A stretch of DNA of 64,000 nucleotides from an uncultured Oleispira sp. (GTDB lineage Bacteria > Pseudomonadota > Gammaproteobacteria > Pseudomonadales > Oceanobacteraceae): positions 248,001 to 312,000 of the forward strand of contig CAJXUD010000001.1 of assembly GCA_913061415.1 (NCBI GenBank), written 5' to 3'. The translations under genes were made by a program, and so were the position numbers. The notes under the pieces are model-generated. The model did no database searches and had not been told where the DNA came from. It saw only the letters and a list, made by a program, of their open reading frames with translations. How positions within the stretch are numbered: position 1 is the first letter of the stretch; each line of letters begins with the position of its first letter. Shown in pieces: positions 1 to 64,000 of the stretch.

Positions 1-564
1 CGACTCAGACGCTGGGTGACTGCTTGCCTGCTGAGTGGCTTGATGAACTAAATTGTCAGCGGGCGGAAGTTTAAACACAGTGGTTAATACATTGCTAAGC
101 GCTTGCACAATTAACAATATAGGTAAAACCACAATCAAGGTTTTAAGCAGATACACAAATGGCAAACCGCCCGCTTCGTGGGATTTTTCACCATTGGCCC
201 ACGCGAGATACACGTAATCCCAGCTGATATAAATTAAAAACAAACAGGTTGGTAATAATAAAAATAAGGTGCCCAGCAGATCAATGCGCTGTTGCAAAGC
301 CGCAGGCCACTTGTGATAAAACACATCAACCCGAACGTGCCCTTGCTGCTGCCAAGTATAAGCCGCCCCAAGCATGAACAAAGACGCATGCAAGTACATC
401 ACGGTCTCTTGCATCGCGATAGATGAATAATCAAAGACATAACGTAGAACCACGACTAAACAGGTGACGATCACCATCGCTAAAGAGAACCAACGGCATA
501 TTTTGCCAATGAAACCCGTAAACGTATTTAAGCCAGAAACAAAAGAGAGCAAAGACAAAGGCAT
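1..564 (-). CDS. TRAP transporter small permease (DctQ family), 3' part missing
   Basis: An open frame runs from an ATG at 564 leftward off the window edge (188 codons, no stop), so the C-terminus is missing. The protein begins MPLSLLSFVSGLNTF and has about four hydrophobic segments: residues near 20-40, 55-72, 95-115 and 135-160. Between the first two, QETVMYLHASLFMLGAAYTW followed by a basic/aromatic HVRVDVFYHKWP stretch is characteristic of the DctQ small membrane subunit of TRAP uptake systems. These subunits pair with a DctM large permease and a DctP periplasmic binding protein for organic acids such as dicarboxylates. The partner genes would lie to the left, outside the window. The substrate cannot be told. 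Confidence 0.85.
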   Translation of the reverse strand, partial: MPLSLLSFVSGLNTFTGFIGKICRWFSLAMVIVTCLVVVLRYVFDYSSIAMQETVMYLHASLFMLGAAYTWQQQGHVRVDVFYHKWPAALQQRIDLLGTLFLLLPTCLFLIYISWDYVYLAWANGEKSHEAGGLPFVYLLKTLIVVLPILLIVQALSNVLTTVFKLPPADNLVHQATQQASSHPASES

Positions 565-743
565 GAGAAGTTAATTAAATCTTATTATTGAATGGGCGGA
601 ATTATACCTAAGCTGGCCTTGTATCCCAGTAATAACGGCCAGTTTGACGATATTTTACCTGTATTAGCGATAACGATAATGGAATCAATAGCTTAGAGAA
701 TCGAGCTAAAGTGATAAATAATAGAAAATAATGAAAAAAGGCA

Positions 744-772
744 TTGACGGAATAGCGGATGCTCTATATTAT
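744..772 (+). promoter_or_regulatory. sigma-70 promoter of tRNA-Thr, stringent type
   Basis: A TTGACG -35 (744-749) and a TATTAT -10 (767-772) are separated by exactly 17 bp. A GC-rich discriminator, CTCGCCCC, follows at 773-780, and the tRNA starts at 786. A GC-rich discriminator is typical of stable-RNA promoters that are inhibited by ppGpp and DksA. Confidence 0.75.
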
Positions 773-785
773 CTCGCCCCAGTTA

Positions 786-861
<76 letters not shown>

Positions 862-867
862 AATACT

Positions 868-902
868 AAAACCTCGTTATCGTAAGATAACGGGGTTTTT
901 TT
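868..902 (+). terminator. Rho-independent terminator of tRNA-Thr
   Basis: The stem ACCTCGTTATC (871-881), with loop GTAA, pairs with GATAACGGGGT (886-896) with one G-U pair, and is followed by a T run to 902. It begins 7 nt after the CCA end of the tRNA. Confidence 0.9.
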
Positions 903-1016
903 ATGCCTGTAAGAAAATCATTATTGCTTAAAGACGTGAGTACGTTAGAAACCTACAGTGAGGTTACTGTTGTAAGGTTACTGTCTAAGCGTGCTTTTTT
1001 GTTGAATCCACTTTTT

Positions 1017-1508
1017 CTAAAAATGCATCCTCATAGAGATCGCGTAGCCATCGCTCGCCAAAGGCTTGGATAGTGAATATTGCCATTCTCCGGCTCTCGG
1101 CTCACCTTGATAGATCCCCCAAGCGGCTTCTGCAGCTACTTTAAGCACATCGACTGTCGCCAGTTGATCATTATTGAGGTGTACGGTATCAGACCAGTGA
1201 GTGTAAGGGTCGTGCTGCTCGCTCCACTGCTGATGAATATCATCGTTAGTGCTTTCGTCTGCATAGCAAGGAGAGAAGGTAAAAGGCGCGCACAAGCAGG
1301 TTAAACAAGCCGCACAAGGTTTTAACCAGCTTTGTCGACGTAAGGCTCGATTAAGATCTTTCTGCTCAATAAACCCTAAAGCCATTAAGCAATAACCCAC
1401 CGGTTTATTATGTCGCGCTTGATATTGCAGCGCGAGCTCAAGCTGCTGTTCTGTTATGACTTGCTTAGCTAATAGTATTTGGCCTAATCGTACTGGAATT
1501 TCCGACAT
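1017..1508 (-). CDS. Small protein with N-terminal MshEN-like (T2SS/T4P ATPase N-domain) fold
   Basis: This 163-residue protein has no close family I can name. Residues about 5-60 (VRLGQILLAKQVITEQQLEL, then KPVGYCLMALGFI and KDLNRALRRQ) have the repeated L-x2-G-x-L-L...I-x3-Q-L-x2-A-L pattern of the MshEN/GspE N-terminal domain. In type II secretion and type IV pilus ATPases that domain can bind c-di-GMP. No ATPase domain follows. Instead there is a cysteine-rich hydrophobic stretch at about 64-84 (CAACLTCLCAPFTFSPCYAD) and an acidic tail. The ATG at 1508 has only a poor ribosome binding site. It is a monocistronic gene. A free-standing c-di-GMP-binding module is an inference. Confidence 0.6.
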   Translation of the reverse strand: MSEIPVRLGQILLAKQVITEQQLELALQYQARHNKPVGYCLMALGFIEQKDLNRALRRQSWLKPCAACLTCLCAPFTFSPCYADESTNDDIHQQWSEQHDPYTHWSDTVHLNNDQLATVDVLKVAAEAAWGIYQGEPRAGEWQYSLSKPLASDGYAISMRMHF

Positions 1509-1826
1509 TAGGAGCCCTAGGTAAGTGTGTTATTTGAGTTCTTATTTAAAGATTGGCATAAGATCAAAAATTAACCAGAAACTTTACTTAACAAATGGTA
1601 ACTCTATGTAATATCCGCAGAATAATGGAACGTCCGATGTATTTACTAAGGTATTGATTTTCTCAGCGGGACAATTCAACGGGACAATTCAACGAGACAA
1701 TATGGTCAGTAGTGGGGCGTCAAAGTGCGAGCATTTATAAGAGTAGAAATAAATAGAGAGAAGCTTGAAAGGTATGATTTAAGAAGGTACAAAAGAAAGA
1801 GAGAGAAAAAGAGGAAGTAAGGGCAG
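1509..1826. other. Intergenic region without a recognisable gene
   Basis: No convincing coding frame is seen here. The plus strand is purine-rich at about 1740-1820, giving a pyrimidine-rich tract on the minus strand just downstream of the proposed regulatory RNA. It also holds the 13-bp tandem repeat at 1668-1701. A 68-codon open frame on the minus strand (1706-1912) overlaps the RNA hairpins and looks spurious. Confidence 0.5.
1668..1701. repeat. 13-bp tandem repeat, 2.6 copies
   Basis: GGGACAATTCAAC occurs at 1668-1680 and again at 1681-1693, followed by a partial third copy GAGACAAT at 1694-1701. It is non-coding and probably arose by local duplication. Confidence 0.85.
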
Positions 1827-1983
1827 TTTTCTAATCCTTTAGAAAAGTAAGACGGGTCAACATCCTGTTTAACCCGTCTCAGCACCCTAGCAGCCATCCA
1901 GTTGGCTAACATTCTTCCTTGAAGCAGTCCTTGGCAATATTGTTATCCTTAACCGTTACATCCTGTAACGCTGCCGTCCTTGT
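1827..1983 (-). ncRNA. CsrB/RsmZ-type CsrA/RsmA-sequestering small RNA (predicted)
   Basis: Read on the minus strand from about 1983 down, this stretch has eight GGA motifs in about 150 nt. Five have the A-N-GGA form. Several sit in hairpin loops. CGTTACA-GGA-TGTAACG (1970-1954) is a perfect 7-bp stem with GGA as the loop. AGCCA-ACTGGA-TGGCT covers 1907-1892. AGACGGGT pairs with ACCCGTCT (1879-1850) around an inner AACA-GGA-TGTT, followed by the U-rich TACTTTTCT. TTTTCTAA-AGGA-TTAGAAAA covers 1846-1827. AAGGA motifs lie between hairpins. This is the architecture of RNAs that titrate CsrA/RsmA away from mRNA leaders. The 5' end is inferred from a GacA/UvrY-type box centred at 2162, about 180 bp upstream. 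The 3' end is uncertain: either after the hairpin at 1850 or within the pyrimidine-rich tract down to about 1790. Confidence 0.75.
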
Positions 1984-2148
1984 GTTAATAAAGTTAGCAG
2001 AATGTAAAAAACTGAAAAGCCTTTGTTTGTATTATTATTTTCCGGTAAGTGTTTTGTCATTAATAAAATCGTTATATATCAATAGCTTATGTTTTTCACT
2101 GCAGCTCATCAGCCGATAGTCGTAGACGTTTGATGACATAATCCCACC

Positions 2149-2176
2149 TGCCGTGTGAGATATATCTCACACGGCA
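2149..2176. promoter_or_regulatory. Perfect 28-bp palindrome containing a GacA/UvrY-type box
   Basis: Bases 2149-2162 are the exact reverse complement of 2163-2176. The inner 18 bp (2154-2171) read TGTGAG-ATATAT-CTCACA. This matches the known activator box for csrB/rsm promoters (TGTAAG-N6-CTTACA, with TGTGAG as the left half in the enteric version). It lies about 180 bp upstream of the proposed RNA start, the usual distance for rsm genes. A further half-site TCTCACACG (2188-2196) repeats the right arm 23 bp downstream. It could also act on the plus-strand gene beginning near 2264. Confidence 0.7.
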
Positions 2177-2263
2177 ATAGGTCAATGTCTCACACGCAAA
2201 AACCGCCTATTTTTAAAAAATTAGCCATAATGAACCCAGTCACTGTTTTTAAGGTATTTATTC

Positions 2264-3088
2264 GTGGATTCATTGTGCTGTTTTCTAGCGGAAGAAGGCT
2301 TTCTTTTTCTAAAACGAGGTTATTTGCCCTTTTTGAGCACCACGGATATGCCAGAACCTTGGCTTTATTCTGATTGTGCTTATGTCATGGATGAATCTTC
2401 GAAAAATGTATCGGCTCAGGACTATCGACGCTTTTTGCAGCAGCAATATAAGAATCTACCGCAGTCATTAAAAGACCTGATGGATTTTGATTATTTTGAG
2501 CAACAATCCGAAGCAAAGCGAGAGCAGATAGAACAGACGCTGATAGAGCAAAGGCATCAATCAGATGCAATTGCGCCGTTCTCGGCAGAGGAATTACAAG
2601 ATTGGCGAATACTGCCTCTGTATGAATCTTGGCAAAATGTGCAGCTCTGGCATCTGGCTGCCAATAAAGGCAAAGGGCTGGTGATTGAGTTTGCACGCTC
2701 AGAATCGGGTTTTCAGACACAAAACGATGGAGAGCAGCGCCAGCACTTAGCCAAAGTTAAGTCGGTGGATGCTTGGTTGCCAGATGACGCGCTTTATTAT
2801 TTATTCAATCGACCGCAGCAAGGCGACCAAGAACATGATGAGTGGCGCTTAGTTCGCCCTTTAAGCAGTGCAGATCGTCTAGTGAATATGAATAAGCGAT
2901 CAAAAGCTATGTATCGCCTGCCTGATAAAGCGGTAAATCGCGTTATTCTAGGGTATCGATGCAGTCAGAAATATTGCCAACAGGTAAAGCATTACCTGTC
3001 TCAAGATATAAACTATCGACACGTAGAGTGCGTGCAAGCGCAATTAGATCCTAAAACCCTGTGCTTGCAGCTAGTGACGATTAAGTAG
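2264..3088 (+). CDS. DUF2971-like protein
   Basis: The protein has 274 residues from a GTG at 2264. It shows the marks of DUF2971: an N-terminal FLAEEGFLFLKRGYLPFLST segment (usual pattern: a short hydrophobic strand then a strand ending in a polar loop), WHLAANKGKGLVIEF (usual W-x2-Y-x4-G-x-hydrophobic-F), DEWRLVRPL (usual W-x2-E-x-E-R), and VNRVILGYRCS (usual I-x-G). DUF2971 proteins are often near defence or mobile genes; their biochemistry is not established. The start is unsettled. The frame stays open upstream to a stop at 2231, with no ATG. An overlapping frame beginning MNPVTVFKVFIRGF at 2230 would join by one frame change near 2275-2285, so a frameshift is possible. Confidence 0.6.
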   Translation: MDSLCCFLAEEGFLFLKRGYLPFLSTTDMPEPWLYSDCAYVMDESSKNVSAQDYRRFLQQQYKNLPQSLKDLMDFDYFEQQSEAKREQIEQTLIEQRHQSDAIAPFSAEELQDWRILPLYESWQNVQLWHLAANKGKGLVIEFARSESGFQTQNDGEQRQHLAKVKSVDAWLPDDALYYLFNRPQQGDQEHDEWRLVRPLSSADRLVNMNKRSKAMYRLPDKAVNRVILGYRCSQKYCQQVKHYLSQDINYRHVECVQAQLDPKTLCLQLVTIK

Positions 3089-3121
3089 CAGCGGTTAAGA
3101 TTAAATAGGAGCGATAAAGCA

Positions 3122-3817
3122 CTAACGGAAGCGTTTACCCGAAGCATTCACTCTTGCAGAGAAGCCTTGCGGATCTGCTAGTTCGCCGTCTTCACGGGTT
3201 TCTGGATACTCCCAGCCCATTTCTTTACAGATTCGCGCATACAGCGGATGGCTCCATTTAAACAATAAGCGTTCATAATCTTCATCTGAAATGCGGCGTT
3301 CGTCGAACATGCCTTTCATCGAACGTTGGCGTTCTGCTTCACTTAATAATAACGCTGCGGCGACGGAAACGTTGAAAGATTGCACCATTCCCAGCATTGG
3401 GATGGTGAGGTGCTCATCGGCCATTTCTGCTGCCACATCGGTGACGCCGGTTAACTCATTTCCCATCATGATGGCGGTGGGCTGAGTAAAATCGTAAGCA
3501 CGAAAATCAATGGCACGCTCACTAAAGTTAGCGACGCAGACTTTGAAACCTTTATTTTGCAACTGGCTAACGGCATCTTCTGTGGTGCGGTAGGTTTGTA
3601 CATCAACCCAGTGTTGGCTGCCTTTGGCTTTGCCGCGAAAGGTGCGGTAATCATCGTACGGCCAAATGGCGTTAACTTTTGGCACAGCAAAAGCGTCGCA
3701 GGTACGAATGATGGCGGATAAGTTGTGAGCCTTGTGGACTTCATCGGTCACAACGGTTAAGTCTGGCTGACGACGATTTAAGGTGTCTTTAAGGCGCGCA
3801 TAGCGTTCTGGAGTCAT
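3122..3817 (-). CDS. trmH: tRNA (guanosine(18)-2'-O)-methyltransferase TrmH
   Basis: A SpoU-family SAM-dependent methylase for G18 of the D-loop of many tRNAs. The start MTPERYARLKDTLNRRQPDL lines up with the usual TrmH N-terminus. It has VHKAHNLSAIIRTCDA with the catalytic Arg (motif 1), IMMGNELTGV (motif 2) and IPMLGMVQSFNVSVAAALLL (motif 3), which form the SAM-binding knot. The C-terminal extension is typical of TrmH proper. An in-frame ATGATG lies nine codons upstream (3844), but AAGG eight bases before 3817 and the family alignment favour 3817. It is a single gene, divergent from cysZ. Confidence 0.93.
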   Translation of the reverse strand: MTPERYARLKDTLNRRQPDLTVVTDEVHKAHNLSAIIRTCDAFAVPKVNAIWPYDDYRTFRGKAKGSQHWVDVQTYRTTEDAVSQLQNKGFKVCVANFSERAIDFRAYDFTQPTAIMMGNELTGVTDVAAEMADEHLTIPMLGMVQSFNVSVAAALLLSEAERQRSMKGMFDERRISDEDYERLLFKWSHPLYARICKEMGWEYPETREDGELADPQGFSARVNASGKRFR

Positions 3818-3907
3818 GAAATAAGCCTTTTCGCTAGCCATCATTACGGCAGGTATTGTATAAAAGAGCGCGATTTTAGCGATTAGAGCAATAAAAAGGA
3901 AATGAAT

Positions 3908-4642
3908 ATGCGTGGCAGTCCCTTACTTGGCATCCGATATTTTGGTCGAGGGTTTTCATTATTATCAAATAAGGGCTTAAAACGCTTTGTCGCTTTTCCT
4001 ATTTTGATTAATGCATTATTGATGACAGCACTTATTTATTACGGTGGTGGTTATCTATTAGAGAAAGTCGAATGGGTCATCGATTGGCTACCAAGCTGGT
4101 TATCGTGGTTAACCTGGATTATTACTCCGGTAGCGGTGCTGACGTTAATTGCGATGACGTTGTATTTTTTTAGTGCGGTATTAAACCTAGTAGCGAGTCC
4201 GTTTAATGGTCTATTAAGCGAAGCGGTAGAGGCTAAAGTCGCAGGTGATGTAATACCTGACGAACCTATTGGGCAGCAAATATCACGAACACTTCAGCGT
4301 GAATTAAAGAAATTAGGTTATTTCATTCCTCGCTACCTCGGCCTACTCATTATTAGTTTTATTCCAATGGTTAACATTATTAGCCCCGTTTTATGGTTTG
4401 TCTTCGGTGCCTGGGTGCTAACTCTGCAGTTTCTTGATTATGCTTTGGATAATAATGGCCATAGTTTCACGGATCTACATAAAGCCTTAAAGTTGCAGCC
4501 TTTAACAACACTGGGCTTTGGTTTTATTGTCGCGGTTGGATTCATGATTCCGGTGGTGAATTTATTTGTCATGCCTGCGGCGGTCTGTGGTGCAACGTTG
4601 TACTGGAGCGAGCAAATAAAAGCGCAATTCAAACCTACCTAA
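3908..4642 (+). CDS. cysZ: Sulfate transporter CysZ
   Basis: A membrane protein of about 244 residues that imports sulfate for cysteine synthesis. Hydrophobic segments lie near residues 30-50, 68-95, 145-165, 170-185 and 205-230. VASPFNGLLSEAVE and the C-terminal FGFIVAVGFMIPVVNLFVMPAAVCGATLYW are typical of the family (EI24/CysZ). Of two ATGs, 3902 and 3908, the second has AAGGA (3896-3900) at a proper 7-base distance, while the first leaves only one base. It is divergent from trmH and followed by an unrelated response regulator. Confidence 0.9.
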   Translation: MRGSPLLGIRYFGRGFSLLSNKGLKRFVAFPILINALLMTALIYYGGGYLLEKVEWVIDWLPSWLSWLTWIITPVAVLTLIAMTLYFFSAVLNLVASPFNGLLSEAVEAKVAGDVIPDEPIGQQISRTLQRELKKLGYFIPRYLGLLIISFIPMVNIISPVLWFVFGAWVLTLQFLDYALDNNGHSFTDLHKALKLQPLTTLGFGFIVAVGFMIPVVNLFVMPAAVCGATLYWSEQIKAQFKPT

Positions 4643-4696
4643 AAAGAACTTTAGGCTATGCTTATAGAAGACATAGCTTAAAAGTTAGGGGGTGCC

Positions 4697-5611
4697 ATGA
4701 AGGCGCTCAATGTATTAGTGGTCGATGATGCCGCGTTTATTCGCGATCTCGTTAAAAAAGCCATCCGTGAGATGTATCCAAGCTTTAATATACAAGAAGC
4801 TGTGGATGGTCGAAAAGCCCAAGACATTTTAAAAAAAACAGCGATTGATGTTGTTTTGTGTGATTGGGAAATGCCAGAAATGTCAGGCTTAGAGCTGATC
4901 ACCTGGATGCGTGAAGACGAACGTTATCTCAAAACGCCCTTTATGATGATTACTAGCCGTGGTGAGCGTGATCATGTTATTAAAGCGGTGACCGCAGGGG
5001 TGAGTGATTACATCGGTAAGCCGTTTACCCGAGAACACTTTGTCAGCAAGGTTGATAAATTACTTACCAAACACCTTGGTATCTCGATGGAAGATAACCC
5101 TGCTGTTGCCGACGTTAGTGAAAAATCTCAAGATGCCAGTGTTGCTGCATTGATGGGCGGTGCTCCTCAAGCTAAACCAAGCCCTCAAGCTAAACCTGCC
5201 GCCAAAGAGAGTCCATCGCCTGCAAGCCAAGGCTCAGCGGCTGCTCTAATGGGAAATCCTTTAGTTGATAAGCCTGCGCCAACAAAAGCTGCGCCTAAAA
5301 TTAAAGGTATTGCCGAGTTACGCTTTGGTTCGGGTGGCACCGCCAAGTGTGTGATTAAAGATATTAATTTGCAGGAAATGTCGGGTATTTATAAGCGTGA
5401 AGGCAATGTGCCACAACTGCTTGAACAAGCGGTATTAGATATTGTCGATCAAGACGCTGGGCAGGTTGCGCGTATTAACTGCTACGTAAAAATGCTGCAG
5501 GCAGTTGAAAATACGGCAGATGCTTCGACCATCAAAATCGTCATCCGCTATGTCGATGATGACCCTGTTAAAATGGACACCCTTTCTCGATTTATTGCCA
5601 AAGTGCGATAA
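4697..5611 (+). CDS. Orphan response regulator: CheY-like receiver, Ala/Pro linker, PilZ-like C-terminal domain
   Basis: The protein has 304 residues. Residues 1-125 are a complete receiver: acidic pair D11-D12, phospho-acceptor in LCDWEMPEMSG near residue 56, Ser/Thr in MMITSRG, Lys in YIGKPF. Residues about 130-200 form a low-complexity Ala/Pro/Lys linker containing two near-identical motifs, SVAALMGG and SAAALMGN. The last 100 residues (AELRFGSGGTAKCVIKDINLQE, then SRFIAKV at the end) have the strand pattern and D-I-N/S motif of PilZ-like domains. They lack the RxxxR that binds c-di-GMP. No kinase gene is adjacent. It is convergent with phoB at a 23-bp gap. Its output is unknown; a role in motility or surface behaviour is a guess. 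Confidence 0.75.
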   Translation: MKALNVLVVDDAAFIRDLVKKAIREMYPSFNIQEAVDGRKAQDILKKTAIDVVLCDWEMPEMSGLELITWMREDERYLKTPFMMITSRGERDHVIKAVTAGVSDYIGKPFTREHFVSKVDKLLTKHLGISMEDNPAVADVSEKSQDASVAALMGGAPQAKPSPQAKPAAKESPSPASQGSAAALMGNPLVDKPAPTKAAPKIKGIAELRFGSGGTAKCVIKDINLQEMSGIYKREGNVPQLLEQAVLDIVDQDAGQVARINCYVKMLQAVENTADASTIKIVIRYVDDDPVKMDTLSRFIAKVR

Positions 5612-5634
5612 CGACGTTCACCCGTTCGTTGATA

Positions 5635-6333
5635 TTATGCTGCTTTACCCGTAAAACGATAGCCGCTGCCACGAACGGTTTTGATCAAATGTTCATGGTC
5701 TTTGCCGAGTGATTTCCGCAAGCGTCTTATGTGCACGTCGACGGTTCTTTCTTCGACATAAACATTCCCGCCCCAAACCTGATCTAACAGTTGGCTCCTA
5801 GAATAAACACGTTCTTGATGCGTCATAAAAAACTGCAATAACCGATATTCGGTAGGCGCAATTTCAATAACGGTTTCATGAGATGTCACTCGATGGCATA
5901 GCGGGTCTAAGATGAGGCCATCCACCTCAATTGATTCATCAATACCTAAGGGTAATGTTCTGCGTAATACGGCTTTTAAACGGGCGACTAGCTCGCGTGG
6001 AGAAAAAGGTTTGGTGATGTAATCATCAGCCCCAGATTCAAGCCCTTGAACTTTATTATCTTCATCGCCTTTAGCGGTCAGTAAAATAATCGGAATTTCT
6101 TTGGTTAAATCTTCCCGTTTTAACTGGCGGGCAAACTCAATCCCGCTGGTTCCGGGTAACATCCAGTCGAGAAGGATCATGTTGGGCTTGTTATCAATGA
6201 TATGGGCGTGCGCATCACGGCAGTTGCTCGCCTCAAAGCACTGGTAACCTGCCATTTCTAGAGCGGTGGCGATCATCTCACGAATAGAGGCTTCATCATC
6301 AACGATTAAAACGGTCTTGCCTGGCATTGTCAT
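5635..6333 (-). CDS. phoB: Phosphate regulon response regulator PhoB
   Basis: The protein has 232 residues: an OmpR/PhoB-type regulator with a receiver (residues 5-125; D12-D13, D56 in MILLDWMLPG, K in YITKPFSPRE) and a winged-helix DNA-binding domain (about 135-230; RVYSRSQLLDQVWGG, EERTVDVHIRRLRKSL, IKTVRGSGYRF). LDWMLPGTSG and the C-terminal sequence are those of PhoB itself. When phosphorylated by PhoR it binds Pho boxes and activates phosphate-scavenging genes. Unlike most relatives there is no phoR downstream; a convergent unrelated receiver gene occupies the place. Two Pho boxes lie in its leader, implying autoregulation. Confidence 0.93.
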   Translation of the reverse strand: MTMPGKTVLIVDDEASIREMIATALEMAGYQCFEASNCRDAHAHIIDNKPNMILLDWMLPGTSGIEFARQLKREDLTKEIPIILLTAKGDEDNKVQGLESGADDYITKPFSPRELVARLKAVLRRTLPLGIDESIEVDGLILDPLCHRVTSHETVIEIAPTEYRLLQFFMTHQERVYSRSQLLDQVWGGNVYVEERTVDVHIRRLRKSLGKDHEHLIKTVRGSGYRFTGKAA

Positions 6334-6340
6334 AGGCTAA

Positions 6341-6358
6341 TTGTCATACGGCTGTCAT
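6341..6358 (+). promoter_or_regulatory. Pho box (plus orientation)
   Basis: TTGTCAT (6341-6347) and CTGTCAT (6352-6358) are direct repeats 11 bp apart. This is the PhoB-binding arrangement, and it matches the 18-bp consensus at about 14 positions. It starts 8 bp upstream of the phoB ATG and points away from phoB, so it may repress or fine-tune it. Confidence 0.65.
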
Positions 6359-6387
6359 AAAAGAGAGCTTCATTACAACCGAACTTT

Positions 6388-6405
6388 GTTACAACTATAT
6401 GACAA
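6388..6405 (-). promoter_or_regulatory. Pho box (minus orientation, facing phoB)
   Basis: Read on the minus strand, TTGTCAT (6405-6399), ATAG and TTGTAAC (6394-6388) form two half-sites 11 bp apart. They agree with the Pho box consensus at about 15 of 18 positions. It lies 55-72 bp upstream of phoB in the activating orientation, fitting PhoB autoactivation. Confidence 0.72.
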
Positions 6406-6477
6406 GACGATACTAAATTATTTGGCGATATTCGCCGAATTCAATCAGCATTCATTTTAGTTTTATTAATAGCCGCC

Positions 6478-7374
6478 TCAAAGGTAAGCGAGAATCAGCC
6501 CGACTAAAACGGCGACTCCAACCCAATGACTAGTAATAAAGCCAGCGAAGCAGCCCGCCCTATCACGAGCACGAATAAGCCATTGCTGATGAATCATCAA
6601 GCCCGTGGCAACGAGAAGTCCAAGATAATAAAAAGCATTTAACGATAATTCTGATCCTAATAAAAATAGGCAAAAAAGGGTGATGCCTTGCAAAATACCA
6701 ATCATCACTTTATCGGCATCCGCAAAGAGAATCGCGGTGGACTTAACCCCTATTTTCAGATCATCATCGCGATCAACCATGGCATACATCGTATCGTAGG
6801 CGACCGTCCAGCTTAGGTTAGCCATGTAGATTAACCAAACATATTTTGGCAGCTCGCCCGCTTGTGCGGCAAAGGCCATAGGAATTGCCCAAGAGAATGC
6901 CGCGCCTAAAAAGACTTGCGGCAAATGGGTATGGCGCTTCATAAACGGATAAATAGCCGCCAGTGCCGCCCCCGCAAATGAAAGCTGGATGGTTAGAGTA
7001 TTGGTGAACAATACTAAAATAAAAGAAATCGCTAATAAGCTAAAAAATAGAATCATGGCTTGTTTACTGGTCACTGCTCCGGTGATCAAAGGGCGGTTAA
7101 CCGTGCGCGTGACGTGCCCATCTACTTTACGGTCGGCATAATCATTAATAACGCAGCCCGCTGAGCGCATAAAAATAACGCCCAAAGTAAAGATCAATAG
7201 CACAGAAAGATCAGGCATACCTTTAGCGGCAATCCAAAGCGCCCAAAGCGTTGGCCATAACAGCAAGTAAATGCCCACAGGCTTATCTAGGCGCATTAAC
7301 TCAACAAAGGGTTTAGCTTTTGGCCAATGTTGAGCAATGGCAGGTTGTTGGAGCAGTCTCTGAATAGGTGTCAT
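6478..7374 (-). CDS. ubiA: 4-hydroxybenzoate polyprenyltransferase UbiA
   Basis: A 298-residue integral membrane prenyltransferase that attaches the polyprenyl tail to 4-hydroxybenzoate, the second step of ubiquinone synthesis. The first Asp-rich motif NDYADRKVD is at residues 77-85 and the second, [13 protein letters not shown], lies near 197-209; both bind Mg-prenyl diphosphate. About eight hydrophobic helices are visible. [13 protein letters not shown] is a family signature. It lies downstream of ubiC on the same strand with a 33-bp gap, so the two probably form an operon. phoB follows after about 145 bp, with its own Pho boxes. Confidence 0.96.
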
Positions 7375-7407
7375 GGAATATCTTTTTTAGTTATTCAGTG
7401 GGTTGGA

Positions 7408-7950
7408 TTATTCCGTGGGAAGGGGCTGGGTAAAAGCCTCCGTCACGAGTACAGGTTTATTCTGTAAATAGAATACAGAACGACGCGCCCAGGATAAAGA
7501 TAGATCATTATTTGGGATGCGATAAGCACTCATTTTGCCCCGACGCATATTAGGATGGCTAAAAAGATAGGCGCCAATGGATTTGCTACCCCAATTTCGT
7601 AACTGACATTCGTCGCCTGTTAATGTGCTTTTGGGCATACAGGTGCGCGCATAGACTCTGGGTTGGCCCTTCACCTTTAAGACCACATCGCGACACCAGG
7701 CCGTTCTCTGACTGCCAGAACAACCCAATAATAGCGCTTCTTGCTGGCTCAGTTTTCGCCATCCCTGCCATAAGACCCGAACAGAGAAATCCCCATCACT
7801 AATGGCGATAAGCTGTGCCGTTAACGAGCCCGTATCAAATAATGTTTTACGCCAATTTAGAGGTACCGTGAAGTATTCTCGCTTATTCTTCGCCGACCAC
7901 GGCGGGAATGATTGAGATAAATATTGGCTGATAATGGACTGAATTTTCAT
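7408..7950 (-). CDS. ubiC: Chorismate-pyruvate lyase UbiC
   Basis: About 180 residues. It removes pyruvate from chorismate to give 4-hydroxybenzoate, the substrate of the UbiA encoded next. Visible family features are the CRDVVLKVKGQPRVYARTCMP segment (substrate Arg residues), GSKSIGAYLF (usual LG-x2-PLGE-x-LF) and the C-terminal LVTEAF carrying the catalytic Glu. The frame stays open upstream to a TTG at 7986, with in-frame ATGs at 7962 and 7950. The last gives a length nearest the family norm of about 165 residues. None has a strong ribosome binding site. Confidence 0.9.
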   Translation of the reverse strand: MKIQSIISQYLSQSFPPWSAKNKREYFTVPLNWRKTLFDTGSLTAQLIAISDGDFSVRVLWQGWRKLSQQEALLLGCSGSQRTAWCRDVVLKVKGQPRVYARTCMPKSTLTGDECQLRNWGSKSIGAYLFSHPNMRRGKMSAYRIPNNDLSLSWARRSVFYLQNKPVLVTEAFTQPLPTE

Positions 7951-8079
7951 GGCGCGGAGCATGGATGAAAACTGAGCTAAAGGCAAGATGCCTAATCATT
8001 TGTGTTGATTTTTTAGTCGATGAACAGTAGGTTACGCTTGCTTTAATCGTGATTATATAAACAGAAGAGAGATGTCCTA

Positions 8080-8244
8080 ATGAAGAAATGGGAATGCGTA
8101 GTATGTGGTTGGGTTTATGATGAAGAAGAAGGTTGCCCAGAAGAAGGTCTAGCACCAGGTACTGCTTGGGCTGATGTTCCCGACGATTTTATTTGCCCAG
8201 ATTGTGGTGTAGGTAAAGACGATTTCGAAATGGTTGAGATTTAA
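8080..8244 (+). CDS. rubA: Rubredoxin
   Basis: A 54-residue protein with the two CxxC knuckles that hold a single iron: CVVCGWVYD at residues 6-14 and CPDCGVGKDDF at 39-49. The aromatic residues W4, W11, Y13, W30 and F49 are conserved in place. The sequence EGLAPGTAWADVPDDF is typical of the AlkG2/RubA class, which hands electrons from rubredoxin reductase to alkane hydroxylase or other oxidases. It sits 47 bp upstream of the reductase gene, so the two form an electron-transfer operon. No hydroxylase gene is in the window. Confidence 0.97.
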   Translation: MKKWECVVCGWVYDEEEGCPEEGLAPGTAWADVPDDFICPDCGVGKDDFEMVEI

Positions 8245-8291
8245 TCTCAACGTTTCTAGTAAAAATTTCACTGAAACGAAGAAAATAAAAT

Positions 8292-9437
8292 ATGTCTCAA
8301 GCCCCTGTGATTGTAATTGGAACCGGTTTAGCAGGTTACAACCTCGTTAAAGAATTCCGCAAACAAGATGCTGAAACACCGGTATTAATGATTACTGCTG
8401 ACGATGGCCGTAATTATTCTAAGCCAATGCTATCTACCGGTTTTACCAAAGGTAAAAGTGCCAGCGAGCTGGCGATGGCTGATGCTGGAAAAATGGCAGA
8501 GCAGTTGAATGTCACTATTCGTACCAATACTCGCGTGACAAGTATTGATGCTGATGCTCACACTGTTTTTATCGGTGAAGAGCCCGTTGAATACAGCAAG
8601 CTAGTACTCGCGTGGGGGGCAGAACCTGTTGCAGCTCGCATAGAAGGTGATGCTGGCGAACATATTTTCGCAATTAATGATTTACAAGATTACGCTAATT
8701 TCCGTGCAGAGTTAGACGGTAAAAAGCGCGTATTAGTGATGGGTGCAGGGTTGATTGGGTGTGAATATGCCAATGACCTAAGCAATGGCGGCTATGAAGT
8801 AGAAGTCGTTGCACCTTGTAGTCAGATCTTACCTAACCTATTGCCAGAGCAAGCAGCCGTTGCTGTGCAGCATGGGCTAGAAGGTTTAGGGGTGAAATTT
8901 CACCTAGGCCCACTTGTTACCCGTGCGACTCAGAGCGATACCGGTTTAATCGTAGAGCTATCGAATGGCGAGCAAGTTGAAACAGACATCATTGTTTCAG
9001 CCATTGGTTTGCGCCCACGTTTAGACTTAGCGGTTAAAACAGGCATTCAAGTGAACCAAGGCATTTGTGTTGGTCGTTCATTAGAAACCAGCGCGAAAGA
9101 CATTTACGCGCTAGGCGATTGCGCTGAAGTAGAAGGCAAGGTGCTTCTGTACGTTATGCCTTTAATGGCCAGTGCTCGTGCGCTTGCCAAGACATTAGCG
9201 GGCCAGCCTACCGATGTAAGTTATGGCGCGATGCCAGTGATGATTAAAACGCCTGTTGTTCCTGTGGTGGTATCTCCTCCTGCCATTGAGGGTATATGGG
9301 ACATAGAAAGCAGTGGCGTGAACGTAAAAGCACTCTGTCGTGATGATGCTGGGGCATTATTAGGGTATGCTCTTACCGGGGCTTGCGTTGCTGATAAACT
9401 AGCATTAAACAAAGAGCTTCCCGCTATATTGAAGTAG
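8292..9437 (+). CDS. rubB: Rubredoxin-NAD(+) reductase
   Basis: A 381-residue FAD-dependent oxidoreductase of the size of Pseudomonas RubR. It has an N-terminal FAD-binding Rossmann motif [13 protein letters not shown] (from residue 7), a central NADH-binding [14 protein letters not shown] (about 145-158) and the second FAD motif [11 protein letters not shown] (about 269-279). [10 protein letters not shown] near residue 42 is typical of rubredoxin reductases. It transfers electrons from NADH to the rubredoxin encoded just upstream. Its placement between rubredoxin and an HU gene matches Pseudomonas. Confidence 0.94.
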
Positions 9438-9470
9438 TCTATAAAGAAAACAAAAATCAAGGATCAAGAC

Positions 9471-9743
9471 ATGCGCAAACCTGAATTAGCCGCTGCAATT
9501 GCAGAAGAAACGGGTCTAACGAAAGAAAAATCCAACGAAGTAATCACTGTAATTACTGATCAAATCGCTAAAACTTTAAGTGAAGGCGATACGGTAGCCT
9601 TGATTGGCTTTGGTACTTTTAGCCGTCGTTCACGCGCTGAACGTAAAGGTAAAAACCCACAAACGGGTGCTGAGTTAATCATTCCAGCCAGTAATACGGC
9701 TGCTTTTAAGCCGGGTAAAGGCTTGAAGGATAAAGTTCAATAA
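9471..9743 (+). CDS. hupB: HU family DNA-binding protein
   Basis: A 90-residue histone-like protein: basic dimeric DNA binder of the nucleoid. It shows the complete HU signature, with GFGTFSRRSRAERKGKNPQTGAELIIPASNTAAFKPGK covering the beta arm and its intercalating proline. It has MRKPELAAAIAEETGLTK at the N-terminus, not the usual MNKSELI of HU-beta, so assignment to hupA or hupB is tentative. The next gene starts with GTG two bases after its stop, so they are co-translated. Confidence 0.9.
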   Translation: MRKPELAAAIAEETGLTKEKSNEVITVITDQIAKTLSEGDTVALIGFGTFSRRSRAERKGKNPQTGAELIIPASNTAAFKPGKGLKDKVQ

Positions 9744-9745
9744 TT

Positions 9746-10312
9746 GTGACTGACTCCTTATCGAACAAAGCTTTAACTCGTATATGGGTAGAAAAGCTAG
9801 TGGTGGGGGAGGGACTTTGTCCTTTCGCCCACCCGATTATGGATAGACTCCATATCGAAGAATGTAAAAGCCAAGATTTAGAGCAAATTACGCGCGCATT
9901 TCTATCGTTACTCAACGAAATGCAGCTAGCGGATGATGAAGACTTGCCCACCGCATTATTTATTGTGCCGCAGGCATTGGCTGATTTTGATGATTATTTG
10001 GATTGGTTATTCTTGTGTGAAGAGTTACTCGAGCAGTCGGGCCTAGAGGGCGATATACAGCTTGCTAGTTTTCATCCTCATTATGAGTTTGAAGGCGAAG
10101 ACGCCGACGCCATGACGAATTATTCCAATCGCTCTCCGTTCCCTATGATTCATTTTATTCGTGAAAATCATATTAGCGAAGCGCTAAAGACGGTGACTAA
10201 GCCGGAAGCTATTCCAGAACGAAATAAACGCCACATGCAGCGTTTAGGTAGGGATGGATTATTGCAATTGATGCCAGAACTGGCTGATAGCGCAATTTTT
10301 GTGAAAACGTAA
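9746..10312 (+). CDS. DUF1415 family protein
   Basis: A 188-residue soluble protein of unknown function. WVEKLVVGEGLCPFAHP near the N-terminus, FHPHYEFEGEDADAMTNYSNRSPFPMIHFIRE in the middle and RNKRHMQRLG near the end identify DUF1415. The conserved Cys, His and Asp/Glu residues suggest a metal or cofactor site, but no activity is known to me. It uses a GTG start two bases after the HU stop codon, indicating translational coupling. Confidence 0.85.
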   Translation: MTDSLSNKALTRIWVEKLVVGEGLCPFAHPIMDRLHIEECKSQDLEQITRAFLSLLNEMQLADDEDLPTALFIVPQALADFDDYLDWLFLCEELLEQSGLEGDIQLASFHPHYEFEGEDADAMTNYSNRSPFPMIHFIRENHISEALKTVTKPEAIPERNKRHMQRLGRDGLLQLMPELADSAIFVKT

Positions 10313-10376
10313 GCAGCCAATCTCCTCTGGCTTGCCGATTATTAGATGTACATTCAATTACTAAGGTAGAACGACA

Positions 10377-10754
10377 ATGAAATTTCGTATGTTGCTTTGG
10401 GCTCTAGGCCTAATGATGAAAAAAGCGAGCAAGAATAACCCTGACTTTAAAAAGCAGTTAACGGGTAAAGATTTCTCTTTTCAGATCCAGACTCTAGATG
10501 GCAATATTGCACGTCACTTTGTCGTGAAAGATGAGCGCGTTAAGTCTAAGGGCGGAGCTGCGAAAGACCCTGCATTCAGTATTTCTTTTAAAGATGCACC
10601 TACAGGCATGTACATCATGACTGCGAAAGACAAAAATGCTTTCATGAAAGGCATTCAAGAAAAAGACATTAAAATTGATGGCGATCTGTCATTAGTTATG
10701 TGGTTCCAAAGCATCGTTAAGCACGTTAAGCCAAAAAGTAAAAAAAAGAAGTAA
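10377..10754 (+). CDS. SCP2-like sterol/lipid carrier domain protein
   Basis: A 125-residue protein with an N-terminal hydrophobic helix (MKFRMLLWALGLMMKKA). A small alpha/beta domain follows: FSFQIQTLDGNIARHFVVKD, then DPAFSISFKDAPTGMYIMTAK and IQEKDIKIDGDLSLVMWFQ. This resembles the SCP-2 lipid-binding fold. It ends in a Lys-rich tail. In related bacteria such small proteins are sometimes mislabelled helicase. It may bind fatty acyl or other lipids, but this is inferred from fold similarity only. Confidence 0.65.
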   Translation: MKFRMLLWALGLMMKKASKNNPDFKKQLTGKDFSFQIQTLDGNIARHFVVKDERVKSKGGAAKDPAFSISFKDAPTGMYIMTAKDKNAFMKGIQEKDIKIDGDLSLVMWFQSIVKHVKPKSKKKK

Positions 10755-10811
10755 AAGCAGACGTAAAAGAAGTAACGAAAACGCCTAATTTGTAGCTACG
10801 CTATAGATTGG

Positions 10812-10836
10812 GCGCTTTGCTTTAAGCGCTTTACTT
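10812..10836 (+). terminator. Possible terminator
   Basis: GCGCTT (10812-10817), loop TGCTTT, AAGCGC (10824-10829), then TTTACTTT. The stem is short but followed by a T-rich tract between two same-strand genes. Confidence 0.45.
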
Positions 10837-10865
10837 TAATTGATGACAATACCCGCAGATCACTC

Positions 10866-10889
10866 TATCTAGACTCTCCATATCTAGAC
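10866..10889. repeat. 9-bp direct repeat TATCTAGAC upstream of transporter gene
   Basis: TATCTAGAC occurs at 10866-10874 and at 10881-10889, start to start 15 bp, ending 21 bp before the transporter ATG. It may be a regulator site; no known consensus is recognised. Confidence 0.6.
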
Positions 10890-10910
10890 CCACAAAATAA
10901 GGATAGCCAG

Positions 10911-12218
10911 ATGAATCTCACACAACGGATTTTATTGGCGATGGCAGCGGCCATCTTGTTAGGCAGTGCGACTCAGCAGCTATTATTATGGCCAGAAATC
11001 CCCGCTTGGCTCGACACCGTATTAAATGATGGTTTAGCAGGTGGTCTATTTTATGTGGGGGGAAAAATCTTTGTCGCGAGTTTAAAAGTACTGGTTGTTC
11101 CTTTGGTATTCATCTCACTAGTGTGTGGTACCTGTCAGCTACAAGGCCAAAGTTCTCTTGGCCGTTTAAGTTTCAAAGCGATAGGTCTCTATCTATTAAC
11201 GACTGCGATTGCGATCTCTATTGCGATTCTTGTGGCGGAGTTATTACAGCCCGGCATGGGCATTGAGATGACGACTACGGCTGATTTTATTGCGCCTGCT
11301 TCTCAGCCTATAAGCCAAGTTTTTATCAACATATTTCCTAACAACCCCGTGAAGGCGATGGCTGAAGGCAATATGCTACAAGTGATTGTTTTTGCAATAT
11401 TAATTGGTCTTGCGATCAGTCGTAGTGGCGAGCATGGAGAAAGACTCGCGCGCACGTTTAACGATTGGAACGAGATCATGATGACCTTGGTGACTCTGCT
11501 AATGAAGCTTGCCCCTTATGGTGTGTTTTGCTTGTTATTCAGCTTATTCGCCAAGCAAGGTTTAGGCGTTATCGGTGACCTAGCGCTGTATATGTTTACG
11601 GTTTTATTAGTATTAGCGATTCATGCATTAGGTGTGTATCCCTTGTTATTGAAAGGCTTCTCGGGCTTAAACCCTATGATCTTTTTACGCAAAATGCGCA
11701 ATACGCAGTTATTTGCATTCAGCACGGCATCAAGTTCCGCTACGATACCAGTGACCTTACGAGCCGTAGAGCAGCGTTTGGGCGTTAGCAATCGCATTGC
11801 TTCTTTCACAGTTCCATTGGGCGCTACCATCAACATGGATGGTACGGCTATTATGCAAGGGGTGGCGACGGTCTTTATTGCTCAAGCCTTTGGTTTAGAG
11901 CTGGGTCTTACGGACTATCTGTTAGTCATTGCGACGGCAACTCTGGCATCTGTAGGAACAGCGGGTGTACCAGGCGTGGGTTTGGTAACGCTGGCGATGG
12001 TGCTACAACAGGTTGGTTTACCGGTAGAAGGTATCGCCCTGATTATTGGTGTTGATAGACTGTTAGACATGGTGAGAACGGCGGTTAACGTGACGGGTGA
12101 TGCAACGGTTTCGTGTATTGTGGCTTCTTCTGAAGATGCCATGGATAAAACAATTTTTAATGATCGCAATGCTGGAATCCAAGATTCGCACGCGAGCAAA
12201 GTGGAAACTCAAGTTTAA
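10911..12218 (+). CDS. Dicarboxylate/amino acid:cation symporter (DAACS, GltP/DctA type)
   Basis: A 435-residue secondary transporter that uses a Na+ or H+ gradient to import C4-dicarboxylates or acidic amino acids. It has about eight transmembrane helices and two re-entrant hairpins. The serine-rich hairpin FSTASSSATIPVTLRAVEQRLGV, the NMDGTAIMQGVATVFIAQAF motif and the C-terminal VDRLLDMVRTAVNVTGDA are all conserved; the last holds the substrate Asp/Arg region. ASVGTAGVPGVG is the second hairpin. The stop overlaps the next start by one base (TAATG). Whether glutamate, aspartate or succinate is the substrate is not settled. Confidence 0.92.
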   Translation: MNLTQRILLAMAAAILLGSATQQLLLWPEIPAWLDTVLNDGLAGGLFYVGGKIFVASLKVLVVPLVFISLVCGTCQLQGQSSLGRLSFKAIGLYLLTTAIAISIAILVAELLQPGMGIEMTTTADFIAPASQPISQVFINIFPNNPVKAMAEGNMLQVIVFAILIGLAISRSGEHGERLARTFNDWNEIMMTLVTLLMKLAPYGVFCLLFSLFAKQGLGVIGDLALYMFTVLLVLAIHALGVYPLLLKGFSGLNPMIFLRKMRNTQLFAFSTASSSATIPVTLRAVEQRLGVSNRIASFTVPLGATINMDGTAIMQGVATVFIAQAFGLELGLTDYLLVIATATLASVGTAGVPGVGLVTLAMVLQQVGLPVEGIALIIGVDRLLDMVRTAVNVTGDATVSCIVASSEDAMDKTIFNDRNAGIQDSHASKVETQV

Positions 12219-12991
12219 TGTTACGTTTATCTTTTTTATTGGTCGCAAGCGCTTTTACTTTCTCTTCTCAGGCTCAAGCCATAGAAGAATATACGCCGAC
12301 AGGATTATCGCAGGCTGAAGAAGTAGAAGATGCGTTTACTGAATTAGAATATAAGCTCGTAGAAGCTTCTGGTTTATTGAGTTTATCGCAGCAAATTAAA
12401 GACAGTGCTCAGAGTTTAATTGCAGAGGCCATTGAGGGCTCGCAAGAGAATCCAGATGTGGTTGGTATAAATCATGCGCAGCATTTTGCCATTGCCAAGC
12501 AGTTGGCTAAGCGTTGGGCAGAAGAGCCGTTGCAGCAGCGGCTATTGGCGTTGGTGAAAGCGATGCCTGTTGAAACGCAAATGCAGATCGAGAAGCAGCT
12601 TAGTCATCCGCTACTCGTCAGTGCGCAAGAGAAAGAGCGTGCCGCCATTAAAGTGCAAGGTAGCAATGCCTACAGTCTGTACATGAAAAAACTGAAACAG
12701 CGCCCACCAGCCGCCTTACGATGGGCCTTGGTTGAGAGTGTTGATAAGCAGTCAGGATTTTCTCAAATAATCATTCAAGCGCGCTCGGTTGTGATCAAAG
12801 AAATTAAGCAACAAGTTAAAGGTTGGCAGCCAGCGGTATCTTGGGAATCTGAAGTGCGACAAGATGTTTTACAGTTCTTATTTTACGCTTACCGTAAAAC
12901 CCCGAATAATGAATTGAAAAACATTGCCGATAGTTTCAATCAGCCAGAGCTGAAGCAGTTTTATAATTCAGTGATTGCTTCGATCAAATAA
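12218..12991 (+). CDS. Exported protein of unknown function (DUF2059-like C-terminus)
   Basis: A 257-residue protein with a cleavable signal peptide (MLRLSFLLVASAFTFSSQAQA, cut near residue 21). The mature part is helical and charged. Its last 60 residues, with FYAYRKTPNNELKNIADSFNQPELKQFYNSV, resemble the tail of DUF2059 periplasmic proteins. The start ATG shares a base with the stop of the transporter, so it is translated with it. A role near that transporter in the periplasm is possible but not shown. Confidence 0.65.
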   Translation: MLRLSFLLVASAFTFSSQAQAIEEYTPTGLSQAEEVEDAFTELEYKLVEASGLLSLSQQIKDSAQSLIAEAIEGSQENPDVVGINHAQHFAIAKQLAKRWAEEPLQQRLLALVKAMPVETQMQIEKQLSHPLLVSAQEKERAAIKVQGSNAYSLYMKKLKQRPPAALRWALVESVDKQSGFSQIIIQARSVVIKEIKQQVKGWQPAVSWESEVRQDVLQFLFYAYRKTPNNELKNIADSFNQPELKQFYNSVIASIK

Positions 12992-12992
12992 A

Positions 12993-13024
12993 CAATAAGC
13001 CCGCTGTGAGTTGCGGGCTTATTG
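12993..13024. terminator. Terminator hairpin between convergent genes
   Basis: CAATAAGCCCGC (12993-13004) and GCGGGCTTATTG (13013-13024) form a perfect 12-bp stem with an 8-nt loop. The downstream strand is T-rich mainly on the minus side (TTGTTTATTT), so it may serve both directions. Confidence 0.8.
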
Positions 13025-13081
13025 TTGATGAGTTATCAGTGATTGCCATTAAGGGCAGAAGCATAGTGAGCAGCAACCAAG

Positions 13082-14476
13082 CTACTTATTGAGCATTTGA
13101 ATGAGTTCATCAAGATCATCGGCTTTTTCTAGCAGACTTTCGGTAATTCCATTAACACCCTCCGCCGTTATTCCTAAACGCGTAAAAACTTCATCCTGAG
13201 GTTGCTCCCAAGCCCCATCACCAAAACCGTGACCCCGTAATGCGCGAGTAGCAACATAGAGCAAGTTTGCACAGGTGCTAAAATCACCATCATAGTTTGG
13301 ATTGTGCTGGCTGCGCAGAGAGATAACCACTTCTTCAGGCATGCGCCACTGCTGCATTAACAAGCTACTGACCTGTTCACGGGTTAAGCCAATTAAGTAC
13401 TTTTCTAACAAGCTGCGGTTAATGTGCGGGTTGGCTTCGATGTGTCGGTTAATTAAGGCAAACTGGGGTGGAAAAACATGACCCATAATTAAATAGCCAA
13501 AATTATGCAATAAGCCGCATAGATAAGCGGTTCCGGTATTTGGTCGCATTTTAGCCGGCATTAGGCGAGCGAGCTCACCCATTAAAGCAGCGGTTAGTAC
13601 CGCTTGCTGCCAAAAAGGCGCATAACCATTGGGGCCTTCTTTAGGCACGGTTAATGTTCGTCCTAAAGCCAGCCCAAGTGCTAGGTTAATGACTAAATCA
13701 AACCCTAATACTCGGATAACCGCATCTTCGACGGATTTAATTTCGCCTTTAACGCCGTAATAAGGAGAGCGCGCCCAACTGACGACTTGAGCTGCCATGC
13801 CGGGGTCCATTTCAACGACGTTTGCCAGTTCTGTGGTATCTGCATTTGGGTCAACCCGCAGATCAATGATCTTTCTGGCTGTTTCCGGCAGAGGCGGTAA
13901 ATCGAGCGTTTCTTCTATGCGTTTTTTAATGCGCAGGGGCGTAAATTGTTTAATGGCTGCGTATACGTCATCCAAATCTTGAGTCGGACTTTGCTCATAA
14001 TTAGGTAGAGGTAATGGCACGGTGTAATTGCCAATGGTTGAGCTGGTGGTCAACGCTTTAAAGCAGTCGACGGGCAGTTTGATCCACTCGTAGTTGTCTC
14101 CTGAGGTAATAAATAACTCAGTCTCAGCGAGTAGATGTTTATCGATTAGGCTATCTATCTGGGTCACTTGAGGCAGTGCGGGAAAGTCTTCAATACCAAA
14201 TTTTGCTTTAAGCTTAGTCAGCTCGTCAGGTTTTAGGGCGCTGAATTGGCGGCCACATTGCTGTGATAAACGATTTAAATCGAGTATGCGATTACTAGGA
14301 ATGACGACCTGAACTTGGCCAATGCTATCTTTTAGAAAAATGACGCGGGCGAGCTTGCTTGAATAGCTTGTCATGGGATTGCCCTGCATAAGCTGAAAAG
14401 TATCTTCGTCATCTGTTAATTGATAGTCAACTTGCCAGTCGTCTAATACTTTTAATACGGTAGCTGGAATGGTCAT
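13082..14476 (-). CDS. YbaK-like/HDOD fusion protein
   Basis: A 464-residue protein with two domains. Residues about 1-150 resemble the YbaK/ProX aminoacyl-tRNA editing fold: FQLMQGNPMTSYSSKLARVIFLKD, then VVIPSNRILDLNRLSQQCG, LKPDELTKLKAKFGIEDFPALP and LFITSGDNYEWIKLP. Residues about 180-400 are an HDOD domain (LPPLPETARKIIDLRVDPNADTTELA, VVEMDPGMAAQVVSWARSPYYG, TAYLCGLLHNFGYL), a signalling module related to HD hydrolases but lacking the metal ligands. HDOD proteins act in motility, biofilm and c-di-GMP networks. The joint function is unknown. It is monocistronic. Confidence 0.8.
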   Translation of the reverse strand: MTIPATVLKVLDDWQVDYQLTDDEDTFQLMQGNPMTSYSSKLARVIFLKDSIGQVQVVIPSNRILDLNRLSQQCGRQFSALKPDELTKLKAKFGIEDFPALPQVTQIDSLIDKHLLAETELFITSGDNYEWIKLPVDCFKALTTSSTIGNYTVPLPLPNYEQSPTQDLDDVYAAIKQFTPLRIKKRIEETLDLPPLPETARKIIDLRVDPNADTTELANVVEMDPGMAAQVVSWARSPYYGVKGEIKSVEDAVIRVLGFDLVINLALGLALGRTLTVPKEGPNGYAPFWQQAVLTAALMGELARLMPAKMRPNTGTAYLCGLLHNFGYLIMGHVFPPQFALINRHIEANPHINRSLLEKYLIGLTREQVSSLLMQQWRMPEEVVISLRSQHNPNYDGDFSTCANLLYVATRALRGHGFGDGAWEQPQDEVFTRLGITAEGVNGITESLLEKADDLDELIQMLNK

Positions 14477-14613
14477 GAATTGAGCCTTAAGATTTTATCT
14501 ATCTATAGAATATAGATCAGAAAAAAACTTTTGCTGGCGAAATACTGTCTAAATCAACGGCTGTACTGTTAAGTCAGCTTTCTTTAGTCAAAAGCCATTT
14601 AGACAGAAGCCAT

Positions 14614-16719
14614 TTAGGCCTGAGCAAACTGCTCAGTATTTCCCATCCAGCGCTTAATGATGGCGTCAACGTGTTGAGGATGCTGAGCGACAAGTTGTTC
14701 GGCCATGGCTTTTACTTGTGGCAATAGGTGTCCATCACGCTCCAGATCCGCCACCGAAAGCTGTTGTAGCCCCGTTTGGCGTGTCCCTAACAATTCACCA
14801 GGGCCACGAATGAGCAGATCTTGTTCTGCAATATAGAAACCGTCTGTGCTTTCACGCATCACGCTTAATCGTTGTTTGCTGACCTCGCCCAATGGTGCTT
14901 GATAGAGTAAAACGCAGTGCGATTGCTGATTGCCTCGACCGACGCGGCCTCGCAGCTGGTGGAGCTGGGCCAAGCCTAAGCGCTCGGGGTTTTCAATGAT
15001 GATCAGGTTGGAATTTGGCACATCAACACCCACTTCAATGACCGTAGTCGCAACCAATAAATCCAATTCATGATTTTTAAAACGCTGCATGATGTCGACT
15101 TTTTCAGCCGCTTTCATGCGCCCGTGAATTAAGCCGATGCGCAGTTTAGGTAAAGCCTCGGTGAGCTGTTGTGCAGTGACTTCCGCTGCTTGGCACTGCA
15201 GGCTTTCACTTTCTTCAATCAAGGTACACACCCAATAGGCTTGCGTACCGCCTTGGCAGACTTCATTAATTCGCTGCACAATTTCCTGCCGCCTTTGATT
15301 GCTGATGACTAAGGTATTGATCGGAATACGCCCCTTGGGTAATTCATCAATGACCGATACATCCAGATCCGCGTAAGCACTCATGGCGAGTGTGCGCGGG
15401 ATCGGTGTAGCCGTCATGATCAGTTGGTGCGGCGCAAGCTCTTTGCATTTACCACGCAGAGCTAATCGTTGGTGCACACCAAAGCGATGCTGTTCATCAA
15501 TAATGGCCAGCCCTAGATTATGAAAATCAACATCATCCTGGAACAAGGCGTGGGTGCCGATGATGAGCTTGGCTTCACCGTTGGCTATGTCGGCGAGTAC
15601 TTTTTCTCGGGCTTTGCCTTTGACCTTACCGGTTAACCAGGCGATTTTTTTGCCTTCATTTTGTTCTTTAAATAACGGTTCAAACCATTGAGTGAAATTC
15701 AGCAGGTGCTGCTCGGCAAGAATCTCGGTAGGGGCCATGATCGCCACTTGATAACCTTCATCAACCATCGGCGCGGCGGTAAGTGCGGCGACTAACGTTT
15801 TGCCCGACCCTACATCCCCTTGCACCAACCGCAGCATTGGGTGAGGTTGATTGAGATCGAACTGAATTTCTTCCACGACACGCTTTTGGGCATCGGTAGG
15901 CGTGAAAGGCAGGCCATCGATAATTTTCTGTTGGCTCGGCCCCATAAATTGAATGTGAGGGGCTCGTTCTTGTTTTACTCTTAAGCGAGCACGGTGCATG
16001 GATAATTGATGGGCGAGTAACTCTTCTAAAATTAAGCGACGCTGACAAGGATGTTGACCGGCTTCAAGTTGCGCTAAGTTGGCTTCTGTTGGAGGCTGAT
16101 GCAGATACTGTAGGGCTTGAGCAAGTGACGGCAGTTGCCATTCTTGTAACCAGCTTGCGGGTAATAATTCGCGTAATTGAAATTTATCCGCCGCCAGCAT
16201 TTCTAATGCTTGGCTGATCATAGTGCGCAAACGACTTTGACTAATGCCTTCGGTTGCGGGATAGACCGGGGTTAGGTTTTCCTCTAAAACCTCGTCGCTA
16301 TTGGCTATGATCTGATATTCGGGGTGGTAAATTTCTAAACCGCTCGCACCACGACGGGCTTCGCCATAACAGCGGATTTCTGCTCCGTCAGCAAATTGAT
16401 TCTTTTGCGCGGCGGTAAAATGATAAAAACGCAGGCCAATACTGCCTGTTTGATCTTGAATGCGCACACTCAGGCTACGGCGCTTACCAAATAATATCTG
16501 GCTGCTACGCACAAAACCTTGCACGACGTAAGTCTGCTGAGGGTGCATAGTCGCAATGGGAGTAACACGGGTTCTGTCTTCGTAGCGAAAAGGCAGATGA
16601 AAGAGTAGGTTCACTAAATCGTGAATCCCCCAGTCAGCAAATTGCAGCGCCAGCTTTGGGCCTACGCCTTTTAACTGGGTCAGCGCTAAGTGTTTATCGA
16701 TTAAGGTTTTAGGAGGCAT
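14614..16719 (-). CDS. recG: ATP-dependent DNA helicase RecG
   Basis: A 701-residue branch-migration helicase that regresses stalled forks and processes Holliday junctions and R-loops. The wedge/OB domain spans about residues 60-160. It has Walker A GDVGSGKT near 303, the DEQH box followed by RFGVHQR near 406, TATPIPRTLAMS (motif III), and the C-terminal VATTVIEVGVDVPN and QLRGRVGRG motifs. The start ATG lies inside the end of oxyR (19-bp overlap), so the two are translationally coupled, as in Pseudomonas. Confidence 0.97.
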   Translation of the reverse strand: MPPKTLIDKHLALTQLKGVGPKLALQFADWGIHDLVNLLFHLPFRYEDRTRVTPIATMHPQQTYVVQGFVRSSQILFGKRRSLSVRIQDQTGSIGLRFYHFTAAQKNQFADGAEIRCYGEARRGASGLEIYHPEYQIIANSDEVLEENLTPVYPATEGISQSRLRTMISQALEMLAADKFQLRELLPASWLQEWQLPSLAQALQYLHQPPTEANLAQLEAGQHPCQRRLILEELLAHQLSMHRARLRVKQERAPHIQFMGPSQQKIIDGLPFTPTDAQKRVVEEIQFDLNQPHPMLRLVQGDVGSGKTLVAALTAAPMVDEGYQVAIMAPTEILAEQHLLNFTQWFEPLFKEQNEGKKIAWLTGKVKGKAREKVLADIANGEAKLIIGTHALFQDDVDFHNLGLAIIDEQHRFGVHQRLALRGKCKELAPHQLIMTATPIPRTLAMSAYADLDVSVIDELPKGRIPINTLVISNQRRQEIVQRINEVCQGGTQAYWVCTLIEESESLQCQAAEVTAQQLTEALPKLRIGLIHGRMKAAEKVDIMQRFKNHELDLLVATTVIEVGVDVPNSNLIIIENPERLGLAQLHQLRGRVGRGNQQSHCVLLYQAPLGEVSKQRLSVMRESTDGFYIAEQDLLIRGPGELLGTRQTGLQQLSVADLERDGHLLPQVKAMAEQLVAQHPQHVDAIIKRWMGNTEQFAQA

Positions 16720-17600
16720 TTACCAGCGGTATCCAATAATAGATCAATGGCTTGGCCCCTAGGGAAACTGGCGCGCCATGCCAGTGCTACGGTACGAGAA
16801 GGCGCCGGACTAGCAAACGGTCGGGTCGTAATGATTTTAGCATCGAGATTGCCGACGGCAGATTCGGGTAAGACCGTAATGCCTAATCCGGTTGCAACCA
16901 TGTATTTTAATGTTTCTAAGGAGCTGCCTTGGGTGACGCTGCCAACACTATTATTTCTCTGCTGAATGAGCGCAGGGCACAGCTCTAATACTTGATCGCG
17001 GAAGCAATGGCCTTCACCCAATAATAATAGATTGTGTTCCGTGAGCATGTCGGCCTGAATGGTATCGAGTTTGGCCAGCTCATGATCTTTTCTCATCACA
17101 ACGACAAACGATTCGTCATATAGCGGACGGGTCATTACATCGGGTTCAGTGAAGGGCAGTGCAACGATGATCGCATCCAGCTCGCCATCTCTTAATTGAC
17201 GTCGAAGTACGGCGGTATAGCTCTCTTCAATGAAGAGTGACATTTGCGGTGCTTGCTGATGAACTTGCGGCACAAGGTGAGGAAAGAGATAAGGACCAAT
17301 GGTAAAAATAGCGCCGACTTTTAGCGGGCTACTTAGTGGGTCTTTGCCTGTTTCCGCCAGTTCTTTCAGTATTCGAGCTTCAGCCAAAACCTTTTCGGCC
17401 TGCTGAATAATTTCTTCCCCTAACGGGGTTGGGCTAACGCTGCTTTTGCTGCGTTCAAAGATAGCAACGCTCAATTCGCCTTCTAACTTTTTTACCGCTA
17501 CGCTCAAAGTAGGTTGGCTAACAAAACACTTCTCTGCTGCACGCCCAAAATGGCGTTCCTTAGAGAGAGTTACTATGTAGCGTAATTCGGTTAAAGTCAT
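16701..17600 (-). CDS. oxyR: Hydrogen peroxide sensing regulator OxyR
   Basis: A 299-residue LysR-type regulator. The N-terminal winged helix includes RHFGRAAEKCFVSQPTLSVAVKKLE. The redox cysteines are at residues 199 and 208 (GHCFRDQVLELC), the same numbers as in E. coli OxyR, and form a disulfide upon oxidation by peroxide. The last third has the TLKYMVATGLGITVLPESA signature. It should activate catalase, peroxiredoxin and related genes. It overlaps recG downstream. The gene is divergent from an epimerase-like gene across a 169-bp gap. Confidence 0.96.
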   Translation of the reverse strand: MTLTELRYIVTLSKERHFGRAAEKCFVSQPTLSVAVKKLEGELSVAIFERSKSSVSPTPLGEEIIQQAEKVLAEARILKELAETGKDPLSSPLKVGAIFTIGPYLFPHLVPQVHQQAPQMSLFIEESYTAVLRRQLRDGELDAIIVALPFTEPDVMTRPLYDESFVVVMRKDHELAKLDTIQADMLTEHNLLLLGEGHCFRDQVLELCPALIQQRNNSVGSVTQGSSLETLKYMVATGLGITVLPESAVGNLDAKIITTRPFASPAPSRTVALAWRASFPRGQAIDLLLDTAGKCLLKP

Positions 17601-17769
17601 AATGCCTCGAGAATGCTATTAGGTGTGTGAGCAAGCCGTTTAACCAGAATGCTGAATTAGGCACACTTAATGAAAATTTATGTATCGATTTATATTAACT
17701 ATTGCTATAACGAATGGAAAGCCTACATTCAACTAAACTGAGTATAAGTAGAATAATAAGGAGCTGGAA

Positions 17770-18624
17770 ATGGCGCGAATATTAGTCGTCGGTGCGGGTG
17801 ATATCGGTGGTCAGTTGGCTATTAAATTGGTGAAGTCTGGTCATCAGGTCTGGGGTTTACGCAGATCTAACAAGCCCATTGGAGAAGGTGTTATTACGGT
17901 AGTGGGTGATGTTTCTGATGCAGAAACGTTATTAGGCATTCCCAGTAATATCGATATCTTGTTATATAGCGTTGCCTCACCCGAGTTCTCTGAAGAAGGC
18001 TACCATCGCTATTATTTTAGTGGTATTCAGCATGTATTGAATGCGTTAAAAGCTCAGGGCCATAAACCTAAACATGCATTTTTTACGTCGAGCACCAGTG
18101 TTTATCATCAAATGGACGCGTCTTGGGTGGATGAGAATAGCCCAACAGAGCCGACCAGCTTTGCCGGTAAAGAATTGCTGATGGCTGAGAAAGCGCTAGC
18201 GGATGGTTATATTCCTGCTACCTCTGTCCGCTTCCCTGGGATTTATGGACCGGGCCGCAATCGGATGATCGAGCAGGCGCGCCAAGGCGGTCATTGTGAC
18301 CCAACTCCAGAGGTGTGGACTAACCGAATTCATCGTGACGATTGTGTTGGTGTGCTTCAATTCCTAATCGAGAAAGTGCTTGCGGGAGAAGCTATCGAAG
18401 ACATTTACCTAGCGTGTGATTCTCAGCCAGCGACCTTGTTCGACATTCTAGAATGGATGAAAGATAGAATAGGCGACGTTGAACCAGATTATGAATTACC
18501 TGAAGCGACACGCCGCGCCAACCGTCGCTGCAGTAATAAGCGCTTAATTGAAGCGGGCTATCGCTTTAAGTTTAATCATTATCAGGAAGGCTATGAGTTT
18601 ATGTTGAAAGCTCAGGGGCTATAA
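17770..18624 (+). CDS. NAD(P)-dependent epimerase/SDR-like protein (YeeZ type)
   Basis: A 284-residue atypical extended SDR. The Rossmann motif ILVVGAGDIGGQLA is at residues 4-17. The usual catalytic YxxxK is replaced: SSTSVYHQMDASWVDENSP follows the serine strand, and the region TSFAGKELLMAEKAL supplies a lysine only. PATSVRFPGIYGPGR and NRIHRDDCVGVL are family signatures of YeeZ-like proteins. It probably binds NAD(P) with an unknown substrate. It is divergent from oxyR, so regulation by OxyR from the shared gap is possible. Confidence 0.8.
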   Translation: MARILVVGAGDIGGQLAIKLVKSGHQVWGLRRSNKPIGEGVITVVGDVSDAETLLGIPSNIDILLYSVASPEFSEEGYHRYYFSGIQHVLNALKAQGHKPKHAFFTSSTSVYHQMDASWVDENSPTEPTSFAGKELLMAEKALADGYIPATSVRFPGIYGPGRNRMIEQARQGGHCDPTPEVWTNRIHRDDCVGVLQFLIEKVLAGEAIEDIYLACDSQPATLFDILEWMKDRIGDVEPDYELPEATRRANRRCSNKRLIEAGYRFKFNHYQEGYEFMLKAQGL

Positions 18625-18691
18625 ATCGAGTATTAAAGAAGTGATCTCTTAAAAAAGTGCGCTCTTAAAGGAATAAGCGTTTAAAACGAAT

Positions 18692-18732
18692 AACGGGTAA
18701 TCGTCTTTATCGAGAGCAGACGATTACCCGTT
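18692..18732. terminator. Long hairpin between convergent genes, no T tract
   Basis: AACGGGTAATCGTCT (18692-18706) and AGACGATTACCCGTT (18718-18732) form a perfect 15-bp stem with an 11-nt loop. It lies between the ends of the epimerase gene and ridA. The lack of a following T run makes a classical terminator uncertain. Confidence 0.5.
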
Positions 18733-18767
18733 GGATCTAGCAGAATTTCAGATTAATTAGAGTGCGC

Positions 18768-19151
18768 TTAATCTAATTCTAAAACCCCATCCATCTCTAC
18801 TTCGGCGTCTTTTGGCAACTGTGAAACACCAATCGCAGCACGGGCTGGATAAGGCTGCTCAAAGTATTCAGCCATTACGCGGTTAACGGTGGCGAAGTTA
18901 CCGAGGTCGGTTAAGAAAATATTCAATTTAACAATATCTTGTAACTTGCCGCCAGCCGCTTCGCAAACCGCGGTTAGATTTTCAAATACACGACGAATTT
19001 GTGCTTCAATATCGCCTTCTACCATTTCCATCGTTTCTGGCTCTAAAGGAATCTGACCAGAAAGGTAGACAGTATTATTAACTTTAACCGCTTGTGAATA
19101 AGTACCAATGGCTTGCGGTGCTTTGTCGGTATTGATGATGGTTTTGGCCAT
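18768..19151 (-). CDS. ridA: 2-iminobutanoate/2-iminopropanoate deaminase RidA
   Basis: A 127-residue trimeric enzyme that hydrolyses reactive imines released by PLP enzymes such as threonine dehydratase. It has [21 protein letters not shown] near the N-terminus, the substrate-binding Arg at residue 104 in [13 protein letters not shown], and the C-terminal Glu-rich [10 protein letters not shown]. It lies 27 bp downstream of spoT on the same strand, as in Pseudomonas and E. coli relatives. Confidence 0.95.
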
Positions 19152-19178
19152 GACAAATCTTTCCTTACTTAATAATGT

Positions 19179-21320
19179 TTAATTTTTTATACGTACAATC
19201 TTATTGATGCCACGAATATTACGCAGACGACGAATCACTCGTGCAAGGTGTTTACGACCTTGCACGCTCAGTTGAATCTGAGTAACACTTAACTGAGCAT
19301 CTCGGTCTTCAACGCTAATGCCTTCAATATTGGCATCCGCTTGAGTAACCGCCGCGGCTAATTCTGCAACAATTCCTTTGCGATTTTCTAGATACAAACG
19401 CAGATCAACCGAGAACTCACTATCGATGTCTTTATCCCAGCTAAGAATGACGCACTTCTCTGGATTACCTCGTACATCCTGCACGTTTTTACAGGTTTCG
19501 GTATGAATCACTAAGCCACGACCTGAACTGGCGTTACCCAAAATAGGATCGCCAGGAATAGGGCTGCAGCACTTAGCAAAATTAACGACCAAGCCTTCAG
19601 TGCCTTTAATGGCAAGAGGGGCATCGTCGTTCATTTCTTCTAGGTCGATATCAGTATCTTTGGCGACTAATAAACGGCGCGCAACAAGCGAGGCCATACG
19701 ATTGCCTAAACCAATATCTTCGGTAATATCTTCGAGTATCTCGAATCCTGTTTCTGCTAAAACGCGATCAATAGATTCTTGCTCGATATCATCCAACGAT
19801 TTACCCAAAGACCCCAGTGCTTTTTGCAACAGGCGCTCACCTAAGGATACGGATTCAGAGCGACGCTGGCTCTTAAGGAAGTGACGGATGTTCGAGCGTG
19901 CTTTACCGGTAACCACAAAGCCAAGCCACGCGGGGTTTGGCTGTGCACCAGGAGCGGTGACGATTTGTATTGTTTGGCCGTTCTGCAATTTAGTACTGAG
20001 CGGCGCTAGCTGACGATCAATACGACAGGCAATACAAGAATTCCCTACATCGGTATGAATGGCATACGCGAAGTCGACAGTTGTCGAGCCTTTTGGCAGT
20101 TCGAAAATACGACCTTTTGGAGAGAATACATAAATTTCATCAGGGAATAGATCGACTTTAACATGCTCGATAAATTCAATGGGGCTGCCCGCGCTTTGTT
20201 GCAGTTCGAGTAAGTTTTGAACCCACTGCTGAGCACGCTGACTGCCGCTGGTATTCGTTGCCGTATCACCAAAGGAGTCGCTAGAGCTCTCTGATTTATA
20301 GAGCCAGTGAGAGGCAATACCATGCTTGGCCATTGCGTCCATTTCTTCTGTGCGAATTTGAATCTCAATGGGTACACCACTAATACCAATCAGCGTCGTA
20401 TGAAGCGATTGATAGCCATTGGTTTTGGGAATGGCAATATAGTCTTTAAAACGCCCAGGAATCGGCTTATAGAGATTATGCACTGCGCCTAATACGCGAT
20501 AGCACATGTCGACCGATTCGACGACGATGCGAAAGCCATAGACGTCGAGAATGTCGTTAAGAGATTTACGCTGCACTTTCATCTTGGTGTAGATGCTGAA
20601 CATGTGCTTTTCGCGACCCAGTACACGGCTTGGAAGATTTTCTTCCTTTAAGCGAGTGCGGAGGGACTTTGCAATTTTATCCACAAGTTCTTTACGATTG
20701 CCGCGCGCATTGGTCACAGCTTTGCGAATCAAGCCGGAGCGCATCGGATACATGGCATCAAAACAGAGTTCTTCCATTTCAACACGCACGCTATTTAAGC
20801 CCAAGCGGTGTGCAACGGGGGCATAAATATCTAGGGTTTCGCGGCCAATACGGCGGCGCTTATCAGGACGTAAAGCACCCAAGGTGCGCAAATTATGTAA
20901 GCGGTCGGCCAGTTTAACCAGCATAACGCGAATGTCTTTTGCCATCGCCAGAACCATCTTTTGAAAGTTCTCGGCTTGCTGTTCTTCTTTACTCTCAAAC
21001 TTAATGTGCGTGAGCTTACTCACACCATCCACTAATTCGGTAACGACATCACCAAATTGTTCCGCTAAGGCGATTTTGGGAATCCCCGTATCTTCGATAA
21101 CGTCGTGTAGCATCGCGGCCATAAGGCTTTGGTGATCAAGGCGCATGTCGGCCAGAATATTGGCAACGGCTAAAGGATGGATGATATAAGGTTCGCCACT
21201 GCGACGGCGTTGGCCTGTGTGGGCTTGTTCAGCATAAAAGTAGGCGCGACGCACCAGCTGAATTTGTTCGGTAGATAGGTAGGTAGAAAGTCGATCAGAT
21301 AAGGCGTCTATAGTTGGCAC
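19179..21320 (-). CDS. spoT: Bifunctional (p)ppGpp synthetase/hydrolase SpoT
   Basis: A 713-residue stringent-response enzyme. The HD hydrolase domain (about residues 20-180) carries RRRSGEPYIIHPLAVA and HDVIEDT near residue 70, both needed for ppGpp breakdown. The synthetase domain (about 240-350) contains YRVLGAVHNLYKPIPGRFKD, IPKTNGYQSLHT and EIQIRT. A TGS domain (about 385-450) begins DEIYVFSPKGRIFELPKGST, and an ACT domain ends the protein. It belongs to the gmk-rpoZ-spoT-ridA run, the usual gammaproteobacterial order. Intact HD residues argue for SpoT rather than RelA. Confidence 0.97.
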   Translation of the reverse strand: MPTIDALSDRLSTYLSTEQIQLVRRAYFYAEQAHTGQRRRSGEPYIIHPLAVANILADMRLDHQSLMAAMLHDVIEDTGIPKIALAEQFGDVVTELVDGVSKLTHIKFESKEEQQAENFQKMVLAMAKDIRVMLVKLADRLHNLRTLGALRPDKRRRIGRETLDIYAPVAHRLGLNSVRVEMEELCFDAMYPMRSGLIRKAVTNARGNRKELVDKIAKSLRTRLKEENLPSRVLGREKHMFSIYTKMKVQRKSLNDILDVYGFRIVVESVDMCYRVLGAVHNLYKPIPGRFKDYIAIPKTNGYQSLHTTLIGISGVPIEIQIRTEEMDAMAKHGIASHWLYKSESSSDSFGDTATNTSGSQRAQQWVQNLLELQQSAGSPIEFIEHVKVDLFPDEIYVFSPKGRIFELPKGSTTVDFAYAIHTDVGNSCIACRIDRQLAPLSTKLQNGQTIQIVTAPGAQPNPAWLGFVVTGKARSNIRHFLKSQRRSESVSLGERLLQKALGSLGKSLDDIEQESIDRVLAETGFEILEDITEDIGLGNRMASLVARRLLVAKDTDIDLEEMNDDAPLAIKGTEGLVVNFAKCCSPIPGDPILGNASSGRGLVIHTETCKNVQDVRGNPEKCVILSWDKDIDSEFSVDLRLYLENRKGIVAELAAAVTQADANIEGISVEDRDAQLSVTQIQLSVQGRKHLARVIRRLRNIRGINKIVRIKN

Positions 21321-21392
21321 GGCTCAGCCCTGAAATGGTGAATTTCAAACCGAGCAGGCGAGATGCCTAAGCTCGGTTTGTGAAGGCGAGAA

Positions 21393-21614
21393 TTACTCTG
21401 CGTCTTCAGCTTCTTGTGCGTCCATACCCTTAGTAGAGATAAGGCCAGCTGCGATTTCACGCAAAGCGATTACCGTTGGCTTATCACCTTCAATAGGCAC
21501 TAATGGTTCAGCACCTTGCACAGCAATTTGGCGAGCACGCTTAGTGGCCAACATGACCAATTCAAAACGGTTATCAACGTTTTCTAGACAATCTTCAACG
21601 GTTACGCGAGCCAT
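21393..21614 (-). CDS. rpoZ: RNA polymerase omega subunit
   Basis: 73 residues. [30 protein letters not shown] is the diagnostic N-terminus of omega, which wraps the beta-prime C-terminus and forms part of a ppGpp site. It ends with a variable acidic tail. It lies between gmk and spoT in the same orientation; the 136-bp gap to gmk leaves room for its own promoter. Confidence 0.97.
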
Positions 21615-21750
21615 GAATTAACTTCCTGCGGGTTACAAAATTTGGGTTCGTTGTCTGAGTATTTCACTCATCGACAATGATGACCCTGTAGTTTAGCGAA
21701 TACAGCGCCATGATTGAAGCAATACTCGAGAGTATTTGGTTATTTTTTGG

Positions 21751-22374
21751 CTAATTAAGCAAATTTGCTAATAACGACTGCTGTTTTTGGCTTTGAACTG
21801 CCGTTCTTTGGCGGCGAGCAATCACAATTGAGCGTAATTCTTGCAGGGCTGTATCAAAATCATCATTAATGATGAGGTAGTTGAATTCGCCATAGTGGCT
21901 CATTTCACTAACAGCATCTTGCATGCGACGATCGATGATCTCTTGAGAATCGGTGCCTCGACCGGTTAAGCGCTTAAGCAGTTCTTCGCGGCTAGGAGGA
22001 AGAATAAAAACACTGACCATATGTGGCATTTGCTGGCGAATCTGTTGAGCGCCTTGCCAATCGATTTCTAAAATTACATCGCGACCTGCTTCTAGCTCTT
22101 GCTCAACCCAAATTTGCGAGGTGCCGTAGAAGTTATCAAATACTTGCGCGTGTTCTAAAAAAGCACTCTGATCGATTAAGCCTTTAAAGGTATCTTGGCT
22201 GACAAAGTTATAGTCTTTGCCGTTTACTTCGCCATCGCGAGGCGCGCGAGTCGTGTGAGAAACCGAAACACCGATATCGATTGTTTGCTCTAACAGAGCT
22301 TTGACGAGCGTCGTTTTACCAGCGCCAGAAGGGGCGGAGAAAACATAAAGAGTACCGTTAGAAGTATTTTGCAT
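21751..22374 (-). CDS. gmk: Guanylate kinase
   Basis: A 207-residue kinase that converts GMP to GDP, feeding GTP and thus (p)ppGpp synthesis. The P-loop [13 protein letters not shown] is at residues 12-24. The GMP-binding [19 protein letters not shown] and the [15 protein letters not shown] strand are conserved, as is [17 protein letters not shown] near residue 140. It is first in the gmk-rpoZ-spoT-ridA run and divergent from rph across a 238-bp gap. Confidence 0.97.
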
Positions 22375-22612
22375 GGGAATCTCAAATCTTGTGCGAATAT
22401 CATTAGTTAAGACTATTTTAACCTGTAAGTTAATCGGTAACTACCGCCGCTCGGATGTGGACTGATAAAAGCCTATGGCAAATGAACGGGAAAGGGTCTG
22501 AAATAGCCTTAATCAGTACGACTAATCACAACGAATCGCAACTATAGTAGAAATATATCAGTATAATGCGCGGCTTTATTATAGTTAGATCGATTTTTTT
22601 GGAGAACGTTAT

Positions 22613-23329
22613 ATGAGACCGAGTGGCCGCCAGGTAAATGAATTGCGTGAAGTTCGCATTACTCGAAATTTCACCAAGCACGCAGAAGGCTCGGTATTGG
22701 TTGAATTTGGCGATACAAAAGTAATTTGTACTGCCAGCGTCGATAAAGGCGTCCCCCGTTTTATGCGGGGCGAAGGTAAAGGTTGGGTTTCGGCTGAATA
22801 TGGCATGCTGCCGCGATCTACGGGTAATCGTATGGTTCGTGAAGCGGCAAAAGGAAAGCAGACCGGACGTACCGTTGAAATTTCTCGCTTAATCGCACGC
22901 TGCTTGCGCGCGGCGGTTGATATGAAAGCCTTGGGTGAATATACCATTCAACTTGACTGTGATGTAATTCAGGCTGATGGCGGTACACGTACGGCGGCGA
23001 TTACCGGAGCATTTGTTGCGTTGCAGGACGCTATTACGGGTTTGATGGAGGCTGGAAAGGTTAAAAAGGACCCGATCAAAAGCCCTATTGCAGCAGTCTC
23101 TGTGGGGATTTATAAAGGTACTGCGGTATTAGATTTGGATTACGCCGAAGACTCAGTCGCCGAAACCGATTTAAATGTCATCATGACAGCGGCGGGTGGC
23201 TTTGTAGAGATTCAGGGCACGGCTGAGCAAGAAGCGTTTTCACCAGAAGAGCTGGCGGCAATGCTAGCGTTGGCTAAAGAAGGCATTATGGGCTTGTGTG
23301 AAAAACAACAGCAAGCGCTAACCGCTTAA
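22613..23329 (+). CDS. rph: RNase PH
   Basis: A 238-residue 3'-5' phosphorolytic exoribonuclease that trims tRNA 3' ends. [37 protein letters not shown] is the family N-terminus (a hexameric ring enzyme). Further signatures are [21 protein letters not shown], with phosphate-binding Arg residues, and [21 protein letters not shown]. It ends in a strong bidirectional terminator shared with the convergent crc gene. Confidence 0.97.
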
Positions 23330-23358
23330 GCCAACACTGTTCTGAGTGTAGCAATACA

Positions 23359-23394
23359 AAAAAGCCCAAGTCAGTGAACTGGCTTGGGCTTTTT
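23359..23394. terminator. Bidirectional Rho-independent terminator between rph and crc
   Basis: The stem begins AAAAAGCCCAAG (23359-23370) and ends CTTGGGCTTTTT (23383-23394). An inner CAG-TGAA-CTG extension gives about 16 pairs. The A run on the left and T run on the right let it work for both convergent genes. Confidence 0.93.
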
Positions 23395-23428
23395 GTCGAC
23401 ATGTAATAAGGGCTTTTTTCAGTAAGTC

Positions 23429-24202
23429 TTATTCATCATCAAATTCATATTCCACAAGTACCGGTGCATGGCTGCTAAATACTTGGTTCTTAAGAATTTT
23501 GGATTCCACCACAAACTGGCGTAAATCCGGTGTACAGATCTGGTAGTCAAAGCGGAAGCCTTCGCTATTGCGACGGCGTGCTTCTTCGTTTGGCCAGTAG
23601 GTGAATTGATTCTCACCAAAGTTCGCTTCACGAAATGCATCGACAAAGCCAACCGGACCAAATACCTGATCTAAAAATGCGCGCTCTTCCAATAAGAAGC
23701 CTGACTCATCTTGCTGCTGTCGCCAGTTGGCCACATCGATGGTCTTATGAGCCACTTCAAAATTACCACAAAAGATAAAATCACGACGCTTGCGACGTGT
23801 CTTCTTAAGGTGGTTTAAAAACTCTTGCTGGAAGGCAAGCTTATCTTCTAGGCTATGAAACGCATCTTCTTTAGGAAAGAGAATGCTCCCGATGCTGACA
23901 TGTTCAAAGTCTGCTTGAATATAGCGACCTTGAAAATCGCACCCAGGAAAGCCTAGCCCTGTCATAATTGCTTTTGGCAATTCACGGGTATAGATAGCGA
24001 CGCCTGAATAATCGTCGGTTTCCCCTTCAAAGAAATATCCATTATATCCATCAGGATACAATACGCTGTCAGGCAGCTTATATTCTCTGTCTAGGGTGTT
24101 TTGGATGCACACAACATCCGCTTGCTCTTCATTCAGCCATTCGAAGAGCCCTTGTTCGGCGGCCTTTTTTAAGCCGTCAACGTGTAGGCTGATGATCCTC
24201 AT
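23429..24202 (-). CDS. crc: Catabolite repression control protein Crc (inactive ExoIII-fold)
   Basis: A 257-residue protein of the exonuclease III/EEP fold in which metal and catalytic residues are replaced. Compared with E. coli ExoIII: N7 is H7, the metal Glu (QET) is N35, the GDMN pair is N147 and E149, and D258 of the SDHAP motif is S244. D219 and H245 remain. This loss, MRIISLHVDG at the start, KKTRRKRRDFIFCG near residue 133, GFRFDYQICTPDLRQFV and the position divergent from pyrE all match Crc. In Pseudomonas, Crc helps Hfq repress translation of less-preferred carbon pathways. The start at 24202 has AGGA seven bases upstream; an open frame continues to 24301 but would overlap the pyrE start region. 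Confidence 0.88.
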   Translation of the reverse strand: MRIISLHVDGLKKAAEQGLFEWLNEEQADVVCIQNTLDREYKLPDSVLYPDGYNGYFFEGETDDYSGVAIYTRELPKAIMTGLGFPGCDFQGRYIQADFEHVSIGSILFPKEDAFHSLEDKLAFQQEFLNHLKKTRRKRRDFIFCGNFEVAHKTIDVANWRQQQDESGFLLEERAFLDQVFGPVGFVDAFREANFGENQFTYWPNEEARRRNSEGFRFDYQICTPDLRQFVVESKILKNQVFSSHAPVLVEYEFDDE

Positions 24203-24319
24203 ACATGGTTCCTGCATACTGAAGAGTGTATGATACCTGATCCTAGGGGATCTAGGGTAACTTCTGGTTAGGATTCTTTGTTGCTGAAACCAGAACAGCA
24301 ATTTTTATTAGGGCTTATT

Positions 24320-24964
24320 ATGCAAAACTATCAACGTGACTTCATCGAATTTGCTATTAAACAAGGCGTTTTGAAGTTTGGAGAGTTCACTCTAAAATCG
24401 GGTCGAGTAAGCCCATACTTCTTCAACGCTGGCTTGTTCAATACAGGCAAAGCCTTAGCCGAGATTGGTCGCTTCTATGCTGCCGCCCTTGAAGATGCTG
24501 GGGTTGATTACGATGTTATATTTGGCCCAGCCTACAAAGGAATTCCTTTAGCCACAACGTTAAGCGTAGCTCTTTTTGATAAGTATGGGAAAGATGTTCC
24601 GTATGTTTTTAATCGAAAAGAAGCAAAAGCACATGGCGAAGGTGGAACATTGGTTGGATCTCCGTTAGAGGGGCGCGTTTTAATCGTAGATGACGTTATT
24701 ACTGCGGGAACTGCAATCCGTGAAGTGATGTCTATGATAGAAGCAGCACCGGGTGCGGAGCCTGCTGCTACACTGATTGCTCTAGATCGCCAAGAAAAAG
24801 GCAAGGCAGAAGAGTCTGCAATTCAAGAAGTGGAACGTGATTACGGTATTCCAGTGATTAGTATTGTTACACTAGAGCAAGTATTGGCTTATGTTGCTGA
24901 TCAGCCAGAATTAACGCAATATGCAGTATCAATAGAAGCATATCGCGAAAAATACGGAGTATAA
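24320..24964 (+). CDS. pyrE: Orotate phosphoribosyltransferase
   Basis: A 214-residue enzyme converting orotate and PRPP to OMP in pyrimidine synthesis. It starts [20 protein letters not shown], exactly at the usual PyrE N-terminus, with AGGG six bases upstream of 24320; an in-frame start at 24278 is less likely. [16 protein letters not shown], the [11 protein letters not shown] loop and the PRPP motif [13 protein letters not shown] (near residue 120) are present. It is divergent from crc and is followed after two bases by a small exported protein gene. Confidence 0.97.
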
Positions 24965-24966
24965 GT

Positions 24967-25623
24967 ATGAGGCTCGTCACGGGCGCTTTGATTTTAGCTT
25001 TAATAAGCCCTGCAGTTTTTGCAGCAAAGCTTTATCGTTTTAATGTAGATGGTCGAATGATCCTTAAGGATCACATTCCACCGGAATATGCACAGATGGA
25101 TTACCAAATCTTGAACGATCAAGGTTTGGTCATAAAAGAAGTGCAGGCAGCGCCGACGGCGTCTGAACTGGCGGCGATACAGGCTGCAAAAGCGATTCAT
25201 GAAGCCCGTCTTGAGCGTATTCGTATTCGTCGTGAAGCGGATCAAGCCTTGTTACGAGTCTATTCTAAGCCTGCGGATGTTGAGCGTGCACGCCAGCGTA
25301 AAGTGGATAATATAGATGGTTATATTGGCCTGCAGCAACGTCGCATCGTTGATCTAACTGAAAAGTTAGAGCGCGCACAATCTCGTGCTGCTAACCAAGA
25401 ACGCTCTGGATACGAAGTACCGGCAGACATGCGCTTGGAAATTGCTAAGTTGCAAAATCAGATCCGTGAAAGCCATGCCAATGTTAAGTCGCGCAAGAAA
25501 GAAAAAATTGATAGTACTATCACTTTTTCTGAAGAGTATGCGCGGATGCAAATTTTGTTGAAGTACCCGCCTGGAACGCTTGAAAGTGAAATTCCGCTAG
25601 AAGGTGAAGAGCCTTCAAAGTGA
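24967..25623 (+). CDS. Exported DUF4124-like protein
   Basis: A 218-residue protein with a signal peptide (MRLVTGALILALISPAVFAA). The mature N-terminus AKLYRFNVDGRMILKDHIPPEYA matches the DUF4124 pattern (usually Y-x-W-x-D-x2-G-x2-H-x-D-x-P-P). A long Arg/Glu-rich coiled-coil region follows (about 60-190), so it probably dimerises in the periplasm. It starts two bases after pyrE and ends before a strong terminator, so it is cotranscribed with pyrE. Its function is unknown. Confidence 0.8.
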   Translation: MRLVTGALILALISPAVFAAKLYRFNVDGRMILKDHIPPEYAQMDYQILNDQGLVIKEVQAAPTASELAAIQAAKAIHEARLERIRIRREADQALLRVYSKPADVERARQRKVDNIDGYIGLQQRRIVDLTEKLERAQSRAANQERSGYEVPADMRLEIAKLQNQIRESHANVKSRKKEKIDSTITFSEEYARMQILLKYPPGTLESEIPLEGEEPSK

Positions 25624-25644
25624 TTGCTTAGAAAACTATGAAAA

Positions 25645-25676
25645 CAAAAAAAGGAGCCTTAAGGCTCTTTTTTTTA
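25645..25676. terminator. Rho-independent terminator after the pyrE transcript
   Basis: GAGCC-TTAA-GGCTC (25654-25667) is flanked by an A run on the left and eight Ts on the right, so it can act both ways, also for slmA. Confidence 0.95.
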
Positions 25677-25728
25677 TGCGCGAGGCTTATAAGTCTATCT
25701 TTATGAGACAGTCATTATGAACCAATCT

Positions 25729-26334
25729 TTATGAACCAATGGTTCTAAGTAGTTGCGAACCCACAAGTTTCCATTGCTCTTGCCAATGTTGCGTTGGCGT
25801 GACGGTAAACTCAGTACGCACGTATTGACGAATGCGTCCTTCAACCAATGCTGTTAGTAAGTTAGCGGTAGCGGCGAGAGGAATGCAGGTAACTTTTTGC
25901 TCGCGCAGTTCGGCTTCACGCAGAATCTGCTTTAGCTGAGTTTCTAGGCGCTCAAAAAACTGGTGAATGCGTTGACGCAAACGATCGCTTTCTCCGGCTA
26001 ATGCATCGCCTGCCAGTATGCGGCACATACCTGGGTTCTTTTCTGCAAACGACAGTACTAATGTGAGTGTTCTTTCACAGCGTATTTCTGCGTCCGGAAA
26101 ATCCTGAAGAATACGGTGAGTACGTGAAAAAATTGCATCTTCGATGTACTCAATTAAGCCTTCAAACATTTTCGCTTTGCTGGGAAAGTGACGATAGAGC
26201 GCCGCTTCAGAAACCCCTACGGTTTTCGCGATATTCGCAGTGGTGATTTTACCACCTGGATTTGCTTCCAGCATGTGGACCACCGCTTGCAATATTTGCT
26301 CACGACGGGATATTTTGACTTCCGTTTCGCTCAT
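25729..26334 (-). CDS. slmA: Nucleoid occlusion factor SlmA
   Basis: A 201-residue TetR-fold DNA-binding protein that blocks FtsZ assembly over the nucleoid. The HTH is at residues about 25-60 (GGKITTANIAKTVGVSEAALYRHFPSKAKMFEGLIE). The C-terminal helical body includes MCRILAGDALAGE and RLRQRIHQFFERLE. These are SlmA-specific, and the gene sits beside argB as in other gammaproteobacteria. The gap to argB is 13 bp on the same strand, so they form an operon. Confidence 0.94.
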   Translation of the reverse strand: MSETEVKISRREQILQAVVHMLEANPGGKITTANIAKTVGVSEAALYRHFPSKAKMFEGLIEYIEDAIFSRTHRILQDFPDAEIRCERTLTLVLSFAEKNPGMCRILAGDALAGESDRLRQRIHQFFERLETQLKQILREAELREQKVTCIPLAATANLLTALVEGRIRQYVRTEFTVTPTQHWQEQWKLVGSQLLRTIGS

Positions 26335-26347
26335 CTTTCTTCCCCAA

Positions 26348-27334
<987 letters not shown>

Positions 27335-27366
27335 CTATCGAATGAAGATGAGGTGTAAAAATATGC

Positions 27367-29862
27367 TTAGAAGGGAATATCCAGTTCTGGCGCATGCTGG
27401 ATAAGGGCATTTTTGTACAATAATTGAATGCGTTCAATCGCATTTTGGTCATTACCGGCAAAGCGTAGGGTTAATTTTGGCGAATGATTGGAGGCTCTGA
27501 CTAAGCCCCAGCCATCTTCAAAATCAGAGCGGATACCATCGATGGTCGAGACGCGGGCACCTTGCTGCAAGCTAGGCTCTGAGGCCAGCTTTTGTATGAT
27601 TGCTAGCTTACTTTCATCATCCGTGCAGAGGGTGATGTCTTCAGAAATTACTTCGTATGGAAACTCAGAAAAGATTTCGGAAACCGTCGAGAGCTGATGG
27701 CTAAGAACCTCTAATAAGCGAGCGCTGGCATAGAGTGCATCATCGAACCCGTACCAGCGATCACGGAAATATATATGACCACTGAGCTCTCCTCCCAAGG
27801 TTGCTTGAAGAGCTTCCATCTTGTATTTCATTCGGCTTTGCCCGGATTTCCACATGGTCGCGCGGCCACCAAGCTGAGAAATGATTTGGTTTAAACGACG
27901 TGATGACTTTATGTCATAAATAATATCGCAACCAGGCTGGCGGCTTATAACATCTTTGGCGAGCAGCATTAATATTCGGTCGGGTAAAATTCGCTCTCCT
28001 TTTTCATCGATGACCGCGAGGCGATCGCCATCACCATCAACCGCGATGCCTAAGTCTGCTTTGTGTTCAATCACTGCGGCTTGCAGGGCGGTTAAGTTTT
28101 CAGCTTGGCTCGGGTCCGGTTTGTGATTAGGAAATTGCCCATCTACATCACAAAATAGCGGTACGATATCCAGCCCCATCGTTCTTAGAAGCTTTAAGCC
28201 GATAGGCCCCGCAATGCCATTGGCGGCATCAAATACGACTTTAAGTGGACGGCTCAGCTGAATGTCGCTTTGAATGCGCTGAAGGTAATCGTTGCTGATA
28301 TTCTTTTCTTCTACAATACCTGTGCCTGCGCGGAAGTCATGGCGCTGAATTCTATGGTAAAGCGCCATTAATGATTCTTTTTCTAAGGTATTGCGGTTAA
28401 CGATTATTTTAAAGCCATTGTAGTCTGCAGTATTATGGCTGGCGGTCACGATGATGCCGTTTGTGGTATCGAGCTCATGGCAAGCGTAATACAGCATACC
28501 GGTGACAACCGAGCCAATATTTATAACATTACAGCCTGTCGCAATTAAGCCCTCTTGCAGTGCTAAGGCCAGCTCTGGACTCGAGGTTCGGCCATCCCAG
28601 CCGAGTACGATGCTGTTCTCCCCTCGAATCAGCAGCTCACTGCCTAGGGCGAGGCCAATGTGTTTGGCAACATCAGGGGTTAATTCTTCTTTTTCTACAT
28701 TTCCACGTATGTCGTAAGCACGAAATATTGCGGGATTTACGTCTAGGATGTCTTCGACTTCTTCAACCATAACTTGAGGGATGGCTTCACTTTTTTGACT
28801 CGAACTCGTTGGCTTTTTTACCAACGCTGTATGGGATGGCTGAACAAGTTCAATACGCTGTCTCTCGCGCTTAATTTCAGCGGTGGCCGTTTCATCAGTA
28901 TTAGAAATTAAGCCTTTTGAGTTAGCTAGGTGCTCCATTGCCTTACCCAAATCGTGAAAGACCTTAATGTTAAACTTGGGCCAGCTATTATCACCCTTAC
29001 GAAACAGTTGACGAACATAGTTGAGTAAGATGAGCTGGTTGTGGTCAATCTCGCGTTTTTGCAACCAGTTGATGATTATTAAGGTAATTAGAGTACCCAG
29101 TAGTGCAACAATCCAGGGGGTAATAATGGAAGCAGTCGCCAGTTGCGGGCGAGTATCTGCAGGAATAAAGGTTAAAAACCAATAGTCGTTAATCGACTCA
29201 GTCACAATCGTAAGGTGGGTAGAGCTCTTGGCGCCAATCTCAAAGACCTGCAAGCCCTTTGTTGGGTCGGATCTTAAAACTTGGCGAGTTGATATTAAAC
29301 CATGTTTGGCGGCCGCGCCTTGGCGCAGCTGCTCTAACCAATCATCGCCATACTCGATCAGTAAAATACCCGTGACGGTTTGGGTATAGTCTTTAATGGG
29401 GGTGGCTAGATAGAAGTGAATACTGCCATTTAACTGAACCGCTTCTAAGGGCAGTTCTTCTCCCTTGAGGGTTTTTGTTGCCAGTTCTTGTACGGCAAAG
29501 CCTAGCTGATCTTGCAATCCTAAGGCACTTTCATTGTCTAGTATGAATATCTGATCGGCACCGGTAATTAATGATTTTAGCGTGCGCTTCCAGCTGAGAT
29601 CTTCTTTATTGAGATAGGCTATTGTTTGTTCGTGACGAGCAGCATTCTTTTGCTGCATCTGAGTTTCGGCAAGTTTAATACGTAAACTATGGGCCATTTG
29701 TTGGGCCATAGCGTGTGCATATTCTTTGTCTAAGGTCGCTTGGGTGAATAAGTTCACTTGCAAGCTTTGCATTGAAAGGCCAAGGGAAATAAAGAGTAAG
29801 GCGACCCATATTCCAAGTCGATTATAAAACGCTAGGGTGCGCTTGGGTGCTTTTATTTCCAC
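27367..29862 (-). CDS. algC: Membrane-anchored phosphomannomutase/phosphoglucomutase AlgC
   Basis: 831 residues from a GTG start. The N-terminal 370 residues are not in the classical 460-residue enzyme. They comprise a transmembrane helix (about 13-32), an extracytoplasmic region of about 200 residues, a second helix (about 244-266) and a linker. The mutase follows (about 375-831): catalytic serine in TASHNTADYNGF near 472, Mg-binding DGDGDRL near 609, sugar-binding GGELSGHIYF and C-terminal LRFAGND. It interconverts Man-6-P/Man-1-P and Glc-6-P/Glc-1-P for alginate, LPS and other polysaccharides. The sensor-like head may tether or control it. It lies between dut and argB, as in Pseudomonas. 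Confidence 0.93.
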   Translation of the reverse strand: MEIKAPKRTLAFYNRLGIWVALLFISLGLSMQSLQVNLFTQATLDKEYAHAMAQQMAHSLRIKLAETQMQQKNAARHEQTIAYLNKEDLSWKRTLKSLITGADQIFILDNESALGLQDQLGFAVQELATKTLKGEELPLEAVQLNGSIHFYLATPIKDYTQTVTGILLIEYGDDWLEQLRQGAAAKHGLISTRQVLRSDPTKGLQVFEIGAKSSTHLTIVTESINDYWFLTFIPADTRPQLATASIITPWIVALLGTLITLIIINWLQKREIDHNQLILLNYVRQLFRKGDNSWPKFNIKVFHDLGKAMEHLANSKGLISNTDETATAEIKRERQRIELVQPSHTALVKKPTSSSQKSEAIPQVMVEEVEDILDVNPAIFRAYDIRGNVEKEELTPDVAKHIGLALGSELLIRGENSIVLGWDGRTSSPELALALQEGLIATGCNVINIGSVVTGMLYYACHELDTTNGIIVTASHNTADYNGFKIIVNRNTLEKESLMALYHRIQRHDFRAGTGIVEEKNISNDYLQRIQSDIQLSRPLKVVFDAANGIAGPIGLKLLRTMGLDIVPLFCDVDGQFPNHKPDPSQAENLTALQAAVIEHKADLGIAVDGDGDRLAVIDEKGERILPDRILMLLAKDVISRQPGCDIIYDIKSSRRLNQIISQLGGRATMWKSGQSRMKYKMEALQATLGGELSGHIYFRDRWYGFDDALYASARLLEVLSHQLSTVSEIFSEFPYEVISEDITLCTDDESKLAIIQKLASEPSLQQGARVSTIDGIRSDFEDGWGLVRASNHSPKLTLRFAGNDQNAIERIQLLYKNALIQHAPELDIPF

Positions 29863-29969
29863 GGCTACATCATTCCTTGTCGTTCTGTATTTTCTTATTA
29901 TTGTTAGTGTAGATTAAAACAGGACGATGAGATTCATCGTAATAAGTCACAATGTCCTGTTTTGTTACA

Positions 29970-30428
29970 TTAGCCTCTACCTGAGTGGCCAAAGCCTCCT
30001 TCTCCGCGATCAGTTGCTTTAAAGTCTTCAACGATATCAAATTCAGCCTGCACAACCGGTACGATAATAAGCTGCGCTAAGCGTTCACCCACTTCGATGG
30101 TGAAGGCTTGCTGTCCACGGTTCCAGCATGAAACCATCAGCTCGCCTTGGTAGTCAGAATCAATAAGACCTACCAAGTTACCCAGTACAATACCATGCTT
30201 ATGGCCTAGGCCCGAACGTGGCAAAATCATCGCTGCAATTGAAGGGTCTTCTAAGAATATAGAAAGACCCGTAGGAATCAATTGTGTTTCACCTGGGTGA
30301 AGTGTCAGTGGAGCATCTAATGCCGCACGTAAATCTAAACCCGCCGAGCCAGAGGTAGCATATTCAGGCATTGGAATTTCATTACCAATGCGAGGGTCGA
30401 GTACTTTCACTTGCAGTTGTTTTTTCAT
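29970..30428 (-). CDS. dut: dUTP diphosphatase
   Basis: A 152-residue trimeric enzyme hydrolysing dUTP to dUMP. It shows all five family motifs in order: [59 protein letters not shown], and the C-terminal arm [11 protein letters not shown] that closes over the nucleotide. It is 37 bp downstream of coaBC and followed by algC. Confidence 0.98.
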
Positions 30429-30465
30429 TGTTATCTTCTCAGTATTTTAGTATTCAGTACGATTT

Positions 30466-31683
30466 CTAAGTCGTCTTATTATCAGCATATTGCTGAGCAA
30501 TTAATTCAATTAGATCATTCGATAAGGCCGATTTCGACATGCGAGGAAAATCTTGCTGATTTTCTCCCCAGAATGCGGTGACGGCATTGTTATCGCTATT
30601 GAAACCAATATCGGTATTCGATACATCATTAGCGATGATCATGTTTAGATTTTTACTGTTCAATTTACCGCGAGCGTAGTCAGCCACATCTTGAGTTTCA
30701 GCGGCAAAGCCTACAACAAACGGGGCTGTTTCAAGCTGTGCGACTGTGGCAACAATGTCAGGGTTTTTCACCAATGACATTTGCATGTGTTCGCCAGACT
30801 TTTTGATTTTTTGCGTCGCTACTTGTACTGGGCGATAGTCGGCAACGGCTGCGGCTGCAATGAATATGTCGCAATTATTCTGTATGCCAAGACTTGCGGC
30901 AAGCATGTCGCTAGCACTATCCACTTGTATCACGGCTACTTTTTCGGGTGCGGCTAAGCGCACAGGACCACTAATAATCGTTACTCTTGCGCCGGCATCA
31001 CGAGCCGCTTCCGCTAACGCGTACCCCATTTTTCCTGAACTGTGGTTACTAATAAAGCGCACAGGGTCAATGGCTTCACGGGTTGGGCCCGCTGTAATGA
31101 CAACGTCTAAGCCTGATAGGGCTTTAGAGGTAAATAGTTTGGCGCAGTGTTCTGCGATAAGGCTAGGTTCTAGCATTCGGCCAGGGCCGATATCCCCACA
31201 GGCTTGTTCACCATCGGCAGGACCAAAGCTATGAAACTTCTTGCCTTTTAAATCGGTAAGGTAACGAATATTAGCTTGGGTCATTTCATCGCGCCACATG
31301 GCTTGATTCATGGCGGGGCAGATAGCTAACGGAGCATCGCTTGCGAGGCATAAGGTTGTTAACAGGTCATTTCCCATACCTTGAGAGAGGCGTGCAATGA
31401 AGTCAGCAGACGCTGGAGCTACGACAATAATATCAGCCCAGCGTGCTAATTCGATGTGACCCATGCCAGCTTCGGCTTCAGGGTCTAACATAGAATAATG
31501 AACTGGATTTCCTGACAGGGCTTGTAAGGTCAGGGGGGTAATGAATTCTTGAGCGGCAGCGGTCATCACGACGCGAACTTCTGCCTTTGCTTTACGCAAT
31601 TCACGAACGAGCTCAGCGGCTTTGTAAGCTGCGATGCCACCGGTTATACCTAAAAGAATACGTTTATTGCAAAGCTGTTGCAT
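30466..31683 (-). CDS. coaBC: Phosphopantothenoylcysteine synthetase/decarboxylase CoaBC
   Basis: A 405-residue fusion enzyme making 4'-phosphopantetheine for coenzyme A. The flavin-dependent CoaC decarboxylase occupies about residues 1-185 ([18 protein letters not shown]; active His in [11 protein letters not shown]; substrate clamp [18 protein letters not shown]). CoaB synthetase follows ([56 protein letters not shown]). It is divergent from radC, about 100 bp apart, and precedes dut. Confidence 0.97.
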
Positions 31684-31789
31684 AGGAATGCCCTTTAAAG
31701 ATCTTCTGTCAGTATATCAGTGGATTGAGAGAATCAAAAAGGGGATATGGATTTTCGTTAATAAGGATAAAAATAAGGGATTATTTATT

Positions 31790-32464
31790 ATGTCGATTAC
31801 AGATTGGCCTGCCGATGAAAGGCCTAGGGAGAAGTTACTTGCGCGAGGCGCTGAGCATTTATCGGACGCTGAGTTATTAGCTATTTTTTTGCGTACCGGG
31901 GTAACGGGAAAGAGCGCGGTTGATTTGGCTCGGGATTTGTTGACGGGCTTTGGTGGTTTGCGGCAATTGCTGGTGGCAGATCAGGGACAGTTTACTCAGC
32001 ATCACGGCTTGGGCCCGGCGAAATTTGCTCAGTTGCAGGCCGTATTGGAAATGTCGAGCAGGCATCTAGCGCAAACCTTGCAAAAGGAGGATGCACTGAC
32101 AAGCCCGCAGTTAACTCAGCGTTATTTAATGTCAAAGTTGCGTGATCGTCAGAGCGAAGCGTTTGTGGCGTTATTTTTGGATAGTCAGCATCGAGTGATT
32201 GAGTATGTGGAATTGGCTCATGGCACCATTGATGGTGCTGCGGTTTATCCTCGTGAAGTGGTGAAAATGGCGTTATCGAAAAATGCAGCGGCGGTCATTT
32301 TTGCCCATAATCACCCGTCGGGAATTGCGGAAGCGAGCCAAGCCGATAAAGCGATTACTGAGCGTTTGGTAAAAGCGTTATCTTTGCTCGATATTCGTGT
32401 TTTAGATCATATTATCGTGGGTGATGGTGAGTTTACGTCTTTTGCAGAAAAAGGCTGGCTATAA
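31790..32464 (+). CDS. radC: RadC family protein (JAB/MPN domain)
   Basis: 224 residues from an ATG at 31790 with AAGGGA nine bases before it. The frame stays open upstream, but [20 protein letters not shown] is the usual start. An N-terminal helix-hairpin-helix region is followed by the metal-binding MPN domain ([33 protein letters not shown] near residue 172; Dxx[27 protein letters not shown]). Despite the name, a DNA-repair role has been questioned; its function is not settled. Confidence 0.95.
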
Positions 32465-32741
32465 TGGTTTTGAATGACTAACATAGCCATTTAAGGGCAA
32501 ATATAAGCTGTTTGTGTAAAATTCAGCCTGATGTCCTTGCCAACCCCCCTGATTTTTTGGTATAAAGCGCAACCCTTTTTTAAGGTCGTTGTGTTTCCGA
32601 TGCTTTGCTTTGGTAAATACCACTTAAAAATTGAGGGAACTAACAGTTTCATCTGACACATATTTGATCAGTTGATAACAAGATTTTTCATTGGATTCTT
32701 CGTACGAAGGTCTGATATTTAATGACTCGGGGCGAGTAACA

Positions 32742-32978
32742 ATGTCTAAAGTTTGTCAGGTTACAGGTAAGCGCCCTGTAACAGGAAATAATGTATCTCA
32801 CTCAAACATCAAAAGTAAGCGTCGTTTTTTACCGAACTTACAATCCCATCGTTTTTGGGTTGAGACTGAGAATCGTTTTGTACGTTTACGCTTATCTACT
32901 AAAGCTATGCGTATTATCGACAAGAAGGGTATCGATGCCGTTCTTAAAGAAATCCGCGCACGCGGCGAAAAAGTTTAA
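32742..32978 (+). CDS. rpmB: 50S ribosomal protein L28
   Basis: 78 residues. [29 protein letters not shown] is the family signature. The C-terminus [20 protein letters not shown] matches proteobacterial L28. The ATG at 32742 is set by this alignment, although the frame is open upstream. rpmG begins 11 bp downstream. The 277-bp region before it carries no other gene and should hold the promoter. Confidence 0.98.
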
Positions 32979-32989
32979 AGGAGAAGATT

Positions 32990-33148
32990 ATGCCACGCGA
33001 TAAGATCCGTTTAGTTTCAAGTGCCGGTACTGGTCACTTCTACACAACTGATAAAAACAAACGTACGATGCCTGAAAAAATGGAAATCAAAAAGTTTGAT
33101 CCAGTTGTTCGTAAGCACGTAATGTATAAAGAAGCTAAAATTAAGTAA
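32990..33148 (+). CDS. rpmG: 50S ribosomal protein L33
   Basis: 52 residues: [20 protein letters not shown], then [31 protein letters not shown]. It has no zinc-binding cysteines, so it is the C-minus form. An AAGGAG ribosome binding site lies just ahead of the ATG. It is cotranscribed with rpmB and followed by a strong terminator. Confidence 0.98.
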
Positions 33149-33163
33149 GCTTTTTTGTCATTG

Positions 33164-33213
33164 AAAAACCCAGTTTTGTTGGCTTGTAAGAGTTAACAAT
33201 ACTGGGTTTTTTT
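33164..33213 (+). terminator. Rho-independent terminator of rpmB-rpmG
   Basis: AAAACCCAGTTTTGTT (33165-33180) pairs with AACAATACTGGGTTTT (33195-33210) with one mismatch, followed by further Ts. It has a long stem and a 14-nt loop. Confidence 0.92.
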
Positions 33214-33374
33214 ATGTCTGCAATTTGGATCTAAGATTCATGGTGCTGTTGGATTGAGGCTTTACCGACGAAGTGTCAGATTTTTATTCTTCTGGTGTAG
33301 AATCTCATTCAGTACTTTAACGCCATGAATACCAAAGCACCAACGCGTAAGAAAAAATCAGCGAGAAAAACAGA

Positions 33375-34190
33375 ATGCCCGAACTTCCAGAAGTAGAAAC
33401 CACCAAGCGTGGAATTGAAAAGTACCTCAAGGGCTATACTCTAGACGGCGTAAAAATTCGTCAGGGGCGCTTACGCTGGCCTGTAGGTGAAGAAATTCAG
33501 GCGCTGGAAGGTCAGGTGATCAAGTCAATTACTCGCCGTGCTAAATACATCTTGGTAGAGTTTGAATCTGGCTATGCACTTTGGCATTTAGGCATGTCAG
33601 GGTCATTACGCTTAGTCGAACCGAGTGAGGCGGAAAATTATGGCAAACATGATCATATAGATTGGCACCTGAGCAGCGGTAAGATTTTACGCTATCACGA
33701 CCCTCGCCGATTCGGCGCATTGCTGTGGGTTGAAGATCCTGTGGATAACAACTACATCAATCACCTAGGTCCTGAACCGTTGAGTGAAGAGTTTGATGCC
33801 GCGTATTTGTACGAAAAAAGCCGCACGCGCAAAGCGCCGATAAAAACCTTTATCATGGATGGTAAGGTCGTTGTGGGTGTGGGGAATATCTACGCCAACG
33901 AAAGCTTATTTTTAGCCGGAATCAACCCAACCACACCTGCCGGTAAAATCAGCAAAGCCCGCATGGAGAAACTGGTATCACATATCAAGCAAGTCTTGGC
34001 TGCTGCGATTAAACAAGGTGGCACTACGTTAAGAGACTTCGTTGGTGGTGATGGCAAACCGGGTTACTTTGCCCAGCAGTTGAATGTGTATGGTCGTGGT
34101 GGTGAAGAGTGCGTGACCTGTAAAAAGACCTTGAAAGAGATTCGCCAAGGTCAGAGGGCGACGGTGTACTGCCCTGCTTGTCAAAAGTAG
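33375..34190 (+). CDS. mutM: Formamidopyrimidine-DNA glycosylase MutM (Fpg)
   Basis: A 271-residue repair enzyme removing 8-oxoguanine. The mature N-terminus PELPEVETTKRGIEKYL carries the catalytic Pro and Glu. DPRRFGALLWVE, GVGNIYANESLFLAGI and the zinc finger near the C-terminus (CVTCKKTLKEIRQGQRATVYCPAC) complete the fold. A 23-codon lysine-rich open frame (33325-33396) overlaps its start in another frame. The gene is apparently single. Confidence 0.98.
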   Translation: MPELPEVETTKRGIEKYLKGYTLDGVKIRQGRLRWPVGEEIQALEGQVIKSITRRAKYILVEFESGYALWHLGMSGSLRLVEPSEAENYGKHDHIDWHLSSGKILRYHDPRRFGALLWVEDPVDNNYINHLGPEPLSEEFDAAYLYEKSRTRKAPIKTFIMDGKVVVGVGNIYANESLFLAGINPTTPAGKISKARMEKLVSHIKQVLAAAIKQGGTTLRDFVGGDGKPGYFAQQLNVYGRGGEECVTCKKTLKEIRQGQRATVYCPACQK

Positions 34191-34193
34191 GAT

Positions 34194-34211
34194 GTTGCCC
34201 TAAGGGGCAAC
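34194..34211. terminator. Hairpin after mutM
   Basis: GTTGCCC-TAAG-GGGCAAC (34194-34211) is a perfect 7-bp stem just after the mutM stop and ahead of the convergent elyC end. No T run follows, so termination is not certain. Confidence 0.45.
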
Positions 34212-34245
34212 CTACAGTGTTTGAGCTCAGTGCGAAAGAAGATCG

Positions 34246-35001
34246 CTAAGACTTAATTGCCGCCCAAGCTCGCCCTAATAACTCATACCAAGAGCGCTCT
34301 GTTTTCATCAGAGCGCTAGTCTCTATTTTCCAATTTGAAGATGTTTCCTGTGCGCCAAAAAAAGCGGGTGCGGGTATTAGCTCCAGCGCTTGGCCCTCAA
34401 TACTTTGCTGCTCAAACCATTTAATTGAGCGCTGCATATGAGACGCCGATGTCACCAAAGCAAAGGATTTTCCTTTGAGGAAAGGCCCTGTTAGTTCAGC
34501 TTCTTGCTGAGTATCTTGAGCGGTTGGAAATAAACGTATTTTATCTTTTGGAACTCCTAAGCTTAAAGCGATTTCCCCAGCCACTTCGGCATAAGGTCGG
34601 CTTTCATCACCAGCATAACCTGATAACAATAACTCGGCTTCAGGGTTAGTTTGCCAAATTCGATAACCTTCCATTAAACGATACAAACCCGTACCGCAAA
34701 GCTGCGCCATTGGTGGAATTTCGTCGCTAATAGTATGGCAATTTCCTAATACCACAATCGCATCAACAGGCTGCGTAATATCAAATTTAGGGTATTGCTG
34801 CTCCAAGGGATAGAGCACAGAATTAGCAAACGGCTGCCAACTGAATAGCATCAATAACGCGACACCAGTAAAAGCGATGGCACGGCCAATATGGGCGCGC
34901 CAATAGCTAAGCATTAAACCCAATAAAATAATTAAACAGCAAAACGGCAGCGGCATTAACCACATGCTGATCAGTTTTTTGAGGATGAAACCTAATTCCA
35001 T
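34246..35001 (-). CDS. elyC: Envelope biogenesis factor ElyC (YdcF/DUF218 family)
   Basis: 251 residues, close to the usual 259 for ElyC. Two N-terminal transmembrane helices (about 8-32 and 38-56) precede a DUF218 domain: VDAIVVLGNCHTISDEIPPM, LLLSGYAGDESRPYAEVAGEIALSLGV and FALVTSASHMQRSIKWFEQQ. ElyC of enterics protects peptidoglycan synthesis at low temperature, probably through lipid carrier metabolism. It ends convergently with mutM and follows ggt by three bases, suggesting cotranscription. Confidence 0.87.
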   Translation of the reverse strand: MELGFILKKLISMWLMPLPFCCLIILLGLMLSYWRAHIGRAIAFTGVALLMLFSWQPFANSVLYPLEQQYPKFDITQPVDAIVVLGNCHTISDEIPPMAQLCGTGLYRLMEGYRIWQTNPEAELLLSGYAGDESRPYAEVAGEIALSLGVPKDKIRLFPTAQDTQQEAELTGPFLKGKSFALVTSASHMQRSIKWFEQQSIEGQALELIPAPAFFGAQETSSNWKIETSALMKTERSWYELLGRAWAAIKS

Positions 35002-35004
35002 TAT

Positions 35005-36753
35005 TTATTCCGTGACCAGCTCAGAAACCTGTGATTTACCAAAGGCTCTTGGGTCAGAAGCGGCGGTGACTTCGCCACTGTTCTTATCCCACAAAATAGC
35101 CTGCATATTGCCGTATTCGCGGCCGATGTTTTTCAGCTTGTGGCCTTTGCTTTCTAAAGCATTAATTTCGGCTGCGCTGAAGGTATTCGGTTCATGCTGA
35201 ATAACATCCGGTAAATACTGATGATGGAAGCGAGAGCGGCCTACCCAGTCACCCACGGGCTTGTTATCAAAGTGTTCCAGCATGCCCAGCATCACCATGG
35301 TGATAATACGACTGCCGCCTGGCGTACCGATTAATGCGACAGCATCATCATTTTCAACAAACGAAGGGCTCATGCTTGAAAGTGGGCGTTTATTCGGTGC
35401 AATGGCGTTGGCCGCATTACCCACTAAGCCATAAGCATTGGGTTCGCCAGGTTTAGCCGAAAAGTCATCCATCTCGTTATTTAACACTACACCGGTATTC
35501 GGAACAGTGAACGCCGAGCCAAACGGCAGGTTAATGCTTAAAGTAGCGGAGACGCGGTTGCCTTCTTTATCTAGCACCGAAAAATGTGTGGTATGAAAAC
35601 CTTCTTGAATATTCTTTGGGCCTTTTAAACTTAAGCTGCTGGTGGCTTTGTTCATATCGATAGATGCCGCATAATTTTTTGCGCGCTCTAAGCTGATCAG
35701 CTCTTGTGTTGGTACTTCAACAAAATCTGGGTCGCCTAAAAACTCAGCACGGTCTTTATAAGCGCGGCGCATAGCCTCAACAATCAAGTGCGTTTTATCG
35801 GCATTATTCAAAGTACTCAGATCGTATTGTGAAAGCATATTCAACATAGCGGCAATGGCGATGCCACCCGAAGAAGGAGGCGGTGCACTGACGATTTTAT
35901 GACCCTTGTATTCAATCTCAATTGGATCGCGTTCAATAATGTTGTAGTTGGCGAGGTCATCTAAGGTCCAAATGCCATTCGCGGCTTGAACGCCAGCTAC
36001 TAAACGACGTGCGCTTTCGCCTTTATAGAAACCATCAAAGCCTTTATCGGCTACTTGTTGCAGTGTCCATGCAAGATCAGGTTGCTTGATGACATAGCCA
36101 ATTTCAGGGATTGCTTGGATCTCGCTCAAAAACGTTTGAGCGCTGGTTGGGTAGCGCTTAAGGTTATCAAGACGGTAACCGACTAACTTTTGAAAATGAT
36201 GATAAACGGGGAAGCCTTCATTCGCTTGCTGAATGGCTGCAGCCAATGTTTTCTTTAACGGCAGTTTGCCGTAGTGGTCAGTCAAATGAACAAACGCAGC
36301 GGCTTGCCCAGGAATACCTGCGGCGAGTGCGCCATTGACGGCCGCGTCGCGATTAACACTGCCATCTTGGTTAAGGTATAAATCCGCATGCGCTGCAGCA
36401 GGGGCTTTTTCACGGGCGTCGATGAAGATGTTTTTATCAGCTTTGGCATCGTGTATTAGCCAAAAACCACCACCACCAATGCCTGCGCTGTAAGGCTCAA
36501 CCACTCCTAGAGATGCGGCAACAGCGACTGCGGCATCAAACGCATTACCGCCTTGTGCAAGAATATCCATGCCGGCTTGAGTCGCCAGAGGATGTGCACT
36601 GGCAATAGCCGCTTGGCTGGGAGTCGATGAGCTTGTATTGGCTGCAGAGGCTGTTTCATTATTATTGGTTTTAGTTGGCGCACACGCGCTTAAACCAATA
36701 AGGGCCGATAAGGCGATGGAAATTTTTAGGGTATTAAGTGAGGAAGGTAGCAT
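35005..36753 (-). CDS. ggt: Gamma-glutamyltransferase, lipoprotein-like
   Basis: A 582-residue Ntn hydrolase. The N-terminus has a lipoprotein-type signal (KISIALSALIGLSACAPT; cysteine near residue 24). The self-cleavage site is the first Thr of HTTHFSVLDKEGN, residue 388, giving large and small subunits. GGGGFWLIHDAKADKN, ASLGVVEPYSAGIGGG, LNNEMDDF and SSMSPSFVE are conserved substrate-binding stretches. It breaks down glutathione and other gamma-glutamyl compounds in the periplasm. elyC follows almost immediately. Confidence 0.95.
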   Translation of the reverse strand: MLPSSLNTLKISIALSALIGLSACAPTKTNNNETASAANTSSSTPSQAAIASAHPLATQAGMDILAQGGNAFDAAVAVAASLGVVEPYSAGIGGGGFWLIHDAKADKNIFIDAREKAPAAAHADLYLNQDGSVNRDAAVNGALAAGIPGQAAAFVHLTDHYGKLPLKKTLAAAIQQANEGFPVYHHFQKLVGYRLDNLKRYPTSAQTFLSEIQAIPEIGYVIKQPDLAWTLQQVADKGFDGFYKGESARRLVAGVQAANGIWTLDDLANYNIIERDPIEIEYKGHKIVSAPPPSSGGIAIAAMLNMLSQYDLSTLNNADKTHLIVEAMRRAYKDRAEFLGDPDFVEVPTQELISLERAKNYAASIDMNKATSSLSLKGPKNIQEGFHTTHFSVLDKEGNRVSATLSINLPFGSAFTVPNTGVVLNNEMDDFSAKPGEPNAYGLVGNAANAIAPNKRPLSSMSPSFVENDDAVALIGTPGGSRIITMVMLGMLEHFDNKPVGDWVGRSRFHHQYLPDVIQHEPNTFSAAEINALESKGHKLKNIGREYGNMQAILWDKNSGEVTAASDPRAFGKSQVSELVTE

Positions 36754-36795
36754 TGAAGATATTTCCTGAGGGCAATATTTTCAGCTACCTTGGCA

Positions 36796-36820
36796 AGAAC
36801 TTGTCATTAAGGCAAGTTCT
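36796..36820. terminator. Hairpin between ferredoxin and ggt genes
   Basis: AGAACTTG (36796-36803) and CAAGTTCT (36813-36820) form a perfect 8-bp stem with a 9-nt loop between two minus-strand genes. The T tract is weak, so this is only a candidate. Confidence 0.4.
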
Positions 36821-36849
36821 AAAAGATTTCTCTAGCAGATGGAAAAGAA

Positions 36850-37609
<760 letters not shown>

Positions 37610-37671
37610 TTAGTTGAAAAGTTTATAAGTTAAGCAAAAACTCATAAATTTAAAAAAATAGGCGCGGTATT

Positions 37672-38049
37672 TTAACCGAAGTGGCTAAAAAACGATAGCG
37701 CACTGTGTGCCTTGGCTGCACCGAAGATGTAGGCAAAAGAAGCTAAGGCGGCAATAAAGGCCCAAGTCTTACCTTGTTTAATCGCGATAATGCCAAAAGC
37801 AATATAGCCAACAAGACCTAATACTTTTGCGGTTAACCAATGATCGGTTAATGGATATTGGCCAATCATTGTGCATAACCAAATAGCGAAGATTAGTAAA
37901 AAGGTATCAATAATGTGAGGCAATATTTTAAGAATTTTATTGCTTTTGAATGCTGGCTTAAATTTGAATAAAGCAAAGCGAATGATAAACAACAAAATGC
38001 TTAGGTAGGCTATGCCAACGTGTGAAGCCTTGAGAGCGGTATAATCCAT
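37672..38049 (-). CDS. SirB2 family membrane protein
   Basis: 125 residues with four transmembrane helices. It starts MDYTALKASHVGIAYLSILLFIIRFALF, matching SirB2 (hydrophobic, with a conserved H in the first helix). HIIDTFLLIFAIWLCTMIGQYPLTDHWLTAKVLGLVGYIAFGI continues the family pattern. The frame is open upstream to 38175 without conservation; AGAGA before 38049 supports that start. The function is unknown; it lies near the SCO1 gene, perhaps a respiratory link. Confidence 0.85.
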   Translation of the reverse strand: MDYTALKASHVGIAYLSILLFIIRFALFKFKPAFKSNKILKILPHIIDTFLLIFAIWLCTMIGQYPLTDHWLTAKVLGLVGYIAFGIIAIKQGKTWAFIAALASFAYIFGAAKAHSALSFFSHFG

Positions 38050-38187
38050 GATGTTTCTCTGTATATTCTCTAAATAGAGAGGTGACTTGGGAGTTTGAGT
38101 ATGACTCGCTGCAAAGTACCTTGTTTGGCCTACATTGCCAAGTGTCTTTGCTTTGGCTGACAAGTCATAGGCCAAGCTGTAAAAATA

Positions 38188-38886
38188 CTAAGGCGCTTGA
38201 GACTGAATCGCCGTGACGATTGTCAGCATTTTCTTTGGGGTAAACGGTGGTTTGATGAAACCATAATAATTGCCTTCGGGATCAAGAATCGCAATATTGG
38301 CACTATGATCCATGAGGTAGCCCAGCTCAGAATCAACTTCATTACGTGCATTTTTTCGTTCCACTTTTGCATAAACGGCATTCAGTTCGGCCGCAAAGCT
38401 GCGCAAGGACGCTGGGTTACCCGTAAAGGCGGTAAAGCTAGGGTCAAAATAGTCCATGTAGGATTTTAACTGTTGTGGTGTATCACGCTCGGTATCAACA
38501 CTCACTAAAACAATCTGCGTTTTAGACTGCATTTCAGGGCTTAACTTTATCCACATCTGTTGCATAACAGAGAGAGTGGTAGGGCAGACGTCGGGGCAAA
38601 AGGTGTAACCAAAAAATAAAAACGACCACTTGCCTAAGTTTTCATTCTTACCCACTGCTTGGCCTTCTTCATTAATAAACGGGACGTCAGAAACGTCAAT
38701 TGCCTCAGGGAAGATAAAAGCATCGTTAGCCGATAACTGCTCTGATAAAGACGGTGAGTTAGTGGCGTTATGTGATAGAAACTGCCAACTTATAAAGCCC
38801 GCTAAGACGAGAGCTGCTAGGAAAAAAGCGAACAAAGGTAAGGCTGCTTTCTTTGTTAGCGGGGTATTATTATTTGCTGACGACAT
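38188..38886 (-). CDS. SCO1/SenC copper chaperone for cytochrome oxidase
   Basis: 232 residues. One N-terminal membrane anchor (about 17-38) is followed by a thioredoxin-fold domain in the periplasm. The copper site CPDVCP appears in FLFFGYTFCPDVCPTTLSVM, with its distal His in LMDHSANIAILDPEGNY. VSVDTERDTPQQLKSYMDYFDP is typical. It delivers copper to the CuA centre of cytochrome oxidase. The ATG at 38886 has GAGA six bases upstream; other in-frame starts lie at 38892 and 38898. It is divergent from a MATE exporter gene. Confidence 0.93.
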   Translation of the reverse strand: MSSANNNTPLTKKAALPLFAFFLAALVLAGFISWQFLSHNATNSPSLSEQLSANDAFIFPEAIDVSDVPFINEEGQAVGKNENLGKWSFLFFGYTFCPDVCPTTLSVMQQMWIKLSPEMQSKTQIVLVSVDTERDTPQQLKSYMDYFDPSFTAFTGNPASLRSFAAELNAVYAKVERKNARNEVDSELGYLMDHSANIAILDPEGNYYGFIKPPFTPKKMLTIVTAIQSQAP

Positions 38887-38945
38887 AAACATTCTCAATA
38901 AAGTAAACTAGCCACCGGTCACATCATACAGAAACAGTTTCCATC

Positions 38946-40280
38946 ATGCTGCAACTTCAAAAACGCATTCTACACCTCGCTTGGCCAATCATGTTGAGTA
39001 ATATCACGGTACCGCTATTAGGATTGGTGGATACCGCTGTACTTGGGCACTTGTCTGAAGTGAGCTATTTGGGTGGTGTTGCATTAGGTGGCCAGGTGGT
39101 CACGTTATTATTGTGGAGCTTTGGTTTTTTACGGATGGGAACGACCTCGTTAAGTGCTCATGCAACGGGGATGAGCCAAGCGAGTAATCGTCATTCGTCG
39201 AGTATAGAACGTGTACTACAAAATGCTTTATTAATGGCGCTTATTATCAGTTTTCCGCTGATGCTATTTGCCTTTTTAACTCTAGAGCACATTATTGCCT
39301 TTATGGGAGGCAGTGAAATCATTCAAGTACTTGCCGTTGAGTATGCCAGCATTCGATTGGCTGCGACCCCCGCCATTCTTATTCAATACGTACTTATTGG
39401 TTGGTTTATTGGCCGTGGTGAAACCAAAGTGCCGTTAATCATGCTCATCGCGAGTAATAGCTTAAATGCCGTGCTGGATATTATTTTTGTTTATGGCTAT
39501 GGACTCACCAGTGATGGTGTTGCTTGGGCGACTTTATGCGCTGATTATTTCGCCGCAAGCTTAGGATTGTATTGGGCGTTCCGAACAGTGCGACAACAGC
39601 CAAACCGTTTGCCTTATCGCTGGCCAACGTGGCATGAGCTAACACCTCTGATCAATATTAACCATCAACTATTTGTACGCACGCTGTGTCTATTAAGTGT
39701 GTTTGCATTCTTTACCGCTCAGGGTGCTCAACAAGGAGATTTAACCTTGGCGGTGAATGCCATCATGCTAACGTTATTGCTGCTGATCTCTAATGCCTTA
39801 GACGGCTTTGCGCATGCGGCTGAAAGCTTGGTTGGGCAAAGCTTAGGGGCTAACAATGTACGCCAGTTGCGTAACAGTATCTGGTTAACAGGAACCAATG
39901 CCTTAATCATTGCTCTTATTATGGTGACAGGCTTTGCCTGGCAAGGCGACAACTTACTGGGGCTGCTCACCGATCAGCCAGAGGTCTTGGCGATGGCGAT
40001 TGAATATAGCCCGTGGTTGATCTGGCTTCCCTTAATTGGCTGCAGTAGCTATTGGCTGGATGGGGTCTTTATTGGTATGCAAGCCAGTGCTCAAATGAGA
40101 AACGCCATGATATTGGCAGCTCTTGTTATTTTCTTGCCTGTTTGGTTTTTGACACAAGAACTGGAAAATCATGGTTTGTGGTTGGCCTTTTATGCGTTTT
40201 TATTAGCCCGATCACTGTTTATGGTGCCTTCATTCCTGACAATACTGAACAAACATCAATTATTTACCGAAAAAAACTAG
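38946..40280 (+). CDS. MATE family efflux transporter (DinF type)
   Basis: 444 residues with about twelve transmembrane helices in two halves. The first half begins LHLAWPIMLSNITVPLLGLVDTAVLGHL, the DinF-type MATE signature. RGETKVPLIMLIASNSLNAVLDIIFVYG and ALDGFAHAAESLVGQSLGA (the repeat in the second half) support it. It would export cationic compounds or protect against oxidative/bile-type stress using an ion gradient. A single gene, divergent from SCO1. Confidence 0.93.
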   Translation: MLQLQKRILHLAWPIMLSNITVPLLGLVDTAVLGHLSEVSYLGGVALGGQVVTLLLWSFGFLRMGTTSLSAHATGMSQASNRHSSSIERVLQNALLMALIISFPLMLFAFLTLEHIIAFMGGSEIIQVLAVEYASIRLAATPAILIQYVLIGWFIGRGETKVPLIMLIASNSLNAVLDIIFVYGYGLTSDGVAWATLCADYFAASLGLYWAFRTVRQQPNRLPYRWPTWHELTPLININHQLFVRTLCLLSVFAFFTAQGAQQGDLTLAVNAIMLTLLLLISNALDGFAHAAESLVGQSLGANNVRQLRNSIWLTGTNALIIALIMVTGFAWQGDNLLGLLTDQPEVLAMAIEYSPWLIWLPLIGCSSYWLDGVFIGMQASAQMRNAMILAALVIFLPVWFLTQELENHGLWLAFYAFLLARSLFMVPSFLTILNKHQLFTEKN

Positions 40281-40505
40281 CGTGTGCGTCAAACTTAACT
40301 ATACTTTTTTCATGACGGTAAGGGAGCGCAACTAACCTACTGTTTTTAAAGGGTTTTTTATATACGCATAACAATCGGTCTTTAATCAGCTGCGGAAAAA
40401 TAAAGTTCACGCCTCGATCACTGAATGTTTAGTGAACACTTTAAAGACATTTATACAGCGCTAACCGATAAAACTTACTTATTTTAAAGTAGTTGGAGAT
40501 TCAAC

Positions 40506-41159
40506 ATGATGAACACAGAAGCCTTACAACAATTGATTCAAAAGTCCGTTACTGAAGAACAGCAGACGGGTGAGCTTCATCAACTATTGCAGCAGCGTTT
40601 AGAAACGGTCGAACGTATTGTTCAGCTACCGGAAATAGAAGCGCTTGAGCGTTTATACGAATTTGTCATTCGTTACATTCAACAAGTTCCGCAAATGCTA
40701 GAAGACCTGCACCAAGGTGCGGTAGAAGCGGGATTACTTAATTACGTTAGCCCAATCCTAGAAGTGGTTGAAGGCTTTTTCATGGCTCCGCCAAAAGAAC
40801 TGAATTCAGATTCTGGTTTGGTCGCGTTAATGGATGAGGCGTTTTTAGCGCATCGTTTATTCGAAGAAGTAAACGATACTTATATTATGCGTGTCGGTCA
40901 GCCAATGATTCCGTTTGATATGACGATGTCGAATGTCATTGTGCATTCGTTAATTGGCGAGCCGTATGCCAATGATCTTGAACAGGTTGTTATGGTCGCG
41001 ACCAAAGGCATCTTCGGTGAAGAGAAAGCGTATGAGAAAAATGAAAAGTTCTTAGCCTTCATGGACAAAAAAGATAACGACAACTTAATAAAAATTGCGC
41101 AGCGCTGGCCTTGCATGTCGACTCAAATGGGTCTTGATAGCCACCTTCAATTTGCCTAA
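40506..41159 (+). CDS. Conserved-looking protein of unknown function
   Basis: I do not recognise this 217-residue protein. It has no signal peptide or membrane helix. Residues 1-80 are Gln/Glu/Leu-rich and likely helical (LHQLLQQRLETVERIVQLPEI). The rest is acidic and mixed, with an LMDEAFLAHRLFEEVNDTYIMRVGQPMIPFDM segment that looks structurally constrained. GGAG seven bases before the ATG is a good ribosome binding site. It stands alone, ending eight bases from the convergent LysR gene, after a 225-bp gap with no other gene. Confidence 0.75.
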   Translation: MMNTEALQQLIQKSVTEEQQTGELHQLLQQRLETVERIVQLPEIEALERLYEFVIRYIQQVPQMLEDLHQGAVEAGLLNYVSPILEVVEGFFMAPPKELNSDSGLVALMDEAFLAHRLFEEVNDTYIMRVGQPMIPFDMTMSNVIVHSLIGEPYANDLEQVVMVATKGIFGEEKAYEKNEKFLAFMDKKDNDNLIKIAQRWPCMSTQMGLDSHLQFA

Positions 41160-41166
41160 GGCATCG

Positions 41167-42039
41167 TTAATTTAGACTGTCGGCTAAAAACTCATACAGC
41201 GCTTGAATACGAGCGCTGTTTTTTAAATCTTTGTGGTAAACAAACCACAAACCTTCAATCCCTCGCTCTATTTCAATATCCAGCTTCTGCAAATGATCAT
41301 GCTTGCTGGAGTGGTGAACACCAATTGGCCCAATCGCCATACCCTCTATCACGGCATTATGAATATCAGGAAAGTGGTTACTCTGATAGATAATTTGATC
41401 GTCATTAATGTGTTTAAGTATCTGTTTAATAAAAGGAATTTTACGCTTTTCATTACTCGGTAAGGCCCATAAATGTTGATTATATTCACTCACGTTAGCG
41501 GGAATACCATGCTCTTTTACATAAGAGTTCGCTGCATAATAATGGATCTCGGGCGCATTCAGTTTTTTCACAATTAAATCAGGTTCGGTCGGTTGCGCCC
41601 CTGCTCGTAGGGAGACGTGAGCTGCACCTGTGGCTAAAGAAAGAATGTCATCGGTAGCGATGATATGAATACGCAGCTTAGGATAAGCCTGACGAAAGGC
41701 TTTTAAGGCAGGGTTAAGCAGCGGAGAAAAATCACTGAGTGTGGTAATTCGTAAGTTACCACTAATATTCTTCTCGGCGCTGGCCATTAGGTTTTCTAAA
41801 CGGCTGAAGCTTTTTTGAATCTCGGGCAGCTCTTTAACCACAAGCTCACCCGCGTCGGTCAGCTGATAACCCCTTTGGTGGCGAATAAAAAGCTTTGTAC
41901 CTAAACTTTCTTCTAAGCAATTTACGTGGCGAAGCACTGTTGCATGGTTCATATTTAATAGTTTACCGGCCTTGGTCAAAGTGCCCGACTTGGCGACTTG
42001 ATAGGCGATGCGAAAATCATCCCAGCTGGCTTGCGACAT
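41167..42039 (-). CDS. LysR family transcriptional regulator
   Basis: A 290-residue regulator. The HTH is at residues about 5-65 (FRIAYQVAKSGTLTKAGKLLNMNHATVLRHVNCLE). It is a variant with ATVLRHV instead of SAVSRQI, of the class that lacks the standard start. The effector-binding domain has a short C-terminus. It is divergent from cybB-yceI across a 233-bp gap, which makes those genes the probable target; LysR regulators commonly control their divergent neighbour. Confidence 0.88.
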   Translation of the reverse strand: MSQASWDDFRIAYQVAKSGTLTKAGKLLNMNHATVLRHVNCLEESLGTKLFIRHQRGYQLTDAGELVVKELPEIQKSFSRLENLMASAEKNISGNLRITTLSDFSPLLNPALKAFRQAYPKLRIHIIATDDILSLATGAAHVSLRAGAQPTEPDLIVKKLNAPEIHYYAANSYVKEHGIPANVSEYNQHLWALPSNEKRKIPFIKQILKHINDDQIIYQSNHFPDIHNAVIEGMAIGPIGVHHSSKHDHLQKLDIEIERGIEGLWFVYHKDLKNSARIQALYEFLADSLN

Positions 42040-42272
42040 GAGAATACCTTAAGTAATTATGCAACTGTTCATATATGCACAATAGTTTCCCTTTTTTGCC
42101 TATATTTCAACAAAAGGTTTCAAGGTACAGTAGATTTATTAAAGTTTAGACACCTGATCTGGATGCTATCGCTAAATACCAAAAGCCTGGCCCATACGGT
42201 AGGCATTATAGTTAGATAATAGTGCATAGGTCTAAGGGCTAGAACGATTAAGCGCTAGCAAACGGAGTTATT

Positions 42273-42824
42273 ATGGTAAAGAACAGTAAAAGCAGTTACG
42301 GATGGGTCGCCATCGTTTTACATTGGCTTATGGCTTTGGGTATTTTTAGTATTTTCGGTCTAGGTTTATATATGGTTGAGCTAACCTATTATGATGCTTG
42401 GTATCGCGGGTCTCTCGAATTGCATAAAAGCATAGGTTTTACTTTATTACTGGTTTGGATCGTGAGAATCAGTTGGCGTTGGTTTAATACCAGCCCAGAA
42501 ATCAGTGGTAGCCCAATAGAGAAAAAAGCGGCCCATATCGTACATTTATTTTTATACGCTGTGATGCTGGCATTGATGGTCACAGGGTATTTAATTTCGA
42601 CAGCTGATGGACGCGGTATTGAGGTATTTGGATTATTTGAAATACCGGCAATGTCGATGAGCTTTGAAAACCAAGAAGATATTGCAGGTGATATTCACTG
42701 GCTGCTTGCTTGGAGTTTGATCTTAATGGTGGCACTGCATGCCATGGCTGCTATTAAGCATCATGTGATCAATAAAGATGATACTTTATTAAAAATGATT
42801 CGCCCAAAAACTGACTCTAATTAA
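42273..42824 (+). CDS. Cytochrome b561 (CybB family)
   Basis: A 183-residue di-heme membrane cytochrome with four transmembrane helices. Heme-ligand histidines can be seen in VLHWLMALGIF (helix 1), LHKSIGFTLLL (helix 2), HIVHLFLYAVML (helix 3) and HWLLAWSLILMVALHAMAAIKHH (helix 4). It moves electrons between quinol or superoxide and periplasmic acceptors. It is the first gene of a cybB-yceI pair, and its last codons are part of a 14-bp tandem repeat. Confidence 0.93.
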   Translation: MVKNSKSSYGWVAIVLHWLMALGIFSIFGLGLYMVELTYYDAWYRGSLELHKSIGFTLLLVWIVRISWRWFNTSPEISGSPIEKKAAHIVHLFLYAVMLALMVTGYLISTADGRGIEVFGLFEIPAMSMSFENQEDIAGDIHWLLAWSLILMVALHAMAAIKHHVINKDDTLLKMIRPKTDSN

Positions 42825-42852
42825 CTGACTCTAATTAACTGACTCTAATTAA
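42811..42852. repeat. 14-bp tandem repeat, three perfect copies, at the cybB stop
   Basis: CTGACTCTAATTAA occurs at 42811-42824, 42825-42838 and 42839-42852 without mismatch. The first copy encodes the C-terminal TDSN and the stop codon of cybB; the other two fall in the gap to yceI. Confidence 0.95.
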
Positions 42853-42887
42853 AAAGATTCATAATAAAACTATCCTCAGGAGGATGC

Positions 42888-43475
42888 ATGAAAAAATTAT
42901 TACTAACAGCAATTACAACATCAGCTCTAACACTGGCTTCATTGTTTTCAGTGTCAGCACAAGCAGCAGACTACAAAATTGATACTGCAGGCGCGCACGC
43001 GTTTGTTCAGTTTAAAATTAAGCACTTAGGTTACAGCTGGTTGCTAGGGCGATTTAATACGTTTGATGGTGGATTTTCTTACGATGCAGCAGCCCCAGAG
43101 AAATCTGAAATTGAAGTTGTTATCGATACGGCAAGTTTAGACTCTAACCACGCAGACCGTGATAAGCACTTAAAAGGCTCTGATTTCTTAGACGTTAAAA
43201 AATTCCCTAAAGCGGTATTTAAGAGCACAGGCTTTGAAGTAAAAGATGATAATAATGCCGTTGTTACCGGTACCTTTATGCTTCACGGCGTTAAGAAAAC
43301 CATTAGCTTTCCAGTTGAAAAAATTGGCGAAGGTAAAGATCCTTGGGGCGGTTACCGTGTAGGCTTCGAAGGTAAAACAACATTGAAGTTGGCAGATTAT
43401 GGTATTACGTATAACCTAGGTCCAGCATCAGCTCATGTAGAAATTGAGCTATACGTTGAAGGTATTCGTCAGTAG
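42888..43475 (+). CDS. yceI: YceI family periplasmic lipid-binding protein
   Basis: 195 residues with a signal peptide (MKKLLLTAITTSALTLASLFSVSAQAA). The mature protein is a lipocalin-like barrel: YKIDTAGAHAFVQFKIKHLGYSWLLGRFNTFDGGF, SEIEVVIDTASLDSNHADRDKHLKG, FLDVKKFPKAVFKS and HGVKKTISFPVEKIGEG. YceI-type proteins bind isoprenoid or quinone-like lipids. A strong AGGAGG precedes the start. Its pairing with cytochrome b561 is common, and suggests handling of a lipid-soluble redox compound. Confidence 0.95.
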   Translation: MKKLLLTAITTSALTLASLFSVSAQAADYKIDTAGAHAFVQFKIKHLGYSWLLGRFNTFDGGFSYDAAAPEKSEIEVVIDTASLDSNHADRDKHLKGSDFLDVKKFPKAVFKSTGFEVKDDNNAVVTGTFMLHGVKKTISFPVEKIGEGKDPWGGYRVGFEGKTTLKLADYGITYNLGPASAHVEIELYVEGIRQ

Positions 43476-43522
43476 ATCGACGATGACGACTAACGACAAT
43501 CGTTAGTGCTAAGAGTGTTAAT

Positions 43523-43551
43523 AAAAGACCCAGATTAATCTGGGCTTTTTA
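43523..43551 (+). terminator. Rho-independent terminator of cybB-yceI
   Basis: CCCAGAT-TA-ATCTGGG (43529-43544) is preceded by AAAAGA and followed by GCTTTTTATT. A smaller hairpin CTAACGA-CAA-TCGTTAG (43490-43506) lies just ahead. Confidence 0.92.
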
Positions 43552-43656
43552 TTGCCTGCTAATTATGGAAGTATGGGTAGGCAATGATCGATATTTGTTC
43601 GTGCTTATAAAAATAAGAATAAAAAATAAACGTCAGTAAAGGCATTAGAAAATACT

Positions 43657-44133
43657 ATGCACTTTTTATTAGCAGTCTTTTTAAAATATTTTTGGTTCAG
43701 TATTATATTAGTAGCTGTGACCAATGCTTGGTTTGTGCAAAAACGAGCGCGACCTTTAATTGCCAAAAACCCTCTACTGCAATTAGATGCTAATCGTGTC
43801 TCTATTACTTTGATTTTGATGATTAGTATACCCTCTGCGATGCTGGGTATTATTCAACTCATGGCGGGTTACGAAAGCCCTTTTTATATTTTTTCAGATG
43901 ACTTGAGTAATCGCTACTTACTGAGTGCTTGGATCGTAATGGCGGGTTTGAGGGTCTTTATTTTATATTGGTTGTGGTTTACCAAAGGTTTAGAATCTTA
44001 TATTGCGGTAACGCCTGTTCGCTTGAAAAAACCTAAAATTTTGGCAGAGATCGAAGGGGTGTTGATTATTCGCTGGATGGTAACCGCGGTACTGGTTATT
44101 TGGTTTGTCAGTGTGGTTATTAGTTTTCTATAA
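43657..44133 (+). CDS. Small integral membrane protein of unknown function
   Basis: 158 residues with about four transmembrane helices: 8-25, 48-70, 88-110 and 135-157. The loops carry positively charged patches (QKRARPLIAK; VRLKKPKILAE). I do not recognise a family. Its stop codon is the first base of a strong bidirectional terminator, and the preceding yceI terminator isolates it, so it is transcribed alone. Confidence 0.75.
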   Translation: MHFLLAVFLKYFWFSIILVAVTNAWFVQKRARPLIAKNPLLQLDANRVSITLILMISIPSAMLGIIQLMAGYESPFYIFSDDLSNRYLLSAWIVMAGLRVFILYWLWFTKGLESYIAVTPVRLKKPKILAEIEGVLIIRWMVTAVLVIWFVSVVISFL

Positions 44134-44164
44134 AAAAGCTCAAGAGAAATTCTTGAGCTTTTTT
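44132..44164. terminator. Bidirectional Rho-independent terminator
   Basis: AAAAAAGCTCAAGA (44132-44145), loop GAAAT, TCTTGAGCTTTTTT (44151-44164). It serves the membrane protein gene on the plus strand and prlC-yheV on the minus strand. Confidence 0.95.
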
Positions 44165-44192
44165 ATGTTTTAAAATATGCATTCAAATGCTT

Positions 44193-44492
44193 TTAGTGAT
44201 CTTTACGACCTGCACCAGGGTCCATAATCTTAAGGGGCTTTTCTTCATCGTCGTAAAGCGCTTTACCCACAGGGGTGACTCGTGTAGTTAACTCTTCGTA
44301 AAGCGGTTCATTAGCCGTAGCGGCTTCTTTTGCTTCTTTATGTTGGGTGTAGGTTTCGGTAAAACCACAGGCGACACAATCCCGCAGTTCGTCATCGTTT
44401 TCATCGCGGTACATGCGGATCTTATCCATCTCTCCACATTTTGGGCATACAACACCGGCTACAAAGCGTTTTTGAATCATCTTTTGGCCCAT
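44193..44492 (-). CDS. yheV: YheV family zinc-ribbon protein
   Basis: About 99 residues. The two CxxC pairs of a zinc ribbon are CPKCGEMDKIRMY and RDCVACGFTE, and MIQKRFVAGVVCPKC is the YheV signature. The ATG at 44492 shares a base with the prlC stop (TAATG) and has AGGAG eight bases upstream, so it is translated after prlC. The linkage of yheV with prlC is common; function unknown. Confidence 0.9.
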   Translation of the reverse strand: MGQKMIQKRFVAGVVCPKCGEMDKIRMYRDENDDELRDCVACGFTETYTQHKEAKEAATANEPLYEELTTRVTPVGKALYDDEEKPLKIMDPGAGRKDH

Positions 44493-46627
44493 TATAAAAC
44501 TCCTGCGGTATGGGTTGAGGTTTGAATACCGCAATGGCGTAATAGTGCATCGGTTGTTGGTGCACGACCACGGAAGCGTGCAAATAATACCGCAGGTTCT
44601 TCGCTGCCGCCTTTTTGCAAAATTTCAGTTAAGAAGCTTTGGCCTGTTGTGGTATTAAAAATACCTTCGTCTTCAAACCTAGAAAACGCATCAGCACTTA
44701 ATACTTCTGCCCATTTGTAGCTGTAATAACCGGCGGCATAACCACCGGCAAAAATGTGGCTAAAACTATTTTGGAAACGGTTGTAATCAACAATTGGCAC
44801 AACGGCGACTTGGCTGCGTACATCGTCGACAATGCTCTTGATGTAATTCGTTTTTTCGCTATCGCTTAACGCTGGATTGTATTCTTTGTGCATACGGAAA
44901 TCGAATAATGAGAACTCCAGTTGGCGCACCATCATCATGGCGCTTTGGAAATTTTTCGCGGCTAACATTTTTTCTAGCAAGTCATCGGGTAATGGCTCGC
45001 CTGTTTCATAATGACCAGAAATAAACGCTAGAGCTTCTTTTTCCCAGCACCAGTTTTCCATAAACTGGCTTGGCAGTTCTACCGCATCCCAAGCAACGCC
45101 GTTAATGCCACTCACCGCTGCTGTTTTAATTTGGGTAAGCATGTGGTGTAAACCATGGCCAAACTCATGGAACAAGGTGGTGAGTTCGTCGTGAGTTAAT
45201 AACGCAGGTTTGCCATCAACCGCTGGGCTAAAGTTACACACAAGGTACGCAACAGGAAGCTGTAAGCTGCCATCGGCTAGTGTTCTGCGAACTCGACATT
45301 CATCCATCCAAGCGCCACCGCGTTTTTTATCGCGGGCGTATAAATCAAAATAGAATTTAGCAATTAATTGACCGTCTTTTTCAATATGGAAAAAACGTAC
45401 ATCGTCATGATAGGTATCAAATTCGCTTTGTTCTTCAATATTAATGCCATACAACTTCTGCACGGTTTCGAACATGCCTTTTAAGACCGTATCGATTGGC
45501 AGGTAAGGACGAATTAATTCTTGCGAGATGCTGTATCTGTGCTGACGAAGTTGTTCGGCGCAGTAACTCACATCCCAAGGCTGCAAGGTATCAAAGCCGA
45601 AGGTTTCTTTCGCGTAAGTACTTAATTCAGAAAATTCTTGTTTCGCTTGTGGGACCGCTTTGCTGGCTAGGTCTTCTAAGAAGTCGATCACTTGTTGAGG
45701 TGCTTCGGCCATTTTGCTGGCGACGGAATATTCAGCGTAGTTGTTGAAATCTAATAACTGCGCAAGTTCATGGCGCAAGGCTAAAATTTCGTTCATCACG
45801 GCGGCGTTATCAAACTTGTCATCGCCGCCCGATTCTGAATAACGATCGGATGCGCGGGTCAAATACGCCTTGTACATTTCATGGCGCAATTCGCGATTTT
45901 CGCAGTAGGTCAAAATAGGGAAGTACGATGGGAAGTCTAATGTGAATAAATAGCCTTCTTTCTCTTTAAATTGAGCGTCCTTCGCTTCAGCTTGCTGCTT
46001 AGCTAAGGCTAACGCGGAATCCGGTAAACCTGCTAGCTCGCCTTTGTCGGTAATCAACTTAGACCAAGCTTGGGTCGCATCCATTACGTTTTCACCAAAC
46101 TTGCTGGTGAGTTCAGATAGACGTTGTTTGATTTCACCGTAGCGGGATTTTTTATCACCTTCTAATGCAATACCGGCTAAGCGGAAATCGCGCAGAGCGT
46201 GTTCGATGGCGGTTTTCTGTTCGGTACTTAATGTCGCAAATTCATCGCTATCGGCTAACTTTTTATAAGCTGTGTATAAATCTTGATTTTGACCCATCTC
46301 GGTAGAGTAAGCACTTAATAACGGCAAGCAGGCGTTGTAAGCGTCACGCAGTTCGTCACTGTTCACAACGGAGTTCATGTGGCTGATTGGCGACCAAGCT
46401 TGGCTAAGTTCGTCATCCCATGCTTCCATCGGCGTTACCAGTGCATCCCAGCTAACCGGCGTTTCACCTGAGTTAATGGCGGCGAGTAATGCATTAATGC
46501 GCTGGCGGTTGTTGGTTAATAACTGCTCCATAGCAGGCTGTGCGTGTTCAGCCTTTACTTGAGAAAACGGCGGTAAAGCATTTGCGGCGGTTGGCTGTAA
46601 TAAAGGATTGTCGCTAATAGTAGACAT
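44492..46627 (-). CDS. prlC: Oligopeptidase A (PrlC)
   Basis: A 711-residue M3 family zinc metallopeptidase of the cytoplasm that degrades signal peptides and short peptides. The zinc motif HEFGH lies near residue 485 (TLFHEFGHGLHHML), with a downstream Glu in VELPSQFMENWCW. NPLLQPTAANALPPFSQVK is the N-terminal signature; an in-frame start at 46666 would add 13 residues without conservation. It is coupled to yheV and divergent from a gamma-carbonic anhydrase gene. Confidence 0.96.
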   Translation of the reverse strand: MSTISDNPLLQPTAANALPPFSQVKAEHAQPAMEQLLTNNRQRINALLAAINSGETPVSWDALVTPMEAWDDELSQAWSPISHMNSVVNSDELRDAYNACLPLLSAYSTEMGQNQDLYTAYKKLADSDEFATLSTEQKTAIEHALRDFRLAGIALEGDKKSRYGEIKQRLSELTSKFGENVMDATQAWSKLITDKGELAGLPDSALALAKQQAEAKDAQFKEKEGYLFTLDFPSYFPILTYCENRELRHEMYKAYLTRASDRYSESGGDDKFDNAAVMNEILALRHELAQLLDFNNYAEYSVASKMAEAPQQVIDFLEDLASKAVPQAKQEFSELSTYAKETFGFDTLQPWDVSYCAEQLRQHRYSISQELIRPYLPIDTVLKGMFETVQKLYGINIEEQSEFDTYHDDVRFFHIEKDGQLIAKFYFDLYARDKKRGGAWMDECRVRRTLADGSLQLPVAYLVCNFSPAVDGKPALLTHDELTTLFHEFGHGLHHMLTQIKTAAVSGINGVAWDAVELPSQFMENWCWEKEALAFISGHYETGEPLPDDLLEKMLAAKNFQSAMMMVRQLEFSLFDFRMHKEYNPALSDSEKTNYIKSIVDDVRSQVAVVPIVDYNRFQNSFSHIFAGGYAAGYYSYKWAEVLSADAFSRFEDEGIFNTTTGQSFLTEILQKGGSEEPAVLFARFRGRAPTTDALLRHCGIQTSTHTAGVL

Positions 46628-46776
46628 AAAGAGAGGCTCGCCTGTGAAACGGTATGAATAAAACATTCTAGAATGTTAATTAGATGATGGCGAATGGATA
46701 AAATTCAAGATAAGCGGCATACTTTATCCCAATAATTTTTCTCAGCAATTTTCGTGATCAAAGGCAGAAAGTCACT

Positions 46777-47325
46777 ATGGCAAAGTCCGTTCGCAGTTAC
46801 CAAGGAATGACCCCTAAGCTAGGCAACAAAGTATTTGTTGATGCCAGTGCGGTGGTGATTGGCGATGTTGAGATAGGCCAAGACAGCTCGGTATGGCCGT
46901 TAACGGTGATTCGTGGCGATATGCATCATGTGCGTATTGGAGAGCGCACTAGCGTGCAAGATGGCTCTGTTCTGCACATTACTCATGCCAGTGATTTTAA
47001 TCCAGGTGGCTATCCATTAATCATTGGTGATGACGTGACGATTGGGCATCAGGCGATGCTGCATGGCTGTACGATTGGTAATCAGGTATTAATCGGTATG
47101 AAAGCGATGGTGATGGACGGTGTGGTGATTGAAGATAAAGTGATTGTGGCGGCTGGGGCTTTGGTGCCACCGGGTAAAGTCTTGGAAAGTGGCTTTATGT
47201 ATGTGGGCAGTCCGGCCAAAAAAGCGCGTCCGTTAACTGAAAAAGAGCTGCGCTTTTTCCCCTATACCGCCAGCAATTATGTGAAGCTAAAAGATAAACA
47301 TATTGCGGAAGGCTATGGCGAATAA
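46777..47325 (+). CDS. Gamma-carbonic anhydrase family protein (YrdA type)
   Basis: A 182-residue left-handed beta-helix protein made of hexapeptide repeats. Metal ligands and motif: RGDMHHVRIGERTSVQDGSVLHITH, then IGDDVTIGHQAMLHGCTIG. It has the three histidines of gamma-class carbonic anhydrases. Many YrdA/CaiE proteins lack measurable activity, so enzyme function is not assured. It is divergent from prlC; the same neighbours occur in Pseudomonas. Confidence 0.92.
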   Translation: MAKSVRSYQGMTPKLGNKVFVDASAVVIGDVEIGQDSSVWPLTVIRGDMHHVRIGERTSVQDGSVLHITHASDFNPGGYPLIIGDDVTIGHQAMLHGCTIGNQVLIGMKAMVMDGVVIEDKVIVAAGALVPPGKVLESGFMYVGSPAKKARPLTEKELRFFPYTASNYVKLKDKHIAEGYGE

Positions 47326-47359
47326 TATTTTGCTTTAACGGACAGTGTAGGGTGACGCT

Positions 47360-48097
47360 CTAACGGAAAGTAAGAAACCTTTTTCCTGCACCGACTAAAT
47401 GCTCTTGCTCATTACAGCTAGCAAGACTGATTTTTCCATGTTGGTTGTAAAGCAGTTTGGTGATGCCTGCATTAACCAGTGATTCATTCAGTTTAAACGC
47501 ATGCTCGTTATCTAATCCTAAGTAATGTTTGGCAATAGCAGTAATCGGCCCACCTGAAGTAAAGACAACGACATCTTTTCCAGCGGCTTTTTCGATGGTG
47601 CGCATTAATGCATCACGACAACGCTGCGTAAACTGATTCCAAGATTCTGCATAATCATCATCGTATTCACCACTTATCCAGCGATCAACTGACGTTGTAA
47701 ATAACTTCTGAAAAGCCTTGTTGGGATTTTCTTGTTTGGCTAAGTAAATACCCAGTGCGGTTTTTTGCACCAAATTATTGCTGGCGATGCCTTCGTTAGA
47801 AAAACCTGGAACGTTTAATTCTGAATGTGCTGCTGCAATAATTTCATCGCCATCAAATTCGTTAAAGCCTCTATCTTCAATAACGGGTCCGTGGGCGTGC
47901 CAAACTTTTTGTGCACCTTGCAGAGTTTCACGGTGACGACGCATCGCACCATGAATCGCAAGGCTAGCTTCTATACCTCGTGCGTTTAATGAGTTACCCA
48001 CCAACTGTCCTTGCTGATGACCTAGCTCGGAGAGTTGATCGTAATCGAGCTTGTTAAAGCCCGCTTGACCATGGCGAACGAGGTAGATGGCGGCCAT
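47360..48097 (-). CDS. Histidine phosphatase family protein
   Basis: A 245-residue protein of the phosphoglycerate mutase-like superfamily. The phospho-accepting His is in IYLVRHGQA (residues 4-12). The second catalytic His lies in TSGGPITAIAKHYLG, and DEFNEFDGDEI supplies a Glu. Its ATG overlaps the stop of the kinase-like gene by a base, so it is the third gene of the SDR-kinase-phosphatase operon. The substrate is unknown. Confidence 0.87.
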   Translation of the reverse strand: MAAIYLVRHGQAGFNKLDYDQLSELGHQQGQLVGNSLNARGIEASLAIHGAMRRHRETLQGAQKVWHAHGPVIEDRGFNEFDGDEIIAAAHSELNVPGFSNEGIASNNLVQKTALGIYLAKQENPNKAFQKLFTTSVDRWISGEYDDDYAESWNQFTQRCRDALMRTIEKAAGKDVVVFTSGGPITAIAKHYLGLDNEHAFKLNESLVNAGITKLLYNQHGKISLASCNEQEHLVGAGKRFLTFR

Positions 48098-49188
48098 TAT
48101 TTAATGCCTGAATTTTTAATGATTTTATTACAGCGCCAGTTTAGGTAGTGCACGATCACCCAAAAAAACTTGAAGGTTTTATTATCAGTTTGCTTATGGT
48201 GATAGCGGTAATAAATTTGCTGCACAATCACGGCTAAACGGAATAAACCAAATACTTCATAGAAGGCCCAGTTTGATTTGTCGAAGCCCATTTTTTCGCA
48301 GTAATAATCAACCACCTCATCACGGGTTAACATACCTTCAAGATGCGTAGGTTGGCGACGCACTTGGCGCATGACCCAATCATCATCGGCTTGCACCCAG
48401 TACGCTAGACTGCTGCCTAAATCCATTAGAGGGTCGCCTAATGTGGCCATCTCCCAATCTAAAACACCAATGATGTTTTGCGGATCTTTAGGGTCGAGAA
48501 CGACGTTGTCCATACGGTAATCGTTATGAATAATGCAGGTAGACACATCGGCAGGTTGATTGCGATTAAGCCAATCCATTGTTTTATTAAAGCTGGGCAC
48601 ATTCCAGGTTTTAGATTTGGTATAGCGACCACTCCAGCCATCGACTTGGCGTTTTACATAGCCTTCGCCTTTGCCTAAATTATCAAGACCTGCCGCTTTG
48701 TAATCGACTTTGTGAAGATCAATTAATTTATCTAAAACAGAGAGACTAAAATTACGATTTTCAGACGCAGAGAGTTTCATGCCACGAGGAAAATTATTGC
48801 GAGGAATAATTCCGTGCAAACGTTCCATCACGTAAAAATCACTTTCAATCACTGATTGATCATCACAAAAAGCAATCATGTCGGGCACAAATGGATAAAC
48901 CGGTTTTAAACCCTGCATAACATTAAACTCGCGCTTCATGTCGTGCGCAGAGGCCGCTTTATGCCCTGCTGGTGGGCGACGCAAAATAAGATCGCCGCCT
49001 TTAATCGAGTCAGGATATTTTAAATGATAAGTAAGATTCGAAGCTCCACCTGAGAATTGTTTTACTTCAGGCAGTTGATCACCTAGCTCAACACCTTGCT
49101 GAGTCAGCCAATCGTGAACGGCTTGAATATCAAAAGCATCACTATTACGTAAGGCTTTTGCTTGATCGATAAATTGTTCAGACATCAA
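48097..49188 (-). CDS. Phosphotransferase of the aminoglycoside/choline kinase fold (ACAD10-like)
   Basis: A 363-residue kinase-fold protein. The nucleotide loop region is KQFSGGASNLTYHLKYPD, the invariant Lys is in GGDLILRRPP, the catalytic loop is IIHNDYRMDNVVLDP, and the Mg-binding Asp is in GVLDWEMATLGDPLMDL. This subset is fused to or sits with acyl-CoA dehydrogenases in ACAD10/11, where it phosphorylates 4-hydroxy acyl chains. Here it is in an operon with an SDR and a phosphatase, so a hydroxy fatty acid role is a fair inference. Confidence 0.88.
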   Translation of the reverse strand: MMSEQFIDQAKALRNSDAFDIQAVHDWLTQQGVELGDQLPEVKQFSGGASNLTYHLKYPDSIKGGDLILRRPPAGHKAASAHDMKREFNVMQGLKPVYPFVPDMIAFCDDQSVIESDFYVMERLHGIIPRNNFPRGMKLSASENRNFSLSVLDKLIDLHKVDYKAAGLDNLGKGEGYVKRQVDGWSGRYTKSKTWNVPSFNKTMDWLNRNQPADVSTCIIHNDYRMDNVVLDPKDPQNIIGVLDWEMATLGDPLMDLGSSLAYWVQADDDWVMRQVRRQPTHLEGMLTRDEVVDYYCEKMGFDKSNWAFYEVFGLFRLAVIVQQIYYRYHHKQTDNKTFKFFWVIVHYLNWRCNKIIKNSGIK

Positions 49189-49204
49189 AATATCCTAAGT
49201 GATG

Positions 49205-50023
49205 TTATTTTTTATTGAAAACCGGATCATACTTTTTCATTTTCACTGCAGTTTTAGCAACCAAGCGAGCGAAAAGCCATGGCATGTAGCGCTTAACAAA
49301 ATATGCACGACGCCCCATGGTATGAGGGTTACAAATTAATTTATTCTTCTTCATATCACGATAGCAAATATCGGCCACGTCATCAGCAGTCAATTCAGAC
49401 GATTCAAATACTTTATCAACCATCTTTAATAATTGTGGATCGCTTGTACGCATGCCTTTATCAAGGTTGGTGCGGAAGAAACCAGGGCATAAAACAGTTG
49501 TGCCAATGCCGTAAGGTTTTAATTCATGATGCATGGTATCGCTTAACGCAACCACTGCGGCTTTTGTCACATTGTAAGAAGCCATTAACGGAGCGGTCAT
49601 TAAGCCTGCAAGTGATGCGGTATTAATAAAGTAACCGCTGCCTTGGTTTTTCATCATTGGTGTAAAAGTACGACAACCTAAAGCAACACTTTTTAGATTA
49701 ATGTCGATAACCCACTCCCAAGTAGACCAATCGCCTTGCTCGATACGGTCACCGGTTGCGACACCGGCGTTGTTAATAACGACGTCGATACCTTCCCAAC
49801 GCTCTTCAACTTTTACTAATAGGTTTTGCCATTGCTCAGGTTTCGTCACATCTAGATTATAGACCCAGCCACGCCCACCCGCTTGATCAACTAAACTCAA
49901 CGTTTCTGCTGCGCCGTCTAGATTAATATCTGCGATGCAGATGTCTGCGCCTTCTTTAGCAAAACGAAGTGCCAGTGCTCGGCCTAGGCCACTTGCCGCG
50001 CCAGTGATTAATACTCTGCTCAT
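49205..50023 (-). CDS. Short-chain dehydrogenase/reductase
   Basis: A 272-residue classical SDR. The cofactor motif TGAASGLGRALALRFAKEGAD is followed by NNAG (residues about 90-93) and the catalytic triad S in INTASLAGLM and Y-x3-K in SYNVTKAAV. PGFFRTNLDKGM is the usual post-active-site segment. It is first in the three-gene operon and divergent from a LysR gene, which may regulate it. The substrate is unknown; a hydroxy/keto lipid is plausible from the neighbours. Confidence 0.92.
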   Translation of the reverse strand: MSRVLITGAASGLGRALALRFAKEGADICIADINLDGAAETLSLVDQAGGRGWVYNLDVTKPEQWQNLLVKVEERWEGIDVVINNAGVATGDRIEQGDWSTWEWVIDINLKSVALGCRTFTPMMKNQGSGYFINTASLAGLMTAPLMASYNVTKAAVVALSDTMHHELKPYGIGTTVLCPGFFRTNLDKGMRTSDPQLLKMVDKVFESSELTADDVADICYRDMKKNKLICNPHTMGRRAYFVKRYMPWLFARLVAKTAVKMKKYDPVFNKK

Positions 50024-50102
50024 AATGAGTCGACTCTTATTAGAATTTATTAAGCCTATACTAAAATGCGATCTACTATCTATGAAATGAATAGTTTTAA
50101 TG

Positions 50103-50114
50103 AGAATATATTCT
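50103..50114. promoter_or_regulatory. Perfect 12-bp palindrome in the SDR/LysR divergent gap
   Basis: AGAATATATTCT is self-complementary, and lies 40-51 bp upstream of the LysR ATG and about 80 bp upstream of the SDR gene. It is a candidate LysR binding site, though AT-rich palindromes of this length arise by chance. Confidence 0.4.
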
Positions 50115-50153
50115 TATTGTTCATGACTGATTCTAGAGTGATTGAGTACCGAT

Positions 50154-51092
50154 ATGAAAGCAACTATTGATATTTCACGGGTTGATTTGAACCTGTTTGT
50201 CGTTTTTGATGTAATTTATCGAGAGGGCAACCTAACACGAGCCAGCGAAGCGTTAAATCTATCGCAGCCCGCTGTAAGCCACGCGCTATCTAGGTTGCGT
50301 GATCGATTTGATGACCCATTATTTGAACGTTCAGGAAAAAAAATGGTGCCAACTCCTCTCGCAAAAGCGATTATTGAGCGTGTGCGAGAAGGGCTAGGGA
50401 GTCTAGAGTCGACCTTAAGCGATGGGCTGATTTTTGACCCTGCAACGGCAGAGCGAACCTTTACGATTGCGATGCGAGATGTATTAGAAGCGGAAGCTTT
50501 GCCAGAAATAGCCAAACACCTGCAATCCATCGCGCCACATATTAGTATTCGCAGTGTCCAAATGTCGCGACGGGATATCGAAAATGCACTTATTCGTGGC
50601 ACGATTGATTTTGCGGCAGACGTGCTGATACCGGTATCGAAGCAAGTGCATCACGGCTTAATTGGCAGTGAAGGTCTGTCTGTGATGATGGCGAAAGGGC
50701 ATCCTATTGCTGAGAAAATCAGTCGAGAAGATTTTAATATCAATGATTATTTGCAGGCTAAACACATTCAAGTTTCAAGTCGTGCAAGTGGTTTAGGTAT
50801 CGAAGATGTGGCGTTATCGCGCCTAGGCGCAAGCCGAGAAATAGCCATGCGCTGCCAGCATTATTATGCGGCCGCGAAAGTCGTTGAGAAAACAGACTGG
50901 TTATTAACCTTGCCCACCACTTATGCCTCCGCTTTAAGTGACGAAAGTCATCGCAATAATCCGTACATTATTTTTCCATTACCGTTTAAAGCCGAGCCAT
51001 TAGAAGTGCATTTGTATTGGCATCATAAAGCCGAACACGACCCAGCCATGATTTGGTGTAAGCAGCAAATTGAAAATTTGTTAATGGGCTGA
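50154..51092 (+). CDS. LysR family transcriptional regulator
   Basis: A 312-residue regulator starting MKATIDISRVDLNLFVVFDVIY. The N-terminal helix-turn-helix LTRASEALNLSQPAVSHALSRLRDRFDDPLFERSGKKMVPT is a textbook LysR/NodD-type DNA-binding domain. The effector domain follows. A TTG four codons upstream (50142) could extend it. It is divergent from the SDR-kinase-phosphatase operon and probably controls it. Confidence 0.9.
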   Translation: MKATIDISRVDLNLFVVFDVIYREGNLTRASEALNLSQPAVSHALSRLRDRFDDPLFERSGKKMVPTPLAKAIIERVREGLGSLESTLSDGLIFDPATAERTFTIAMRDVLEAEALPEIAKHLQSIAPHISIRSVQMSRRDIENALIRGTIDFAADVLIPVSKQVHHGLIGSEGLSVMMAKGHPIAEKISREDFNINDYLQAKHIQVSSRASGLGIEDVALSRLGASREIAMRCQHYYAAAKVVEKTDWLLTLPTTYASALSDESHRNNPYIIFPLPFKAEPLEVHLYWHHKAEHDPAMIWCKQQIENLLMG

Positions 51093-51202
51093 GTTTAAAA
51101 TTTATGAGCGGCTTAGGCTTAATAGTAGAAATGTATAGATAAAATTTAGTTATTAATATCGGCTCCAGAAACTCATAGATGAACTAGTCTTATAGAATAA
51201 TT

Positions 51203-52078
51203 GTGATTAACGTGAGCCCTAGAAAAATGATCCCTATTACGCAAGATGTAATTGATTATGTTACAGAAGGTTTTACTATCCCTTCTATGCCTAAAATCTT
51301 AATCGCGGTGCAAAAGATATGTGCGGATGAAGACGGTAACATTACAGACTTAGCGGCATTAGTGAGTACTGATATTGGTTTATCATCAGCAATATTAAAA
51401 ACCATTAACTCTCCTATTTATGGTATGAATAGAGCGATTAGCGACATTAGTCAGGCTGTTATGCTGCTTGGAATGGGATCTGTTGCGACTTTAATTTCAG
51501 GTATTCTAATTAAGCAAAGCTTTCAAGGAGAATCTGCCATTCGATTCGAGCGACTATGGGATAATTCAAGTTTAGTTGCTGATACTATGGTTTTTATTGG
51601 CCAAAATATTGAGGATAAAATTCCTCCTGAAAACTTATATACAGCGGGGCTATTTCATGATTGTGGAATTGCTGCGATGAGCATCAAGTTTTTTTCTACT
51701 TATTTAGAAACCTTATTGACTGCAAACGAAGATCACTCTAAAACTCAAGTAGAATTCGAAAATGAATACCACAAAAGTAATCATGCGGTGATTGGTTATT
51801 TCATTGCATCTGGTTGGAAGTTACAAAGGGATATTTGCAAGGTCATATTGAATCACCATGAGGCTGATTTTCTTCAGCATAACAAAGATCATATGGAAAA
51901 TTTAGTTTATGCAACATTAAAAATTGCAGATAACTTAGTCAGCAGTATTAAGCGTCGACAGAATATTGAAGGTTGGAATGATGTTAAAGAATCTTGTTAT
52001 TTTCAATTGGGTATTAATGAGGATATCTATCTAGATCTAAGTGAAGATATTGAAGAGTTATGGCAAAAAATTGAATAA
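51203..52078 (+). CDS. HDOD domain protein
   Basis: A 291-residue stand-alone HDOD protein. FTIPSMPKILIAVQKICADEDGNITDLAALVSTDIGLSSAILKTINSPIYG is the N-terminal half and AGLFHDCGIAAMSIKF with HHEADFLQHNKDHMENLVYATLKIADNLVS the C-terminal half. It has a partial HD-like HDCG but no evident catalytic cluster. Alternative starts exist at GTG 51203, GTG 51212 and ATG 51227. It stands alone between a LysR gene and a convergent exporter gene. Confidence 0.88.
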   Translation: MINVSPRKMIPITQDVIDYVTEGFTIPSMPKILIAVQKICADEDGNITDLAALVSTDIGLSSAILKTINSPIYGMNRAISDISQAVMLLGMGSVATLISGILIKQSFQGESAIRFERLWDNSSLVADTMVFIGQNIEDKIPPENLYTAGLFHDCGIAAMSIKFFSTYLETLLTANEDHSKTQVEFENEYHKSNHAVIGYFIASGWKLQRDICKVILNHHEADFLQHNKDHMENLVYATLKIADNLVSSIKRRQNIEGWNDVKESCYFQLGINEDIYLDLSEDIEELWQKIE

Positions 52079-52084
52079 CTATTG

Positions 52085-52969
52085 TTAAATAGATCGACCT
52101 TTCAGCCACACCCTAACATTAGACCAACGGTTAATTAAAAGTGCTGCACAGATAAGACTGCAACCAACCAGTTGCAGTTCAGACATTTTTTCGTTAAACC
52201 AAAAAGCAGCAATTAATGCCGTCCAAATAGGTTCCAGAATCATAATAACCGCCGCATGACTCGGCGTTGTTAAACCTTGAGCATAGGTCTGCAATAAAAA
52301 ACGAGCGGCCGTCCCCACGAGCGCACTCAGTAGCAACCATTGCACCATAGAACCTGTCGCGGCTTCTGGCCAGGTTTCCATATTGGCTGAAATTAAAATC
52401 CCCATGATACCCACAAATGATAGGGAAATCGCGGTGAGAGCGGTCGCCGACATTCGCACAGCCGCGCGACCATTTAAAATAAACGTCATCGAAAGCAAAA
52501 TGGCTGCCCCCAGAAAAAACAACTGACTCTTTTCTGGATGAAAGCCATTTTCTAGTCCTAACAACCCTAAACCAATAAACGCGACAGGCAGAGCCAACCA
52601 ATTACTTTTTTCAACTTTGGATTTAAAAATAAAATAGCTAATGGGGGCAACTAAAATGGAAGCAATACTCGTAATAAACGCACCTTCCCCTAAATTTTCG
52701 GCATGAAATAAACCGAAAATCCATAAGCACATAGACGTCCCAAATAGAATGCCGACTTGAGCAGACGCAATCCATTGCTTGGGGTTTAAGCCAATAAGAG
52801 AACGCTGACTGAAAAGTGCAAGAAAAACACCGGCTAATAAAAAGCGGCTACCAATAAATAAAAGTGGCGGCATTTCATTAACGGCTTCTTTTGAAAACAT
52901 CCAGCTGACCGCAGACAGTAGTGTAACAATGATGAGTAAAGCATCGGCTTTAAGAGAATGGTTATGCAA
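52085..52969 (-). CDS. EamA/DMT family exporter
   Basis: A 294-residue protein with ten transmembrane helices in two EamA repeats. The first repeat begins ADALLIIVTLLSAVSWMFSKEAV and contains PPLLFIGSRFLLAGVFL. The second contains GTAARFLLQTYAQGLTTPSHAAVIMILEPIWTALIAAFWFNEKMS, the classical EamA signature. Such proteins export amino acids, nucleobases or drugs; the substrate is not inferable. It ends seven bases from the convergent HDOD gene. Confidence 0.9.
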   Translation of the reverse strand: MHNHSLKADALLIIVTLLSAVSWMFSKEAVNEMPPLLFIGSRFLLAGVFLALFSQRSLIGLNPKQWIASAQVGILFGTSMCLWIFGLFHAENLGEGAFITSIASILVAPISYFIFKSKVEKSNWLALPVAFIGLGLLGLENGFHPEKSQLFFLGAAILLSMTFILNGRAAVRMSATALTAISLSFVGIMGILISANMETWPEAATGSMVQWLLLSALVGTAARFLLQTYAQGLTTPSHAAVIMILEPIWTALIAAFWFNEKMSELQLVGCSLICAALLINRWSNVRVWLKGRSI

Positions 52970-53116
52970 GGCGATAACAACGTATTAATTAAATAAGGTA
53001 TGCATAATACCGATAAACAATTTTATGCATACCTTTTACTGATGAACGCAGTGTTCTATTTATTACAATAAATTTCAGTTACTTTTTAGCCACTGTTTCA
53101 GACACTATTTTAGTGG

Positions 53117-54409
53117 CTATGAAAAATTAAACTCAGCGATCATTTCTTTCAGATTGTTAGCGGTTGCTGTTAAAGCCGCCGCTTGCTCGCCGGTAGAGCT
53201 AGAAGAGCGCTTAGTATTTTCAGACAGTTCTTTGGCGGACTCAGTCGTTTGGCTGATATTGCTGATCACTTGAGTCTGCTCTTCACTCGCGGTAGTGATT
53301 TGAGCATTCATGTTATTAACCAGTTCTAGGCGATTGAATAACGATAGAATTTTTTCATTGGCCTCTTTAAAGGATTCTGAAAGAGATTGGGTTGCAGTAC
53401 TGCTCTGAGTCATAGCATTCATAGATTGGTCAGCACTCTTTTTGAGCCCCTCGATCATGTGTTGAATCTCCTCCGTTGATTGCTGCGTCTTACCAGCCAG
53501 ATTACGAACCTCGTCGGCTACTACCGCAAACCCACGGCCTTGTTCGCCTGCTCTCGCGGCTTCAATTGCTGCGTTCAGTGCTAATAAGTTGGTCTGTTCA
53601 GCAATACCTTGAATGGTTTGTAAGATGCCATAAATCCCTTCAACTTGAGTACTGAGTTCACTCACATCGTTCGCACTAGAGGACGTGACATTATTTAAAG
53701 CGATAAACTGCTTATCCAAATCTTGAATTTGGGCACTAACCGATTGACCACTGCTGTTTACATCCGTTACTTCATCGTGTGCGGCCTGTACATTGGTAGC
53801 GATTTCAGATGACGCAATTTCTAGTTCAGTCATCGCTGTACTGACACTGTCCATGCTTAAGAATAAATTTTCAGAGTTCTGCTGATTATGCATTGCGTTG
53901 GTATTTAGGATTTCAGCTGAGCTTTGTACGCTATTGGATATATCGCGCATTTTTTTGATGACGTTCTCTATTCGCTCCATCATTTCATTTAGTTGATGAG
54001 CAAGCGGGGCCATATCGTTCGTGCCCTGGACTGGAATTCGAAAACTTAGTGGAGTGTCTACAGCAGACATCGTTTTAATACCCGATACCAGCTTGTAGAT
54101 CCCTGTTGTGATTTTATTCACCAAATAGAGTGCAGCTAATATTAGCAAGACTGATATAAATAGGCCTCCGGTAATAGAGGAAACGGCTTGAGCATCAAAG
54201 ATTGATTGCCATTCTTGTTGTATAAAGGCATTCATTGCCTCAGGAGAGACCTTACCCGCTTGATTTGCAATGAAGTCTTGGCTTGCCTTCGCCAAGTGAT
54301 CACGCTGTGCCGTCATATCACTAATAGCAAAATATATGATCATTAATGTAGAGAGCAGAGCAGGTACAGTCGCTGCGAGCACAAGTTTGGTTTTAACAGA
54401 GTATGCCAT
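53117..54409 (-). CDS. Methyl-accepting chemotaxis protein
   Basis: 430 residues. Transmembrane helices at about 9-29 and 76-97 enclose a small periplasmic loop of about 45 residues, so its ligand-binding region is very short. A HAMP-like region follows, then the methylated-helix signalling domain with the conserved hairpin [34 protein letters not shown] (near residues 270-300). Without a real sensory domain it may sense membrane state or energy. No che genes are nearby. Confidence 0.92.
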
Positions 54410-54576
54410 TGATAATGATGCCTTTTAATAAATCTATATCATGAGTGTAGTGCAAAATTACTAGGGAACAAATTTTAACCAGCGACTTTCATTACATCCT
54501 CCATCATTGATAGATATTAATAGTAGACACACTATAGTTAATCCAATCTTGATGACACGGGACGCTCTAGCGTCTG

Positions 54577-55554
54577 TTACACAGATGTTGGTTTGTAAGG
54601 GCTATAACTGACCCTGTTCCGCCCATTTCTCTTCGACTCATAAAGTGCGGAATCAGCCGAGCTCACGACATTGAGGTGATAGGTATCTGAGGTACTATTA
54701 GTAGAAGTAGGTAGTGTAGTAGAAGTAGACTGTGCTTGCGGCACTATTGTACTAAAGCCTATTGAGACAGTAACCGAATCGTATTGAGCTTCAGGCGAAT
54801 GTTTGATCTTTAAATTCATTACGGTTTTAAGTAAACCATTCAATAATATTTTAGCACCTTCAGGGTCTGTATGAGGCAAAATAAAGGCAAATTCTTCACC
54901 TCCGTAGCGTGCTGCAAGATCTCCAGGACGACGAGAGCAGTTTTCAATAGCCGAGGCAATTGTTTTAATGCATTCATCGCCTTCGATATGACCAAAATAA
55001 TCATTGTATTTCTTAAACTCATCAATATCGATTAAGACAACCGTTAGGGGAGTATGCTCTCGGCGGCAACGTTTTAGCTCTAGATCCAACTGCTCATCAA
55101 AGGTACGTCGATTGGCGAGACCAGTCATACTGTCTGTAGTGGCTAATTTTTCAAGTAAGGTAATCGCTCTGTGATAATCAAGATGGGTTTTAACTCGAGC
55201 CGCAACGACTCTAGGCTTAAGTGGTTTCACAATGTAATCAGCAGCCCCCACATTGAAGACTTTTTCTTCAAAATCATCCTCAATATTACTGGTAATAAAT
55301 AGGATGGGAATGTGCTGCGTTGCTTCGTCATTTTTTAAAATTGAGCATACTTCTAAGCCAAGAATGTCGGGTAATTCGACATCTAATAAAATTAAATCTG
55401 GCTTGCATTCGTTCACCATAATAAATGCTTGTTTGGCATCTGAGGCAAAACGGATACGGCCTATTTTATTTAGTACTTTGTTGAGTGCAATAACAACAGA
55501 GCTGTCATCATCAACAATCAATATGTCGGGTAGATTAGTACTTTCTTTCAGCAT
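54577..55554 (-). CDS. Response regulator with GGDEF output (diguanylate cyclase)
   Basis: A 325-residue protein: receiver (acidic pair in ILIVDDDSS, phospho-acceptor D58 in LILLDVELP) and GGDEF domain. The cyclase motif is intact as RYGGEEF near residue 217, and an RPGD five residues upstream is a c-di-GMP inhibitory site. It should make c-di-GMP once phosphorylated. It starts four bases after the hybrid kinase stop, so that kinase is its probable phosphodonor through the HPt domain. Confidence 0.94.
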   Translation of the reverse strand: MLKESTNLPDILIVDDDSSVVIALNKVLNKIGRIRFASDAKQAFIMVNECKPDLILLDVELPDILGLEVCSILKNDEATQHIPILFITSNIEDDFEEKVFNVGAADYIVKPLKPRVVAARVKTHLDYHRAITLLEKLATTDSMTGLANRRTFDEQLDLELKRCRREHTPLTVVLIDIDEFKKYNDYFGHIEGDECIKTIASAIENCSRRPGDLAARYGGEEFAFILPHTDPEGAKILLNGLLKTVMNLKIKHSPEAQYDSVTVSIGFSTIVPQAQSTSTTLPTSTNSTSDTYHLNVVSSADSALYESKRNGRNRVSYSPYKPTSV

Positions 55555-55558
55555 TAAA

Positions 55559-58500
55559 CTAGGCCTTTATGTAACGATTTAAAAGAGGCTCTAATACTTG
55601 AGCTGCATCTTTATAATTTAATGTTGTCAAGCTAACGTCGAGCTCTTGGAATAATGTTTCACCTAAGGCTTCATGTAATGACTGCTTAGAATTTTCGATT
55701 ATTTCGATTACTCCTAAATCCTGCTCTGATAATAATGTTAAAATGTGTTTTAGTGTTTCAATTTTTAATTCAGGGGCTGATGAGGTTTGAGATAATTCTG
55801 CGCTCTTCATTTCTTTCCAGCTGTCTAGTATTGATGAGCTAGCCTGTTTAAGGCTGCTTAACTCTTTGGAAAGATTGATAAGGACTTGCTGTACAGGCCT
55901 GCCACCTGATCGTAACAATTCTTCAGCATCCGCAGAGTATTCTTGTATTTTTTCAGCACCAATCATTCCTGCAGAACTTCTAAGCTTATGTATTTGAGAT
56001 GCCAGTTGAAGGCGCAGATCTTTGTGTTCTAAATTATCAAAATCGTCAGCGGGAGGGTGACATAGATTCTCATGCTCGAGTAATAGACCGTCAAGCGTAC
56101 TCAATAGAAGTTGCTTGTCGTTAAGTAATAGGCCTTTTGCTTTGTACATATTAAGCCCGCTAATTTCTGGCCATTGGTTACCTTCAGTATCAGAAGACTG
56201 GATGGATTCAATTGCTAACAATTTTTCTCGATAAGACTCTACTAGAGTGCGTAGAACGTTTATTAACTTAGAAGGATCAATCGGCTTCGTCAGAAAATCA
56301 TTCATGCCAGAGTCAAGTGCACGTTTCTTTTCTTCTAATAATGCGCCCGCAGTGAGGGCAATAATAGGCACATTTACGAGCTTTAATTGCTGACGAATTC
56401 TGCGGGTTGTCTCAAGGCCGTCGAGACCTGGCATCTGAACATCCATCAATATCGCATCATAATTATTCGAAGAATCTTCTAATAACGTAAGTGCTTCTTC
56501 ACCACTGGATGCTGTCTGCACAATAGCACCGTTATGCTCTAGAATATGGCTGACAACAATCAAATTTATCGAACTATCATCCACAACCAATACCTCGACA
56601 TTCGGTAGCCACTTTGCCGCCACTGCTTGAGTATGAGTTGATTGCATAACACGCTTAGCATTGCCTGTTGTTGAAGTCACAATGTCATTCACCGAATTAA
56701 AAAGCGTTGATGAGTTAACCGGCTTCATTAAGAAGTTATTTACCAGGTGCTTAGAATCATGCAAAATAATTTCATTTTTATCATGGGCCGAGATCATCAA
56801 AATAGCCGGCAGATTATCGATTCCAACATGATCAGCCAACGACGCTATGGCAGTTATTCCATCCATGACAGGCATTTGCCAATCAACAATCATGGCATCT
56901 GGTGGCCGTAACTTATTTTCTTGGCGACCTAAATAGGTTTTAACAAGTTCATCACCATTTGTGACTACCTCTGAGCGCCAACCTAGGGCGCGAGTCATTT
57001 TTTGCAGTTGTATTGCATCTGCGGGGTCGTCTTCTGCAATAAGCACAAACAGTGTCTGGTTTTGGTTATCTTGCATTACAATTTCTTCAACCGATTGCAC
57101 TTTAAATGTGAGATCAACCCAAAACTTGCTGCCTTGATTGACGGTGCTTTCAACACCTATCTCTCCCCCCATTATTTGCACTAGTTGACGCACAATAGAT
57201 AATCCTAACCCCGTCCCACCGAAGCGGCGAGTTGTACTGGAATCTGCTTGGGTGAAAGGTTTAAACAAATGAGTTTGAGCGTCGTGTGAAATGCCAATCC
57301 CTGTATCTTTGACAGAAAAACGCACGTTAATGTGGTCTGCTGGTAATTCGCTTTCATTAGACATAACCTCTACACAGATGGTTATTCTACCAATGGTTGT
57401 AAACTTTAGAGAATTACTGAGTAAATTTCCTAAAACTTGTCGTAAACGAATACTGTCAGAAATAATCCAAGAAGGTAGGTTGGGGTCTAGCTCAGAAGTG
57501 AACTCCAAATTTTTGGCTTCTGCTTGTATAGAAAAAACGCCGGATATTTCTTCGATTAATTCTTGTAACTCAACCGGATTTTCTTCTATCATCATCTCGT
57601 CGGCTTCAATTTTAGCCAAATCTAAAACATCATTAACGATACCTAATAATGACGTACCTGATATTTGAATTTTTGATACTAATTGATGTTGAGCGTTAGT
57701 TAATGGCTCTTCTGCTAACAGATACCCAAGGCCTATAATCGCATTTAGTGGTGTTCGAATTTCATGGCTGGTATTGGCTAAAAAGGCACTCTTTGCTTCA
57801 GTAGCCTGCTCCGCTTCTCGCAACGCTGTTTGCAACTTTTTTTCGGCCATGAGTCGCTCAGAAATATTGCGAACGGATGCAGATATAGACATCTTATCGT
57901 CCAAATTGATCGAACTTAAACTGACCTCAATTGGAATTTCATGACCATTAGCATCCAGGGCTAATAGTTCGATGCCACGATCTACATTTTTTTCTTTAAC
58001 TTGATTCAAGTAATCAGCAATACGACTTTTATAACGATCTTTCAGGTGATTGGGCACGAGCTTTTCGATAGAACACTGCTCTAATTCTTTTCTAGGATAG
58101 CCAAACATGGTTTCAGCTTGGGCATTGATCATTTGAATAATGCCAGAGTCATTGACTACTAAGGTGGCATCTGGAGCAGATTCAAGTAGGCCTTTAAAGC
58201 GTGAAATCTCTTCGGCTCTTTGCGACTCAATTTGTGCTTTCATGTTATCGCGATGGCGAATGATACCGCTTAACCAGATCCAGTACTGAACCATAAGGCT
58301 AATACAGTACACAAACAATAGTGAAACAATAACACCCGTTAACTTGATTGCAATTTCTTTAAAGACTATAAATTGAGGCGTTGCGCTATAAATCTTAAGA
58401 ATACGATCGTCTGATGTTTTACTGATAGGCAGAGGGGTATGCTTAGCAAAAATATACCCTTGATGACCGCTATAACTGATCAGATCATAAGGCTTAAAAT

Positions 58501-60361
58501 TATTGAGTAGTGTTGCAGGCGTATACTCATCTTGCCAGCGGTAGGGATGAGCATGGTCAAACGAAAATGCTTTAAACTTCTCGGGATGGAGTAAAAATTC
58601 ATCTAAAGTATTCGTAATGTAAAGCTGATTATTCTCGGCAATATTATTTGTCGTGTGAGTTAAAACATTTTGTGCATTAACATTAATAATAATGATACCA
58701 AATGGGCTGCCGTCAGGATTAAAAAGTGGCGTAGAGAAACGCCAAATAGGACGATAGGGCCTCTCCACCTTGTCTAGTTCACGATTTAAATTCATGTCTG
58801 AGGTAAATACACCGCCCAAGCCCGCTTGAAGCGTTGCTCCGATATAAGGCTCATTTTTCTTAGATTGTAATTGCCCAACCTCAAAGGTTTTTAACTCTTC
58901 ACCATTGCGCTGTACTTTCACATGCTCTTGCCACGTAGCATCAGCACGAATAAAGCGCACCTGATGCACATCGGTTTTAGAAAGCATATAAGCCTTAAAA
59001 ATATTGGCGAGCCCTTCATTTAATACACCGACAAAGGCTTTATTTTGAGCAGCGGAAGATTGATTATTGTTAGCTGTAATTAAAGAATTTATAACGGGGG
59101 TGCTGGCAAGAAATAATACATCACGACGGTATTTTGTAGCCTCATCCTCAAGCGCGGTAATTGCGGAATCTTTGGTGATTGAGAGATTATCACTAACCTT
59201 GTGCAGAGTATTCTGAGCGATCAACCAAGATGCAAAAAATAATATAAATCCGAAAAGGATCAGTGTAGAAGGCACTGATTGCTTGAATTGAGCACTTTTC
59301 AAAAAAACGACAACGCTCTGGATGCTGAATTGATGAGACAACGTGTCGATATCTTCTGTTACATGTTTAGCACGCAACACATGATTGATGAATAAAAGAC
59401 AAAAAGTGAGCATTAAGCCAAGCAGTAAAATCCAACTGATATTCCAAGGTTTAATTTGGTTAATCATCTTTTTTGAAGGTGACAATAAAAGTTGCCAGCT
59501 TTGACCCAATACATAAATGTTGCGTATTCTTTGGTAGTACTGAGCATGACTCGTTTGAGGGAGTTTGGAAAAATAGAAGGGTTCGTTGTCTGCGGTATTG
59601 GTTAACGTTATCTGCGCGTTGTCTACTTCAGATTCTAGATTGGCTAAAACGTCATCGATAACTAATGGGGCATATGACCAACCTAATACATACTTTTCTC
59701 TGGAGTCAATTGTGGCTAGATTTACACCTGTAGGGTAGACGGGGAGTAATACCAATGCACCCTTGCGTGTTTTGTTGTTTGCCTGAACCAAGGTAATAGG
59801 GGCTGTTAAATAGGGTGTATCATTGCGAGCGGCTGCTAAGGCAGCCGCTCGTCTATTTGACTCAGAGCCAATATCAAGCCCCAGTGCTTGTTGGTTTTTA
59901 TCAAGGGGATATATATGCTGAATAACAAAGCGGTCTTTGTCATGAGGTATTAATGTGCGGATGCTGAAATCAGGCAATCCTAGTGTTATGCGTGTTTCTT
60001 CAATAAATTCGCTTTCTTTGTCGATAGGGACTCGACGTATATAACCAAACCCCAATGCGCCCGGAAACTCTTGCTCAAGATTCCTGTTATTACTGTATTC
60101 TTCAAACTGCTCACGATTGATCTTATTGACCCCTACCGCTGACATGGCCCCACGTACACTGCGTAGACCGTATTCAAAATGCCGAAAACGCTGATTGATA
60201 AGTGCTTCAGTTTTGTTAGCGATGTCATTTGTGTATGACTTAACTTCGTATTCATTGTGGTAATTAAGGCCCCAAGCAATCGCCAGTGTTAGAATGATAC
60301 CGCTAAGTAATGGCAGCCAATAGGTGGCCATGTTTGCTTTTTTAGCGTCTTCAATGCTCAT
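55559..60361 (-). CDS. Hybrid sensor histidine kinase (CHASE, cache, PAS, HisKA, two REC, HPt)
   Basis: 1600 residues. Order: transmembrane helix (14-32), a CHASE-like domain (about 60-270), further helices near 303-325 and 361-381, an extracytoplasmic cache-like region (about 390-670), a helix near 675-697, a PAS domain (about 720-835, SAPDATLVVNDSGIIQMINA), HisKA with the phospho-His at 866 (SHEIRTPLNA), an ATPase domain, receiver 1 (D1160), receiver 2 (D1307) and an HPt domain with H1458 (IHKLRSSAG). It can thus form a complete internal phosphorelay. Its start overlaps the stop of the upstream PDE gene, and a REC-GGDEF gene follows, so it likely phosphorylates that cyclase. Two external sensor regions suggest two signals. 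Confidence 0.93.
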   Translation of the reverse strand: MSIEDAKKANMATYWLPLLSGIILTLAIAWGLNYHNEYEVKSYTNDIANKTEALINQRFRHFEYGLRSVRGAMSAVGVNKINREQFEEYSNNRNLEQEFPGALGFGYIRRVPIDKESEFIEETRITLGLPDFSIRTLIPHDKDRFVIQHIYPLDKNQQALGLDIGSESNRRAAALAAARNDTPYLTAPITLVQANNKTRKGALVLLPVYPTGVNLATIDSREKYVLGWSYAPLVIDDVLANLESEVDNAQITLTNTADNEPFYFSKLPQTSHAQYYQRIRNIYVLGQSWQLLLSPSKKMINQIKPWNISWILLLGLMLTFCLLFINHVLRAKHVTEDIDTLSHQFSIQSVVVFLKSAQFKQSVPSTLILFGFILFFASWLIAQNTLHKVSDNLSITKDSAITALEDEATKYRRDVLFLASTPVINSLITANNNQSSAAQNKAFVGVLNEGLANIFKAYMLSKTDVHQVRFIRADATWQEHVKVQRNGEELKTFEVGQLQSKKNEPYIGATLQAGLGGVFTSDMNLNRELDKVERPYRPIWRFSTPLFNPDGSPFGIIIINVNAQNVLTHTTNNIAENNQLYITNTLDEFLLHPEKFKAFSFDHAHPYRWQDEYTPATLLNNFKPYDLISYSGHQGYIFAKHTPLPISKTSDDRILKIYSATPQFIVFKEIAIKLTGVIVSLLFVYCISLMVQYWIWLSGIIRHRDNMKAQIESQRAEEISRFKGLLESAPDATLVVNDSGIIQMINAQAETMFGYPRKELEQCSIEKLVPNHLKDRYKSRIADYLNQVKEKNVDRGIELLALDANGHEIPIEVSLSSINLDDKMSISASVRNISERLMAEKKLQTALREAEQATEAKSAFLANTSHEIRTPLNAIIGLGYLLAEEPLTNAQHQLVSKIQISGTSLLGIVNDVLDLAKIEADEMMIEENPVELQELIEEISGVFSIQAEAKNLEFTSELDPNLPSWIISDSIRLRQVLGNLLSNSLKFTTIGRITICVEVMSNESELPADHINVRFSVKDTGIGISHDAQTHLFKPFTQADSSTTRRFGGTGLGLSIVRQLVQIMGGEIGVESTVNQGSKFWVDLTFKVQSVEEIVMQDNQNQTLFVLIAEDDPADAIQLQKMTRALGWRSEVVTNGDELVKTYLGRQENKLRPPDAMIVDWQMPVMDGITAIASLADHVGIDNLPAILMISAHDKNEIILHDSKHLVNNFLMKPVNSSTLFNSVNDIVTSTTGNAKRVMQSTHTQAVAAKWLPNVEVLVVDDSSINLIVVSHILEHNGAIVQTASSGEEALTLLEDSSNNYDAILMDVQMPGLDGLETTRRIRQQLKLVNVPIIALTAGALLEEKKRALDSGMNDFLTKPIDPSKLINVLRTLVESYREKLLAIESIQSSDTEGNQWPEISGLNMYKAKGLLLNDKQLLLSTLDGLLLEHENLCHPPADDFDNLEHKDLRLQLASQIHKLRSSAGMIGAEKIQEYSADAEELLRSGGRPVQQVLINLSKELSSLKQASSSILDSWKEMKSAELSQTSSAPELKIETLKHILTLLSEQDLGVIEIIENSKQSLHEALGETLFQELDVSLTTLNYKDAAQVLEPLLNRYIKA

Positions 60362-62440
60362 ATTTGGTAACTACTTTTAATATCAACCGCAGGGACGGGC
60401 TTAGATAAATAGTAGCCTTGTAGAAAGGTAACGCCGAGTTCTTTTAAGCGATGAGCCTGGTCTATTGTTTCAACGCCTTCGGCGACAGTTTGTAATTTCA
60501 TACTTTGTGCAAGCGTAATAATGGTTCGTACTAATATCTCATCAGGTTCATCAATATCAAGTTGAGAAACAAAGGCCTTATCAATTTTCAATACATCCAC
60601 AGGTAAATCTTTCAAGTAACTTAAACAAGAAAATCCTGTACCAAAATCATCAATGGATATGGTAAAACCAAGCGCTCTGAGCTGGTTAAGGTCCTTTGTT
60701 ATTTGAGCCAGATTTTGCAGCATTAAGCTCTCGGTTATTTCAAGCTCAATCATTTTAGGGTTCAGGCTGTATCGATCAATCGCGTTCAGCAGAAAGCCAA
60801 TGAAAGAAGGGTCCATGAATTGAACGGGGGAAATATTAATGCACATACGAATGTCCAACCCGTTGTCACACCATTGCCTAAGTTGCGAGAAGCAATATTG
60901 GATCATACGCTCACCAAGAGGAATGATTAAACGAGTCTCCTCTGCCAGAGGAATGAATTCAATGGGAGGAATAAGCTCGCCGTTATGACCCTCAATTCGC
61001 ATAAGTGCTTCTACAGCAAAAATTTGACCACTATGTGAATCAATAATCGGTTGGTATAAAGCAATAACGCCTTGGTCAGTAATCGCCGCTTTAATTTGCT
61101 TGTAGCGCTGGCGGCGGGTTAAAAAGACAGATTCCATTTCCTCAGAATAAAAGCAATACTTTTCGTCGGGTATTTCTTTTTTAGCTCTTTGTAAGGCGGC
61201 ATCGGAATGAAGCAATAATGACTCAATATTGTCAGCATCATCCGGATAAATACTAAGCCCCATGCTAATTGAAAAATTATCAATGCCCGCATGTTGCTCC
61301 GTCAGTTTCATGACTGATTCTTGAATCTTCAGCGCCAAGTTTGCCAGGCTCTTTGGGTCTTCTAACTCGGGCACCAAAATCATAAACTCATCGGCATTAT
61401 GACGGCTTAGAATCTCATTATTCTGTAATTGATTTTTTACTTGTTTAGCAATGTTTTTTAGTAAAACATCGCCAAATTCAAAACCAAACTCCTCATTCAT
61501 TAACTTAAATCGGTCAACATCAAGTAAAATCAAGCCCAACTTTCTATCGGTATTTTGGCTATGCTCAAGCTGAACCGTTAGGCGCTCCATAAATAAAAAG
61601 CGATTGGGGAGGTGTGTTAATTGATCATATTGCAGAGTATGTGACATTTTTAGGTCTAAAATACGAGCCTTATTAATGTCAGAAAAAACAATAACGCCAC
61701 CAATAACCTGTCCAGAATCTGAAACTAATGGGGCGGCACTATTTTCAATGCCAACCCATTGACTCGTCTGTTTTTTCATCTGACAGTTTATTGCCATACC
61801 CACAATACGGTTTTCTTCAATCGCGATACGGACAGGGTTGACGTGTACAGGGCTCTCGTCGGCCTTTCTTAAAGGCATAACCGTTTCAATGAGCTGGCCT
61901 TTTACCTCTATTAAGCAAAACACCAATCATCAGCTCAGCTGCAGGGTTTAAAAAGGTAATGCGGCCGTCTTTATCGGTAGTAATCACCGCGTCACCAATC
62001 GCGTCGAGGGCAACCTTGGCGTGGCGAAGCACTTGCACTACGTCGCGCTCTCTTGCGTGCAAGGCTAAATGCGTTTGAACGCGCGCAGCGACGACCAACG
62101 GATGAAGTGGTTTAGATAAAAAATCAACCGCCCCCGATTTAAGGCACACCAACTGTTCTTCAACTGAATTATGTGACGTGATAAAAATCACGGGGATGTC
62201 GCGCGTGGAGTCATGCTCTTTTAACTTGCCCAAAACCTGAAGGCCATCGAGCCCAGGCATCTCGATATCCAGTAATATAACGTCAGGTTGAGTATTACGC
62301 GCAATTTCTAAAGCGGATAAACCTTCCTGTGCAAAAAGCACTTGGCCAATATCTTTTAAGGCGTCGTGTAGAAAGGTAATTTGACTGATATCGTCATCAA
62401 CCACCAAAATCTTATGCAGTGACTCATCACTTGAAAACAT
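60358..62440 (-). pseudogene. REC-PAS-GGDEF-EAL protein, split by a frameshift
   Basis: Two frames make one gene. The upstream part (62440-61886) is a receiver (D58 in VILLDIEMPGLDG) plus the start of a PAS domain (DAIGDAVITTDKDGRITFLN), which then runs into a stop. The downstream part (61926-60358) holds the rest of the PAS domain, a degenerate GGDEF domain (RHNADEF in place of GGDEF) and an intact EAL phosphodiesterase domain (EALMR, EITES, IDDFGTGFS, VLKIDKAFV, AEGVET). Removing one base from the AAAA at 61917-61920 restores one 694-codon frame with a normal PAS sequence. Restart at an ATG 8 bases after the stop could also yield a free PAS-GGDEF-EAL protein. It should degrade c-di-GMP, opposing the cyclase encoded downstream. 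Confidence 0.8.
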
Positions 62441-62660
62441 GCACTCTCCGAATCCGCTTCTTTCAAGCTATGGCAGTGATGGAATGAATGAACAATCGGT
62501 TTATTTATCTCATCAGAAGTTGTATTTATAAAAATACGTATATGAGAACCAGTCTTATATAAAGTAGACAAAGATAACCAAAAATACAACTAATGCAGGC
62601 TAACCAATATGCTCGTGGTGAATAGGCCTACTCAGCAGTAAGCATTTACTCTTTGCCTAT

Positions 62661-62694
62661 AAAATCAAAATCAAAATCAAAATCAAAATCAAAA
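62661..62694. repeat. AAAATC hexamer microsatellite, 5.7 copies
   Basis: Five perfect AAAATC units (62661-62690) plus a partial AAAA. It lies in the intergenic region between two divergent genes and is the kind of simple repeat that changes length by slippage. Confidence 0.97.
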
Positions 62695-62898
62695 GGATAT
62701 GGTGACATTTTGCCTGAGTTAGAACGGCTTTTTCATAAAATTCAGTGGGAAATAACAATGTGCGCTTGTATCAGAATCTGAATTATCCAATACCCGAACA
62801 CAGGTATCGCCAGCAGTCGATACAGAGAATTTTAAGAAATATCAGGGTAGTTGGTGAGAAGTAGTAAATTGTACACTTATGATCTATAGTATATCTAG

Positions 62899-62916
62899 TT
62901 GTTCATTATTGAACAA
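62899..62916. promoter_or_regulatory. Inverted repeat, candidate antitoxin operator
   Basis: TTGTTCA-TTAT-TGAACAA is a perfect 7-bp inverted repeat with a 4-bp centre, 27 bp before the antitoxin ATG. Toxin-antitoxin operons of this family are usually autorepressed from such sites. Confidence 0.6.
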
Positions 62917-62942
62917 TCAGGTATTGAAAAGGAGGGGTTGAT

Positions 62943-63353
62943 ATGCCTAATACTCAAAACTCATCCAATATAAATAAGAATCAACTGACACGAGTTGCAG
63001 TAAAACTATTTTTTGCCATTACAGACAGTTGGTCATTAACAGATAAGCAGCGCTGCATTCTTGCGGGAATAGAATCTAGAACGACGCTTAGAAATTGGCG
63101 CATGAAGTTAGATACCGGAGATGCCATTGCGCTATCCAGAGATACTCTTGAGCGCTTATCCTACATAGCAGGTATCTACAAAGGCATTCAGCTGCTCTTT
63201 AGTCAGCAATCCATGTGGAACGAATGGGTTAAAAAGCCGAATAAACACTTTGCTGGTCAATCTGTTCTAGACCGCATGTTAGCAGGCAACGTGTCTGACC
63301 TTTCGGATGTAAGACGCTATATAGACGGTTGGCGCGGAGAACACTTTGGATAA
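62943..63353 (+). CDS. Xre/MbcA/ParS-family antitoxin
   Basis: A 136-residue antitoxin for the RES toxin downstream. Residues about 20-85 form the Xre-like helix-turn-helix (LTDKQRCILAGIESRTTLRNWRM), and residues about 95-135 the toxin-binding DUF2384 domain (WNEWVKKPNKHFAGQSVLDRML, DLSDVRRYIDGWRG). A strong GGAGGGG precedes the ATG, ensuring excess antitoxin. The frame overlaps the toxin start by eight bases. It probably represses its own promoter. Confidence 0.92.
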   Translation: MPNTQNSSNINKNQLTRVAVKLFFAITDSWSLTDKQRCILAGIESRTTLRNWRMKLDTGDAIALSRDTLERLSYIAGIYKGIQLLFSQQSMWNEWVKKPNKHFAGQSVLDRMLAGNVSDLSDVRRYIDGWRGEHFG

Positions 63354-63996
63354 GACCCACCTTTCTAAAAGATGCTTTCGGTTAATTCCTAGCCATTATC
63401 CGCCGATTCAGTTGTTTGAGAATCTATTAGATCCGGATGAGCTGGAAGCCGCTTATTATTTAGAAAGCCTAACGAATGATCGTTTGCGAGACGAAGCTGG
63501 TGATATAGCGCTGGTTGCCCCAGAAGATCGAGTAACTGGGCCGGGCACCTCAGCCATCATGGCGGCTTTTACTCATACGGGCATCGCCAGCCGTTTCTCT
63601 TCAGGAAACTACGGCGTTTATTACGCGGGTTTAACGTTAGACACGGCACTTGCTGAATCACGTCATAGCCGTGAGCGCTTTCTATCGGATACCGATGAAG
63701 AGGCTCTTGTTTTGACCATGCGTTGTTATGAATGCCGAGTGGATGCCGAACTGGTCGATCTGAGACGAGATGAAGCTTGCCATCAAGAAGAGTGGGGCAA
63801 TGCTCAAGCTCAAGGGCTGCTTATTAAAACCCAAGATGAACTAGGTATCCTCTATCGGTCGGTACGCCACACAGGTGGTGAGAATATCGCCATACTTCGC
63901 CCGCCTGCTTTGATCCCTCCTGCTAATCAAACAAAGCATTATCACTACCACTGGAATGGTCAGGAAATAACCCATGTCTCTGAAATCAACAGTTAA
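63346..63996 (+). CDS. RES domain toxin (NAD-degrading)
   Basis: A 216-residue protein of the RES family, named after conserved Arg, Glu and Ser. The Arg is R83 in SRFSSGNYGVYYAG, the Glu is E104 in ALAESRHSRERF, and a Ser lies near residue 179 in LYRSVRHTGGENIAIL. Characterised RES toxins break down NAD+ and stop growth. The start is TTG (63346), inside the end of the antitoxin gene, with GGAGA five bases upstream; the weak start codon fits low toxin output. The gene ends four bases before the window edge. Confidence 0.93.
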   Translation: MDKTHLSKRCFRLIPSHYPPIQLFENLLDPDELEAAYYLESLTNDRLRDEAGDIALVAPEDRVTGPGTSAIMAAFTHTGIASRFSSGNYGVYYAGLTLDTALAESRHSRERFLSDTDEEALVLTMRCYECRVDAELVDLRRDEACHQEEWGNAQAQGLLIKTQDELGILYRSVRHTGGENIAILRPPALIPPANQTKHYHYHWNGQEITHVSEINS

Positions 63997-64000
63997 TCCT

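Follow-up and report, generated by a model that had tools for sequence, protein, structure and literature searches.

CsrB of Escherichia coli and Salmonella (Rfam RF00018) carries many CAGGA-type motifs in hairpin loops and titrates CsrA. In E. coli the csrB promoter is preceded by an 18-nt UvrY palindrome (TGTGAGAGATCTCTTACA) centred at -183/-182, with an IHF site between palindrome and promoter, and without IHF about tenfold less CsrB is made (PMC4682653). In Marinomonas mediterranea, also a marine gammaproteobacterium, the BarA/UvrY-type pair PpoS/PpoR activates the GGA-rich sRNAs CsrB and CsrC, which lie behind a GacA box and are expressed according to RNA-seq (PMC8523701). The marine alkane degrader Alcanivorax dieselolei possesses the CsrA-related sRNAs CsrR1 and CsrR2, the latter with six unpaired GGA motifs (PMC9788540).

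Here, we describe a locus in 64,000 nucleotides of DNA from an uncultured Oleispira species (this whole stretch is called the window below) that, judged from its DNA, very probably encodes an sRNA of the CsrB/RsmZ type, a predicted CsrA sponge. It resembles CsrB in its motifs and loops, in a putative role in CsrA titration and in the layout of the promoter, where a far-upstream palindrome and an IHF-like site between it and the promoter are found. It differs from CsrB in being much shorter (about 160 nt with eight GGA motifs, compared with a model of 356 positions). With Pseudomonas RsmY and RsmZ it shares the GacA-type palindrome and the probable involvement of IHF, whereas the Rfam models of these RNAs do not match it and its far-upstream palindrome is csrB-like. 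Both its size and its number of GGA motifs fall in the range of Pseudomonas RsmZ. The Marinomonas RNAs, compared here by description, are present in two copies and are longer (about 456 and 655 nt for the regions counted; PMC8523701). CsrR2 has a different context since it adjoins a ferredoxin gene, an arrangement conserved within Alcanivorax (PMC9788540).

The Rfam scan at gathering thresholds returned a tRNA as its only match. The CsrB model scored 16.2 bits on the locus against a gathering cut-off of 71 (E 0.044 for 1.1 kb), the search of the whole genome with this model gave no match, and neither RsmY, PrrB_RsmZ nor any other Csr/Rsm model of Rfam matched the region at E values up to 10. 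A sequence-only reading of this DNA had proposed such covariance-model searches. No Csr/Rsm model reaches its cut-off, which holds for all seven family loci scored with CsrB, but the Oceanobacter homologues are significant though sub-threshold for CsrB (L043 with 55.7 bits, E 2e-12; L052 with 35.1 bits, E 3.6e-6). Because the RNA and clearly homologous members of its family score far below the CsrB cut-off, the Rfam models cannot decide the case, and annotation based on cut-offs would miss this sRNA. A search for literature on Oleispira or Thalassolituus together with CsrA or small RNAs found nothing relevant, though supplementary prediction lists may exist elsewhere. The RNA is best filed as a functionally CsrB/RsmZ-type, uncatalogued addition to a known class that lies outside current Rfam coverage. 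It is not a new kind of system, and a gammaproteobacterium that has GacA and CsrA would be expected to possess such an RNA.

Architecture of the locus

The sequence-only reading had described eight minus-strand GGA motifs in region 1827-1983, three hairpins displaying some of them (a 7-bp stem with a GGA loop, an 8-bp stem with an AGGA loop and a terminator-like hairpin with GGA) and a GacA/UvrY-type palindrome upstream, and all of these were recovered at the positions compiled in the table.

Features of the predicted sRNA locus and its surroundings, with positions in the window
Feature	Position	Strand	Sequence or basis
CsrB/RsmZ-type sRNA gene, predicted	1826..1985	minus	8 GGA, 7 AGGA; conserved in four other genomes of the genus; -10 box just upstream
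7-bp hairpin, whole loop GGA	1954..1970	minus	CGTTACAGGATGTAACG; fold, arms CGTTACA-GGA-TGTAACG
8-bp hairpin, AGGA loop	1826..1845	minus	TTTTCTAAAGGATTAGAAAA; fold, arms TTTTCTAA-AGGA-TTAGAAAA
3' hairpin, terminator-like, GGA loop (ACA-GGA-TGT)	1848..1881	minus	GACGGG..ACAGGATGTT..CCCGTC; family-wide compensatory changes
Box just 5' of the 3' hairpin	1879..1888 (within a few bases)	minus	TAGGGTGCTG; common to the family
Extended -10 box, predicted	1991..1999	minus	TGCTAACTT (family form TGCTATCTT); conserved in relatives
IHF-like site	2077..2089	plus	TATCAATAGCTTA; 13/13 to WATCAANNNNTTR
GacA/UvrY-type palindrome	2154..2171		TGTGAGATATATCTCACA; 18/18 match to TGTRAGN6CTYACA
Neighbouring gene, 163 aa, MshE-type c-di-GMP-binding domain	1017-1508	minus, same strand as sRNA	NF053729, 58.1 bits against a cut-off of 38; syntenic, outside the sRNA

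The first G of the motifs is located at 1979, 1963, 1948, 1930, 1918, 1899, 1865 and 1837, and all are AGGA with the exception of TGGA at 1899. With seven AGGA per 170 nt the region represents the maximum of the window, the next best place reaching three per 170 nt. When the 755-nt intergenic stretch was shuffled with its dinucleotides preserved, at least eight GGA occurred in 30 of 5000 cases and at least seven AGGA in none of 5000, so that the AGGA cluster lies far above chance. The region folds better than its shuffles (z -2.5), and in the predicted fold the GGA bases are unpaired with a mean probability of 0.78 compared with 0.23 for the other G residues and 0.54 for GGA in shuffles, of which 6 of 300 attained such a value. 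Multiple GGA/ANGGA motifs, many of them in loops or single strands, are one mark of CsrA/RsmA-titrating sRNAs, and they are present here.

The transcript is predicted to run from about 1985 to about 1826, which gives a length of some 160 nt with both ends deduced from the DNA. A start near 1985 is suggested by the -10 box proper at 1996-1991. At the other end the 3' hairpin comprises 13 pairs and is followed by CTTTTCT; clearer T-runs follow this hairpin in several other genera. In Oleispira only a weak U-run is seen, so that the 3' end can be placed only approximately.

The promoter shows a fixed geometry. In relatives the extended -10 reads TGCTA[AT]CTT, and where a -10 was recognized the palindrome is nearly always centred 162-165 nt ahead of it (173 in one case). 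The spacing is equal in all five Oleispira genomes, where two copies of the palindrome have one or two mismatches. In each of the 18 promoters checked, the palindrome is followed at 63-64 nt by an IHF-like site scoring 12-13/13.

Conservation in the genus and the family

The host genome (3.65 Mb) belongs to Oleispira in the GTDB sense, the family of which we take to be Saccharospirillaceae; close relatives are Thalassolituus, Oceanobacter, Bacterioplanes and Parathalassolituus. A DNA search found the sRNA region in four of five other Oleispira species with 77-91% identity, and the fifth genome, the one without a match, has a completeness of only 71%. When the five members are aligned, none of the eight GGA triplets varies in any contig that covers it, and the flanks diverge. 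The relatives have nine GGA each, apart from seven in G001, where the contig breaks off within the 3' hairpin. Throughout the genus the 7-bp hairpin with its GGA loop shows no variation but a single A-to-G exchange, which leaves a G-U pair, and CTAAAGGAYTAGAA of the AGGA-loop hairpin recurs in each of the three relatives with contigs extending that far.

In the wider family the 3' module of the RNA is shared: all 21 aligned sequences have GGGTGCTG of the box unchanged, and six of the 13 pairs of the 3' hairpin have changed on both sides. The covariation score of the hairpin is 0.304, a value that none of 500 shuffles reached (mean 0.146), and 88% of cells are paired compared with 35-49% when the structure is slid along the alignment, the GGA loop being invariant. 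The comparison with related genomes that had been proposed thus shows a covarying stem, that of the 3' hairpin, as well as retained GGA loops. A pattern scan of the genomes of 84,980 species for the signature of TAGGGTGCTG plus GGA-loop hairpin gave 28 matches, 22 of them in Oceanospirillaceae/Saccharospirillaceae-type genomes with GGA arrays upstream. The remaining six come from unrelated organisms; they lack a palindrome, and inspection showed nothing like the array in them. The 3' module was also built into a covariance model (R1), which matches in 33 of 44 family genomes covering all eight genera. It misses eight of nine genomes of one genus, and the single weak match there (L105) appears to be a homologue that has diverged. 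Weak R1 matches outside the family (L106-L109) were set aside as ordinary-looking hairpins without GGA arrays.

The locus is also syntenic. The order cysZ-trmH-RNA-tRNA-Thr is common to the related genera, and in nearly every relative the RNA is flanked by cysZ (on the opposite strand) and trmH on one side and by tRNA-Thr(TGT), again on the opposite strand, on the other. At this place Oleispira has 8-9 GGA motifs, Thalassolituus-type genomes have 12-17 and Oceanobacter-type genomes about 25-30; the homologues checked from other genera carry 11 to about 30. We lean towards regarding the Saccharospirillaceae RNAs as a separate Csr sRNA family outside Rfam that has a fixed promoter and 3' cap and an expandable middle offering 8-9 to about 30 CsrA sites. 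The lineage would thus tune the capacity of its CsrA sponge by gain and loss of GGA hairpins at one syntenic locus. This range offers a natural experiment on the evolution of sponge capacity, and the alignments and the covariance model permit annotation and testing throughout the family.

For the host genome, searches covering copies with a palindrome, an AGGA cluster or the R1 module revealed no second Csr RNA. One of eight GacA-like palindromes precedes an AGGA cluster, namely the one of the present locus, R1 matches in one place only, and the remaining AGGA triplets are scattered or belong to tandem repeats without a longer chain. A tandem AGGACCTATTTATTA repeat is shared by G000:C6:9-57 (at a contig end) and G000:C20:44217-44265 of the same genome. 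Three other loci, L007 (around 1500-1860, minus strand), L008 and L014, share an IHF-like element (AACATAAGCTATTGATATATA) and carry repeated AACAATAAAAATAACAA motifs as found in the Crc/Hfq-titrating RNAs CrcZ and CrcY; they stay below the Rfam cut-off for CrcZ, the search for which gave sub-threshold matches only.

Alternative readings

The GGA-rich stretch could be the 5' leader of the gene at 1017-1508, the mRNA of which CsrA would then regulate in cis. This gene lies on the same strand, and its homologue is found 3' of the RNA on that strand in most, though not all, relatives. Nevertheless, the RNA is kept at loci where no such homologue was found downstream (e.g., L041, L043, L047, L048, L049 and L052), which favours a trans-acting RNA. 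The distance between RNA and gene varies from about 200 to 700 nt, the conserved terminator-like hairpin (with a clear T-run in several genera) stands between them, and the array far exceeds the needs of a leader. We therefore consider this reading improbable.

That a purine-rich stretch has acquired fortuitous hairpins near an unrelated palindrome by chance has next to no probability: the bare GGA count did recur in some of the shuffles mentioned above, but the AGGA count never did, and conservation in relatives, which already refutes this reading, is joined by covariation, by synteny and by the constant spacing of the promoter elements within the family. A short protein-coding gene is just as hard to believe, because the mechanical open reading frame at 1706-1912 (68 aa, minus strand) has lost its ATG in four of four relatives and is broken by single-base gaps in the genus alignment, so that no conserved protein exists and the sequence-only reading was right in finding no frame to explain the hairpins.

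Proposed function and regulatory context

With high confidence we regard a trans-acting Csr/Rsm sRNA of about 160 nt, driven by Gac and IHF and sequestering CsrA, as the best explanation of the locus as a whole. The partners of such an RNA are encoded in the genome. CsrA is nearly identical to chains solved as CsrA, its first 52 residues being identical to one of them in the alignment, and the GacA orthologue reaches 314.6 bits with the NCBIfam UvrY/SirA/GacA model (cut-off 280). The best hybrid kinase of BarA/GacS-like type spans the BarA model with 815.7 bits, just under the NCBIfam cut-off of 890, and represents the third partner of the Csr class. Together with the conserved GGA loops and the lack of a conserved frame, this set supports the earlier assignment to the CsrA/RsmA-titrating class.

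In the proposed mechanism a signal would activate the BarA/GacS-like kinase, which would lead to phosphorylated GacA of the UvrY type. Phospho-GacA may then bind the palindrome, and IHF, by bending the DNA at its putative site, could bring GacA to the extended -10 promoter. The transcript would offer up to eight GGA sites, several of them as hairpin loops, and would sequester CsrA dimers away from mRNAs; expression of target genes and the physiological output would be expected to change as a consequence.

A link with c-di-GMP had also been suggested before, and it gains a concrete basis in the gene that follows on this strand (1017-1508), the product of which has an MshE-type c-di-GMP-binding domain. 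A functional connection between c-di-GMP and Csr via this protein, kept beside a Csr RNA, is possible. For Oleispira and its relatives (Thalassolituus, Oceanobacter, Bacterioplanes and others), which include major oil degraders of the sea, the predicted RNA would supply the regulatory RNA of the Gac/Csr switch, conserved with a switch-like promoter through a family of marine, often oil-degrading bacteria.

Two further genes of the window deserve mention. Divergently from the sRNA, positions 2264-3088 (plus strand) encode a 274-aa protein without Pfam or NCBIfam match that is kept in the genus and in several relatives with 24-65% identity. At 55559-60361 (minus strand) a hybrid histidine kinase of 1600 aa is found that comprises CHASE, PAS, HisKA, HATPase, two receiver and Hpt domains.
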